Source: Agrypnia vestita
Lineage: Eukaryota; Arthropoda; Insecta; Trichoptera; Phryganeidae
Length of the DNA stretch: 64,000 bases
Direction of reading: 5' to 3'
Assembly (NCBI GenBank): GCA_016648135.1
Contig: JADDOH010002097.1
Location: forward strand, 186,001-250,000
Part shown: positions 1-64,000 of the stretch, piece by piece
Layout of the letters: every line of letters begins with the position of its first letter
How positions within the stretch are numbered: position 1 is the stretch's first letter
The notes under the pieces: generated by a model
The model's database searches: none
Told to the model about the DNA's origin: nothing
The model's input: the letters and a program-made list of their open reading frames with translations, nothing else
Program-made: the position numbers and the translations under genes

Positions 1-857
1 ACAGATAATAGTGATAATACCATTGTAAAAAAATACTTCTCGCTGTGATAAATTATTGAAAAAAGTACCTTTTTATAGATACCTATCCGTGAAAACTTGA
101 CAGGGAAGTGAGGTTTGAGAATTTACATAATTATTTTTATTCTTTTTTATTATATATTCAACAAACGCCATATAAAGAAAAATGTTGAGTATAAAACTTG
201 AATGATAAGACAAAGAAAAATCTGGATCGCGCAATTTTTATGAAATTGGTGGATGGTCGTGATCTTTCTGAAGAATTAAAAGACTCAAGAGCCCGAAAAG
301 TTCGTAAAGTCAGTGGAAAATATAAGATTTCTAAAACATAATTGAAAAGTGTGTAAATTCAAGCAACATATTACATTTAAAATTATGAAGGAACGAGGAT
401 GAAAACAATCACCTACAAAAAAAAAATCGTAAAATTTTGTTGGAAAAAAGTCAAATTCTAACAACTCTTTTAGGGAAATCATTTAAAAACTGTCCTATAA
501 CTAGTCGTATTCTGAAAATAGCAATATTGGGATCTTAAGATTGTAATCCCAATACTAATAGATGAGAATAAAAAAAAAATAGACGAAGACGTAGGTATAC
601 GTCGGTGTTTGTGTCTTTCAGTTTCTACTTGAGAGAGAGAGAGAGCGAGAAAGAAGTAATGACGGTTATCCGTCAAACGTCAAAATATAAATTCTAACGC
701 AACGATGAAAAATTTGCGTAATTTGCATCAAGACGCTGTGGGAGAAGAAGTTAATTAATAAGTGCATATGAAATATTCTCTTTCTATAAGCTTTAAATAC
801 AGCATTAGTTAATTTTAATAAATTAAACAACTTTGTATTAACCACTTTACTAGTAAC

Positions 858-905
858 TCTACATCTGTTTCGATACTACTGTATCTTCATCAGGACGGAC
901 GCAAA
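858..905 (-). ncRNA. Hammerhead ribozyme-like motif, left arm
   Basis: On the - strand CTGATGA (887-893) is followed by stem II GATAC/GTATC with a short loop, then GAAAC (867-871). This is the conserved hammerhead core. Stem III is short. Stem I is poorly supported because this arm has lost several bases compared with the right arm. Confidence 0.5.
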
Positions 906-974
906 CAAACTACCCATTACTTATTCTAGCAAACAAATTAATTTTTGTTTGCTAGAATAAATAATGGATAGTTT

Positions 975-1028
975 GCGTCCGTCCTCATGAAGATACAGGG
1001 ATATCGAAACCGGTAGACGTAGATGAGT
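975..1028 (+). ncRNA. Hammerhead ribozyme-like motif, right arm
   Basis: Mirror copy of the motif at 858-905. The core reads CTCATGA here (one change from CTGATGA), then stem II, then GAAAC at 1006-1010. Stem III is the palindrome ACCGGU, followed by A as the cleavage-site nucleotide and GACG, which pairs with CGTC just before the core to form stem I. The core change probably weakens or abolishes activity. Confidence 0.45.
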
Positions 1029-1989
1029 TACTAGTTAAGAGGTTAGTACAAAGTTGCTTAGTTAATTAAAATTAATAATTATGTCCAACTACAAAGTTAA
1101 CGTTATAAACATTCAAAATTACAGCATTAGTACTTATTTCATGTAATTTTAGTCGAAACATGAAGATTGTGAGGTTACGTTTGCGATAGGTACTTCGGTA
1201 ATCTGTCAGACCAGACCACCTGTCAATCAATCTCTTTTCTAAAGGCATTGTAGACATCGTAAATAAAGGTAATTACTTTGAGAGAGATATGTGCAAATAT
1301 ACATATCTTCTTATTTAAGTACGACGAACACCGACGTACACCTACGTCTCGTTTGTTTTTTATTTATATTCTCTTCTGTTGTGTGGATAACAATGTTGGA
1401 TAAGTGTTGGATAACAATCTTAAGATATCAATATTGTTTTTTTTTCAGAATATGTACGGCCAAATGTTTCTGATACGAATATAAAATGCGGATTGTAAGC
1501 ATATAATCGCAAAGTTATGGTGATATTTGGTGATGGTATATGGTGAATATTTTTATTACGGAAACAAAAAAGTTAAGAATATTAAATTCTGCGACAAAAA
1601 ATGTCAATTCTGCGTCAAAACATACCAATATCGTTTTCGAAATAAGTAGCCTGGAGTGAAAAAAGTAAATCCGAAGTTTTATGCGTCCACAAATTATAAA
1701 AAGTCTGTAGAAAATCAAATGTATCCCTAAATGAAAAATGTGTCTCAAAAATTATAAATATATTTTTAAAAATAAGTATAAATTAACTAGACAAGTTAAC
1801 ATGTAAAATGAAACAAAAATATTTGAAAATGTGAAATTATCTTAGTTATAGCATTGGAAAGGTAGAAAGCCTTAATTCCATTATCATTAACGTCTGTCGA
1901 TCGTTAAGATTCTGCCTTATAATGTGAAAAAAATTAGATATAGCAACATTTTAATAAACGTCAAATGATAAAATAATCGTACAAAAAAT

Positions 1990-2155
1990 CCAAAGGATTT
2001 CAAAACAGAAAATCGTGAGGTCGTGTTCGTGACGGACGGCCGGGGTCGCGAGTTGTTTTTTCTATCGAAAGCGGTGAAAACACTCCTCTTTCCATTGCAA
2101 AATGTTTTGCATCTTAGTGATGTTCTTTTCGAGGTAAATTATTTAATCGATCGCA
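1990..2155 (+). promoter_or_regulatory. Presumed promoter and 5' UTR of the senju-like gene
   Basis: A short stretch rich in CG dinucleotides (about 2010-2060) stands out from the AT-rich surroundings, directly upstream of the start codon at 2156. A small upstream ORF runs from ATG 2102 to TAA 2137. GAGGTAAAT at 2131-2139 could also be a splice donor, so a non-coding first exon is possible. No TATA box or initiator could be assigned. Confidence 0.35.
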
Positions 2156-2243
2156 ATGCTGGGAATTAAATGGAGGGAATTATTTCCTACAAAATGGAGT
2201 GTAATAATTTTTATTGCATACATGTCGTTGTTTGTAAATCAAG
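2156..2243 (+). CDS. senju: senju-like exon 1
   Basis: Starts at ATG 2156 and reads MLGIKWRELFPTKWSVII, then YMSLFVNQ and the first base of a glycine codon. Donor G|GTATGA. The N-terminal LFPTKWS and the first membrane segment are typical of this transporter group. Confidence 0.88.
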
Positions 2244-5200
2244 GTATGATTAAATACATTTATTCATTTTAGGATAATGAATGCACTCGTTTTAGAATTT
2301 CCCTGCTAAGTCCGAAGTTTTTATAAATAGAAGTATAGTAAATATTATTTTGTGGTTCATATACAACCTAGATATTTTATTTTCTTCGCTTTTCGGGAAT
2401 TCAGAATTTTACTTTATTTTGTTCATTTTAAATATGGAATAATTTATCTATTTGGCTGATACCTACCCAAATTAATTGTGTAAAGGAAGATAAAATTTTG
2501 TTTTAAAATGCTTACCGCCGTTTTACCGAAGGGCTAGGCAGAGGCAATAGAACGCCATGTTCTCCCATCCACTATCATACATTTTCTGCACATCCTTCGA
2601 ATTTTGAAGTTTTTATCGGGGCCATTTTACAATATCTAGTTTATCAGATATTGAAAGTCAGTTCTTTTTTGCCAATTCCAGGTTTCACTTCCTTATACTA
2701 ATGTTGGTACCAGAATGCCATCATGCAAGGATAGTCATGTTCAAAATAAAATAATTTAACTTTATTCATGTTCAACTATAATTATTTTTTAAACTATTTT
2801 ATTATATTACCTAAATTAGGAATATAAACTAGGAATACAGACAATTAAAAAATGTAATAATAAACCAACTGTTTTGCACACATAATTTAAATTTACAATT
2901 TTACATAATGCGCCTGACCGTCCGCTTGCATCAAAAGTAAATGCTGAATCTAAGAGCAACTAATGATTGAGTTTGCAATTTCGACAGTTTAATCTTCTGG
3001 TATATGGTATTAGAATAAAACATATTTTTACCGTTTAATTAATTTCAAATATTTTTTTTACTGCCTGGTTTAATGCGACCACATATAAAAGAGGGTGAAC
3101 CGTAATAATTTAAAATTTAAGATTTTATTAATTATAAATTATCATTAATATTAACGGAAAAAATGTTTTGCACCCTCAATCTAGTAACATTAATTATTGA
3201 GCGTCATAAATCAGCGTACATAAATATCATATATCATAATATAACTTAAAAATGTTTTATTTTTTATCAATTTATCTATATTATTAATTTTATATTATCT
3301 CTTAAAAAACACCACCCACCTCGATGCAGATCTTGATGTAGTAAGGAATAGATGATTATAAAAACTTACAAGATAAAACAGTTCAGTTACACATATCGTT
3401 GTCCCATGCCAGGAAGTGATAACAGCCAACATTTTTACACAATATGAAAAGGAATAGATAACGCTAGTTTTATTTAATAAAACGGGCAGTCCATGTTTTG
3501 CAATGCACCATTGTATGCTTTAGCGTACACTGCAAATAAATATTCTGAAGTATTCTGATTATAACAAGATTGTTACTTCATAAAATAGAGAAACGTTAAG
3601 ACGCTTGTTAAATGTCAATATTTCTATCATTGTGATGAAAATATTGCCTTTAATGTAGTATTTGAACTCTTTGGATGAAGAAATTAGTATGTGTATGAAA
3701 CAAACTGATTTCTACCAACTTTTAAAATGATATTAGTACTTATTTATGTATTTTTTTTTTTAGAGAAGCGAACACGAAATACATGTATCCATATTCTTAC
3801 TTTTTTCAAACTAAGCACTTGCGCTATGAAAATAGGACTAACTTGCTGGTGTCCAGGAATGGTGCTTGAACCACCGACCCTTCATACATCAAAATCTTAT
3901 ATTTTAAGATATATTATAGATGTCTCACAGAGACGAAATTATATTTTTTTATGGGAAAGTAGGTATGGAAGTCTTTGGGTGTTCATATGGCTTACGACCT
4001 ATTGTACGGCTGGCCTAACTGATCACTTTACACAATATAACGTTCACCATTTCCACCCATGATAGAATACCACGTCTACCAAATTTTTGGAAGTTGTATA
4101 TATTTAAATTTTACAACCTGTGTTGTAATAATCATTAGCGCGACCGGCATCCAAAGCTTTTTCATTCCTCTTAAATAACCACAGGTGTCACTAATGAGGT
4201 ATCTATTTTTATGATTGGGAATTTTTTAGCAATATCCTTTATATTTTAGACTAAACTCCAGATTGCAGTGACTGATTTGCGGTATGTTATTATCGCTTCG
4301 ACGTCAAACAAACGGGTCTTTTTTAAGAACACTCAAACATTGTGGAGGTCCAAAATAAAATCAATATATGTGTAAAAAAATGTTGATGTATCTATTTTAT
4401 TTTAAAACAGTTTATATGCCATTACCGCACAACCGTTGGGTGTTGAAAAGTGATATTGCACCATCGTATATGTAGACATAAAAACATAGGATGCAATTTC
4501 TGCTTCTGCAATTTAAATTAGTTAAGTAATTACACAGGCATAAATTAATACATCCTGTCTATTTTTGAGTTTGGGGTGATAATCATTGAATAAGGTGGAC
4601 TGTCGTAAATCTACGTCTTATCTATTTTTGGGTGTTGGGGTAACAATCGCCAAAATAACAATCTCGTTGTTTTCAGATTTTGGCTGATTTATAGATTCAT
4701 CAACATCTACAGTGGCTGTTATATTAATACATTTCTTGTTTTAAATATACATCCACAGACATACAAATCATATTATACATACATAAATACTAACGAAATA
4801 AAGAAGCTAAATGCAGAATGACTAACACGCTACACCATTATATTATTGTTTCAATCGTTTCATCGAAAGTACTTCTGTGTATGTATTTAAGCATAAGTCT
4901 GGTGGCTTTTATAAGTCGAGAAAAATATTTTTTACTTACAAAACAGTACGATGAACTTAATCCAATTAAAATTATAAATAAATTTTCTGGTGGCCCTCAT
5001 AGTCCATAGGGCATGACACTGACTTCTCAAACCGAGGGTTCCGGATTTGATTCTTGATGAGGTGGTAATACATCTGTGTGATTTTCTCAAGCCCGGCTGA
5101 TTTTGTGATATTTTTTACTACTGTAAGTGGGCTTCATGGCCCATAACGGCATTAAAAAAGAATGTTGCAATTTTTTCAGTACAATCTGAGATTATATGTG

Positions 5201-8200
5201 GGGTTTAAAAGCAAAGGTAGCAATATCCAAAAAAAATTTAATGCAGTCATCGAAGATTATTAGTTACTGAATTTGAGATTTTATGGGAAATATAGCCTAT
5301 AAATTTATAGGAAACACGATTTTGAAGATGTGTAAAATCTATAATTCGGTAGACCTCTTTCCATTTAAAAAAGACAATCAAATTAGTATGTGTAAGCTGT
5401 GCATACAACGCACATTGTTTAGTTGTGTTGAGTTAGTCGTGGGTATAAACACCAACAAAACGAAACAGTGTATTTCGTACGCATAACTTACACATATTAA
5501 TTCGAATGTCTTTCTTAAATAGAAAGAAGTCTACATTCTGGAATAGTAATCCTCTGTGACTGCATTAAAAATATTTTTTATTTTTTTTTGATATTGCTGC
5601 CCTCATACCCCACATACTATATTTTTAATTTTCTATAAAAATATTTTTACACCTACTAATGAGAAGGAACTTAACGAAAAGGAGCAAAGAATGAATAATT
5701 TTTTCAAAGAGCTGACATGCCGTATGATTATTTTACTTGTGAAGCTGCGATTGTTGTGTCTCAGAATTTTCAACAAATGAATATTCATATTTGTTAGACT
5801 TGTTAGCCACCATTCTCAAGGTTTTTATAACAATTTTGTTTCATTTTTTTTTTTTCACACGAAGCAAACACATTGTGGTGAGACATAATATCTTTAAATA
5901 AAATAACTTTTTGTTTTACACCACTTTATTGAGTTTAAACCAACTAGTTTCGACTCACAACTGAGTCTTCATCAGGGTTCAGATATTAACCAGTTAACCC
6001 TGATGAAGACTCAGTTGTGAGTCGAAACTAGTTGGTTTAAACTCAATAAAGTGGTGTAAAACAAAAAGTTATTTTATTAAAAAAAAATTCGTTTCAGTTG
6101 CAAAACATTTTTTTAAATTTACTATAACTACACTTCATGATACAATTTAAACGTACACATATGCCTTTTTTTTATATATTATATACATGTATGTATAACA
6201 TATTATTTTAATTCTTATTTGCTAATTATCAATTAAAATAATGTTAAAATTAAAAACTCAACGTGGGTGAGGTCCGCAGCGACCAGCATTAAAATATTTG
6301 TGTTTGCATTCTAAAACCATTTTTAGAATTACAGTAAAATTTCATTTTACACGATAAATTCAGTCTGCAATTACCTTGCGCTCAGTGAAAGCCTGGATTA
6401 GTTCTAGTTAATCCATAGTAAAGTTTGATAAAGTACTACATATGAGGGGTATAAAAGCAAAGGCACAAATATCCCACTGAGATGTTTCTGAGATAAGTAC
6501 AAAAAACCTGTCACTGCTCAAGGAAATTTCTCTGGAATCTATGAAACCTACATCTTATTGGAAATAAATTTTTTAAAACAATTGCCACTTCATTTTGTTA
6601 TTTTATAAATGGGTACAAATAAATATTTAACTATTATTATGGACATTGTTGTGTTTACTACCAAATGGTGGATATTAATAGCTTTTGCTGTTTACATAAT
6701 TGGTATTGCGGTCTAAAATCGACATCAACTCATTTTAGAATGCGGCCATTTTGTCCCGTGACTCATCCATGGAGTTTGAATGGATATAAGTTATATTAGA
6801 GGATAGAAATATTTAAGAAAAAACGCATGAATTTTAATTCACTGAATGAAATCATAATTAAACGATTTGAAAATATTGGAACAATGATGTTTGAAGAACG
6901 CTTGACTTTTTCGTTTCATAATATACTCCATAGCTTCACACAAATTTCGGCATAATAATTTAATTATAATTTTTTTCTTTTGCATGATATCGGTCATCCC
7001 ATAAGTAATTGACTGCTGGTACAAAATTTGCGTGTCCCTGGTTTTATCTCGAAGTGAGTGATGTCTACCACAAAAGTTTTTCATCAGCTAGCATTGTTTC
7101 GTGTAATTTAACTGTGGAAAAGCATATGCTTTCTTTGCACGAGTTTAGGAAACAGAAAAAACTACTTTGGTGGATATAAATAGTGTTTATTGGAGAAACT
7201 ACTTCGTCTGTGATGTAAAAATTGCCACTCACAGTTTCAATCAATTTTTTACATGAACCGAGTTGAGACACAGCTCATGCACGGGCTCCATATGGTGCTT
7301 ATACCAATAGAGTGTAGTCAAGTCACACTAGTAGAAAAATAATAACAAAATAATAAAAAAATAACAAAACAAACCGAATTCAGTTAACGGCACAACATTT
7401 TCGCTGTAATGAGATTTTTTAATGTTTTGTATTTGTACATTCCATGTGAACATAGCGGCCCTCGTAGTATAGAGGATTCTGGGTTCGGTTCCACAGTAAA
7501 TCTTAGAGGTCATGTAATCCAACTTAGAGGTTTAATAATCCAACTTAGAGGTCACAATAAATCTATGTAGCTTGGGTGTTTTTGTGATGTGTTTCGCTGA
7601 CAAACCGGAGAATTTTCTTAATCACAGACCCTTGCTAACAGATAGATTTCTAGAACATTGCGAGTAGAAGTTATGGATACTTTGACATGAGTGATAAAAT
7701 TGTATGCGGCTCATGAGAATTTAGATTGTTCGTAGATGATGTAGCGAAGGAAGCAAAATACAGTACTTAACATTAATATTTAATATTAATTTATAATTTT
7801 TCAAATGGGCTTGATATTTTAAAGAAATTTACATAAATCACATCGAAAGAACACAGAAAAAATACTGTCATCACCATACATGCAGTCGTCACAGCTCAAT
7901 AGATAGCAACCGTACAGAAGTTGTCAAATCTTCTGGCGCCACCTAGCGGATTTTTTTCAAAGTTTTTTGAAAAACATTGGTTCCAATGGGAAGAAATAGA
8001 TGCCTCACCTAGAAAACATATGTTGGTGAAATTTAGCGACTTCTTTAAAGTCATTGTAGCTTAATAGGTAAAACTATAGAAAGTTCCAGGTTTGAGTGCC
8101 GATGATGACTATATTTTTTCAATAAATAAATTTTTCTCTACATCATTCTAAGAGGTTTATCCAATTTTAAACTATATTTAATTAATATTTTAAACTAAAG

Positions 8201-11200
8201 AACTAATAAAACAATTCAGCGACTTGGGTGTTTCAGTAAAATCTGCATGCCCGAGGTACATTAATAATAAATAATTTAAAGAAACATGAATTTCAATATT
8301 TAAACTATTTAATTGCCAATAGAGCAATTGTTCATTCCGAAAGTAAGCACCGGTGTGTTTTATTTTTCATTATTAAATCCGATGATACTACATTTTGAAT
8401 TAAATCCTGCACGGTGTGTTTTTAATTTTTTTCATATTGAGAGTGATATTATTTATGGACTGACCGATATATTTTGCATTTAATTTGTTAGCGAAAAATG
8501 AATTCACGTTCATCCAATGTCATGAAATCGTTCGACATTGAATACGGTGAATCAGTAAAAAATTAATGTCCTTTTGTTTTCTGTCCAGGAATCATTGTAA
8601 CCGCTTCGCAAAGTTCAGACAAAAGATACAATTACAGTACGACGCTTGTCGTTTTATTGACTGAGGTTTTGAAATTGATTACTTCAGTCGTACTCTATTG
8701 CAAAAAGTAAGTACATACATTCAATGTTTTATTGTAATTATCACAATTAACATCATTGTTTCCTGCATATAAAAATATGTATTAATTTCATTCCTTGATT
8801 ACGTGAATTTCAGACGCAATTATTTTGTGATCATTTTAAAAAATTGTTTACTTTGGATTTTTCATTTTATTGTCGTTTTTATATGACATAACTGCTATTT
8901 ATAACCATCAATATTTGTTGAAATCGAAATTGCTGTCAGTCAAATAAAGTTTCATGGTGAAAAGATGATAATGAAATGCATGCTAATGTATAAGAAACTG
9001 AAACACATTATGTAGCCCTATAAATATATATCACTTCTATTTAATAAAATAAATAAATATTTTAGTTCATAATATTTTTAGACAAAAAACACATATTTTC
9101 ATATGCTGAAACACTAATTAATAGTGATTGTGACACATAAATAGTTAATTTGTTAATATGTACATAGTTTGTTATTTTGAACTCATTGCTTTTTACATAA
9201 ATCTCTGGTATATTTTTGAAAGAGCAAAATAAGATTTTGAGTTAGTAATTTCGTCAGAATGGATGTCATTTTTAATTAATTGCGTTTGTTCATTTTTTTT
9301 CTTATAAAATTATTCTAATGTTGAAATTAAAATTATATTTTTTATTTTCAGTGAAAAACTTATCACCATGTTTAGAGTGATAAAAAGTAACTTGGTTCTT
9401 CTGGCTCTGTACTTCGTGCCGTCTCTCCTGTATTGCTTTTACAACAATCTCTCATTTATTAATCTGGTTACATTTGATCCCACTACGTATTATTTGCTAC
9501 TCCAGTTTCGAGTAGTTATAACAGCGCTTCTTTTCCAAGTAAGTTTAATTTCATATGCTGCTTTTATATACACTCATACCTCCATAGTCAATGTCCAGCT
9601 TAATGTTATACTGCGGACCATCATCGGGACCTTGAAATCCACTCCCCACTACTGTTTCTCCATACTTACAAATTTAACCCCGCCAAATATCAGACGAGAG
9701 ATTGCAACACTGAGGGAATACAAGAAGGCACTGCAAAATAGCGCAATACCTTTGCGCAGTGATATCGTTTCTCACCCTGTGTGCCGTTTAATGTTCCGAA
9801 AATCTTTCTGGGTAGAAGGAGAGAGGTTCCTCCAGTTAGTTCTTACTCCAAAGGACAGATGGAAACTTGAGTCAAAATCGTCTAATGTGAGAAATGCACA
9901 TCTCATACATGACCCTGCTGAGAGACAACCTGGGTTCCCACTGCCTCGTAAGCTCTGGGCCTAAAGACGGCGACGTGTGAATGCGATGCGGTGCAGACCA
10001 CCGAACATGTGATCAACGAATGCCCGCTCCACTCGTTCCCCGGCAGAACAGACGAGGTCCACAGGGTGACTCCTGAAGCCCTAGACTGGCTCTCAAACTT
10101 AGATGTCAACCTCTTAAGTTTGTGAGCCAGTTAGTGCTAGCTAATATACCAGATCCAATTAGTTAATATACCAATTCCAATTGGCAATAAAGAGAATGAA
10201 AGTAGACTGAATGCTGTGGAAATATATTCCCTTAGGCCCATGTGTGAAAAATCTTTGTATGATTGTGTAGAGAATTAATGAATTAGAAGTTAATGCAATG
10301 CTGGTTGTGGCACAGTAGTAAAGAAAGGATCACTGAGTTGGTTTGGCCATGTGTAATTGATGAGTGAGGAAAGAATGGTAAAGAAAATATATGAGATAAG
10401 TGTTGAAGGCAGCAGAAATAGAGGGCGTCTGCAAAAGACCCGGCATGACGATAAACTAAATATTGAATGATGGGCCTGTTAGAAGCATCAACAATCAAAG
10501 AATGTGCATAAGAAAATGCGTGAATGTGGATGAGGCAAAAATAGTGTGCTATGACAAAATAATGTGACACTATCCTATCTGCCTATCCCTGCGAGAAATG
10601 GCTTGATGGTTAGTTAATTAGTTTCCACACAAAACATCCTCATTTGTGATTATCCAACACCACAACTGGAAAGCTTCCAACATATTCCTCTCCAAGTGCA
10701 ATACTCTACTTTATATAATTAAAATAAAATACTTTTATGCTAGGTTTATTTCTCTTGAATAATTAACATTGTGTCACTTGGGACAGATTGTTTTTTTTTT
10801 GGTGAAATATTTTATTATGCATTTAAAAGTTAAATTGAATGGATGTTATAGTAATGATTTTAAATTCATTTCAGTTCTGAATAGACTTCCAAAATTATAC
10901 AATGTTATTTTTGTGCTTCAGGTTATATTCAAGAAAAATTTGAGTACTCGGCAATGGATTTCATTACTCACACTGACAGTCGGGTGCATGATCAAACACA
11001 TTGACTATGGTGAAAGCGCAAAGGCAACATTTCCCAGCAGTCATGATTCCGGAGGAGACACAACCAGTGTCACTCACAATGTTTGGAGCCAAATGTTAAG
11101 TTTGAGTGCCATGTTAATATTAGTGCAGTGCTTTTGTTCGTCTCTTGCCGGCGTTTATAACGAATACCTGTTAAAAAACAGGGGACTCACTGTTGACATT

Positions 11201-11614
11201 TACATTCAGAACATATTTATGTATCTAGATTCTATCATTTGTAATGTTGTCGTAATCGTGTTGCAGGGTAAAAGTGGAGAAGTTTTCAACATGCAATCAT
11301 TCGGCGCCGTGCTCAGAATAAATGTTATTATTATAATGATCAACAGTACCATGATAGGTATAGTGACGAGCTTCTTTTTGAAGATGATGAATTCTATTTT
11401 AAAAACATTTGCGAGTGCTCTAGAACTTGTGTTTACGGCGATAGCGTGCTACTTAATATTTGGTATTCTCATAAATTGGTTTACCGTTTTGTCTATTGTA
11501 ATTGTGTCTGTATCTGTTATTTTGTATTCGCAGAATCCGGTAGATAATCATGCCAAGAGTATTAAGTCCCATTCCGATCAAGTGCACTTGTTAGAAGAGA
11601 TTGAGGATGTTTGA
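2156..11614 (+). CDS. senju: Senju-like UDP-galactose/nucleotide-sugar transporter (SLC35A-type), 4 exons
   Basis: Exons at 2156-2243, 8589-8706, 9352-9538 and 10922-11614 join in frame through GT-AG introns to give 361 aa, with the stop at 11614. The protein is a multi-pass membrane protein of the nucleotide-sugar transporter family, which exchanges a nucleotide sugar for UMP across Golgi/ER membranes. Diagnostic stretches are NYSTTLVVLLTEVLKLI in exon 2, NNLSFINLVTFDPTTYYLLL in exon 3 and RQWISLLTLTVGCMIKHIDY in exon 4; these match my memory of Drosophila senju, the UDP-galactose transporter linked to Golgi glycosylation and Toll regulation. The last exon holds the hydrophobic C-terminal helices and a hydrophilic tail. 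Introns are 6,345, 645 and 1,383 bp and full of repeats. Substrate is inferred from family, not shown by the sequence. Confidence 0.88.
2508..2750 (-). mobile_element. LINE family L 3'-end remnant
   Basis: A decayed, internally deleted copy of the 3' coding end of the LINE at 17248-18155. It is recognisable by the GGCAGAG..ATAGAACGCCAT block and the AATTCCAGG(T/C)TTCACTTCC block shared with 37.1-37.6 kb. Confidence 0.55.
3540..3720. repeat. Relic related to foldback family 1
   Basis: Contains TATTCTGAAGTATTCTG at one end and GGATGAAGAAATTAGTATG near the other. These are degenerate forms of the terminal and internal blocks of the foldback family. A similar relic lies inverted at about 33.80-33.97 kb. 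Confidence 0.35.
3765..3895 (-). mobile_element. tRNA-derived SINE, family A
   Basis: Shares CTATGAAAATAGGACTAAC and the surrounding 130 bp with copies at 11.82 and 31.76 kb. The tRNA-like head, at the right on this strand, has a decayed B box (GGTGGTTCAAGCACC on the - strand). Confidence 0.6.
4322..4690. mobile_element. Inverted-repeat element, opposite-strand copy of the one at 23.03-24.01 kb
   Basis: Contains, in reverse orientation, the blocks AGAAGCAGAAATTG, GTGCAGTAATGGCATAT-like and ATAGACGGGATG-like that define the element at 23030-24010. Both ends carry ACACTCAAA in inverted orientation. No coding capacity is seen. Confidence 0.5.
4986..5165 (+). mobile_element. tRNA-derived SINE, family B
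   Basis: The head reads like a decayed tRNA (GGCCCTCATAGTCCATAGGG, then a weak B box near 5040). The tail block GGGCTTCATGGCCCATAACG is shared in degraded form with 27.65-27.79 kb. Confidence 0.5.
5350..5534. mobile_element. MITE family M (185 bp, long TIRs)
   Basis: Starts GTAGACCTCTTTCCATTTAA and ends with the inverse of GTAGACTTCTTTCTATTTAA. The inner part, TTAGTATGTGTAAG..GTGTTG..ACCAACA, is also self-inverted, so the element can fold into one hairpin. Other copies are at 21.4, 21.6 and 36.8 kb. Confidence 0.7.
5936..5986 (-). ncRNA. Hammerhead ribozyme, type I-like (left arm)
   Basis: On the - strand: AACC (stem I), CTGATGA (5969-5975), stem II GACTC/GAGTC, GAAAC (5947-5951), stem III palindrome ACTAGT, T as cleavage-site base, then GGTT pairing with AACC. 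All conserved core bases are present. The two-base-pair stem III suggests it would act best as a dimer. Confidence 0.72.
5994..6042 (+). ncRNA. Hammerhead ribozyme, type I-like (right arm)
   Basis: On the + strand: AACC (5996-5999), CTGATGA (6000-6006), stem II GACTC..GAGTC, GAAAC (6024-6028), stem III ACTAGT, T at 6033, then GGTT (6034-6037), which pairs with AACC as stem I. Predicted cleavage is after 6033. The fit to the hammerhead consensus is complete apart from the minimal stem III; activity is untested. Confidence 0.75.
7455..7512 (+). repeat. tRNA-like SINE head fragment
   Basis: GCGGCCCTCGTAGTATAGAG resembles the head of SINE family B, and GGTTCGGTTCC at about 7482-7492 is a good RNA polymerase III B box. 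The spacing between A and B boxes is too short for a functional tRNA, so it is a deleted SINE. Confidence 0.4.
8589..8706 (+). CDS. senju: senju-like exon 2
   Basis: Acceptor CAG|GA and donor AA|GTAAGT. Completes the split glycine codon, then reads IIVTASQSSDKRYNYSTTLV and on through a membrane segment to LYCK. Phase 1 in and phase 2 out, consistent with both neighbours. Confidence 0.9.
9352..9538 (+). CDS. senju: senju-like exon 3
   Basis: Acceptor TTTTCAG|T and donor CAA|GTAAGT. Reads EKLITMFRVIKSNLVLLALY, NNLSFINLVTFDPTTYYLLL, then FRVVITALLFQ: two membrane helices and the most conserved loop of the family. Reading on past the donor runs into the intronic LINE remnant, so the longer open frame to 9964 is not protein. 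Confidence 0.92.
9640..10140 (+). mobile_element. Non-LTR retrotransposon C-terminal remnant
   Basis: Lies in intron 3 of the senju-like gene. Two frames together carry PGFPLPRKLW, then CECDAVQTTEHVINECPLHS and VTPEALDWLSNLDV: a Cys-rich C..C..H..C motif and a TPEA-WL-LD tail typical of the end of some insect LINE ORF2 proteins. It is broken by a frameshift at about 9960. Confidence 0.65.
10190..10618 (+). mobile_element. LINE family L 3' fragment
   Basis: Same family as 17248-18155. The coding remnant contains KKIYEISVEGSRNRGRLQK-like sequence. The end is GAGAAATGGCTTGATGGTTA followed by a short GTTA-type repeat tail. Decayed and frameshifted. Confidence 0.7.
10922..11614 (+). CDS. senju: senju-like exon 4 (terminal)
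   Basis: Acceptor CTTCAG|GTT; stop TGA at 11612-11614. Encodes 230 aa: VIFKKNLSTRQWISLLTLTV, a Ser/Thr-rich loop, then the core with SLAGVYNEYLLKN, a signature of SLC35A transporters, and four or so hydrophobic helices ending NHAKSIKSHSDQVHLLEEIE. Open reading frame upstream of 10922 is intron. Confidence 0.92.
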   Translation, partial: VIFKKNLSTRQWISLLTLTVGCMIKHIDYGESAKATFPSSHDSGGDTTSVTHNVWSQMLSLSAMLILVQCFCSSLAGVYNEYLLKNRGLTVDIYIQNIFMYLDSIICNVVVIVLQGKSGEVFNMQSFGAVLRINVIIIMINSTMIGIVTSFFLKMMNSILKTFASALELVFTAIACYLIFGILINWFTVLSIVIVSVSVILYSQNPVDNHAKSIKSHSDQVHLLEEIEDV

Positions 11615-11641
11615 ATATAAATTAGGATGTATAAAGAGAAA

Positions 11642-12465
11642 CAGTAAATCCAGTTAATTCGAACCCCGATAATTCGAAATTCGTCATAATTCAAAATTTT
11701 TCGAAAACCAAAGAAATCCCAAAATGATAATTTCAAAGTTGACCTACCCCAATAATTCAAAAACCCCGGTAATTAATAATTTTAAATAATAGGACCATAA
11801 ATTAATTTTTAAAAAAAATAGAGATGCGAATACAGAATGTGCGTCGCATCAACATTCTTATTGTTTTCAAAATAATCTGTACACTTGTGCTATGAAAATA
11901 GGACTAACTCACTGCCTTTCTTTTAATTTTTTATTTTATTTGAATTTATAATATTTTTTTTTACAATAATTTTAATTTTAATTTAATTTTAAGACAAATA
12001 ATTAGTTTCTTTTTAACAAGTTATAAAAAAACTTATATTGCACGCTAGGGTGGTTCTTATTTTTCGACTTTCGAAAAATAACCGCTTTACCCTGCCACTC
12101 CCTTCTATCATCGAAAAAGTAAAGTTATTGGGGAGTTATATATGTATATGCTTTCTTCAGTTGGCTGCCTTGATGTGCGCGGATAGTTTTATTTTGCGCT
12201 AATTCGTCGTACGTTTAAAACTATTTTTCGTTTTTTTTTAATTCCTACAATTGACGAAGCCATCCATAATAATAATATTTGAATATAGTGCCGTTTTCGT
12301 GACAACTCATCTCAATAAATTCAAATATAAACTGTAAACGTATTCAACTATGACCCCTTTTCATGAGTTTTTAGATTTTTGTGAATCTCGCAATCTCGTA
12401 GAGATTTTTTTTTCCTTGAATTTCTTTTTGGGACCCTTAAATTTCGAATTATTGAGGTTCTTCTG
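11642..12465. mobile_element. Non-autonomous pogo/Tigger-like element, with a SINE nested inside
   Basis: The ends carry the pogo-type terminal signature: CGAACCCCGATAATTCGAAA at the left, and at the right the inverse of CAGAAGAACCTCAATAATTC, followed by TA. It starts 27 bp after the senju-like stop codon, so it makes up most of that gene's likely 3' UTR. A related element is at 30478-31418. Confidence 0.65.
11820..11930 (-). mobile_element. tRNA-derived SINE, family A, head missing
   Basis: GAGATGCGAATACAGAATGT through CTATGAAAATAGGACTAACT matches the copies at 3.77 and 31.76 kb. Nested in the pogo-like element at 11642-12465. Confidence 0.6.
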
Positions 12466-12981
12466 TATTAGCGTTAGATGATAAGACAAACAATAGCTTA
12501 ATAACATAACAGTGTGTTAGAAGTGTTACTCTATTTTAGTGTTTTCAATTACACAGCTGCCAAAATGTATAACCAAAACTCTCTGTAAATATTAGCCACA
12601 TAGTATAACTCTTAAAACAAATTACATTTTAACTTATACAAGGTATCCAAAAAGATATTGTGCCGTATTAGACGGAATGAAAATGTGGTCCTGATTTCAA
12701 TGAAAAATATACAAATTTACTTATACTATTACAAAAAAAATATTAAATCACATTTTTATTCAGAAGTGCCGTAATTTCCACAGCATATTTGAATCTTTTA
12801 TTTATAAATTAAAGATTATATCTCATAACCCCCCTGTGTGTACACGGAATAGCAGTAAATTTTTGTTTTCAATGTGCCAAATATTTGACCGTTTTCCAAA
12901 AACAGCAATATTGGGATCTTAAGGTTGTTATCCCAACACTTAATTGATGCAAATAAAAAAAATAAATAAACGAGACGTAGG

Positions 12982-13433
12982 TATTGCTTGCCCAACGTAA
13001 ATTGGCCTGTGGCGACTTTGGACCTAAAACCCCCCCGCCTGCACCCGGCGGTAACCCTTTGCCCTGTCATTCAGTTCAATTTCATATTTGCTCGGGAGCT
13101 GTGACATCTTGATTACCAATATACACTGAATTATTATGTCCAAAACAGTCCGGGATGGTGCAAGAACAATTGCCAATGAAGTATTAAAGTTTTGCGAAGC
13201 TGAAAAAGCAAATAATGGACCGATATTACCGTTTGACAGATTGACAGATAGAGCGGCCGCCATTACTGTTTCGTTTCTTTAGTGTTGCCCGACCAAATTT
13301 CTATTAAAGGCTCTGACACCGGTCACCGGACATTCTGTACATTATGTATTGTGTAATAAATTTACACCCTGACAACTTCTGTTACGCGAAAGGGACGCCC
13401 TCCCTCGCAGCCAATTTATAGTGGTACGTCTAT
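12982..13433. mobile_element. TIR element with small conserved ORF (copy 1)
   Basis: About 450 bp, flanked by TA/TATA. The ends form an imperfect 25-bp inverted repeat finishing in GTAAATTGGC. It is closely similar along its whole length to 52606-53053. It carries a short ORF reminiscent of the N-terminal helix-turn-helix of a transposase, so it is probably a deletion derivative of a DNA transposon. Confidence 0.65.
13136..13282 (+). pseudogene. 48-aa transposon N-terminal fragment
   Basis: ATG 13136 to TAG 13282. Reads MSKTVRDGARTIANEVLKFC, then EAEKANNGPILPFDRLTDRA and AAITVSF. The helix plus EKANNGPILP(F/L) plus RAAAIT pattern looks like the DNA-binding start of insect transposon proteins. 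It stops where the element has been internally deleted. The second copy (from about 52760 +) keeps the same reading frame with a duplicated start and an earlier stop. Confidence 0.45.
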
Positions 13434-15183
13434 ATACATTGGTGTTCGTCGTACTCAAATAAGGAGATTTGTATATTTTCACATGTCTTTCTCAAAGTAA
13501 ATACCTTTATTTACAGTGTGCGATGTCTGCAATGCTTTAAGAAAAGGGATTGATTTCTCCAGTGCCTTCTTATCTAGGCAGTCTGGTCTGTCAGAGCTTC
13601 AAACGGATTACCAAAGTACCTATCGCAAACATAACCTCACAATTTTCATGTTTCGACTAAAATTACATGAAATAAATACTAATGCTGTATTTAAAGCTTA
13701 TAGAAAAAAGATTATTTCATATTCACTTATTAATTTCGTCTCCCACAGCATCCTGATGTAAAATGTCGACGTTTGATGGATACCATCATGTTTTTTCTCT
13801 CCCCCTCTCTCAAGTAGAAACTGAAAGAAACAAACATTGACGTATATCTATTTATTTTTTCTCGTTTATTTTCTATTTTTATTCTCGTCTATTAAGTGTT
13901 GGGATAACAATCTTAAGATTCCAATATTGCTTTCAAATAAGGCTAAAATATCGAGTTGCTTTGATGAGTGCACTACAACAGTTTTGAGGAAGTAAAGGGG
14001 CCGTTTTGTTCCAGAATATTTTTTAGTCTGTAAATTTAAAATAAACACTTTTTTATGTTGCATTATATTTTTAATAATATGGTATATAATTGACGCACTT
14101 TGTTTGTGAACAAAAGCTGGGTGTTATGTCGGGACAACACCCCAGAACATACATCTAACATAAAACTCGAATCAAATAAAATACCCACACCAGATCTGGC
14201 CCACTCTGACTTTTTTCTTTAGAAAGACGGACATGGGGCGTCACAGCAGAGGTGGAACGAATTGCGTTGCATGCTCTAAACAACCAATAGCTCGCTTACT
14301 ATTGAAATAGAAAAAATATTGGATCAAATGCATTGCTTGAAGGTTTTGATAGGAATTATTTATTAAATACCGAATAAGTATATTCTATAATTGTAATGAT
14401 TTTTTTCTGCAAAATTAACTATCATTTCCTTTTGACATTCACTAGAAGAAGGCAAACTGAATGCCATTGCTTTCAGTAAATCATAAATTTTACATTTCGG
14501 GTAACAAAAGTTGCAGTTTAGTATTTAATTTCTAATTTTGGTGAATAATTTTTCCATAGACAAATTCATTCACCATTTCTGATTCCATATAAATCAGCAC
14601 TTTCTGACAGATACTGTTTTCATTTTAATAATTTGTATAGGTGTTGATTTGCACAGTTTGGTTTGCAATTTTGTTTGCGAGTTTCGTTTGTGTTTTAATT
14701 TTGGTCTTGTTATTGTTTGATAGGTATGTAGTAGGAATTTTATGTTTGTTATTGACGATGTGTGCATTTATTTTTGTATCCAAAGTGATATTTTACTGTA
14801 TACCTATACTGTTTTTTTTTACTAGGTAGAATAATTTTAAAATATATGTATTACCTTTGTAGTAGTATTTTTTCAAACAAATTACAATTGGACCTTAAGG
14901 CTATGTTGCACGGCATTTCAATGGTGCACTCTAGCTTCATATTTAAACTTTCGGACTCGAATTCGGCATTTATAGCCGAACACAAAATTTTTACCTAAGT
15001 ACATATACTTATTTTTGGATTACTTTTGTATACATTGTTATCCAAATATAACTCTCTAAATGCAGTTTTAGGATGCATGTACATAGACGAGACCTTGGCG
15101 TTGCATCTCGGAGAATTAGCAGTTATGGAAAGCACGTATCAGTTAGTCATCCTGCTCTGCATACAAAAGATGTTGTTCGGCCC

Positions 15184-15845
15184 GATTCTGAAAATAACAA
15201 TGTCTAGATCTTTAAGATCTTTATCCCAACACTTAATAGACGATAATAATAATTAAAAATGTCCAGAGCGGATTTTGCTATTCTACGGCTCAAATACACT
15301 GTATTAAAATATGATATAAGGAAGATTGTTTCTTACAAACGTATTAATTTCTTCATCCACAGCGTCCAGATGAAATATCATGGCTAAACTTGTCATAACC
15401 GTGTTCGGCGTCACTGCGTATTCAAATCTTCCCATCCTGACATTTGACAGATATGTCTGGATCTTTAAGATCTTTATCCCAACACTTAATAGACGATAAT
15501 AAACGAGACATAGCTTTACGTCGGTGTTTGTTTCTGTAAGTTTCTACATGAGATAGATATAGAGGGAGGGAGAAAGATGTAAATTGTTATCTGTCAAATG
15601 TCAAGATGGGAAAGTTTGAATACGCGGTGACGCGGTCAAGTTTAGCCATGATATTTCATCTGGACGCTGTAGATGAAGAAATTAATACGTTTGTAAGAAA
15701 CAATCTTTCTTATATCATATTTTAATACAGTGTATTTGAGCCGTAGAATAGCAAAATCCGCTCTGAACATTTTTAATTATTATTATCATCTATTAAGTGT
15801 TGGGATAAAGATCTTAAAGATCTAGACATTGTTATTTTCAGAATA
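15184..15845. mobile_element. Long palindromic foldback element, family 1
   Basis: Arms of about 260 bp (15188-15446 and 15587-15841) are close inverse copies, starting CTGAAAATAACAATGTCTAG. The central part repeats the terminal block (GATCTTTAAGATCTTTATCC near 15450). One arm therefore looks like a second partial copy fused in reverse. No protein coding. Confidence 0.75.
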
Positions 15846-16369
15846 CGGATGATTAAATGACAGCTCGCTCCACATTCTACTCTATTCTAAGTTTTAAGTG
15901 ATTTTCATCCGCGTGCATGCACCCTTACTTTTATATATATTGTATGTATTTCGGTTGTCTTTGAGTAAAATACTACCGATGGAGTAAGATTGAACAAATT
16001 TGCTTTATAATTTATTTTTATTTAAAATAAACAGAATCTTATACAAATGTAATCATAAATATTGTGATTTTGTGTTTAATTAAATTAAAAATTACAATCA
16101 ATAAACAATAACCCTTGTGATATGTATTATTGTTCATTGATTGTAATTTTTAGAAACGATGTATGAAGTGTGAACTGCAATCGCCGAGTACTTTTTCATC
16201 AACATAAATATATTTTTATCAAAAATAAAAATTTATTTGGTATACCAGTTTGAAAAATCGTAATTCTTTGAAAAAATGATTGATGCAAAAGTTTGTGAAT
16301 TTTTTTTTTCAATTAATTGATTATCTAGCTTTCCTCATTTCATTTGATAGTCTTCCACCTTTCCACGAG

Positions 16370-16900
16370 TGTATACAGGATGCAACAGAATTAGTCCACA
16401 ATACTTTACAGGTGGATTCCTGCCTTGTTTATGATTCGAAAATGTTGGAGCAACCATGACCAGTTATGGAGTTGTGCAATATCAAAGTATGCATTTTTTC
16501 TTAATATTTCTGACTTGTTCTTTGCAAAACGTTGGACTATCATTACAGTAACTTATATCTAATATGAAAAATTCATTCCCTTTAATACAAGTCAAATGAA
16601 ATGATAAAAACCTTCAAATTCCAATTGGAAAATATTTCAATTGGAATTTTTTCAGGTTTTTATTATTTTATTTAAATGAGTGAATTTTTCGTAATCGATA
16701 TAAGTTACTGTAATGATAGTTCAACGTTTTGTAAAAAAATAAGTCAGAAATATTGAAAAAAAATGCATACTTTGATATTGCATAACTCCATAACTATTGA
16801 TATTATGGTCATGGTTGCTCCAACATTTTCGAATCATAATCAAGGCAATCATAATAACCTTTAAGTATTGTGGACTAGCTCTGTTACACTCTGTGTATAG
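16370..16900. mobile_element. 530-bp palindromic element
   Basis: Two arms of about 260 bp meet at the centre near 16640 (TTCCAATTGGAAAATATTTC). The ends read GTATACAGGATGCAACAGAA and the inverse of CTATACACAGAGTGTAACAG. A single-arm relic is at 26931-27055. Abuts the next palindromic element. Confidence 0.75.
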
Positions 16901-18212
16901 GGTGTCCCATAGCTAGCAGCAAAAACTTCAGGGGAGTTTCTTCGTTCAATTTTTAATAGAAAATATTCCTTACACTTTGGGTGAAATACATATCAAGAAG
17001 GTAAGCGTCAAAGTTTGCATTTTTTTTCCAAAAATTTTGAATTATTTTCTGTAAAACCTTGGACAGTAACTACAGCATTTATATGGAATATTAAATTTTT
17101 TTATTTATTCACTACATTTCAAGTAAAATGATAAAACCCTACAAAAATTATTTTTCAAATTTCTTCAAGGTTTTATCCATTTTATTTGACTTGTATGAAA
17201 GCGAATGAATATACTGTATAAAAGAATTTTTAATATTCTATATGAAGACACGATTATGGAAGGTACTTTCTGGTTACAAGGTGAACGGTAAACATATACA
17301 CGCAATTGCATCCCTTTACGAAGGAAGTACTGCATGTGTAAGAATCAATGGATCATTCACACCATGGTTTGATATTACAAAAGGTGTTAAACAGGGTTGC
17401 GTGATGTCTCCATGGCTGTTCAACTTGTATATGTATAATTGTGTGAAAGAACTGGAATGTGTGAATGTAGGAACGAAAATGAGTATTTTGATTGTATGCT
17501 GTTTACTGTACGCGGATGATGCAGTATTAATGGCAAATAGCGAACAAGACTTACAAAGTCTAGTAAGCAGGATGTATGATGTATGCAAGGAAAGTGACCT
17601 TATTTTGAATGTAAACAAGTCAAAAGTGATGGTACTCGAGAAAGAGGAAAGTAAGACAACGTGTGGAATACTAGTAGGTAATGAATGTTTGGAACAAGTA
17701 GATGAGTTTGTGTACTTGGGAAGTATGTTCGATAGAAGAGGGAATATTGAGAAAGATATCGAGAGGAGAGTGACTGCGGGGAATATGGCTAACGGTGTTT
17801 TGAACGCAATAGTGTCTGATAGAAATATGTCTACCAAGGCAAAACTAGCGGTACATTATTGTACCGTTCTGGTACCGAAACTGATGTATCTCTTGAACGT
17901 ATGTGCGGCGAATCCATTTATGATAGAGTAAAGAATGAAGATATTAGGAATGAATATAAAGCTGATCACAGCCAGATTAACCAGATACATAGATGGAAGA
18001 TGGTCGCATTAGAAGCCTCAACAACCGGCGAGCTTGCATGCGAAGATGTATGAATGTGGATGAGGCGAGAGTTGTATGTCAGGACAGAAGAGTGTGGCAC
18101 TTCTATCCTCCCTGCCTACCCCCACAGAGAAACGGCGTGATGGTAAGCAAGCAAACTATATGAAGAAACTCCCCTGAAGTTTTTGCTAATAGCTACGAGA
18201 CAACCTGTATAT
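16896..18212. mobile_element. Palindromic element split by a LINE
   Basis: Left end GGGTGTCCCATAGCTAGCAG, right end the inverse of ACAGGTTGTCTCGTAGCTAT, both followed inwards by CAAAAACTTCAGGGGAGTTT. The inner arms meet near 17150. The LINE at 17248-18155 is inserted in the right arm; without it the two sides form a continuous hairpin. Confidence 0.7.
17248..18155 (+). mobile_element. 5'-truncated LINE, family L, with 10-bp target duplication
   Basis: CTATATGAAG lies at 17238-17247 and again at 18156-18165, so the insertion is exactly bounded. It encodes the C-terminal half of a reverse transcriptase: GVKQGCVMSPWLFNLYM, the catalytic YADDAVLMA near 17510-17540, NVNKSKVMVLEKEE and LEQVDEFVYLGSMFDRRGNI. 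The frame breaks near 17880-17930 through an internal deletion. The 3' end is GAAACGGCGTGATGGTAAGC plus a GTAA/GCAA tail. The ATG at 17242 belongs to the target, not the element. Confidence 0.88.
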
Positions 18213-18749
18213 CACTATGTTTGAAAACTGGCAGACTTCAAAGCAAATATGAAAATTAATCTGTTGTGATATTAAAATTTTCTTATGCATTATTTTTTTT
18301 CAATAATGCTATGCAAGGCTCAGGGTCAGGAGAATATGGTGGGTGATTAATTATATTCCACTGCTGTTCCTTCAATTTATGCTGGATCACTGTCGCCAAA
18401 TGTCATACTATCCATTTAATAAGCTGCTGACCTAAATGAATTTATATAAAAAAAAATATTGCAATGGCTAATATATCATTTTATTAATGGTTTTCACATA
18501 ACTGTAAATAATTTCTTATCAATAAACGTTTAAAAGCAGTAAATGTTATAATGAAATATTTCTTCAGGTGGTAAATAATTCTTTTTTATTGGCATTGAAA
18601 TGGATAATGGATAAAGAAAGTGTAAAAATAACTGTTAATATATTATTTTTTATGTACAGTTGGTAACAGCATAGCCTAAGTTATAAATACTACATGCTAC
18701 TGGTTCCACACACACCTCCGGACAAAAAAGTTCGCACTTGCAAAATATT

Positions 18750-19216
18750 ATTTAACTGTTGGAACATATTGGAGCAATTAAAAACAACAACTCCAATATA
18801 TCGGCAATCTGCGAACATGCATCCAAAGGGAATCTCTGTCACTTTATCAGATTTGATAATACAAAAATCTTATCTACAGAACCGCACCTTATACCCAGAT
18901 TAGTAAGGGAGTTCAATGAAATACACAAACATCCCAATTTCAATAGTTACAAACTATCAAGTATTTGGCGCCCTGTTTTTACGACATTGATTCAACCCTT
19001 GAAAGACGTCGCAGTAAAGTCCGCCGATGTAACTAGTATATATTGCACACTGGCGACCTCTAGAAGAAGTGAACATTCCACAACAAAGTGCATATAATTT
19101 ACGGCCTCGAAAGCAGTAATCAGTCCGCCCTCTATCTCCGCTGGTAAAGGTCGTCCTCCTGATGACATTGAGTTAGCATTCGTCGAGAATCGTAACTATT
19201 TACAGTTAAATATGAT
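18750..19216 (+). mobile_element. Penelope-like element (PLE) C-terminal remnant
   Basis: Two frames carry HIGAIKNNNSNISAICEHA, KILSTEPHLIPRLVREF and NSYKLSSIWRPVFTTLI, the region after the GIY-YIG endonuclease core of Penelope-like elements. A frameshift separates parts of it. The 3' end (about 19140-19210) matches the right end of the copy at 41.3-42.0 kb and contains a decayed hammerhead core (CCTGATGACATTGAG..GTCGA). Confidence 0.75.
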
Positions 19217-19576
19217 TTCTAAGAAATAAAATCTGATTTGTATAAAATTTGGGGTAGATGCTAAGTACGAACATTTTTATGTCCACGACTATATCAACAG
19301 TCCCTACGTATACTGTCAAATACGCAAAAATTCTTCTTTCATTTCACTATCGTAAATCATCCAATTTACAATATATTTTCAGACAATCTTAAAAAAAAAT
19401 TCAATTTTCGTTTCAAACAATGCACATACATATTAAAGGAAAATTAAACTTTTTTTAACATTATCTAAAAATAGAGTAAATCAGATGGTTTAAAATACTA
19501 GAACGAAAATTAAATTTTTGCAGATTTGACAGTATATGTAGGGACAGTCGATATGTATAAACTTCTGAAGCACTAA

Positions 19577-19721
19577 GGCCCGGTTGTTTCAAGTTGGATC
19601 AAAGTAAGCGTTCGTTAAAAGCATAAATTTTTGCGTTCTCCACCAATTAGACGATCTGTTTTCGTAAATATCTATGCTTTAGACGAACGCTTACTTTAAT
19701 CCAACTTCAAACAAACGGCCC
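19577..19721. mobile_element. PIF/Harbinger-type MITE with TAA target duplication
   Basis: 145 bp with TIRs of about 50 bp: GGCCCGGTTGTTTCAAGTTG at the left, the inverse of GGGCCGTTTGTTTGAAGTTG at the right. Flanked by TAA at 19574-19576 and 19722-19724. The 3-bp TAA duplication and GGGCC-type ends are typical of PIF/Harbinger. Confidence 0.78.
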
Positions 19722-20534
19722 TAAATTAAACTTATAGGTTAAGTACCTGTACATGTATCCTTGGGCAAAAACTAAAAAAGTTATTATAATATTATGATAT
19801 TTTCTATCACTTCTATAAACCTATTGTCTTTTTTTGTGTTAGTTAAAACCACTTTTGTGGAAGGAAAACTTTTTTTTAAAAGCTCTGCAAAGCCTCGTTT
19901 TTGCCTGTTGCTGTGAAGAAAATTAAAACCAGATCCAAGATGGTGGCAGATAAAAAAAAAATTGTTTTGAGCTTCACACTGATGAAAATAAAATTAAAAA
20001 AATAATAAATGTGTCAAATTGTTAAACAACCATTTATTTTTAAGTTAGGTGATTTCACATGGAATGACTCACCAATCACGCTGATTTATCATGGTGATGC
20101 AAATTTATATTTGTTTTGCACGCTAAAAGAAGTATGAAATTAATATTAAAAAGAGTGAATAAAAAATATTATGCACATATATTAACCCTTTGCATTCCAG
20201 ATTAATTTTGATATGACATACCAGTAAAATCAAATTCAAATAGCAAAAATGTTTATTTTTTATTTATAATACATTTTTAAAAAAATTGTAAAAGTGGCGC
20301 ATTCTGCATTCGTAATATCCATCAATTAATCCTCTTGCGAACCATCAGCAACTGTAACACTCGAAACTACTACTTGATGACTCAATGTTAAATTCCCCAC
20401 ACTTGCTCTCGGAGTGCTATTAAATTACCAACTGACACTTCAATTACGCACACATCTAAACAAATAATTTATTAATAATAATTCTCGTTGATAAAAAAAA
20501 GAAAACTTTGTTTAAAACCCTTATTTTTTTATTA

Positions 20535-20852
20535 ATTACCATATTTCAGGGCCAATGGTCTCTTTATCAGGATACAATGTATACCAAAAATTGGAACCAT
20601 TCTTTTCATATTATCCTGGGTTTAGAAATTTTACATACAAATATGTAACAGGATTATAGTTAGAAGTTAAAAAAAACTTCATTATTCGAAGAATATTTAG
20701 ACTTGAACATTGTAGTGACATTATTATTAAAATAAAACACAAATCACTTTGTTTTCACCACTTTATTAGATTATACAATCTACATTTTCTCGAAACATGT
20801 AGATTGTATAATCTAATAAGGTGGTGAAAACAAAGTGATTTGTTTCATTTTA
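20535..20852. repeat. Palindrome and decayed hammerhead-like region
   Basis: 20729-20852 is a near-perfect inverted repeat (AAATCACTTTGTTTTCACCA and its inverse) with CGAAACATGT at its centre. 20541-20571 on the - strand reads CCTGATAAAGAGACC..GGCCCTGAAAT, a degenerate hammerhead-like core. Probably parts of one decayed PLE-derived unit. Confidence 0.4.
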
Positions 20853-21355
20853 ATTTATCAATCATTAATTTAAAAAAAAGTTAATAGCAAATATTATAAA
20901 TAACTTTTTGCAAATTAAATTTGTTTTCAATAGTTCCTAATTAGTTAAAGAACCGTTTTAGGCCGAAAATCGAAAAATATGAAAGTGGGTAGATCCTTTT
21001 TTAGAAATTGGACATTTTTTTTAAAATGCACATGTTTATTGAAAAGGAATGACGTCTCAATAATGAAGCCATATTGAATTCTTGTCAGCTGTCAGATTCT
21101 GTTTACTTGTGAGTTCTAATTCTTTTCATGAAACTATAAAATAATCAACAATGATCAGTGTAGATTTTTACAACTCGATACTTCGAGCGTCATCAATATA
21201 TAATTTTGTCTTTATTTTAGTTTTTTAGTGTAACTTCTATCATACATGAGTACACCGCACAAATTTTGTTTATATCTATACTTACAATTTAAATTTTTAG
21301 TAAAATATTTTAATCAATTCCTGGTGAAGGGACTGATGATGATTTTGATTAATTA

Positions 21356-21727
21356 TTAAATAGTGATTTTGAACAAAGTGTTTTCTTTTTATCAATAATA
21401 ATATTAGATATCTTTCCTTTTAAGAAAGACAATCGAATTAGTATGTGTAAGACAAACATTGTTTCATTGTGTTGGTGTTTATAGGTATAAACACTAACAC
21501 AACGAAACAATGACTTACATATATAATTCAATTGTCTTTCTTAAATGGAAAGAGGTATACCACATTAAATAGTGATTTTGAACAAAGTGCTTTCTCTTTA
21601 TTAATAATAATATTAGATATCTTTCTTTTTAAGAAAGACAATCGAATTATACCCATAGACACCAACATAATAAAACAATAACTTAAGATACTAATTCGAT
21701 TGTCTTTCTTAAATGGGAAGAGGTACC
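21356..21727. repeat. Tandem duplication containing two MITE family M copies
   Basis: AAATAGTGATTTTGAACAAA occurs near 21358 and 21566, each followed by the same 55 bp and then a MITE M copy (21414-21560 and 21614-21727). The unit is about 208 bp. The MITE and its flank were therefore duplicated together rather than inserted twice. Confidence 0.7.
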
Positions 21728-22420
21728 CCACACAGTAATTTTGCTATTATTTAAGAAGAAATTATTAATTCTGCCAAATATTTTTTAAATGTACAAAATG
21801 CAATATTTAAGGGACTACTTACTAATTTAACTTAAAAGACTACTTACTAATTTGTGAATTCTTTTTTTGAACAAGTTTTTTGTTTTGTTTGTTTTTGAAC
21901 AAGTTTTCTTTGCTCAACTTATCAGCTGATTTCACAAATGCAAAAAAAGGATCGAGATGAAGTATTGTAATGTTAGGTATGTCTTATTTAAATAATAAAT
22001 ATTTTGTTACCAGTAATATTTTAAATATTTTTCTTAGAAAGTTTTGACGAGTAAAAATAATATAATTTTATAAATAAATACAGAAATACCAAAATTGTTG
22101 ATTTTTTTTATATTCCTTATTTTTAAGTTAAATTTGTTAGTTATTAAATCTTTTCTGGATGAAAGCCGTGCACTGCGAGACAATCATATTTCTTTAGAAT
22201 GGTTACATGACTTACTCCGCGACATAGTAGTACTTTTAGTTATAATTTTGTGTGTATTACTTTTAAAAGTTTCTGTTACATTATCAGAACATTATAATAA
22301 AAAAAAGTGTATTTTCAATCAATAATTAAAGATTATTCTGTTTGTGATAAAAAATCGCTTTGTCTGAATTCCCTCAAATATACAAACAGGATTGTTAATT
22401 TTCACTTATTAACTAACTAA

Positions 22421-22760
22421 TCATGCCGTTTCTCCGCAGAGGTAGGCAGAGAGTATAGAACGCCATAGTCTTCTATCTTGGCACACCACTTTTGCTTTGG
22501 CTACATTCATACATATTCTCATGCAAGCTCTACTCTTGTTGAGGCTTTTAACAAGGCCGTCCTCCAATACTTTTAGTATCTGATCATACCAAGTCTTTCG
22601 CAGATGCCCTTCATTCCTGTTGCCTTCAACACTCGCCCCATATATTTTCTTAACCATCCTTTCTTCACTCATACATTCTACATGACCAAACCATTTCAGC
22701 ACTCCTTTCTTTATTCTGTTTACCACACTACAGCTAGCACTTGTAATTTTCAAAATCAAG
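22421..22760 (-). mobile_element. LINE family L 3' fragment
   Basis: The - strand frame reads CSVVNRIKKGVLKWFGHVEC, EERMVKKIYGASVEGNRNEG and VVCQDRRLWRSILSAYLCGE, the C-terminal end of the reverse transcriptase protein. Open for 112 codons and ends at the family's 3' terminus, with a short TTAG/CTAA-type tail at 22410-22420. Confidence 0.8.
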
Positions 22761-23029
22761 CAACTTTTTAAAGCTGTTATTCTTACCTATTCTTAAAATG
22801 TGATTGTTAACCCAACACTAAAAAATAAACGACATAGATTTAGGCTTGATCCTCACTATCGGTCCGCTGATGGTCTGCTCTTGCTCCAACAAAATATTAA
22901 TACACAATGAACAATGAGTATTAATATTTTATAATAATTCACACTATGTGCCCGCTCCAATCACAGTATGTACATATTTGACTGAAGCGTGAGCAGATCG
23001 ACAGTGTGGATCAAGCTTTAAAACAACCC

Positions 23030-24010
23030 TTAAACTACTGCAACACTCAAAAATAGACGGGATGTATTAATTTTTATGCCTGTGTAATTACTTAATTCAT
23101 TTACATCGCAGAAGCAGAAATTGAATCCTTTGTTTCTGTCGTCTGCGTAGTAGTGATGGGTACGCTCTGTACTCCCTACTACAATGTAGTACTACATTAC
23201 AATGAAGTGTACACTTCACACCTCCTGAAGTGTAGTGCACACTACAAACTACACACACTTCAAAGTTATTGAAAGTAAATACTTCAAATAGTACACTTCA
23301 TTTCAAAGCGAACACTACAAAGTACACATACTTTAAAGTTATCGAAAGTACGGGTACATACTTCAAATAGTACATTTTTTATGTGAAATTTTTGGGAAGT
23401 TGATGTAGATAAATGAAGTTGTTGAAAATTTTCTAGTAGTACACTTTTCAAGAAGCACTTTCAGGTCATTACGATTTTGTAATACTACAATTACTTCACT
23501 TCATTAGTACTACAATGTTGTAGCACTGCAATAGTTCACTTCATTAATACTATAGTTCCTTCACTTCATCAATACTACAATTTTGTAGTACTACAATTAC
23601 TTCACTTCATTAGTACTACAATTAGTTCACTTAATGTAGTTTTTACTACAAATGTAGAGTACACTTTGTAGTCTTCAAACTGGTGAATGTGTGTGTTGTA
23701 GTCTTCATTTTGAAATCTAGTTTTTCCCTTCGCTACTGCGTAGGTTCTATGGTACAGTATCGCTTTTCAGCACCCAACAGTTGTGCAGTAATGGCATATA
23801 AATCAATTTAAATCAAAAGAGGTACATCAATATAACTCACAAAAGCAGTAATTGAATCCTGAGTTTCTATGCCTGCGTAGGTTCTATGGTGCAGTATCAC
23901 TCTTCAGTACCCGCCAGTTGTGCAGTAATGGCATATGGATCAGTTCAAATCAAAATAGGTACATCAATATTTTGCTACACATATATGGATTGTAGTGTCT
24001 GACGTCCACA
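23030..24010. mobile_element. Inverted-repeat element interrupted by a hAT MITE
   Basis: Left end CAACACTCAAAAATAGACGG; the internal block with GTTGTGCAGTAATGGCATAT is tandemly repeated (about 23750-23850 and 23860-23960). An opposite-strand relative is at 4322-4690. Split at 23151-23735. Confidence 0.55.
23151..23735. mobile_element. Non-autonomous hAT-type element with 8-bp target duplication
   Basis: CTGCGTAG flanks it at 23143-23150 and 23736-23743. Ends TAGTGATGGGTA and the inverse of TAGCGAAGGGAA form a short hAT-like TIR. The interior of 585 bp is unusual: it is built of many repeats of TACTACAA(T)TTTGTAGTACT and ACTTCATTAGTACT type. No transposase sequence remains. Confidence 0.8.
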
Positions 24011-24472
24011 ATGTCTAGATTTTCTTTAAAAATCATTTGATTTGATGTCAAAGCAACATGGATGAGCTTCTCAGTTTGTTTTATACGCATTTACAATATT
24101 CTTTATCGAAAGAGTTCAAATATTAAAACCAATATTTTGGTCACATTGATATTGACATTCTCTATTTTGAGTGTAGGGGTAAATGGCAGCAAAATAGTAA
24201 TATATTTTTTTTCAGAATAGGTCAGATATTATAATAAATAACTTCACTAGGTATTTAAAAATCAATATTTTTCAAAACAATCTCAAAAAACTAATGGGCT
24301 GGCTGATTCTGATTGTGGATATGTGTGTACATTAGTTTATTCCTTATTGTGGAAAACTAGTAATAGCCGCTTATTTATTTATTTATTTAATGTTTATGGA
24401 AGACCAACAGCACAAAAAAAAGCATAGAAAACATTGATACAATATAGATGGCCAATTACAGGTCTCCACATT

Positions 24473-24828
24473 TAGAAATATTTCAGTAATGATAAATATT
24501 TATGATATATTAAGGCATATTAATTATATAGAAAGAAAGAATAAAAAATTTAAACAAACAGAAATATGTCAGTAATGATAAACATTTACGATATACTAAG
24601 GCATATTAATTATATAGAAAGAAAGAATAAAAAGTTTAAACAAACAGAAATATGTCAGTAATGATAAATATTTATGATATACTAAGGCATATTAATTATA
24701 CAGAAAGAAAGAATAAAAAATTTAAACAAACAGAAATATGTCAGTAATGATAAATATTTATGATATACTAAGGCATATTAATTATATAGAAAGAAAGAAT
24801 AAAAAATTTAAACAAAAGATAAAGAAAC
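24473..24828 (-). repeat. 86-bp tandem repeat, four units
   Basis: CAGTAATGATAAA(T/C)ATTTA recurs at 24484, 24570, 24656 and 24742, exactly 86 bp apart, with only a few changes between units. It sits directly at the 3' side of the LINE remnant at 24829-25414 and is probably that element's 3' UTR array. Confidence 0.85.
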
Positions 24829-25414
24829 TTAATTATTACGTGGAAAAAAATTCAGCACTCAAAATTTTTCTTAATCTTGTGTGGCTGCACTCGAACAGAT
24901 CAATATCCAATAATCTTATCAGTTTATTGAATGCATCGCATACCCTCAAGAAATATGAATTACGACGATAGTTGAATGAGGTAAAATCAATGTGAAAGAC
25001 TGGATTGTGTCAACGAGATCTACAGGGAACATGGAATTTTAGTCTATTTAATAGTTCAGGACAGTCGACGTTGCCTGATACAATTTTTAGTAGGTACATC
25101 AAATCACCTATTTCCCGACGTCTGTATAAAGGTAGGATGTGATATTTTTTGCATGAACTGTCATAATCGTCAGAAGCGCAATTGAATTTAAAGTTGAGAA
25201 AGCGAATAAATTTTTTTTGAATTTGTTCCAACCGATTTACATAGATCATATACTGGGGGTTCCATACTTGCGTTGTATACTCGAGTTTGCTTCTGACAAA
25301 AGTGCAGTAAAGTACTTTCAATGTCTTTACACACTTAAAATCTTTAGACATTCTCATGATGAAACCTAAAAATATATAATATAATATGTATATATATAAC
25401 TTTATCATGCACAT
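24829..25414 (-). mobile_element. CR1/jockey-like LINE ORF2 C-terminal fragment
   Basis: The - strand frame reads LGFIMRMSKDFKCVKTLKVL, then FVRSKLEYTTQVWNPQY, RLEQIQKKFIRFLNFKF and YHILPLYRRREIGDLMYLLK: the thumb and C-terminal region of CR1/jockey reverse transcriptases. A stop near 25010 interrupts the last conserved stretch (LLDIDLFECS..LRKIL, about 24850-24910). 5'-truncated. Confidence 0.82.
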
Positions 25415-25562
25415 TCAAGATTGATGTTCAAATACATATATGGCGTACGTATTATATATAGTGGAAACAGTACAAGAAGTGTAAGGATATAGGACTCGGA
25501 CATCTACCAAAAATGCATTTTTGATTTTTTTGTAGACAGAATATGAATTGTATGATGTAGAG

Positions 25563-26209
25563 TAGTGTGCCCCAAACCAGTGGGTCGTGAGCGGATATTA
25601 GGTGGGTCGCAGTCACAACATCACGCAACACGTCTCATCCGGGTTGTGTCGTATTTATTATAGAAAAGTAGTGTCTGCAATTTTCAAAATTTTTTGTTGA
25701 AAAATAACTTTAACGCCTGTTACGAAGAAGAGATGAAAAAGTTCAACAGGATAAACTGGATTTAAAATCCATTTCAAGACAACATATCAAATGAAATGTT
25801 AATAAAATCAAGTGAGCTTATTGATTCATCAGAAGGTACATCACATATTTTTAATTGCAAGCAATTAGCAAAATTGTGGCTTTCAGTTGCTGACACTTGT
25901 CCCTGCTTGTCTGACGAAGCGATGAAAGTCCTCCTCTCCTCCACTACCTCATGTGAAGTGGAATTTTCTGCCAATGGTTTCTATTAAGACTGAAAAGGGA
26001 AATAAATTGGACGTATCAAATTCACTGCGAATAAAAGTGACCAAAACTGAAGTCGACGCGATTATATTTGGAAGTTTTTCTTTTTTTCTTAATCGAACAG
26101 TCTTTCGGATGGTTACAATATGAATTGAGAAAACGTGAGGCAGGAGGTGGGTCCCGAAAATTTAATTTATTTTTGGTGGGTCGCGGTCCTGTCAAGATTG
26201 GGACCACTG
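25563..26209 (+). mobile_element. hAT element deletion derivative with transposase C-terminus
   Basis: ATGTAGAG flanks it at 25555-25562 and 26210-26217 (8 bp, hAT-type). Ends TAGTGTGCCCCAAACC and the inverse of CAGTGGTCCCAATCTTG form the TIR, and GTGGGTCGC follows on both sides. The + strand has a frameshifted remnant of the C-terminal dimerisation region: LSVADTCPCLSDEAMKVLLS, TSCEVEFSAN, then SIKTEKGNKLDVSNSLRIKV in another frame. It resembles hAT transposases related to ZBED5/ZMYM-type domesticated proteins. Confidence 0.82.
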
Positions 26210-26284
26210 ATGTAGAGAATTCTCTTCTCCGCAATACAAATTAAAAACAAAATGTTTCTACTTTTCCAGAGCAGTTTTGCGTAA

Positions 26285-26350
26285 CAACTTGCTTTACATA
26301 AAGCGCCCTTGAGGTGAGTATTCGCGAAAACGGTGCTATATAAATTATCC
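26285..26350. repeat. Short dispersed repeat (also 50920-50985 inverted)
   Basis: AAGCGCCCTTGAGGTGAGTA..TTCGCGAAAACGG(C/T)GCTATATAA here matches the inverse at 50920-50985. A short piece recurs near 12285. Family not recognised. Confidence 0.45.
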
Positions 26351-28790
26351 AAATATTATTAATATCGTCACTCTCTATTACATAGATCTATTATCTAAAG
26401 TACCTCATATTACTTTGATCAGATGTATGTATATTACTCCTAAGATGTGATTTATCAACTTAAACAATCATCCTAGGAGATGCTTGTGGACTATAATTTT
26501 AAAATATGGTTTTGTGCTAGTACCATTGTGGAGATAATTCGTAAGTTTCTTCTGTAAACATCCCTAGCCTTTTAAGTCTGCCAAACGTGTATCCCGAGTC
26601 ACGACGTACAAATCATCAAACAAATAAATCAATTTCTCGTAGATTTGTAAAATAAGGACATTAATTAACGAATTTCTGGAGCCAATTGTGTCATGAAAGT
26701 AGAATAAAAAATTACCACTTCTGTGCTTAATCGATTAGTTCTGCCACTACCTGCATGCGCAAACAACTAATTTGTCGCAGTGGAAACTGCAAATATCGAT
26801 AAGAATGGCAACTACGTATTTCATAATCTGACAAATAATTAACCTTCTTTTTTTCATTATCTGTTAACACGTTCCTTACTACATACAATGCATATAAATT
26901 CATGCAAAAAAAGTCCTATCCGAAAGATGTTTCAATTCTTCTGTCACAAAAAAAATGCTATCTTTGATGTCGCATCTCCTTAACTATTGATATTAGGTCA
27001 TAATAGCTTGAACATTTTCGACTCATAATCAAGGCAGGAATATAGTCCCGCGAGGTTATTAATGTTTTCCAAATAACCCTGTTTAATAAATAGTAGGTAT
27101 ATAAAAACAAATTAGGTATACAAAAACGTCCTCGTATTTGAATGCAACATTGTGCCAAAATTTCAAAGCAATCGCTGAAGAACTTTCAGAGATTATCGAT
27201 TTTGTACAAACGAACATTTACATTTTTATTTATATAGATTGGCGAATGAAAGAGGATCGAACTTTTGCATGTGAAAATTCTTTACATTTTAGGTACTTCC
27301 AGAGAATTTGTCATTTGATGTTTGTACACAAATTGAATTAGGAAAATCATTGTCATCATCGTCGTTTAAGACCAGTGTATTATCTACATCGGTCTTACGC
27401 CCCCCGCATACTTTCAATAATATTTATAGTGTACGGGGACCTTTAGATTGGGGAATAAATAAAACAGAAAGTCATGATTTTCAGTCTATGGTACATATGT
27501 TACAGACAGCGTTAAATTTCGATAATGTATACATTGACTATTATGTATATGTTTGCACTAACTATGAGTTATACTAGTTAATGTATACATTACCGAAATT
27601 TCCACTTTGTGCGTAATAGTCTATGTAATATGCTAGGCCCTACAGGCAGCTAAGGTTACCATTTCGCGGCCGATAGAGGTGAGGTTTAAATACATACATA
27701 TATGTGATTTTCTAAAGCCTAGGTATTTTTTTGATGTTTTTGCTATATTCGTTTCATTTCATGGCCTGTTACAGCATTAAAAATTAAAAAAGATACATAT
27801 ACCTACCTATGTATATCAATTTGTTGGCTATTTCAATATACTGAATATGAAGAATTTCTTCTTTCTGTTTAATATTTCTTCTATGCATTACTTTCCGAAT
27901 AGCACTTCTACATCGACGTTGGTCTTCTGTTATATTCAAAACTTTGGCTGGCATTCCCAAGTTCACACTGTACTTCAGTCATATTTCTGTGTCTTGCATT
28001 CCCCGTCCGGCATTGGTGTTGACTTTCATTCTTCCTTTCACGCTGATCTCAAGTCATATTTTGAATTCTTCAAGAGCGCCTGCTCTCATTAGGGTAATGT
28101 TGTTTGTGACTGGCCTCGTTAACGGTATGCGACGTTAGCTATTTCGATACAGAATGGTAGTCCTGCCCCGAGGCGATACAAAATCGCCTTCCATATTTGT
28201 AAATAATTTTTACTTAATTTTTTAGTTCCGAGTAATAAAAAAATAAATTTAAACATGGTGTTAAATGATTTATTATATCAAAATTATCTGCCTTTACATA
28301 ATATGAAAAATGTGTTTCAGCATATTAATTATTTTGACATATTATATAACGATTTAAGAAACAACTAAGTACACATACTGTCATGTGCTCGAAGTGGCGC
28401 TACGTAATATTTAAATACGACCACCCCTGTCCAAAATTTGTACACACCTTCAGTAACATGAGACTTAATTTCATTTCCAATAATCTAAAAATGGCAGCAC
28501 GCATCCGCCCTGTGAAGAATAAGGACATAACAGAACAACTCGCGGCGATAAACTCACTAGCGTACTCTTCACAGGTTCCAAACTTTAACATTACAATTTT
28601 TAAGATTTATGATGTTGCCATCACTACAAAGAAAGCAATAAATATTATCAATAATAAACTCTTTTTTATGAATAAAATGAATGATTAAAATATCTAATTG
28701 TTACAGTTTAATTGTCAGCATCACAATATGTCGCAAAACATCTCACGCCCATCCTTCATTTTTAAATAAGAATATACTTTGGTTGCAGAA
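26351..28790. other. Gene-poor intergenic stretch
   Basis: No convincing exon. It holds a one-arm relic of the 16.4-kb palindrome (26931-27055) and the tail of a family B SINE (27655-27790). The several open frames of 60-100 codons here have no recognisable domain and look like chance. Confidence 0.5.
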
Positions 28791-28792
28791 TA

Positions 28793-28838
28793 TTATTTCC
28801 AAAACTAAATTTAGTAGGATCATCAGAAATATGTACAA
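28793..28838 (-). ncRNA. Weak hammerhead-like motif
   Basis: On the - strand CTGATGA is followed by a possible stem II around ACTAAATTTAGT and by GGAAATA. Core spacing is right, but stem II does not close well and GAAAT lacks the usual C. Possibly chance. Confidence 0.22.
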
Positions 28839-29953
28839 ATGGCAATAATTACATTGTTTACAAAAAAATACACCACACCTCCAGAAACCCAACCATACCA
28901 CACCTCTCTAATTCAAGGATAAAAAAACTTCTTCCACTTGAAGGTGTATTTCCTTTAAAGCGGCTTTTGCAGATATCTGAATTATTACACACTATTATTA
29001 CTCGCGATGACTGTTAACGGTTGCAGTCGCTACTACCATAAAGCTCAGAGTAATAAATAAGAGATATTAGTCTAGCAAAGAACGCACATGACGTGCTTAT
29101 AAGAGAACAAGTAAGCGAAGATGCACCAAGGTCACGCAGTGGTGTATGTTTTTAGAGATAAAATGGTACAGTGATATAAAATAGGCGATCTCGTGCAACG
29201 GCCATTTCTAAGAAAATACACACTAAATATTACTTTGACTATAAATATCTACTCCTTGGATTCTTACAATGCAAAAATTCTTAGTACTTACATCAAAAAC
29301 AGAGAATTTATTGTCGGTAAAACCAAAAATTACACAATTGTATTTAAATTTTTGTTTCTAAGTGACTTACATTATTTTCAAAACTACATCAAGTTAGGCA
29401 ATATTCTATTTAGTAAAACAAAATGCAGTTAAACATTTTAGCTTCTTTGTCTATTGACGATTTCAACAATAGCCACTACCATATTCTGAATTATCCAAAT
29501 TATCTTGTCCACTGGCCGGCTTGGAGGAGCCAAGTGATTAAAATATGTACACACTTTTTAAATTTCAGTAAATGTTTAAATTGCTTCCTGTTTGCGAATA
29601 GAAATATGTACGCAGTACAATTTCAAGAAAAATATATAAAAAGTACATGGTTACTCTGGATAACTTTAGCCCAATTTATAATACATTATGCAGTCTTCCT
29701 TGGAAACTTTTGTATCTTTGGGTGCTATAACAAGAACATGTATAAAACTAATCGATGCAATGTCCCCTCCTTAGATAAGGCATAAGTGATTCAACATTGA
29801 AGTTTGTACACTAGAATTGATAAGCCTATTAACACGTATGTATACAGAATCGACGAGGGCTGCCACTTTTCTCAATTTCAAATATGAAATTTTCTATCGA
29901 GTTATAAAGCTGCCAGGTATGTTTTCACGTCGTTTATGAAAAAAGTAACAACA

Positions 29954-29959
29954 TTTAAT
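29954..29959 (-). terminator. Candidate polyadenylation signal of AMPK beta
   Basis: TTTAAT on the + strand gives ATTAAA on the - strand, about 340 nt downstream of the AMPK beta stop codon. The closest reasonable signal, but unproven. Confidence 0.3.
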
Positions 29960-30300
29960 CCTTGAAAACTGCGAGCATTACAAGGGTCGTTCGAGTAATA
30001 AGGAGAAGAGAACCGAGGCAATAATAAAAGAAGATAGTCGTAAGCCGTGATCACGGATCACACGTGGTTGTTGTAGAAATGTAGCTGGCATGTCATGTAG
30101 TAGAAAATTTGCATGGTGTAAGAAAAGCAGGTGAAGAGTATCAAATAACTTAAAACATTTTCCGTTGACAGGATCACTCAATGCCCAAGATTTACATAAG
30201 CTTTAAAATAATACTATAACAATGGTAACAATGCTGATCTGTACACGCTCCATCCACTTTGTACACAATAAGCAAGGAACAAGATGAGTGCAATGTTTAA

Positions 30301-30447
30301 TCATATGGGCTTGTAGAGTAGTGTTGTCACGTATTTTTTCCTATATCTATGAGTGGCTGAGAGAACCATCACGCCGTCTTTAATCGATAAGGCATATAGG
30401 TGATTTAACATTACGTGGTTTGGTTCGGGAAGCAATGTCGGCTCGCA
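30301..30447 (-). CDS. AMPKbeta: AMPK beta exon 5 (terminal)
   Basis: Acceptor TTTTTTACAG|TGC, stop TGA at 30303-30301. Reads CEPTLLPEPNHVMLNHLYAL, SIKDGVMVLSATHRYRKKYV, TTLLYKPI: the most conserved part of the family. A pogo-like element begins only 27 nt upstream of the acceptor. Confidence 0.97.
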   Translation of the reverse strand, partial: CEPTLLPEPNHVMLNHLYALSIKDGVMVLSATHRYRKKYVTTLLYKPI

Positions 30448-33400
30448 CTGTAAAAAAATAATATTCAATTAAAAATACAGAGAAAATTATCAAACCCCGA
30501 TAATTTTAAATTTTTAAAATGTACAAATCCCAAAATCTTAATTTCATGGTTGATTAACCCTGATAATTCGAAAAACATTATTCGAAATATTATTGACACT
30601 TGCGCCTTAAATTAATACATTTTATTATGTTGCATAATGTGATTTTTTTTCCACAAGTTGTAAAAAACTAACAATGCGCGCGGCTTCTTCATGTTCTCTT
30701 CTGTATTTCATAGTACCTGTGCGATTCACTTTATTTGTATATATTAAGTCGCGATCCCTAAAATTGGTGAATCCTATGCACAATTTCTTGAGTTTAGTGT
30801 CTTAATATGCGCGCTAGTTTTGGTTTGCACTAATTTCTCATTCTTGAACGATTTTAAAATTGTTTCTCACTTTTTTAAATTTATCTTTTGGCGTGTGGTA
30901 AAAAGATTCATTTTCTTTGTAAGAATATCTTATCTTATTTATGCGTGAACAATTTTACTTTTATCTAATAATTGTGTTGTGTGTGGATTTAAGTAAGAAA
31001 AAAGGCAAAATTGAAAGTTATAATCAAGTGAATATTGAAGAAGCCTTTCATAAATCTATTTATTTATTTCATTCAGCACATAAATAATCTAAATATTTTC
31101 GATCATGGCCATCCAAATATGACAGAATTGAAAAAATATTTTGATTTTTTTTGCACCTGAGAACAGAAAATATGTCAATATTGGATACTTTAGTAATAGA
31201 AATGGCATATCTTTATAATAAATGTTGAATTTACTAGTTGATTTTTTGAAATATGTAAAAATACATATATTTTCACAAAACTAACAGTTTATTTTCATAA
31301 TTTTACTATTTTCGCATTGCATTTTTTTTGTCCTTTGAATTTCGAATTAAAGGGGTTCTGCATAATTCAAAATGATTTTTATGGATCCCTTGAATTTCAA
31401 ATTAGTGAGGTTCTACTGTAAAAAGAAGACTGTGGTACATACATCCAAAAATAATTTTTGGTCAACTAGACTGACATTCTTTTTTTCTTTTTTCTTTTCT
31501 TGCAGACATTTTTAACTCCCAAACATGCAAGTGTTCCTACATATGCAGGTGATGAGGGGCCCCTTGTGGCATTTTAATACATTAATTAAGGGTATAAAAG
31601 CAAAGACAGCAATATCCAAAATAAACTTTGGATGCAGTCACAGAGTAATACCAATTTAGAACGAATTGAATTCGAGATTTTATAGGAAGTATAGCTCTAT
31701 CCTTTCCAAAATCATGTTTCCAAATTATTATTATTATTATTTTTTTTTTTTTTTTTTTTTTTAAATAGAGATGCGAACACGGAATATGTGTCACATCAAT
31801 ATTCTTACTATTTTCAAACTAAACTAAACGCTTGTGCTATGAAAATAGGACTAACTTGCTAGTCTGGGCTGAGATTCGAACCCGCGACCTTTGGGTCACG
31901 AGGCGAGTGTCCTAACCACAAGACCAACAAGCTACTCTAAATTTAAATTATTATTACTCTTAAAAGCAAAGACAACCATATCCACTTCAGCCAATCATCG
32001 CCCAAGGATGTGTCATGTGACAAAATGGCCGTTTCGTACTAAAGTGAGAGTTGTCGATTTTTAACTGAAACATTATGGCAATGACAGCAATTTATAATTA
32101 TGTAAATATCAAAAGTAGCAATGTCTGCTATCTGGTATATAACGAAAATAGAATTGGCAGCATTTACCGGAGTAATACTTTCATCTGGAAGCTGCAATGG
32201 TCGAAGACTTCCACTGAGGAAGGTTTGGATGACAAACCTTCTATTCAAGGACATTTTTTCTCTAAATCTATATCCAGAGACAGATTTAAACATACGTATT
32301 AGGTCCTCAGCTGTGAAATTGGCTATTCTAATACTGAAGGCATGTTTGAAGTTCAATATCTTGCATTCGACTTGAAATTCCAAATTCAAAGGACATTGAC
32401 TATGACATTCCTTTTTCAAAATTAGTTATTCATTTGTTTTCGCACCATTTTTTTTCCCTTGCTGTCTGCGACCACGGAAAAAATTAAAATTTACATTTTT
32501 TCATTATGAGTTCCGTCGTCAACAATGTGTATGGACCAAGTGTTTCAAATGACGGAGCTTTGTAGTAATTTAGAATTACTTAAAAATATTCAAAATCCCA
32601 AAACAATAGGAATTCTTCAATTTTTAAAGGAGATATTCTTGGGGTCTTTTCGTATTCCTTTTGGAGCGGGTGTTATTTTTTCAAACTTCGTGTAGGGAAG
32701 GTTAGAAACATATTTCCAACAAAATGAAGGTTTCGAAGATTTCAGAGAAGTTTTCTCGAGTTATGACAGGTTTTTTTTTATTTACCTCAGTGGGAAATTG
32801 CTGCCTTTGCTTTTATACACTTCAATTGATCAATTTGCATAAAACATCTCATATCTTGTACCACTTCATAGCAAAATACTAGCATTAAATCGGGATCTTT
32901 CAGTGTGAGCAATATTTTGTGGATTGAATAATCATTCAATATGTTGTCAGGAGTATAAAAGCATTATGATTTGGTTCTATGCCCCAGACGGACCTTTCAG
33001 AGGCGGGTTGGCGACAGCAAGTTTCACTTCTGCATGTAGTTTTCTGGGATTTTCTGATGCATATATCTGACCTATCTGGCCGACGTTTCGGATCCCATTG
33101 CAGGGTCCATCATCAAGGGTGATGTGTTGTAATGATGATGATGGACCCTGCAATATGATCCGAAATGACGGCCAGTGAGGTGAGATATACACGGCAGAAT
33201 ATTCCAGAAAACTGCACACGGAAGATTCTGAACAGCCGTGAAAACCTGAGTACATTTTTAGCGAGCTTCACATTAATAGGATCCGGTAAGGAGGTAAAAC
33301 AATGTTACTCACTGAGAGAGGAGTATCCTTATTTAAAATAACTTGCAGCAGATGCGGAGGTAGGATCGGAGGCCCAGACACTTTATCCCACGGCTTGCTT

Positions 33401-36400
33401 TGAGGTATTTCCTAAAATTGTGCCAAAAAAATACATTTATATAATTTTTTTTTAAATAATAGAACCCCAATTGCATCAGTGTGTGCCGCAGCTATTTTTG
33501 ATGCTATTAAAAACAACATATTGTATTTGAAATACTGAAGAAGAAAAAACAATATGATTTTTATTTTTTAAAAAAGTTTTTTACATTTGATACGATATTC
33601 CGCAAATTGAAAAATACATTCAGCTTGGATAATCGAAGTTCTACTGTAACAGGGACTGTTCTTATTGGTTTGCAATATAACAACAATCAAGTCTCGACCC
33701 ATATAACACAACTTTTAAATTTATATATTACATAACTTGTAGATTAATATAAAATAAATATGTATGTTCTAATATTATTTTAAACATTGATTAAAACACC
33801 CATCTACTAATTTCTTCATTCAGTGTCCAAATATTAGACTGAAGCTAATATTTCTGCTAATGATAGAAATATTGACATTTAACATATGTCTTAAAATTTC
33901 TCGTAGAAACTTGAGACACACGTGAATAACTATATATTATAGCAATCTTGTTAACATGAGAATAGGGGGTATGTGTGTTGACACAATACGTAGATAAATG
34001 TTTTCATATTGTTGAACAGCGAGGTTAAACTTACTAACAGTTAAAAGGTGGAGCAGATAAATAAGTTAATGGAAAATGAGAAACCTGGCACAAAATAGAG
34101 ATTAATGGAGAGAGCAACGGTGAATGAATCACTAGATGGATTGAATTCGAACAAACTCTACACGGCAAAATAATTTTCCTACATAGTTTTATTCCCGAAA
34201 ATATTTATTGTTTACACATATGGAGGTACACACTATACAACATTTGTGCGGAATTATGTGCCAAATATATTGGCAAATTAACATTCCTGTTCTCGTACAT
34301 GCAAAACTAAAATAATTATAGAAATGACACTAAAAATACATTGCCTGCTGAAAAGTGTCAGATAATAATGCTAATGGTTACTCAGAATCAGCTAATAATT
34401 TTACATCATCACAAATAGTCGAGGTCACACACTGTGATGGTGGCTGTATACACTCGCCGAGAACCCCTCGCCTCGGGCAAGAACAGGCAAGGGGCTCTAG
34501 GCGAGTGTGTGCACGGTTCTCACCGAGAACTCCTCACTGAGAGCCTCGGGTGAGAGCTCACCATGTAACCCTCGTTTCATATTTTGAAGTGTGGATACTC
34601 GCCAAGATGAACATAGAGGCTACCGCTGCATTTGTGCTATCAGCTATCATAATTTTTGACATATCTTTTTCTTCGGCGGTCCCTAGTTGCGAGGATGACT
34701 TCGGCCATGTTTTAATTATGCATCCGAGCGTGACGAAGGAGCCTATTCTGGAACCGCACACCCTTCAAGTTTTGCCATGCATCCGGTGGGGTAGTGGGGT
34801 TCTGACAGAAGGGTTTTTTTTTACCTTCTTTTTTCGGAAATTGGCATATGCACCATACAAAAAAATACTAGACCGTGGAGAAGACGAAGATTGTGGATGG
34901 TTACGATGCATCGCAATAGAATACAGTATGATTATATTATTATTTTGCTATTATTAATGAAGTTTAAGGCAGGATAAGTGTTATAGGTTTTATCATAGTT
35001 CTAGTGCCGAAAATAATAATTAGTAATATTATTTAAAACAACCTCACGGTGGGCAACTAAAGGAGTGAGTGTGCACGTGCGCAGCTGTCGCTCTACCTCT
35101 CTCTTGACCAAGCGAGGCCCTTTGACTCGGGTGAAAAATACAGCCGGCAACAAATGGCCAAGGGGTAGCGGAGCGAGGCGAGAATGAGCGAGACAAGATG
35201 AGGGCACCATTTATACACTCGTTCTCGGCCTGTCTCGGTGTACCTCGACGAATGTGTAGTCAGTTTTATGAATTTAACAAAAAAAAAATTTCTTCTACAA
35301 ATTATTTTTTCAATATTCAATTAATGCTCTATGTAGATTTCGATGGAAACACTACAAAAAGTCTCATGATGTAACTTTTGGAAAATTTCAATTACCTACA
35401 GCGGATTTTACTTTTTGATACGATTTTGATAAACATAACACAAAATTTGCACCACAGAAAAAAAAGGGAATCCTGGACACTAAACTATCAACCTGGGTTA
35501 TAGGCAATTTTAGAAGAGAATAAAATAATAATAATGTAAGATTTTACTACTTATTGGCATTTACTAACATGCAGACAAGCACCTAGAACAGATATTTACG
35601 TGACTAGATCGTATTAAAAATAAAATATTTATCACCTGAGAGTACTCCCTTTGTGTATTGGCATGGACACTTTCGCTGTCTGTCGCTAAAGCTTGGAAAA
35701 CTTCAAAATCTGTATTCTTCACCGATACCAAATTGTTCTTGGAACCCATTCCATTGTCAATCAATTTCTGCAAAAGATTAAATACAGGACATATTATTAA
35801 ATTCTTTTGTCAAAATCAATCCCAAACATAATTCGTTGGCAAATCATTTTGGGACTTTAACCTTCATCAACTGCTTTGCCAACCGCAGTTTTAGGATAAA
35901 GCAGTTTTGTTACTTGAGAATTTTTAAAACGTTTTACGACACATTATGAACTTTACTACTATTCATTTTTCATTTCCTGAACCTCAAAACCTTACTTGCG
36001 GTTCCTTCCTCTATTCTTCTATCCCTTCTACTAAGATTTGCATTAGTATAGAAACACAATTAGTATTAATGGATCTAATCTACATATATCATGTTAGCTT
36101 TTGGGATGCCGCGTGGAGAACTTGACTGAAGAGAACCTGTAAAACCTCATTCAATCGTAGAGTAGTGAAGAGGGAAATGAGGATGTGCAAGAAAAAATCT
36201 AATTTTGACTCCAATAATGTTAATGGGGTGCTAAATTTATCATTTGTAAATGCTAGAGGTTATTAATTGCTTCGCAAGCAGGGTCAAATTAAATTTCAAA
36301 TAAAAATATTATTTTGCAGCCACGTCAATTTAGAATAAACATCAAAATATTCAAAGATTTTTTTTAATATTTACCCAAAGCGGCGTTTTTGAAGAATGCA

Positions 36401-39400
36401 TCTTTCACGGTTGCAAGGGATCACTCTATATGGAGAAAGTATATAAAAAGGAACCTCTCATATAGTAGAAAAAATTACATGGCTCGATAATTTAAGCCTC
36501 GCAGCAATAATACCACACTGACAGAAAAAATAATTTTGAGTGCTTAGAGAAATTTCAAGAAATAACCATAACCCAAACGATAAAATAATTTTAAAAACAT
36601 GGAATGAAAACATCAACATGAAATTTAATAATACGCAAGCACAGATATAAACAGACAAGCCTAACTGGTATAATTTTGCAGGGACACCTGGACAATATTA
36701 AATTCAACCAAAAACTAATTATGTACAATTCTAAATACTCGGAAAATAAGAGCAAGAAATGAGTTCAAAAAAATGTGAAAAATTGCAATTAATTGTAAGG
36801 TTAGGTCTTTCCATTTAATAAAGACAATCAAATTAGTATGTCCAAGCCGTGCGTACGACACACATTGTTTCGTTGTGTTGGTGTTTACGTGTACAACACG
36901 AAACAAAACAATGTTCCTCAGCTAACAATACACACGGCTTACACATTCTAATTTGATTGTCTTTCTTAAATGAAAAGAACTCTACTTGTCTTACTTATAT
37001 GAATATGTATAAACTACACCATGGCAATTGCCCACCAAAATACTGACATTATTTTAGACCTGTTTAAAATATCCAAATGAGAAAACTAACTACGCCGTTT
37101 CTCCACAGGGGTAGGCAGAGAGGACAGAACACCGTATTCCTCTATCTTGGCACATTACTTTTGCTTCGGCTACATTCAGACATCTTCTCGTGCATGCTCT
37201 ACGGTTGTTGAGGCATTTAACAGGGTCACCTCCAATACTTGTAGAATCTGATCATGCCAGGTCTTTCGCAGACGCCTTCTATTCCTATAACCTTCAACAC
37301 TTGCCTTCTTTTTCTTTTTTATATTTTTTTATTTTAATATTTTCTTAACCATCCTTTCCTTGCTTGTACGTTCTACCAAATCAACTCAGCACTCCTTTCT
37401 TTATTCTATCTACCACACTACAGCCAGCATTACATTCACTTCTAATTCGTTCATTCCTCATTCTATCGACCAAAGATTTTCCATACAAGCGCCTTAGTGA
37501 TCGCATTTCCATTGCATTCAGTCTACTTTCATTCCTTTTTTGCCAATTCCAGGCTTCACTTCCATAGATCAGAGTTGGCACTAGAACGCCATTATGCACC
37601 ACTAGTCTTGCTTCCTTTGACAGGTTCTTATTGGTTATAATTTTAGGGCAATAACTTAGAAAGAACCATTGTTCTTATATAAAAATAATAAACTGAACAT
37701 TATTTAGTATAATTAACTTGTTGAGGGCCAAAAAAACATAGATAAAAGTAAATCACCAAGGCCAAAGATTTTCTGAATTTTTTGTGATTTTTCTTTTTAC
37801 GAAAAAACCATGAAAACATGCGTATATTAAAAAAAAACACACACATTCATATTATTTTATCGTAATTGTCGTAATGCAATGATTTTTTTTATCGTTTAAG
37901 TAAAAAAAATTTTTTTTTTCAATTCCGATAATGTTGCCAGCGCAACATTATACGAAAAATAATAATTTATTTTTATTTGTTTATTATAGACAATAGTACT
38001 ATTATTATTTGATGCTAACCTAGTAATCTTCTTCTGTGTTGTATATTTTGTTGCACGGCACGGCACACGACGGGACATTGCATTCATAACACATAAATAC
38101 ACTTTCACACACACACACATATTTCAAATAAACGCAACAAAATTGCGTGTATTTTTGTTAATAAATCACTGTTAGCATTCAATTGAATCATAAACCAAGA
38201 AAAACTGACAAATATCGCAAAACATATCGTATATATTTGTGTATACGTGTACAAATAAATCGAAAAAAATAAATTATATTTCCCGCGCACTTTGTGCGTG
38301 ACCTTGAATGACGGAATATTTGAATTTCAAGTGCGCAACACGCGTTCGATGCGCCATCTACAACTATTCTATACGATTTTGACGGCAGAAAAACTTCTGT
38401 TTTGATCGTTGATTTAAAATATAATCCGTGATGTTTTTGAGTTGAAAATGGAACGACATGTCACCACGGGATTTCTCTACTGGGAAAAAATCACGCTTTT
38501 CAAATTCGGCACGCGGCCGTCGAGAAATAATTAATTTTGTGCCTGTCGCATATATCCGACAATGGCACTCTGGCCCCTGTCATTGTCTGTCGCACAGGTC
38601 CGACGTGGCCCCACGCTCATTAAGAAAATATAAGCATTAATCGTCAGCCAAAAATGAATTTTTAGTGTCTTAGGCGAGATTAATTTTTTATATATGCAGA
38701 ATATGTTTTCTTACGAGTTTAAAGCTAAAAATAAATAAAGAAAAAACCGTACTAAATTAATTAAGAAATGTTCAACATTAATAATCATTTTTTTAATTTA
38801 CGAGAAATTTTTAGGTATTTGATGATTTTTCAAACTTTTTTTTTAAATGTTCATGTTTTTAAATTTTTCTCTTAAAATAAAGGAAAGACTTGAAGAGCAT
38901 AAAAGAGCCGTAAAAAACTTTAGTTTAAATTCAGAAATGGCAGAGCATGCCAGAATGGAGGGACATAATTTTGATTCGAAATTATTATATGGATGCAATA
39001 AAGAAAGAAAAATGGACATCTTGGAGATTTTAGAAATACATAATAATAAAATTAATAATAAAAATACAATTAACATCCAGATACCGCCCATAACCTCCCT
39101 ACTCCTATCCATTCTAACCCCGCCCCCAACCTCCACCGCCATTACACCCACCCAATCCCTATAAATTCTGTCTCGAATTATTTTTAATTTAGTTGTAAAC
39201 GTGTTGTTATTGACAATGGGAGAAATCCCGAAAACGTTCTAACAATTCAAAATAAATATAGTCGAATAAAACAGTGTTGTTTACCCTCATTTTTTTAAAT
39301 ATAAAGAGATGATTTTAAACAATATATTATTTTTACTCCTGCACTTTGAATCTTCAAACATAATTTAAAAGTTTTTTTTTAAAATTAAAAACACGTTAGA

Positions 39401-42400
39401 TATTTAAAAGTAAAAATTCCAAAGCATGAGATATATGTCAACAAATTGCGTATTTTTCAAATTAGTCTCCGCATGCTGCCATTAGAGCACATGTCAATTT
39501 ACAGCTGCTCATTATTTTTGATTTAAAATCAGTAGAAGACGTATATCTATGTCAAATTTGTTTCAATTTGAACTAATATTATATTATACTATCAAAAGCA
39601 ATTGACATCTCCCATAAAAAATAAGGTTTTATATGAGTTTGTCCAACGGTTTCAACCTTTTTAGCCTTTAACGTGCGTCACTATTTCCTTTTTCTATGTT
39701 TAGTCCAGGCTCAACAATACGAGATTCTATGCGAATCAAGAAAAAGACTGTACGTGGCTTCCAACATGTAATTATTTTTCATTTAATATTATAGTATACA
39801 TTATGATTTGAAAAGTATTGCAGAATTATTAATAAGTTTCTTAAATTATTTACGGAAAATAATAATTAGACTCAAATAATATGAGCATTTGTCAAAATTT
39901 AAAATAAGTTAACATTTTGACTATTCCGCTGGGCACGAGCTGCTCTCGGGTGTTTCCGCATATTTTAGTGTCAGCATTCCGTACGGTTATCTTTTTTTCT
40001 CATCCTTCTGTCTCTCAGAGAATTTACTTATTATTGTTTATTGGCGTTCATCAAATAGCCATTTCAAGAAGGGTCAATTAATGATAACTCAAAGCCTATT
40101 ATTATTATATATATATATATATTTTTTTAAATTTATTCACGGCCAAGTTGACATTTTTGAAATGAAAAATTGATAAAGAATTTAATCATATATTTACATT
40201 GTTCAACAATAATGTAATCAGTATAGTATGCATTTATCAGCAAGATCCGGAATTATTTAAATTTGAATTAATTGGTTTCTTCCTTTTTACTTTTCAATGT
40301 TGACTGACAGCTTATGTGGCACATTGGTGTAGCATAACACATGAACACCCGGGCATCATGAAATCAATCATATTTGCCTTGTCATATACCTTGTTGGGAA
40401 TCGAACCCGAACTCCTCGGTATAAGAAGCCAATGTTACGCTGGGATGTTACTGGACTGCGAGGGAAGGGTTTCGGTAATAAATTATATTTTCAACACTAA
40501 AAAACATGGCTTATGGTAAAAGCGGCCACTAGACTATCTAACAATAACAATAAGCACGTAAATACTGTCTGAAGCCACACAGTGGCACACTAAATGGAAA
40601 ATGCTTTCTGCTGTCTTACCAGAATATTATGATTTTTACAAAATATTTCAAAAATATTAACATTGAATAAAAACAACCATGTTTAGAATGTCTTATAATG
40701 TGCAATTGGGAAAATTAATCGTAATAAAACATTGTTTGGTGTCATCTAATTTTCCTAATTTACATAATATAAATTATATATAAATATATCACTTGTCTAA
40801 GACCACTAATGAGTTTAGGAATACACAACTAGTTTCGACAACTGCAGATGTTGTCATCAACGGGTGGTTATATAAACGGGTTTATATTTATATATTGTAT
40901 ATACATAAGTGATATATTTATATATAATTATAATGTCATTCCACAAAGTTAACGCCAATTCAATAAATAATAATATAAATTTATGAAAACTATTTCATCA
41001 TTTAAAATGGAAACTATAGCTGTTGCACTTTACCCATCATAGAAAAAACTTGTTAGAGTAGTACATGATGCACATTTCTGTTATATTAAATAGGTGTCCA
41101 TAGCCAGTGGCTGTTAAATGATGATAAACTGTTTACAATTTATATTATATTATCACCGACCCAAGGACTGTTCAAAAGACAATGCTTCTATCTGTAAATT
41201 ATGACTGTGTTCTAGAGAATATGCATCATACAAAAAGGTGTCGCATTAAAGTATCTATCAAACGCATTTAATCAATGGTTAGGAGGTTTCGAAACTACGT
41301 GGCTGATATTATAATCAACATATTTAACTGTAACTGGTTGCGGATATTTTATACGAACCGCATGTTTTTCCGAAAAACGATTCTCGAAGTTTCGTTGAAT
41401 TCTTATTCAACATCATCAGGAGGACGACCTTTAACGCGGAGGTAGAGGGCGGACTGATTACTGCTTTCGAGGGCGCAAATTACATGCACTTTGTTGTGGA
41501 GTGTTCACTTCTTCTACAATAGAGGCCGCCAGTGTGCAATATGTACTGCGACATTTCTCAAGGCTTGAATCAATGTCGTAAGAACAGGGCGCCAAATACT
41601 TGATAGTTTGTAACTGTCATCTCTATTGAAATTGGGATGTTTGTATATTTCAATGGACTCCCTCACTAATCTGGGTATAAGGTGCGGTTCTGTAGATAAG
41701 ATTTTTGTCTTGTCAAATCTGATGAAGTGACAGAGATTCCCTTTGGATGCATATTCGCAGATTGCCCATATATTGGAGTTGTTATTTTTAATTGCTCCAA
41801 TATGTTCCTTCAATCGTTAAGAAAAAATATTGCATTTAGTTTGTCCTATGTAGAACGCTTCACAATCGCGTGGCACTCTGTATACACCTGGAGACGGTGT
41901 GTTATTGGTCGTCCTCCTGATGACATTGAATAAGAATTCAACAAAACGTCGAGAATCGTTTCTCGGAAAAACATACGGTTTGTATAAAATATCCGCGACC
42001 AGTTACAGTTAAATATGTCTAACGACCGTAATAACAACCTTAACTCTTTAATAATCAACATACATTATAGAAACATAATCTGAAAGAAAATATATAAAAA
42101 AAGAATACTTAATCGTAATAAACCAAATAGGGTGGAAAGAAGACAACATACTAGTGCAGGATCATGCTTCCATTCCCCATCGACACAAAACTTGTATTGG
42201 TGCTCTCCTTCGGGAAGATCTATAATAGTTACAAAATCACCGTGTGACTTTACCATAGGGAGGGTTTTCCAACCTGTGAATGTTCCACTTATGTAAACCT
42301 GTGGGGAAACGTACATAATGTTTAATTTTGTGTATAGAGTAACACGAAAATGACTAATTCTTTGTTCCATGTTTGTTCAAAACTTTGAAACTCAAACTCA

Positions 42401-43207
42401 TTACAATTTAAGATATTATTAAAGTAATTCATTTGTACTTTTGAAATTGGTATGACAATTTTCTACTCTTGGTCGAGAACCAAAAGTCTCAGCGCAGAAA
42501 TCAAATTCATAATTCAATTAATGCACTATCTCAAAATGATTAAGGACAGTGTCATCATACAATTTTTCAATATAGTTTGTGCAAAATTTTCAAGACTTTT
42601 ATTCCAGTGCGGTAAAGAGAAAGCACTGAAAATTATAAGTTCTTTTTTGAGTCCAGTACAGCAATAAGTATTAAAAAAATATAGTTAATTTATTAAACCT
42701 TAACCATAGTGAATGACACAATGCTGATCCAGGCAGCGTATGCATGAGCGTTAATGTAACGTTAGTCAGGTTCAACAGCACGCATTAATCGACTAAGACA
42801 TCCCTAAACTGATTCCAAAACATGTAAATAATTAATATAAATTATGAACTCTATAAAAACATTATACATACTGTATTTACCTGCTTGCCACCGCCTTCCC
42901 ATTTAAAAACGGTTGGAAGAACCTTACGATTATCTGGAATCTTTGTTCCTTCTGAAACAGTGTTGGATCTGGGCCTCTGCCTAGCGCTGGTAAACTCCAT
43001 ATCGTCCTTGGAAGAATTTTTACTATAATACGAGTCGTCATCGTCCGTTGATTTATCGTCTTCCCTGAGAGATGTCCTTCTGACTTTCGGTACTATCTTC
43101 TTGTCGAAAACAAAAGCCTCTCCCTCCTTTATTGGGGATGGTGGTGCCGCATCTAGAGAAGCTGACTTTAGCCTCTCGCGGGGTGGGTTGATTCCAGCAT
43201 TACCCAT
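30301..43207 (-). CDS. AMPKbeta: AMP-activated protein kinase beta subunit, 5 exons
   Basis: Exons 43207-42881, 42298-42152, 35767-35636, 33411-33313 and 30447-30301 join in phase 0 through GT-AG introns to give 283 aa, close to the usual 270 or so. It is the scaffold and glycogen-sensing subunit of the AMPK heterotrimer. MGN at the start is the N-myristoylation signal. Residues about 95-160 form the CBM48 glycogen-binding module, with Trp103 and Trp152 as likely sugar-stacking residues and the conserved VKSHGDF segment (Ser127, matching the mammalian Ser108 site). Residues about 195-283 form the C-terminal alpha/gamma-binding domain: PWDKVSGPPILPPHLLQVIL, CEPTLLPEPNHVMLNHLYAL and a final YKPI. 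The Drosophila gene is alicorn (alc). Introns 2-4 are packed with repeats, but all splice sites look intact. Confidence 0.96.
30478..31418. mobile_element. Non-autonomous pogo/Tigger-like element in AMPK beta intron 4
   Basis: Flanked by TA at 30476-30477 and 31419-31420. Left end CAGAGAAAATTATCAAACCC then CCGATAATTTT; right end the inverse of CAGTAGAACCTCACTAATTT. No transposase is left; an inner degraded copy of the end (AATTAAAGGGGTTCTGCATA) lies near 31340. Confidence 0.75.
31586..32822. mobile_element. Large inverted-repeat element with nested SINE
   Basis: Left end GGGTATAAAAGCAAAGACAG, right end the inverse of GTGTATAAAAGCAAAGGCAG. Single ends of the same family occur at 5205, 5590 and 6453. 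Inside, 32039-32419 on the - strand is open for 126 codons (FREKMSLNRRFVIQTFLSG..) without a recognised domain. A family A SINE sits at 31760-31945. Confidence 0.5.
31760..31945 (-). mobile_element. tRNA-derived SINE, family A, most complete copy
   Basis: On the - strand the head reads GCTTGTTGGTCTTGTGGTTA, ACACTCGCCTCGTGACC and GGGTTCGAATCTC: tRNA-like with A and B boxes (B box at about 31871-31882). Then follows the body shared with 3.77 and 11.82 kb and an A-rich/T-run tail at 31719-31762. Confidence 0.75.
33072..33122 (-). ncRNA. Hammerhead ribozyme-like motif
   Basis: On the - strand: CTTGATGA (core, one change: C3 to U), stem II GGACCC/GGGATCC, GAAAC (33089-33085), stem III ACGT, C as cleavage-site base, then GGCC. 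GAAACGTC is the classic arrangement. Stem I pairing is weak in this copy. Confidence 0.58.
33132..33178 (+). ncRNA. Decayed hammerhead-like motif, right arm
   Basis: Inverse partner of 33072-33122. GATGATGGACCCTGCAAT is followed by GATCCGAAATGACGG; the GAAAC is changed to GAAAT and the core has lost its C, so it is probably inactive. Confidence 0.35.
33313..33411 (-). CDS. AMPKbeta: AMPK beta exon 4
   Basis: Acceptor TTTTAG|GAA, donor TCA|GTGAGT. Reads EIPQSKPWDKVSGPPILPPH, LLQVILNKDTPLS: start of the C-terminal interaction domain. Confidence 0.96.
34440..35263 (+). mobile_element. Probable Harbinger-like element remnant
   Basis: In AMPK beta intron 3. The ends share TACACTCG(C)C(G)GAGAAC-like repeats: TATACACTCGCCGAGAACCC near 34446 and, inverted, GTACACCGAG..GAACGAGTGTATAA near 35210-35240. 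CTCG-rich blocks (GAACTCCTCACTGAGAGCC) recur. An ORF from 34550 to 34957 starts MNIEATAAFVLSAIII at residue 20, which vaguely resembles the start of insect Harbinger transposases; the rest is not recognisable. Confidence 0.35.
35636..35767 (-). CDS. AMPKbeta: AMPK beta exon 3
   Basis: Acceptor TTGCAG|AAA, donor CAG|GTGATA. Reads KLIDNGMGSKNNLVSVKNTD, FEVFQALATDSESVHANTQR, EYSQ: the linker between the glycogen-binding and C-terminal domains, with the family's NN(L/V)VSVK.SDFEVF(Q/E)AL motif. Confidence 0.95.
36797..36985. mobile_element. MITE family M
   Basis: GGTCTTTCCATTTAATAAAG at the left, the inverse of GTAGAGTTCTTTTCATTTAA at the right, with the self-inverted GTGTGTTGTACACGTAAACA-type centre. 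Same family as 5350-5534. Confidence 0.65.
37091..37640 (-). mobile_element. LINE family L 3' fragment
   Basis: The - strand frame reads LVPTLIYGSEAWNWQKRNES, MEMRSLRRLYGKSLVDRMRN and CSVVDRIKKGVLS, the segment lost from the 17-kb copy, then continues (frameshifted, T-run at 37315-37340) to the family 3' end near 37091. In AMPK beta intron 2. Confidence 0.8.
38870..39275 (+). mobile_element. Second-lineage Penelope-like element 3' remnant
   Basis: The frame reads ERLEEHKRAVKNFSLNSEMA, EHARMEGHNFDSKLL and KMDILEILEIHNNKINN, then Thr/Pro-rich sequence to the stop at 39162. EHKRA..N..AEHA...H.F is the region behind the GIY-YIG motif in PLE proteins. The sequence differs from the 18.7 and 41.5 kb copies. 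A hammerhead-like motif follows the stop directly. Confidence 0.72.
39203..39250 (+). ncRNA. Hammerhead ribozyme-like motif downstream of PLE ORF
   Basis: TTGTTA (stem I) is followed by TTGACAA, stem II TGGGAGAAATCCC, GAAA, stem III palindrome AACGTT, C as cleavage base (39239), and TAACAA, which pairs fully with TTGTTA. Fold and cleavage site fit the hammerhead well, but two core bases differ from CTGATGA, so activity is doubtful. Confidence 0.55.
40310..40475 (-). repeat. tRNA-like SINE, family C
   Basis: On the - strand GGGTTCGATTCCCAACAAGG (about 40402-40384) contains a perfect B box. Preceding sequence does not fold into a complete tRNA, and no copy was found elsewhere in the window. 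Confidence 0.4.
40785..40930. mobile_element. PLE-like terminal unit with AT-rich inverted ends
   Basis: TATAAATATATCACTTG at the left and its inverse CAAGTGATATATTTATA-like at the right enclose a hammerhead-like core. In AMPK beta intron 2. Confidence 0.5.
40820..40870 (-). ncRNA. Hammerhead ribozyme-like motif
   Basis: On the - strand TTGATGA (40860-40854; C3 changed to U), stem II CAAC/GTTG, GAAAC (40836-40832), stem III ACTAGT and T, the same stem III as at 6.0 kb. Stem I does not pair convincingly. Confidence 0.45.
41311..42016 (-). mobile_element. Penelope-like element remnant with inverted ends and hammerhead
   Basis: About 110 bp at the left (41311-41425) recurs inverted at the right (41909-42016): CATATTTAACTGTAACTGG and its inverse. 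Between them the - strand encodes EHIGAIKNNNSNIWAICEYA, KILSTEPHLIPRLVRESIE and DDSYKLSSIWRPVLTTLIQA; CEAFYIGQTK, part of the GIY-YIG endonuclease, is visible in another frame near 41860. In AMPK beta intron 2. Confidence 0.82.
41360..41432 (-). ncRNA. Hammerhead ribozyme-like motif at PLE 3' end
   Basis: On the - strand CTGATGA (41419-41413), stem II GTTGAATAAGAATTCAAC, GAAAC (41393-41389). Core intact; stem III would be a larger loop closed by AC/GT. The inverted right-end copy (41917-41955 +) keeps CTGATGA but has AAAAC in place of GAAAC. Confidence 0.52.
42152..42298 (-). CDS. AMPKbeta: AMPK beta exon 2 (glycogen-binding module)
   Basis: Acceptor CCCCACAG|GTT, donor CTA|GTATGT. Reads VYISGTFTGWKTLPMVKSHG, DFVTIIDLPEGEHQYKFCVD, GEWKHDPAL: core of CBM48. 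Confidence 0.97.
42881..43207 (-). CDS. AMPKbeta: AMPK beta exon 1
   Basis: ATG at 43207-43205, donor CAG|GTAAAT at 42880. Reads MGNAGINPPRERLKSASLDA, an acidic Ser/Asp-rich linker, RPRSNTVSEGTKIPDNRKVL, PTVFKWEGGGKQ. Gly2 is the myristoylation site. The basic RRTSLRE and RPRSNTVSE segments look like kinase targets. Confidence 0.95.
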
Positions 43208-43439
43208 GATTTTTATATGTTACAAATGCAAACTGCGAGTCAATTCATTAGAAATCCGTAAAATACCTTAATTTATCACTAAGATTACGATACTCCCTCA
43301 TGTCAATTCTTTCTACGATGTCAACTGATGAATCGTGACTGATCGCTGCGATCTGCTGCGATCGCTGGTGTCGACTCTTTATCTATGACTTCTATGACTG
43401 ATCAACTGATGTCAACAAATTTCCTTTCTGTAGAGTTTT

Positions 43440-43680
43440 TCTACGGATAACAGCGATTTGGGCCCTGTACACAAGCTGTACACTGTACACGTTGGCTGAG
43501 GTTGGCCCAAATGCCGACCAACTCCAATATGTACAGGGGGTATTGACGCAGGTTGGCGGACGTTGGCCGACATTGGCGCGCGTTGGCAAAGTTGTCGGTT
43601 TTCGAGCACACATCAAAGGAATCATGGCGTGGCTAGGCCGGTTGTGATCACACATTGGCCCGTTATTTAGTTTGTCACCG
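43440..43680. repeat. GC-rich degenerate GTTGGC repeat upstream of AMPK beta
   Basis: GTTGGC or TTGGCC appears about ten times between 43488 and 43600 (for example GCAGGTTGGCGGACGTTGGC), bounded by GGGCCCTGTACAC and TGTACAGGGGG. Not a clean tandem array. It lies within 450 bp of the AMPK beta start, so it may overlap the promoter. Confidence 0.5.
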
Positions 43681-43799
43681 TCCGCAGACTGGGTTGTACG
43701 TCTATCGTGTTTCTGAGATCGCCGAAATGTCGCTATCGTGGAGCATTCAAGTTTATTGAATTTTTATTATTAGTAAGTACAGAAATTAATTATGTATAC

Positions 43800-44760
43800 T
43801 GATATGATTTTACACCTCGGTGGGTTCTGATCGTCCACCTCTCAGAGGGCAGATCTCCGGGTAGCTGGCCGCTCTGTGGTGTTATCAAATCTACAAACTA
43901 CTTGGAGATGGTCACTGATCAAAGGTGGCGAGAATTTGAATGAAAAGAATATAATTTATACATATTTACATATAATTAATACTAGTTTATATCGTAAAAT
44001 TTGCACAAATGCCTTATTTAATCTAATATAATCTATAATCTAATCTTATTATCTACCTTAATCCTAGAAACCTCGTAGCATTATGGGAGCCGGGATACTT
44101 CCGGCCAGGAAGTCAGCGGGCCGAGCTTCCTCGGCGCCGCGCTGCTGTCTGGGTCATCTCGCGTCTCCGTCGTCCGCATTGGAGGCCTGGATCGCCCCCC
44201 AAGTCATTTGTCGTCCTTGTTGGTGATGGACCTTTGCGGTACTGTTAGCGCCGGGGCCGGCATCCATCGCCTGGCGGTTGGCTGCTTCCGAATCAACCGG
44301 ATCTCGACCTCTCTATCTAGTTCACTTCACCATTCCAGCTTCGCGATCGCCGAAGCCGGTATGTCACTCTCTATAAACTTCGGTTCGTCCGCCAGCTGTC
44401 CGGTAGCTGACGGCAGTTATTTATTTCACTCTCGATTACTGATCACTGTGATAACTGTTAACTGCCCACTGAAGACCTACAAACTGCTCACTACTCTGAT
44501 AACTGTTGACTCGTCTGTGATAACTGCTTACTCTTTGTTCCGCCCGGCGTCCGGCCTTTTATCGTCGGCCGTCAGGGCGGATCTCTGCCGGTTCCCTTTG
44601 CCCGACCTACCTTCTCGGGGTTGGTCAATCGCCGTTACCTCGGCGTCCAGAAGGGTAGCCATTGGTTGGCGACAACCCCTTACCTGGCCCCGCCTCCGCC
44701 TGAGTCATTCTGTGATGGATCCAACACGATACACATCTCGTAGGCTTAAATAATTCATTG
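43800..44760 (-). mobile_element. GC-rich block, possible LTR remnant
   Basis: Composition differs sharply from the surroundings. On the - strand it begins near TGTTGGATCCATC (about 44723), has GATAAAAGG near 44565 as a TATA-like site, AAATAAATAAC near 44430, and TTGGGGGGCGATCC near 44200, which could be a primer-binding region. The arrangement suggests an LTR and leader, but no second LTR or gag/pol was found. Open frames on the + strand are side effects of composition. Confidence 0.3.
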
Positions 44761-45424
44761 TCCGTTTTAGTCACACTGTTCGTAGAAGATGCACTTTCTT
44801 CCACACTATTTCAACGATTTTCCTTACTTATATTAATTCAACACATAATCATTACAGAATTATTCTTATATAAGATTGACATGTCATTTACCTTAAATGG
44901 ATTATTTATATGAAAACAAAAGACTTACAACCAGTGCTTATAATCTACTTACAATACAAATAAACTTACAATACGAATACCTAATTAATTAATAATAACA
45001 ATATAACTTAACTAATTAAATTTATTATAACTAGACCTTGTGTCTAGGGACTCTTTAAATCATATTATATACTATCACATAAAAATATATATACAAACAT
45101 TTAAAATTATTTACAATTATTAAAAAAAAAATAACGTGTATTTGCGTTTTCCTGTTTCGCAACATTCTATTTATTTATTTACAATGCCGTCGGCGTCAAA
45201 TTATAAAAAGGCCCACTGGTCATAAAGCTATTTTTGAAATGTGGATTCGCGTCATTTTATGTGAATTAACTCCTGCGGTAGTGATAATCATGTCAATACA
45301 ATGAATGTGCTAATTAAACATATTTTTCATTTATTTAAGGAAACGAGTCCTGTAATATTTAATACGAAATAAATAAATGAAATAAAGAGAAACACACAAA
45401 TATCAAATAATAAAACTGAAAAAT

Positions 45425-45510
45425 TAAATGCTGGAATCTGGATTCGAATCACGGACCTCTGTGTTTCGCGCACACATTCATGGCACTAATCCACGGGAGA
45501 CAACAACGGA
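45425..45510 (-). repeat. tRNA-like fragment
   Basis: On the - strand GTGATTCGAATCCAGATTCC gives a B-box-like match, with GATTAGTGCCATGAATG upstream as a possible A box. Probably a SINE head or LTR-associated tRNA-like piece. Confidence 0.3.
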
Positions 45511-47100
45511 CAACAGGAGTGACTACCCTCGTCTAAGCGGAACCCGACACGGAGGACCCAAAATCACACACGTCGACATGCAGAAGGAAAACACCTATCT
45601 GCGGCACAGACGCATCTCATCAACAAGACTCGCAACCTAGAGTAATCAGTCGAGCACAGGAGTGACTAGCCTGGCCGACACTCCCTAGGAAACACTCTAC
45701 CATACCACGAATACGGAGAGTAGCGAGCATCAACAGCGAAACACATGTCTCATCTACAGTTTCAGAGCAACGGAAGGAGTAACCGCCTACCCGCCTGGGA
45801 CGTACGAGAATTCATCATCAATAGCGAAAAGAAGAAGAAGAAGTTGTACAACCAACATACACGTGTGTGACATATCCAGGCAGACCGCAGACGAAAACAA
45901 ACAACGTGCGAATAGCATCGACATACCACCTACAACACACAAATCACAATCTTTCAAGAATATTCAGAAATACGACATCCCATCAATTTATTTCGCAAAG
46001 AGAAAACATCGACAGCTGGAACGCCGATAACGAGACGTCAGCAGATTACACAACAGAGCGGCGACCCGAGAAAATAAAATAAGTCAGCAGAAAAAGTTCA
46101 GCGCCGCGCGAACGGCGAAATATAAACAACGGACTATGCAGTCATTGCACAGCTGACGAGCGCAGAAACAATAGCGTCATTGATACTTACTTACTTACTT
46201 ACCATCACGCCGTTTCCCCACGGGGGTAGGCAGAGAGGATAGAGCGCCATACTCTTCTATCCTGACATACAACTTTCGCTTCGTCTACATTCATATATCT
46301 TCGCATGCAAGCTCGACGGTTGTTCAGGCGTCATTGATAAAAGCTGAATAAGCAGAACAATGGACTCGTTCATTCAAACACACGTAACACAACAATGAAC
46401 ATTCCGAACGTTTGTAAAACAATCGCGTGAACATACAGAGACCGTAGTAAACACGACACCACACACACGAGAAAAGAACGAATTTACAGCTGGAGAAACT
46501 AGCACCACTGCCACCATCGTCTCTGACCACCACCATGGTCACGTGGAGCACTCGCCTAGGGCGACTAACCCACTAGCGGGGGGTGCTGTGGTGGCCCGAG
46601 ATACATACATACATACACCCGTGTAATGAGTTACCACAGATGCTGACATCGAGTACGGCAGGCCGATACAGAGGTCGAGCGCTTTTCACTGAAAGCGCTG
46701 AGCACAATCGAAAGTAGGACAATATAACGGGAGCGACGGCCGCGAACAAGAGAAATGCTACGAACAGCTATCGCAATCCCAAACAGCGGACCGAAACAGC
46801 AGATCGAAGCCACAACACGCAAGGCACCGTGATTCCTTTGTAACTTGTATCAACATTTCTTACTGCAAATAAATTCTGTCAAGCCACCGCGACTTTTATC
46901 ATTTATTATTATCATTATCGACATCATCCTCATCATTTACATCAGCAGAGATCTCCGACTCTATAAACGGAGTGATAACCCCTGCAGCTTCAAATTCTTA
47001 TCCAAAACCGGAAGACTATACCACCTCCACAAATGTTTGTAGGACCAAAGTGATTCAACTACGTGACCATCAGCGCAGATCATGGCGGAGAATCTCTAAA
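45511..47100. other. GC-richer repeat-like region of unknown family
   Basis: Contains many CG dinucleotides, CAACA/ACGAC-rich text and short microsatellites (GAAGAA at 45830, ACATACATAC at 46600). AACTTG..CTGCAAATAAATTCTGTCAAG near 46840 looks like an LTR polyadenylation region. Only the LINE insert at 46186-46327 can be identified. Nothing coding is supported. Confidence 0.35.
46186..46327 (-). mobile_element. LINE family L 3' tip with 12-bp target duplication
   Basis: GCGTCATTGATA lies at 46174-46185 and 46328-46339. The insert is only 142 bp and ends, on the - strand, in GGCGTGATGG followed by (TAAG)n. It gives the exact 3' terminus and tail of the family. Confidence 0.9.
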
Positions 47101-47603
47101 GAACTAAAAAAATACCTGTATGTTAAATAATTTGGTTTAATGAAGGTGAGGTATAATTATGTACTTCGAACAAAAAAGCTTTTAAATATTTCTCCGATGT
47201 TATGAGCTCTCCTTGCACTTCGATTCTCCCCAGCATTTGTGAATCTATTAGATAGGTAGTCATTATTTAAGTCTGCCATAATAGAGTTTTCCATAAGATA
47301 CAGATTATTCATTTGGCACAAACGTCATTGGAGAAATGCGCAAAGTAACTGATCGTGACAACGCAAGACGCAATCAATGTGCGCGCTCCAATACGTACGA
47401 AAGTAGTCGTACGAATAATTCGTATCCAAAGTGCGGCCGGCCTATCAGTGATAATTTTACAATAAATATTGGTACAAGTGGCCCCTGTGTAAAATAAAAA
47501 AGTACTTATTTTTCGAAATAATTATGTAATTGGGTACCTACATGTCCCTAGCATTTTTCTGACAACACTGCTTTTAAACGTCAATGATCAAAAACACTTA
47601 AAA

Positions 47604-48524
47604 ATGTCGGAACCGTGTCATGACGGTAATTGTCATGGTACTTCTAATAATTTTTGTGCGGATGAATCTCCAACGAAGTTGATTGTTAATTACATTCCTG
47701 AAATCATGAATCAAAATATGATGTACTCTCTATTTGCGACTATGGGTAAATTAGAAAGTTGCAAACTTATTTCTAACCGTGGTTATGGCTTCGTGGAGTA
47801 TAGTAATCCCGAAGATGCTCTAAAAGCGAAAAAAGCCTTTAACGGATTACTTATGCAGAACAAGACGATAAAAGTGTCTCACGCATTGTTAAATCCCGGA
47901 TCTAAACCGCCTACAAAACCGGAGGCCGACTGGAACCTGTACGTGTGCAACCTCCCCAACGAGATGACACTACACGATCTACATAATCTGTTTGTACAAT
48001 TTGGAAAAATAGTGAATTCCCGCATATCCGCGGGTATTGCCTTTATCCTGTTTGAACAGCAATACGAGGCGGAGAGAGCGATACACCACATGAACGGCGT
48101 GATCCCCGACGGGTTCGTGCAGCCCTTGACTGTAAAGTATGCTAATAAATCCAACCCAAATAAACAGCGAAGCAATAACTTGCAACACAACACTTCTAGA
48201 GTACTAGTCTGTCCGCCCAAGGCTTATAGCTGGTACAATACTGTGCACGGAGTTCACGAGCACAACGTTCCCACTAGTTGGTCTGTATATGTGTATAATA
48301 TAGCTCCCGATGTAGAAGAATTAACTTTATGGCAATTGTTCGGTCCCTTCGGTGCTATTATATCAGTTAGAATAATCAAGGATCGGCAGACATATAGAAG
48401 TAGAGGCTATGGTTTCATCACTATGAGAAATTATGACCAAGCGGCTATGGCCATTCAGTCTCTCAATGGGTATATATTAATGGGACAGCCTCTGTCTGTA
48501 AGTTTCAAGACGCAGAAGAGATAA
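47604..48524 (+). CDS. Intronless ELAV/Hu-family RNA-binding protein
   Basis: One open frame of 306 aa, ATG 47604 to TAA 48524, preceded by AAAA. Three RNA recognition motifs in the ELAV order: RRM1 at 25-94 (RNP2 LIVNYI, RNP1 RGYGFVEY), RRM2 at 112-180 (RNP2 LYVCNL, RNP1 degenerate GIAFILFE), a linker, and RRM3 at 228-300 (RNP2 VYVYNI, RNP1 RGYGFITM), with the ELAV hallmark WQLFGPFGAI and a final SLNGYILMGQPLSVSFKTQK. ELAV/Hu proteins bind AU/U-rich RNA and control splicing, 3' end choice and stability. Compared with family members, the beta2-beta3 loops of RRM1 and RRM2 have each lost about 6-8 residues, and the N-terminus and hinge are short and unlike. No stops or frameshifts, so it is probably functional. 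Intronless state suggests a retrocopy; paralogue identity (elav, fne, Rbp9, Sxl) cannot be fixed. Confidence 0.93.
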   Translation: MSEPCHDGNCHGTSNNFCADESPTKLIVNYIPEIMNQNMMYSLFATMGKLESCKLISNRGYGFVEYSNPEDALKAKKAFNGLLMQNKTIKVSHALLNPGSKPPTKPEADWNLYVCNLPNEMTLHDLHNLFVQFGKIVNSRISAGIAFILFEQQYEAERAIHHMNGVIPDGFVQPLTVKYANKSNPNKQRSNNLQHNTSRVLVCPPKAYSWYNTVHGVHEHNVPTSWSVYVYNIAPDVEELTLWQLFGPFGAIISVRIIKDRQTYRSRGYGFITMRNYDQAAMAIQSLNGYILMGQPLSVSFKTQKR

Positions 48525-48996
48525 TGTATACTTTATTTTGCAATGTTTAGTGTTCATACAGTATGGCTTCACTCCGTGTGGATTTGTCACTGTTTTCATC
48601 TCCATCTTTTGTTTGCTGAACTTTTTGATGAATATACCATTGTTTTGATGATATTATGTAGTTTATTTTTATGACTTTAGTAACGCGACCGGCTTAGGGT
48701 CTGGGAATCTAACGGAGGCAAATCTATTTTGTTCGTTGTTTTATTTTTATCTAATGAATTAACATTTTTAATATGAGTTTTCTAATTAAGCATTTGAATT
48801 TTTTTGTATTTTTGTAAGAATACAAAGCTACACAAACTGCCCGTTGACGAGAGTTAAACTGAACCCTATATTTGTTATAATTCTCGCGCTGTTGTATTTC
48901 TAAAATACAATGGTGCGGGGGTGTGATTAGCCATTAATTAAGTTAGAATATACTTTTGTCATTTTGATATAATTTGTTATATATTATATTTGCTGC

Positions 48997-49002
48997 AATA
49001 AA
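48997..49002 (+). terminator. Polyadenylation signal AATAAA of the ELAV-like gene
   Basis: CTGCAATAAATTGC about 470 nt after the stop codon; the first AATAAA downstream in an AT-rich 3' region. Confidence 0.45.
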
Positions 49003-49009
49003 TTGCTGG

Positions 49010-50200
49010 GTTTGGCCTATCACTTCATTTATTTTTTATTATCCTGTTCATATCACCTTTGGTGTTCACCAATTTTTATTTATACTTGATATCTTAGCAT
49101 AAACCCTGTTTTGAAGCGAAGTAAATATTTGATTCAAGTAAATCATTAAACTCGTACTGAATCCCTAGAAGTGGCCACAGCCGCAAACTATTCATCTGTT
49201 GGCATCGAGGCAGCAGCTACATTTATCTGGGATTAAGAATGTCTAGAAAAAAACATTGAAATGAATACTTATTTTGCTTTTTGCTAACAATTTATAATAA
49301 TTGTTTATTGATATCCTGTGTGTATTTTCCTAAATAATTGCTGGCCGGGATCTTCTCCTGACTATTGTGCGAAGCCACAACGGTGCTCAGGTTAGTCAAG
49401 TATGTATTACATAAAAATACTGCTTTAACTATTATTTTATTCAGAAGATAGCCTCATGTTCAAAATATATTGTTTTCATAAAATATTGCATTTCAGATGT
49501 TACAAAACTCAACAGTATATATGAGTATACATATATATTTTTTGGTTACATATGTAGTTAAAAATTTAATTTTGAGTAATTATGACAATATATTTTGTAT
49601 TAAGCTCTTTGTTGAGAGACCTAACATTGACAATAAATTGACGTATTATTTTTCGCAGATAACTTATCTGATATGCCAGTGATGATAACACAACACAGTG
49701 AATTAATCATAGGTTTACCGCCTTTGTTTACTTAATCTTACTGTCAATATTTTACTATCAACAATTTTATTGTTTGCAGGTGTAAATGAAATCATTTTTT
49801 TTCAAAATAAGATTAGGTGGAATATTAGCCATAAACGAATGGAAAGAATGTTTAAAATTGATCTAAGATATCACATGCACACGTGATATTGGTCTAGAAA
49901 ACTTTTCAAAAGCTTTAAGAGACATTTAATATATAAATAAATAATAATTTTAATGCATATATTTAATATTCATTAAAGATTTAAATTGAAAAATTCTAAA
50001 TGGGAAATTGGGGGCTCTTCAATAATTTTTAAATCAGAACATAATAAACACAATTTAAATATGATATTGATCAAGGATAAAATCGTATATGAATCATTGA
50101 TAAATCTTTAAAAAGTTTGTGAGATATTAAAAAAAAATAGACAAACGGTAATATTGAAGATTGCATAATTACAAGACCTAATTCATACAGTCTTATTAGA
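49010..50200. other. AT-rich intergenic stretch
   Basis: No exon or recognisable repeat seen. Open frames here are short and AT-driven. Confidence 0.4.
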
Positions 50201-50204
50201 TACC

Positions 50205-50684
50205 ATTCTAAAGGTGTCTGCTAATGAGCGGTGTCTAGATATTCCAACTGGTTTGTCTTTCTCTTCATAAATTGTATCATTTCCTGATCCATCCACAGCT
50301 TTGCTAATTCTGGATTTCAAGAACAACTTTTTGATCACTTCTGGTGATATTAAATCCCAAGCGTGCTTTACCTATTTCGTTACCAAACCGATGTCTGATG
50401 CATTCAATGTCGGAATAAATTATAAAACTGTTCTCCAGTGGTACAATCAGTGTAAATGTAGCCATCTGTTGAATCAGTATCTGAAGCTGATTCGTCTTTC
50501 TCTTCATAGATTGCATCATCCTCTGATCTATCCATAGCTCTGCTAATTGTGCATTCAAGAACGACTTCTTGATAATTTCTGGTGATATTGAATCCCATGC
50601 ACGTTTTACCCATTTCGTTACCAAATCAATGTCTGATGCATTCAGTGTATAAAATTCTATCAAAACCAGCACTAACACATACAT
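50205..50684 (-). pseudogene. Duplicated C-terminal fragments of a pogo/Tigger transposase
   Basis: On the - strand SDIDLVTKWVKRAWDSISPE (about 50640-50580), then in another frame AMDRSEDDAIYEEKDESASD and STDGYIYTDCTTGEQFYN. The same segment recurs in decayed form at 50210-50400. WVK.AWDSI..E.I.KSF..(C)..(A).DG.EDD is the end of the pogo/Tigger transposase. Two tandem copies of about 240 bp, both frameshifted. Confidence 0.68.
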
Positions 50685-51334
50685 GAGTATACCATATACG
50701 GTAGTGTTCAGTGCTCTAATAATTCACCTAGCTTTTGTATTTACTCTGTTTGGTACACAAAAAATCTTAATCATGGTATAGGTTTAAGTATTTTGTCCTT
50801 GTGCCATTTCACAATAAGTACATATTTGTAATGATTCAGTTTCATTTATACAAATACATTGTATCACAGTTAAATTAGGTATTTTCTGTGAATATGTTAG
50901 TAATAATAATAGTCGGATAATTTATATAGCGCCGTTTTCGCGAGTACTCACCGCAAGGGCGCTTTACACAGAAAATTATCTTACAAAACAACTTTCTGCT
51001 AAATAACTTATTTACTATTGTTCACTAGGTGACATGCAAGAAATGGAATTAACGTTTAATATTATGATAGTTGGGAGTGCCTGGGAGAATTAGGTGTTTT
51101 CGCTAAGTGCACACTAGGAGTGGAAAACATTAGCCAGTGGTCTGATTCTATAGGTTTGTCTAAATAAATGCGTTATTTTTATAGGATTGTCTAAATAAAT
51201 GTTATTTTATTAGATTGCTGACCTTCTATTTTTTTACCTTATTTTATCGAAGAGATTCAGCAATGTTATTCTACATCGACCCTTACTAATTAAAGCATTG
51301 TAACTAAGAATTTGTGAATTTTGCCTGTAATGTG

Positions 51335-51432
51335 AAAATGTAGTCTCCTAGAAAGGGGCTCGAACCACCAACACTGAATGATTAGGCAAGAGTCATGACC
51401 ACTAGACCAACAAGCTGCTCCGTATTATAAAG
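51335..51432 (-). mobile_element. tRNA-derived SINE head, family A-like
   Basis: On the - strand GCAGCTTGTTGGTCTAGTGG, TCATGACTCTTGCC and GGTGGTTCGAGCCCC: A and B boxes with tRNA spacing. Only the head region is present. Confidence 0.65.
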
Positions 51433-52605
51433 TAATTAAAAGTATTATTACTAATCAGGAGAGCAGACAGTGTTAATGAATTTTTGATTTATTATTTACA
51501 TGTATATAATTGTTTTATTTATCTATACCACCAGTAGGTACTCACTTTTATCATCTTGTTTGATAATAAAAGTGATGAAAGAGCCACTTGATGATTTAGG
51601 TTATATATTTTGATGGAACTTGTAATTTTTTCTCTTTGACCAGATACTTGAATCCACCCTCCAAACAGACAGCTTCCTATGAAACATATATAAATATGTA
51701 CTCTCTATAACAGCAATGTTATTGCAAGAAGAACTCATTAGTAAGTCTACAATTAAACAAATAGCTACATGGTATAAGCATTATCAATGTCTAGGCCGAT
51801 AAGTTGATTGCACATAATGTTTATTCAACACATGTTACGTCATTGTAGGCAAACTTTTTTCGGATAATGAAAATTACTTGCAAATTACACTGCTGCTGTA
51901 AAATTGTGATGTGATGTAATTTATTCAAAGTATTAAATTATTTTAATTACAGTTGAAAATAATTATTTCTCATTGTTCGAAGTGTAATTTTAAGAAGAAT
52001 AATAACACATAAGTAGCTCTTAAATTTTTATATAAGTGGTGAAAACATAGTATAATTTTATTAATTTTTATAAATATAAAAACGTATTAAAATTACACTT
52101 TGATATCAATGTTCCCTCTAAGGTGTACGGGTGCACACCTATAAATGTTGTGATTTCCCTTCCACAAAATGTTATATATTCTTTCAGACTCATTTCTTAC
52201 TTTTGTTTAAAAAAATGGAGCAAATTTACGCATATGTATATTTTTTTGTACAAAATTTACTACTCGGATGAGTTTATAGTCCGCAAATATAATAGAAAAA
52301 TTAGAGGGAACGTTGGTTGACAATGTTGACGTACATGTTCTATAACAATTGAGTATTATAATAATTCATATTTACATATCAGATTACTTTAGAAGTAAAC
52401 AAACACATAATTAAATTGAGTTTCTATTTGTTCAATTCATTCAAGTTAAATTAATGCTCTGCCAAATCTAAAAATCTCTCTTTGCAAGAATAATAACCTC
52501 TGTTCTTCAGCGGCTATTAATGCCTACAGTCTTAGATTTATAGAAAAAAACCTTTTGAGGTGTAATCAGCCCCCTCGCATCTTACAGAACGAAAACGTGA
52601 ACAGA

Positions 52606-53053
52606 TATTGCTTGCCCAACGTAAATTGGCGTACGGTGACTTTGGAACTAAAACCCGCCCCGCCCGCACCGGCGGTAACCCCTCGCCCTGTCATTCAGTT
52701 TGATTTTGTATTTGCTCGGGAGCTGTGACATCTTGATTACCAATATACACTGAACTATTATGTCCAAAACATCCAAAACAGTCCGGAATGGTGCAAGAAC
52801 AATTGCCAATGAAGTATTAAAGTTTAGCAAAGCTGAAAAAGCAAATAATGGACAGATATTACTGTTTGACAGATAGAGCGGCTGCCATTACTGGTTTGTT
52901 TCTTTAGTGTTGCCTGACCAAATTTCTATTAAAGACTTCGACACCGGTCATTCTGTACATTATTTATAGTGTAATAAATTTACACCCTGGCAACTTCTGT
53001 TACGTGACAGGAACGCCCTCCCTCGCACGCCAATTTACACTGGTACGTCTATA
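52606..53053. mobile_element. TIR element with small conserved ORF (copy 2)
   Basis: Second copy of the element at 12982-13433, with the same ends (TATTGCTTGCCCAACGTAAA; the inverse of TATAGACGTACCAGTGTAAA). The small helix-turn-helix-like ORF is retained but stops earlier, at GLLFDR-stop-like sequence near 52876. Here it is not nested in a foldback element. Confidence 0.65.
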
Positions 53054-53059
53054 CAGCAT

Positions 53060-56000
53060 CCCCATTACGACGGTGACTGCATCATGTTATTCACGACTTT
53101 CACGCTTAGTAGGTAAATAAAGAATGTTGTGAATTCAGAAGTCTCGTGGTATCTACCAATAAAAAGCACTGCCTATATTTTGTATTGTATTGTTTTTTAA
53201 AAAAAACTAATTTTAAAATGCCACACTTAAACCAAACTTTGTACATAACCACACTATTTGCACTCGCTTGATTTTTTCAATTTGGAACTGTTCAAAATTA
53301 AAAAACCCAGAACAGATTGATTTGAATTGAAAAATAAACATCTTTTTGTTGTTTGATGTCACATAATGTCAGGTACAACTTTCTTAAAATTATAGTAAGT
53401 GATTTATCGGTTAATAATACATTTTGAAGAAAAATTGCTTTTTCAATCATGCAGACCATTTTGAAAACTTACCATTCACTTTTTCCCATTGTTGCAATAC
53501 GACTCCTGTCCCCCACTGCTTATGGCACTTAAGTATCACTGGTACAATAAAAATCTTTCGGAAAATAATAATGACGCAATCAATAATTACATTATAATTT
53601 GGCAACTATTATTGAAATAAAATATGTATTCATAATCGTTTAGTTCAGTTTTCAGCATTCTGACAACTCTATTCTTAACTTTTTATTTTGTCATATTTTT
53701 ACATAAAACAATGTTGAAAACATAAAATTTTATATACTACTAGAAATAGCCTGTCAATAATGACGAGTTGCAATAGTTAAATTCAAAGTGCAAAACTCGG
53801 GTGGTCTCTAAAAATTTAGAATTGTTTTTTAGATCATTTTCAACACCACCCAGTCCAATTTTATAATAATTTTAGGCGTAAAAATTAAGCAACTCGTAAA
53901 TTAATCGCTCAGGAGCCTCTCTGAAATTGTTAAGTACTGCTGTCACTATAATTGTTTGTTCCAATGAATAGCCATGGAGCAGTTAAAAATGCTTAAATTT
54001 GTTAATTTTTTTCTAATATTCTGATCCACTTCACGTTCTAGTCGGTGATTTAAGTTTTTATTCTGATCTTCTAATGCCTTTTTTTTGTGCTGTATCAGAA
54101 CGTTCACGTCTTCAGTAAAAAAAAACATTAGTATCACGGTACAAATTTCAAACAATAAAGAATCACCAATCGTAAAATGAAATATGTAGTATAGCGACGG
54201 GTTAAGGAAATCTTTTTACAATCAAATAGCCCATGGTGATTTTATATCTTCATTACATTTTTAAAAAGTTCTTATGAAGATTTATGGAAACTGGCTTTAT
54301 TAAACAGTGATATCAAGGTTAAGTTGCATAGGTAAATGTTGGATAATGGAAGAGTTAGTGGGTCACGCGCCTACTTATTAAGTGAGAAAATATCTAAATG
54401 TGTTGTAAACAACATGAATTTAGACATCTATAATTAGAAAGGAGTGTGTAGCTCACTATGTATCAGATTTGTGTCAAATAGGATATATTAACGTTCCTCT
54501 TCTCTCTCATCAGAGAACTTGTTCATAGTCCTCTAATCGCTTACTCATGGCGTAATAACAAACAAATCTTTTAATTGTTCTTGCATAAACTTTTATTTCA
54601 TCAAAAAAATGTTTCAAATGATTTACACAGCTCACAATATGACATAATTGCTTCTTCCAATTTATTTATCTTCTTTTATTCAAATTAAACTGTTGCAATG
54701 GTAGGTTTTTGAGCGAACATTTACCAAATAAATACATATGTCACGGTTATTAAAATAAACTTCGGTAAAATGATTATCCTGAGGATACTGACTGCTGGTA
54801 ACATATCAAAAACATGTTTATCGCTTTAATTTATAAGGTTATTACTGACAATCATTCAAACATATCAGAGTACATTAAAAGTACACTAACATTTAAAAGC
54901 AACACAAAAAGCTCTATGACAAATGGTCTTCTCGTGTGTCCTCAATATCTATGTCCAATAATTTGGCTAACAAGGACCTGAGGTATATTTAGTTAAATTG
55001 ATCCCTAGAAAACATGTCCATATACGTATTATACATTTTAAGCACTAAGGCTTATTAAATTATATATAATAACAATTTGAAAGGTGCTCAGATTATCTAA
55101 CATCCGAGTGAAAAGATAAAATTTAATTCATCTAACTGGACAAGAAATGCTCATTAATGAAGCTGTCCACAAAATATTTCATTATATTGATTAGCAAACA
55201 ACATATATATGTTTAAGCTGTCCCTAACATTACATTGTTTCTTCTCCGTGTCAAAGTTATGTTTGTCAAATATAAACTAATGTCACAGGTGCTCAAACAA
55301 TGTCTAGTTTTTTCGTGGATTATGACATGACACTAACAATTTGAAAACATATGAATAATGCCCAACCTGAATGAATATTTCTGCAATCGAATCCAAAGAT
55401 ACAAAGATTTATTACAAAATGATTGCACCTGGTACCCTAGATTCTACATAATTTATCATAAATTCGAGAATTTCACATTCCTCTGACAGATACTTATTTT
55501 ACCAAAGGATATGTTTTTTCCGGGACTTGAAAAAAAATGTGTGCAATATTTTTGGGATTTGCAGGTAGGGGCGTGTTCCCTCGGTATTTGCAGTTTCGCA
55601 TATTCGCGAATGATAAATTTTTCAATATTTTTCCATTTTTAAGAAATTTTTGCAAAGTTTCGTTGTTGATTTTACTAGTGCCAATCCTTTTTCCCCAAAT
55701 GTTTACAATATCCATACAATGTTCATACATCCAGTTCATCATGTACATACTCGTAGAAGGATGACTCACTACCCGCATCATCTTTAGTTCTGCTCACCAG
55801 AATCTTAGATCAAGGTGCATTCAAAAGTTATTACGTGAGACAAATATTGCAGGGCCTGGATTTGGAAATTCTCTAGTCCTTTTCTAGTGAGATTATGGAG
55901 GCTAATTTTCACAAATTTTTTCAAGGATAATGGATCTGAGTCGTCAATTATCGCAATCTGGAAGAATTATAACACAATTGATTGCCTCTTAAGTATTAAA

Positions 56001-59000
56001 AACTCCTTTGAGGCGAGTCGAAAATGACAACATGAAAAAACTGACAGATTTCTAAATGATTAAAAGAGATTTTTCAATGGCAAATCAATTAACAGTAAAA
56101 AAATTATTGATGTGGGTCCCATAATTGATACATCAATTAAATATCGAGTAATAATATCCCAGGAAGTTTATACGGATTTAGAAAGTAAGAAAAAACAAAC
56201 AACAAAAATTACTAATTTCTTTAGCGAAGTGGATTATTGCTTGTTTTTAGTTCGTTTCATAGTTTATGTATGAAAATATACTGATAAAATGTTTTTTTTT
56301 TGTGTTTCATTTCGACATAATTTTCCGAAAGACATATTCGTATGAATACAGTCGAGGTTTCACTATTCACGGCCTTTTCTAAGAACTCCTCTACGAAAAC
56401 CGACGGATTACTGTATTTATATAAGAATGTAACTATTGAGAATTTTGTAACTTTGTAGACACCTACGAGGAACAAATATTTTCGTAAGACAAAGGAACAC
56501 CACCTGAACTCGAAATAAAATTCAGATATTTGAAGAGACCGAAATAAAATACAAAGATTTGTACACGAGGTGAGAAAGCAAATGGGAAATAATAATAATA
56601 ATGGGAAAAATATATTTTACGCGGGGGTAGTGTGTGTTGCTATGTCTGGAACATGTAATGAATTTATTAAATTGGTCGCATCATGGACAGACATTCTGAA
56701 TTTACTCAATTATGGTGCGGGGCTGATTGTGGCCTTGTATGATGGTTGCTCAAGATGCTTTAAGCATTGTAAAAATTACTTTATATGAATTTTTGATGAC
56801 AATTTATATTATTAATTATTACCTAACAGTATGATAGTTTAATTTTTTAAAATGTGTAAGGATTTTTTATATGTGTATATGTAAGACATGATAACCAACA
56901 TTCATTTGCCTCATCATTAATTGTGTATTGTTATAATACAGTGAAATGAAATGTTTATATGGAAGAGGCAGCACTGCATTGTCGCAAAAAATATTCTGAC
57001 CCACTTAAGAAATCTTGTTACAATTGAAATAATTTGGTTTGCTTGTAGCTCGCGACATTTTAGAGATTAAAACTTTTAAAAATGAATAATGAAATAAACA
57101 ATTTCATTTGAATTATTATTCATTATCAATCATCGCTGACAAAATCTGTTCAAATTCACGCGACAAACAGTCTGAATACATCGTACCTATTCTTATTGAT
57201 TGATATCTCTGAGCCGGGGGTTAAAAAGACCATCTGCTACGGTGCTCCAGTGTTGTAATATATGCAAAAAAATTATTAGGACCATATATTGTGCGCCACC
57301 TGGATAATCTTTTTGAGAATAGTTGTCAGCATGCTAATAATCATGCAAAATCAACAAAAATGTTTCCGACTTGGGATTCGGATAGGCTAAGCTTTCGTTC
57401 TGAAGAAACTTTGAACACAGCGAAACTTCACAGGTGCAGTATTTGCCTAAAATATTGTGCACTAATATATTGTAAAATAGTATCGAAGGTAGACTGAATT
57501 GATTTTTGAACTTTGCTAAAATTAATCCTTATGTGAAAGGCCAGTGAAACAGTTTGCATATTTCTTGTACTACACAAAGTAAACTTATATCACCTTCTTT
57601 TAAAGAAATAGCCATTTCAAAAAGGATTATAAAAACGCAATTGTTATTAAATAAAATTGCTACAGCTAGTAATCCGTGAAAGCTTTCAAACTAACACAAT
57701 ACCCAGACTGGATAAAGATAAAAACTAATTTCCTTCGCACTGGATGAACAAAATCAAGTGCTTTAGTTCTAGGCCATTGTAACAAATCATTTGTCATCTT
57801 TTTACATATAAGCGCATGGGACTCATACTGAATAATACTCGCATGTCTTTAATAAATACTCTTATTGAAAACAGAAATAAAGATAATTTTACTGGGAGTA
57901 GACCTATTGATTGGTTAAGTCAATAAATTATTTTAAAAGTAACACATTATTATGTATACAGTAATCCCCCAGTTATTAATGCAGACTGCAGACTTTTGCA
58001 TTACTCGAATTTTATGTATGCCGAACTTGAAAATTGTTTATGTGTAGGTACTTATGTACATATTATATGTACATACTAAATATATTATTTATTAATTTTA
58101 TATAAAGGAAAAAAAAATATGAAGTACATAAATATATGTAAATAAAAAAACAAAAAAATAAACTGAAATTCATATATGTATGTATGTACACATACAGTGT
58201 ATGTAATGATATCTCTAAGTACGATCATTACCAGCTGCGAAATCTATGTATACATATGATTTATATACATTGCGTATTTATGTACCCTAAATAAAATAGA
58301 AAATAATTTTTTGTAAAGTTTAATGCAATTTTTTTAAATTTTATGTAACTGAATTTACATAAGTCGCGTGTTACATATCTCGGGGGATTACTGTGATACG
58401 TTATACAAGTTTTTTATTTTCACTTTCCAGACATCTGGATTTGTTTTGAAATTTTAAGTCAATGTTGACCTTTATCACGATAGTGTGTAAACAAGCGATT
58501 AGCTACTGCTATTTTGACATTTTGGTAAATAGGGATCCGGTCAGGAATTGTATAATATAATCTGACATTTTGGTAAACAGAGATCCAGTCAGGAATTGTG
58601 TAATAATATAATCTTATCTTACAGTCTCAGATATGGTATATTGATTTAGTTATTGAATGAATTAAATCAAGCAATATTCTAATTACTTATGTTTTGTTCA
58701 AATGGCGGCATATACTGTTTTTTTCTTTAGATATTCATTACATAAGATAATTTATTTTAGCAATGCTAATATAAAAAGATAAAATTGTTACATATTATTT
58801 TTTGTAATGTAAAGATGTTAATAAATATATAATTAAAATTTTGGAATTTCACACATCTTATATTGTCAATAAAATGATTTATATGTATAGATTAGGAATT
58901 TAAGAGTACATTTTTTGTCAGATCTGAAAGAAAATCAAGCTATTTGATTGAGAAATAACTAGAAATGTTATACATATTTTTGGTCAAGTCACTTTACCTT

Positions 59001-61749
59001 CTGTGAATCAATATTGAAGTACTAGAATTTTTATTTATTTATAAACTATTTTTTATATTAGTTATATTTGAGTAGGGAAAATAATTATCAGAATATAACA
59101 GAGTTTTTAGGAATATTATAGAGGATTTAATGGTGGACATACTATATGTATTGCAAAAACGGATTTGATTACATAGAGGAACTGGAAGCATTGGACCAGG
59201 AGTAAATATTTTTTCAAACTATCTCAGTTGCCACTGAGTCATTACTAAATGTTTGCTTCAATAGCTTCAATTAAACACAAAATAAATTTATTTAATTTAA
59301 CTAATGTCAATAACATTATTATACTATATGTACTTTGTTGAAATATGTAATACTTTGATGAAAGGATATGTTGGTTGGGTTTCTGATTACTGAAGTAGAA
59401 TATTAATAACAAGTGTTCACTCTACAATAAGATGTGTAGTTGTCCATTATTTAAAAATAAAACATTTTCATTTTAATATGAAAATGAATAATGCTTTGAA
59501 TAAAACTAAAATGCCTTTATTTCATCTCTGTAAGTACCAAAGTTATCAGACTGCGAGGTAAACATATGTATCTTCTACATCTTCTAAATGTGTAACAATA
59601 CCTGGGCACAATTAAAAGTTGTTATTCTAGCTTGAATTAATGCTTCATAAAATTTTTAAAATCTAAATTTGCATTCTCTTAATTTACGTCAAATTGACAT
59701 AATTCTCATATTTTCATCGACACTGAATAACAATGCATTAAATGTCATCAGAGAACGTTAATTGATGCTTTGAATGTACATAAAAAAAAAATACACCAAT
59801 TCTGAAGCGCCAAAATGTTTTGTGTAAGTATATGATTACGCACTACTGAAATATTAGTACTAGTGTATGATATTTTTGAGAAAATTAAATCTCACATGCG
59901 CGGTGACTGAATTTTACTATTCGACTTTTTATTGTAATATCAAAATTTTCGCAATATCAAAATCAATTTCAGCATTACAATTTTTATTTTTGTGCGGACA
60001 GGTACATCTGTATTCTTTAATACTAGGAGGAATATCTTCGTACTAATGGCACAAATGCTATTGCGAGACATTTCGTTTACTACATACGACATTGAAATAT
60101 TATAAACAAACCAAACAAGTTCTCAAAATCTATTTATTAAAATTATCATTGATCAATATTCTGGGCAAAATATCGGGAACAATTCTATTCGGCAGTATTT
60201 TGCCATATTCTGGAGTGAGAACTTACGATGCTCAGCGCCTCTAACACATGTTTTAAAAAATTTCCCAAGACACGTTTTTAAAAAGGGCGAGGAAATAAAT
60301 TACGAAACAGTACATGAATATTACGAAACAAAATGAGAGAGTACAGAGATAAACATGGCAACATGAATCCTATTTGTAATGGAAGTAGTAGATATTAAAT
60401 ACAATCTGTTGTCTAGGAAGCATACTTATTTAGTGTAATTTGATATGTACGAGAACACCGAGCCTGACATTTTCAAAAACAAGTAAAACTAAAGACACTT
60501 TCTTTGCAATATTTGAATTAAGTACGAGGACAGAAATGATCAAGTGACAAATTTGAATATTGGATTTTCTAAAAGACATAATCAAATTAATATGTACAAA
60601 CATTCGATTCTAATAAATGCAATTGTTAAAAAAAAAATATTACACAAATCAGCAACGTGTAAATTTGACTAGAATTTTTGAATTGTACGTATAAGCGATA
60701 TTGTTAATAAATTCAAAATTGTACAATCCATCACATACCTACATAAAAGAATACAAAATAAGCCGATATGTCACACTACATTACACCTAATTACCTAACT
60801 CCCGTTTTTTTCTACTCGCCAAACGTTTGATTATTTGTCAATTGCAAACTCTTTTATGTAGAGTATTGATCCCGAGGTACATTTATCAAAGGCATCAGGT
60901 TAAGACAATGTTTCCATATATATAAATCAGTACTTTGTTTTAAAACACGTGAGAAAATAGTACTCAACACTGAAAACTTTATTTAGGAATAGGTTAGCAA
61001 TAAAAAGCAGATTCAAGAAAATCACCGAGGACTGGCCATCAATACAAAGAAGATTCACAATCTGTCGTGTGACACGCATATCATCAAGTCGGAGGTTGAA
61101 ATCACAGTCGGTACCATTTATAACACTGTACACAAATAAATAAATGTATAAAAATGAATAATATACAATTGCAAAACACCACATTATTCTTAATTTATAA
61201 ATCTAATCTACTTTATACATGTCTATGCACACATTTACAAAATATTTATATGTAACATAAAATTGTTAACAAGGACAACGCAAATTCTGGACAGAAATAT
61301 AACAAAAGGAGAAAAAATACATTTGTTATTTGAGACGAACATTTCAGAGAATTAACGCTTTGTTTGTAGTGCTATAATTGCCACCTTGGCAGTGAGTATT
61401 TAGGGAGACTAACTAATTGACTGGGTTAATTTACAATGAATCAATCTTAATCATCTACAAGACAAGTCTACAAAACATAGCATAAAAGATTCATCGATGA
61501 AAACAATAAGGCAAGTACAGCGATAAATCTTTCGAGGATCTTCAAATTCCTCGTAATCCATCCTCCCATTGCCTTCAACAACTCAAGGTATCAACGACAT
61601 CAACAGATGCTTCACACAGGCGTTCAAGCCTAGAGCGGAACCCAATCGGCACCGAATAAATCCTTTCACAGGATAAAGTGCCACAAATGTGAAAAAGAAC
61701 GATATCAAATCGTTGACAAAATATCTCCAGTTTAGGATGGAAGATTCAA
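53060..61749. other. Long AT-rich intergenic region, possible 3' UTR of the gene at 61.75 kb
   Basis: No supported exon. The only element identified is at 57959-58393. A Lys/Glu-rich coiled-coil-like open stretch at 54110-53990 (-) follows a good acceptor-like sequence but has no clear donor. 58538-58606 repeats itself (TGACATTTTGGTAAA twice). Part of the right-hand end may be 3' UTR of the - strand gene. Confidence 0.4.
57959..58393. mobile_element. Mariner/pogo-type MITE
   Basis: Left end CAGTAATCCCCCAGTTATTA, preceded by TA; right end the inverse of CAGTAATCCCCCGAGATATG. 435 bp, no coding. The right-hand TA has mutated to TG. Confidence 0.68.
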
Positions 61750-62373
61750 TCAGCGGTCAGTGTAGCGGGTCATGGCGCTACCCTTGCTGGAGCTGCCTGC
61801 CAACACACTCATCGGAGGGAGCTTGTTCCCTTCAACGCTTAGGATGTGTCCAGAGATGAGCAACTTGGGCATCTCTTCCTCAACTACTTTCCCATTCACT
61901 ACACTCTTCATCTGTGAATCTGGTAACAGAGTGTTTGTTTCTTCTAACACTTGAATTCCATCCACCCGCAAGTTATTATTTCTGCCGCACATCATATCCG
62001 AAGGATCAGGATTGGTTTTCCAACCCATCTTCGGAGCGATGTGGGATTGTTTTGAAGAACCAGTAAGATAACTGCTGGGTTTCATTTCCGTAAGAGGTTT
62101 TGCTTGATGATGTACCTCTGTTAAAGACTGTTTCTTAAAACTGACCAGATGGGTGGCGGCGAGGGGCCTTGGATAAGGCAAAGAAGACGAATTGTCAGTG
62201 CTCAAGAGACCCGAGAGTATCTTGTTGTCCCCCTTAACGGATGAAGAGCTTGCCGGAGCGAGTGGAGGCGGAGACGATGTATTTTTAGCTTTAACAAGAA
62301 TACTAGTACTAATTGCAAATTTATCAACGCCACAATTTTGAGAGAAAATATTTCCATTGACTGTTCTCGTTGT
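61750..62373 (-). CDS. Last coding exon of an unrecognised Ser/Pro-rich protein
   Basis: Acceptor TTTTTTCAG|ACA at 62374-62376, then 207 codons to TGA at 61752-61750, all open. Reads TTRTVNGNIFSQNCGVDKFA, later NTSSPPPLAPASSSSVKGDN, YPRPLAATHLVSFKKQSLTE, MGWKTNPDPSDMMCGRNNNL, VVNGKVVEEEMPKLLISGHI and ends KGSAMTRYTDR. Low-complexity Ser/Pro content, no domain recognised. Codon use and clean splice acceptor favour a real exon. No start codon fits inside; earlier exons must lie above 62376, perhaps beyond the window. Confidence 0.68.
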   Translation of the reverse strand, partial: TTRTVNGNIFSQNCGVDKFAISTSILVKAKNTSSPPPLAPASSSSVKGDNKILSGLLSTDNSSSLPYPRPLAATHLVSFKKQSLTEVHHQAKPLTEMKPSSYLTGSSKQSHIAPKMGWKTNPDPSDMMCGRNNNLRVDGIQVLEETNTLLPDSQMKSVVNGKVVEEEMPKLLISGHILSVEGNKLPPMSVLAGSSSKGSAMTRYTDR

Positions 62374-62515
62374 CTGAAAAAATAAGAAAATACATTCAAA
62401 TTAGTTATGCTGTCTACTACTGGCACCCGTGAAGGAAACAATTATATACAAATCCGCTTTTTAATAACTTATTATAACCCCCCCCCTCTTGGGTTTTTGC
62501 TATGTGAGTACCTAA

Positions 62516-62780
62516 ATATCGTCGCTGTATATATAATTAAGCCTATGTGCCGTTTTAGTACATTCTGAGATAAACAAATGAAACTATTTTAAAAAATAAT
62601 TGCACAGACTAGATTTATAAAAATTATTTTACATAATTACTAGGCAGACTTGCCAGATGAACGGCAATGTTTATTTTAGTCTATTTCTATTATTTATATG
62701 AAAAATTGACAAATTGATTCATTCATCTGAGAATGTATTAAACGGCACTTAGGCTTAATTATACATACAGCGACGATATA
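62516..62780. mobile_element. MITE with about 65-bp TIRs
   Basis: ATATCGTCGCTGTATATATA at the left and its inverse TATACATACAGCGACGATAT at the right, extended by TTAAGCCTATGTGCCGTTTT and its inverse. No coding. In the presumed intron upstream of the exon at 61750-62373. Confidence 0.7.
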
Positions 62781-63771
62781 GTCTAATAGCTTTTGTCAAA
62801 TCAAGTGTGTAGCAGGCCCTGTTACCTATTTGTAGAAATGTAGTCTAGACAAAATAATAACTTAGAAAAACTCTTTACAGTGTCACATTTATCTATTCTG
62901 GTGAAGGCGTCGCTTATAAAGTGTACATGTCGTGATGACATCTTTAGTTTTCAGTAACTTTCACCAGATCCGAGAAGTTTGTGATACTATACAGTCACAA
63001 ATGTGTAATTTGAACAAAAAATGAAATAAAAATGTATTTCATAGTGATCACTTTATTTATTGACTATCAAATAATTACCGTAATATCAACAATAAATTTG
63101 CATAATGTTAAGGCTCCACAGCCGATTCGAAAAAATGTGGTTCTGTCAAATTACGTCAATAGATCATCCGCTTTCAAGCCGTGCCTGAGATGTCATCTGA
63201 GCGCAAATCGAATAAAAATTACATATTCGTTACATATTTATGGTACATACGTTGCTAAAACAGTAAGGTTTTGTTAGAAAGAGATGGTCATATATTCATC
63301 CATTTCGAGCACCAGCGGAATACCCAGGTGTCCCCGTGGTCCACAGAAAAAAGAAGCCGTGGGCTACTATTTGTGTCAAAATACTTCCTTATTTTAACTA
63401 TTGTCAAATGCTCGTTTATTATTTGAGTTGAATTATTATTTTCCATAAAGAATTAAAGAAACATATTAATAATTCTGTACTCCTTTTTAAATTAATGCGT
63501 ATCTTAATATGATAATCACAAAATAATTACGCCCACGCGCATATGTTGATCATTTCCGGCATGTGACTTTGACTAAATTCAAATAATTTTACGAATTTAT
63601 TAAAACGAAATACGGTCCACATATTTATATTACACATTAAACTGAATTTAGAAAAATTTCATTTTCATAGTCATTTCTTGCATCGAAACATCGATCTGCA
63701 CAAATAAATTTTATTAAATAAACTTGGTATACGCCTATTTCAAAATTACAACGTTGCGATGTCTTACACAC

Positions 63772-63800
63772 TTATACGCGTGCGCACTGCGCAGGCACAA
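63772..63800. promoter_or_regulatory. Possible NRF-1-like promoter motif
   Basis: GCGTGCGCACTGCGCAGGCA is a strong CG-rich near-palindrome in AT-rich DNA and resembles the TGCGCA..GCGCA core bound by NRF-1/Ewg. It could mark a promoter for the - strand gene, but no transcript start is visible. Confidence 0.3.
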
Positions 63801-64000
63801 ACTGCGACGTTGTCAAACGTCAGATATATACGTGAAATTTACGCACTGTCAAAATTTAAAATTTTGATCATATCAACAAAATCGTATATATTAGGTCCTT
63901 ACATATGAAATTGGCGTTTTGCCGTACTGGCAAATTTGATCTCAAATATCTTCTCTTTGGTTAGGAATTCCAAATCCAAATTTATACAGCTATTTACTCA

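Follow-up and report, generated by a model that had tools for sequence, protein, structure and literature searches.

Features of the window

The window, that is, the whole stretch of 64,000 nucleotides of Agrypnia vestita DNA that was analysed, contains a small palindrome formed by two facing copies of one arm. The inverted repeat can be delimited as 5879-5979/5996-6096, matching at 93%, or as 5893-6082, matching at 93.7%. Arm 1, a pLTR on the minus strand (5897-5990), bears a tail, and its head lies at most 1 base from position 0 of the common 5' end of its repeat family; arm 2, a pLTR on the plus strand (5996-6078), lacks a tail and falls about 12 nt short of the family head at its 5' end. 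The two heads meet at CAGTT (5991-5995), a junction type absent from the other members of the set of 35 independent copies described below, and the arms show 0 differences at 83 compared sites. The Penelope 'tail' (TAAAGATATTATGTCTCACCACAATGTGTTTGCTTCGTGTGAAAA; 5852-5896, minus strand) is a 45-nt extension found on the side of arm 1 only. Possible target-site duplications are located at 5835-5843 (TTTGTTTCA) and 6088-6096 (TTCGTTTCA); this pair is weak, being 9 bp long with one mismatch.

The original prediction described two inverted hammerhead-type motifs with complete cores at 5897-6080, and all of the motifs that it named are present in their predicted places on both strands: CTGATGA, stem II GACTC/GAGTC, GAAAC, a palindromic ACTAGT, U at the cleavage position, and GGTT pairing with AACC. 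The motif of arm 1 occupies 5941-5975 on the minus strand, where CTGATGA is followed by an extra A, GACTC/GAGTC, GAAA and ACTAGT, with predicted cleavage at 5942/5941. That of arm 2 occupies 6000-6034 on the plus strand, with predicted cleavage at 6033/6034. The extra A between CTGATGA and stem II, found in each arm (6007 on the plus strand), had been overlooked, as had the leftward extension of the element by its tail. The pattern CTGATGA..GAAAC was matched 4 times in the 64-kb window compared to 0.16 expected, and all 4 matches fall within inverted pairs, namely 5893-6082 and two further pairs at 804-1079 and 41318-42018 that had also been missed. The expected folding of a read-through RNA was borne out by prediction: the two-armed RNA forms a single hairpin of a predicted -143 kcal/mol, compared to a predicted -8 kcal/mol for the bare hammerhead pairing and -15 kcal/mol for the best fold of one arm. 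Just left of the palindrome is an older one (5349-5534), 73% self-complementary, with outer arms at 5216-5272/5535-5601.

The second head-to-head pair (804-1079) carries motif family B, with one motif at 867-893 on the minus strand and a decayed CTCATGA motif with palindromic ACCGGT at 984-1010 on the plus strand. It is flanked by outer inverted repeats at 508-549/1409-1452 and 537-612/1324-1397, and may be located inside another foldback-like element (508-1452). The third element (41318-42018) carries motif family C. Its inverted arms (41318-41435 and 41901-42018) surround a broken, 5'-truncated Penelope GIY-YIG endonuclease-like frame on the minus strand (41517-41903; GVYRV..AFYIGQT), and its motifs lie at 41389-41419 (minus) and about 41917-41947 (plus), the latter decayed, with AAAA for GAAA. 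The frame has one in-frame stop, which was left unrepaired and entered as X in the searches. It shares 47% identity with a moth protein of 223 aa and had no match in a Pfam search; neither this fragment nor its two relatives gave anything usable in Pfam, PDB sequence or PDB profile searches, and a structure model built for the two relatives was of too low a quality (mean pLDDT 49.5) to be of use. At 18739-19193, adjoined by a decayed motif, lies a sequence related (84%) to the family C endonuclease fragment. The long frames at 10763-11614, 17209-17931 and 47493-48524 are presumably, from their appearance, a nucleotide-sugar transporter, a piece of a LINE reverse transcriptase and an ELAV-like RNA-binding protein, respectively.

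Identity of the hammerhead-type motifs

Covariance models had been named as a check of the motifs, and strictly the motifs did not pass. No Rfam model reached its gathering threshold in the window, and a search over 5700-6300 up to E=10 gave no hammerhead. The best result was obtained with the single arm 5986-6050, which matched Hammerhead_3 at 17.1 bits (E=0.1) compared to a cut-off of 48.5 bits, the extra A being aligned as an insertion. At 41360-41440, around the motif 41389-41419, no hammerhead was found up to E=10. Support from covariance models for the window motif is weak. The main Rfam matches of the whole palindrome, to microRNA-precursor and small-RNA models, were rejected as self-complementarity artefacts of the long hairpin. 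The core agrees with the hammerhead consensus CUGANGA..GAAA; in the consensus stem II follows A9 directly, and here the motif departs from it.

A motif scan (CTGANGA, 0-3 unpaired bases, stem II of at least 5 pairs, GAAA) covered 229 kb, comprising the window and the loci L063-L082. It gave 38 hits, 35 with exactly one extra base, 0 with none or two and 3 with three, compared to 10 hits in all, none with one extra base, in 25 simulated sequences of the same size. Many of the 35 one-extra-base hits belong to the family of the window palindrome (family A), for which L063-L082 had been fetched, and 10 belong to five other motif families (B-F). Family B has stem II GATAC/GTATC, with ACCGGT in its other, decayed arm. 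Stem II is GTTGGATA/TATCCAAC and stem III ACGT in family C, and family D combines a GAAGCC/GGCTTC-like stem II with stem III ACATGT. Family E has stem III ACTCGAGT and a stem II that requires G-U pairs, and family F has stem II GAGAGG/CCTCTC, stem III ACTATAGT and a cleavage-position base that looks unsuitable.

It can be seen that the sequence of stem II varies among the families yet still pairs, and that each family has its own stem III palindrome, damaged in 4 of the 10 hits of families B-F. Stem I pairing is clear in families A and B, visible by eye in C and weak in D, stem pairing across families having been judged from the sequences. In family C the extra base differs: one of the two window arms has U, and the other has C, as do the copies in L067 and L070. 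In a viroid hammerhead an extra A is described as tolerated, the rate being moderately reduced, U as faster, and C or G as detrimental (PMC3705267); by this yardstick some family C motifs would be poor cleavers. The motif of the source element is supported because the core and the extra base are kept across the motif families, and their retention in five other families with changed stems supports a hammerhead-type fold that is real.

At 6135-6282 of L070 there are three close family C motifs: a minus-strand tandem pair spaced 54 nt apart, and a plus-strand motif facing it. Further motif families, with stem III ACATGT, ACTCGAGT and ACTATAGT, turned up incidentally in flanks, at 184 (plus) of L065, 130 (minus) of L069, 8949 (plus) of L066 and 770 (plus) of L075. 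Viral contigs were also scanned for CCTGATGAAG..CGAAACGT; the 15 stretches recovered all lack a stem II of at least 4 pairs and were treated as chance, and no match was found in the phage records searched.

The repeat family in the Agrypnia vestita genome

With the palindrome as query, 1632 candidates were found at first look in its own 1.32-Gb assembly; 40 places were scored, and all of them match on both strands. The 39 scored places other than the window were fetched and one (L032) was dropped, its tail falling below the fuzzy match, leaving 38 copies that together with the window form sample 1 (39 copies analysed). Exclusion of L045, L047, L049 and L062, which share their flanks with other copies as judged from the sequences, leaves 35 independent copies. 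In every copy of sample 1 the same arm occurs twice, head to head, a state uninformative on its own frequency in a sample chosen by palindrome similarity, and the best-scoring copies have a fixed overall shape of about 210-240 bp. The tail (TTTAAAGATATTATGTCTCACCACAATGTGTTTGCTTCGTGTGAAAA) is one-sided in 38 of the 39 copies and present on both sides only in L024.

Sample 2 was drawn with a tail-only query and was not selected for palindromes. This query gave 1744 candidates, of which 40 were scored, all with a perfect 76-nt tail match; 7 of these places had already been obtained and 33 were fetched, with about 500 nt per side for 13 of the 33 loci. An inverted arm is present in 20 of these 33 unselected tail-bearing copies, plus the 7 places obtained earlier, and 13 of the 33 have no inverted arm within the fetched stretch. 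The tail is one-sided in 19 of the 20 two-armed copies and on both arms in L069. The inter-arm distance ranges from 0 to 763 nt in 19 copies, and the ends overlap in L095.

Flanks share at least 8 bases in 24 of the 35 independent copies, compared to 5.7% of mismatched flank pairs, and at least 10 bases in 20 of the 35, compared to 0.4%. This sharing marks target-site duplications across many copies.

The arms as pLTRs of a Penelope-like element

The arms of the palindrome are the pLTR of a Penelope-like retroelement (PLE), which in fuller copies follows a frame with a GIY-YIG motif. L080 contains, in order, an inverted tail-less pLTR, a 5'-truncated endonuclease frame of GIY-YIG type (177 aa) and a tail-bearing pLTR. 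Both L080 and L068 (90 aa) have, upstream of the pLTR, a frame containing SGIYKLRCND.PAFYIGKT, the GIY-YIG nuclease motif. A 119-aa frame in L071 starts inside the GIY-YIG motif at the fetched edge and ends 59 nt before position 0. The Pfam GIY-YIG model matched the L080 frame at 19.9 bits (E=0.00095), just under its cut-off of 22.6, and Pfam gave no match for the L071 piece. The third element of the window follows the same plan as L080, with its frame broken.

Penelope-like elements have a GIY-YIG endonuclease at the end of the reading frame, upstream of the 3' pLTR, inverted head-to-head pLTRs with variable 5' truncation, an optional tail of 30-40 bp on one pLTR, and a target-site duplication of variable length, about 8-14 bp. 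The family agrees with them in each of these features, the frame being seen in L080, L068 and, by its second half, L071, and the duplication being weak in the window copy. The connection of the palindrome with PLEs and their dimer-type hammerheads, made in the original prediction, is supported by the repeat family, the tail and the GIY-YIG frame upstream of the pLTR. No reverse-transcriptase domain and no complete element were recovered in the fetched copies of the palindrome's family.

Junctions and decay of the copies

In sample 1 the tail arm ends at position 0-3 of the common head (AGTTAATATCTG) in 33 of 39 copies and the other arm in 34 of 39 (29 and 30 of the 35 independent copies, respectively), and the junctions contain 0-14 extra bases or a short overlap. 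No copy among the 35 has both arms cut by more than 6 nt. Of the 33 unselected tail arms, 7 end at position 0-3, 3 reach 4-20 nt further upstream, 16 reach more than 20 nt, and 7 are truncated inside. Since both arms of L064, L075 and L095 are cut well inside the pLTR, the common 5' end is not valid for all copies; many templates, not all, stop at position 0. We infer that position 0 is the 5' end of an RNA. From the upstream sequence TTTTTATTTAG it could alternatively be a splice acceptor; the upstream exon expected in that case is found in none of the short copies inspected.

The suggestion that the palindrome is maintained for a function, either as a switch that alternates between ribozyme cleavage and a silent hairpin or as a dedicated source of small circular RNA, appears highly improbable. 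It would agree with the two intact motifs of the window copy and with the predicted stability of the long hairpin, but the other copies behave differently. The comparison of core and flank named with the original prediction turned against the switch: core bases are non-consensus at 22 of 742 sites among the 35 independent copies (14 of 653 without the CpG site and L029), compared to 28 of 2729 in the 3' flank (27 of 2651 without L029), so that protection of the core, although looked for among the copies, was not found, and the core changes at least as fast as the flanks. Only 18 of 39 copies have both cores intact, with 53 of 78 arms intact (15 of 35 independent copies and 47 of 70 arms). The 35 independent copies show 27 junction types, and in six copies (L029, L051, L054, L056, L058 and L061) core or stem II bases are lost at the junction. 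Nor is there a tandem direct repeat in the searched flanks, unlike the retrozymes as described in PMC7229834. The sequences therefore give no sign of a palindrome kept for a function, and neutral decay of dead copies says nothing on the source element.

The same junctions bear on the idea of a foldback or MITE-like DNA element mobilised as a preformed hairpin, which is scarcely credible here. High copy number and the fixed shape of the best-scoring copies would suit such an element, as would the junction types common to several independent copies, the commonest to 6 and another to 3; shared junctions are, however, equally expected from two arms that end at a common RNA 5' end. A transposon of this kind has fixed ends and one duplication length, whereas the junctions are of many types, the distance between arms varies widely in the unselected sample, the shared flanks have no single fixed size, and the fuller copies contain an endonuclease frame of retroelement type.

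Origin of the palindrome

The palindrome is, with high confidence, a single PLE insertion whose coding part was lost by 5' truncation and whose two pLTRs were joined head to head. The repeat family, the structure of the arms, the one-sided tail, the many target-site duplications, the variable junctions, the common 5' end and the GIY-YIG frame are all observed features. The variety of junctions (27 types in 35 copies), the six junctions that lose core or stem II bases, and the duplications that flank the whole palindrome indicate that the palindrome arises at insertion. The element protein would cut both target strands, and the free target ends would prime cDNA at two internal points of the element RNA, the end of the tail for one and about 40 nt upstream for the other. 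Two strand ends primed at different sites would leave one tailed and one tail-less arm, as is observed. The cDNAs would run to the 5' end of the RNA or stop short, and the heads would then be joined. As copying would initiate close to where the reading frame begins, an RNA whose 5' end is position 0 would yield the short leader alone, and tiny palindromes would result. The hammerhead would belong to the leader of the source element, being carried along in the window copy and probably idle there. The object in the window is most likely an unremarkable insertion by an element of known type, and the many tiny copies record the mechanism of insertion.

Whether the two arms are copied from one RNA or two can be judged from diagnostic sites. 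At site 55 both arms are of the same type in 34 of the 35 copies of sample 1 and 11 of 15 of sample 2, together 45 of 50 (shuffled mean 25.5, maximum 39). Sample 2 alone has 11 of 15 concordant compared to about 8 expected from the counts, and does not separate RNAs of the same source from random pairing. The two subfamilies differ in age, with 1.2% and 2.1% divergence, and this difference by itself raises the agreement of the arms. In eight copies the arms are of different type: L070, which differs at three diagnostic sites, L073, L084 and L086 (site 55), L090 (site 74), L041 and L093 (site 8), and L024, which is of mixed type at site 55 and has two tails. The single-site differences could be mutations, and that of L093 may be an effect of alignment. 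Because L070 differs at three sites and L024 is both mixed and two-tailed, two RNA templates appear usable; as read from these copies, two different RNAs can be joined in one insertion, with at least one copy mixing two subfamilies at three sites.

Fold-back self-priming, in which the cDNA copies itself at its 3' end and both arms derive from one molecule, is a rather unlikely alternative origin for the second arm. The agreement of subfamily state at site 55 speaks for it, as do five private changes that the two arms have in common in copies of sample 1 (two fall at a CpG site), and a related self-priming, with an antisense template, has been proposed for the Penelope of rotifers (PMC3846280). 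However, fold-back should copy the tail, yet the second arm is tail-less in 38 of 39 copies of sample 1 and 19 of 20 of sample 2. No private change is common to both arms in the 20 two-armed copies of sample 2, and arms of different type occur in the eight copies named, with several sites involved only in L070. An obligate origin of both arms from the same molecule, for which the case from sample 1 looked strong, was weakened by sample 2 and is not proposed here.

Under the preferred reading, priming from both target strands, stem III may be relevant. Its palindrome, different in each of the six families (ACUAGU, ACCGGU, ACGU, ACAUGU, ACUCGAGU and ACUAUAGU), might serve mainly as a dimer-initiation site that unites two element RNAs in one particle, these being copied from the two target strands to give head-to-head arms. 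We regard this role as decidedly unlikely; if true, it would explain why the arms are usually, not always, of one subfamily. Titles and abstract openings in the literature on Penelope twin priming and PLE hammerhead dimers contain no two-template claim, and no literature match was found for a hammerhead with a head-to-head inverted repeat in a retroelement, most subscription journals being outside the coverage in both cases. Many tiny two-armed insertions form a natural record of integration, showing where copying starts, the place at which many templates end, and the possibility of two RNAs per insertion. Both the two-template model and the dimerisation role of stem III become testable by counting in the genome of Agrypnia vestita.

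Comparison with known systems

Small hammerhead variants of PLEs reportedly cleave as dimers, as Cervera and de la Pena (in 2014) and Lunse, Weinberg and Breaker (in 2017) are said to have found. These variants are reported to resemble the Agrypnia motif in their minimal stem III, conserved core and location in the pLTR; the Agrypnia motif has a palindrome of 4-8 nt as stem III and one extra base after A9. PLE hammerheads, inverted pLTRs and tails have already been described, and what is new here is this host and family, together with the counts of arms, tails and templates. Minimal hammerheads in PLE pLTRs have been published (PMC6155905, PMC7229834 and PMC7761336), and PMC7761336 describes the role of hammerheads in Penelope elements as unknown.

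The plus-strand hammerhead of chrysanthemum chlorotic mottle viroid shares the extra residue between A9 and stem II, although it belongs to a viroid RNA and its sequence is unrelated to the Agrypnia motif (PMC3705267). Metazoan non-LTR retrozymes also have hammerhead motifs in small non-coding repeats; as described in PMC7229834, they consist of tandem direct repeats with full-size motifs and give circular RNA, whereas the Agrypnia copies are inverted pairs with minimal motifs. A second, direct copy of the Agrypnia pLTR was found in none of the 20 loci fetched, within at most about 4 kb per side (422 nt upstream in L071).

Rotifer Pen2a_Av is much more alike. The account in PMC3846280 includes inverted head-to-head pLTRs, palindromes at their junctions, an optional tail on one pLTR, target-site duplications of 8-10 bp and a GIY-YIG frame. 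Compared to Pen2a_Av, the Agrypnia arms are shorter (about 95-140 nt), there are more than 1,600 candidate copies, and the copies of sample 1 consist of the leader only, without a coding part. The green anole element Poseidon PAc (PMC11167929) likewise carries its hammerhead in the pLTR, close to where the reading frame starts, and has a tail between two start sites of reverse transcription, which are reported there as internal sites bounding the tail. Its hammerhead RNA was cleaved only with protein added. The purified PAc protein cuts and extends both target strands in vitro. The Agrypnia family differs from PAc in host and sequence.
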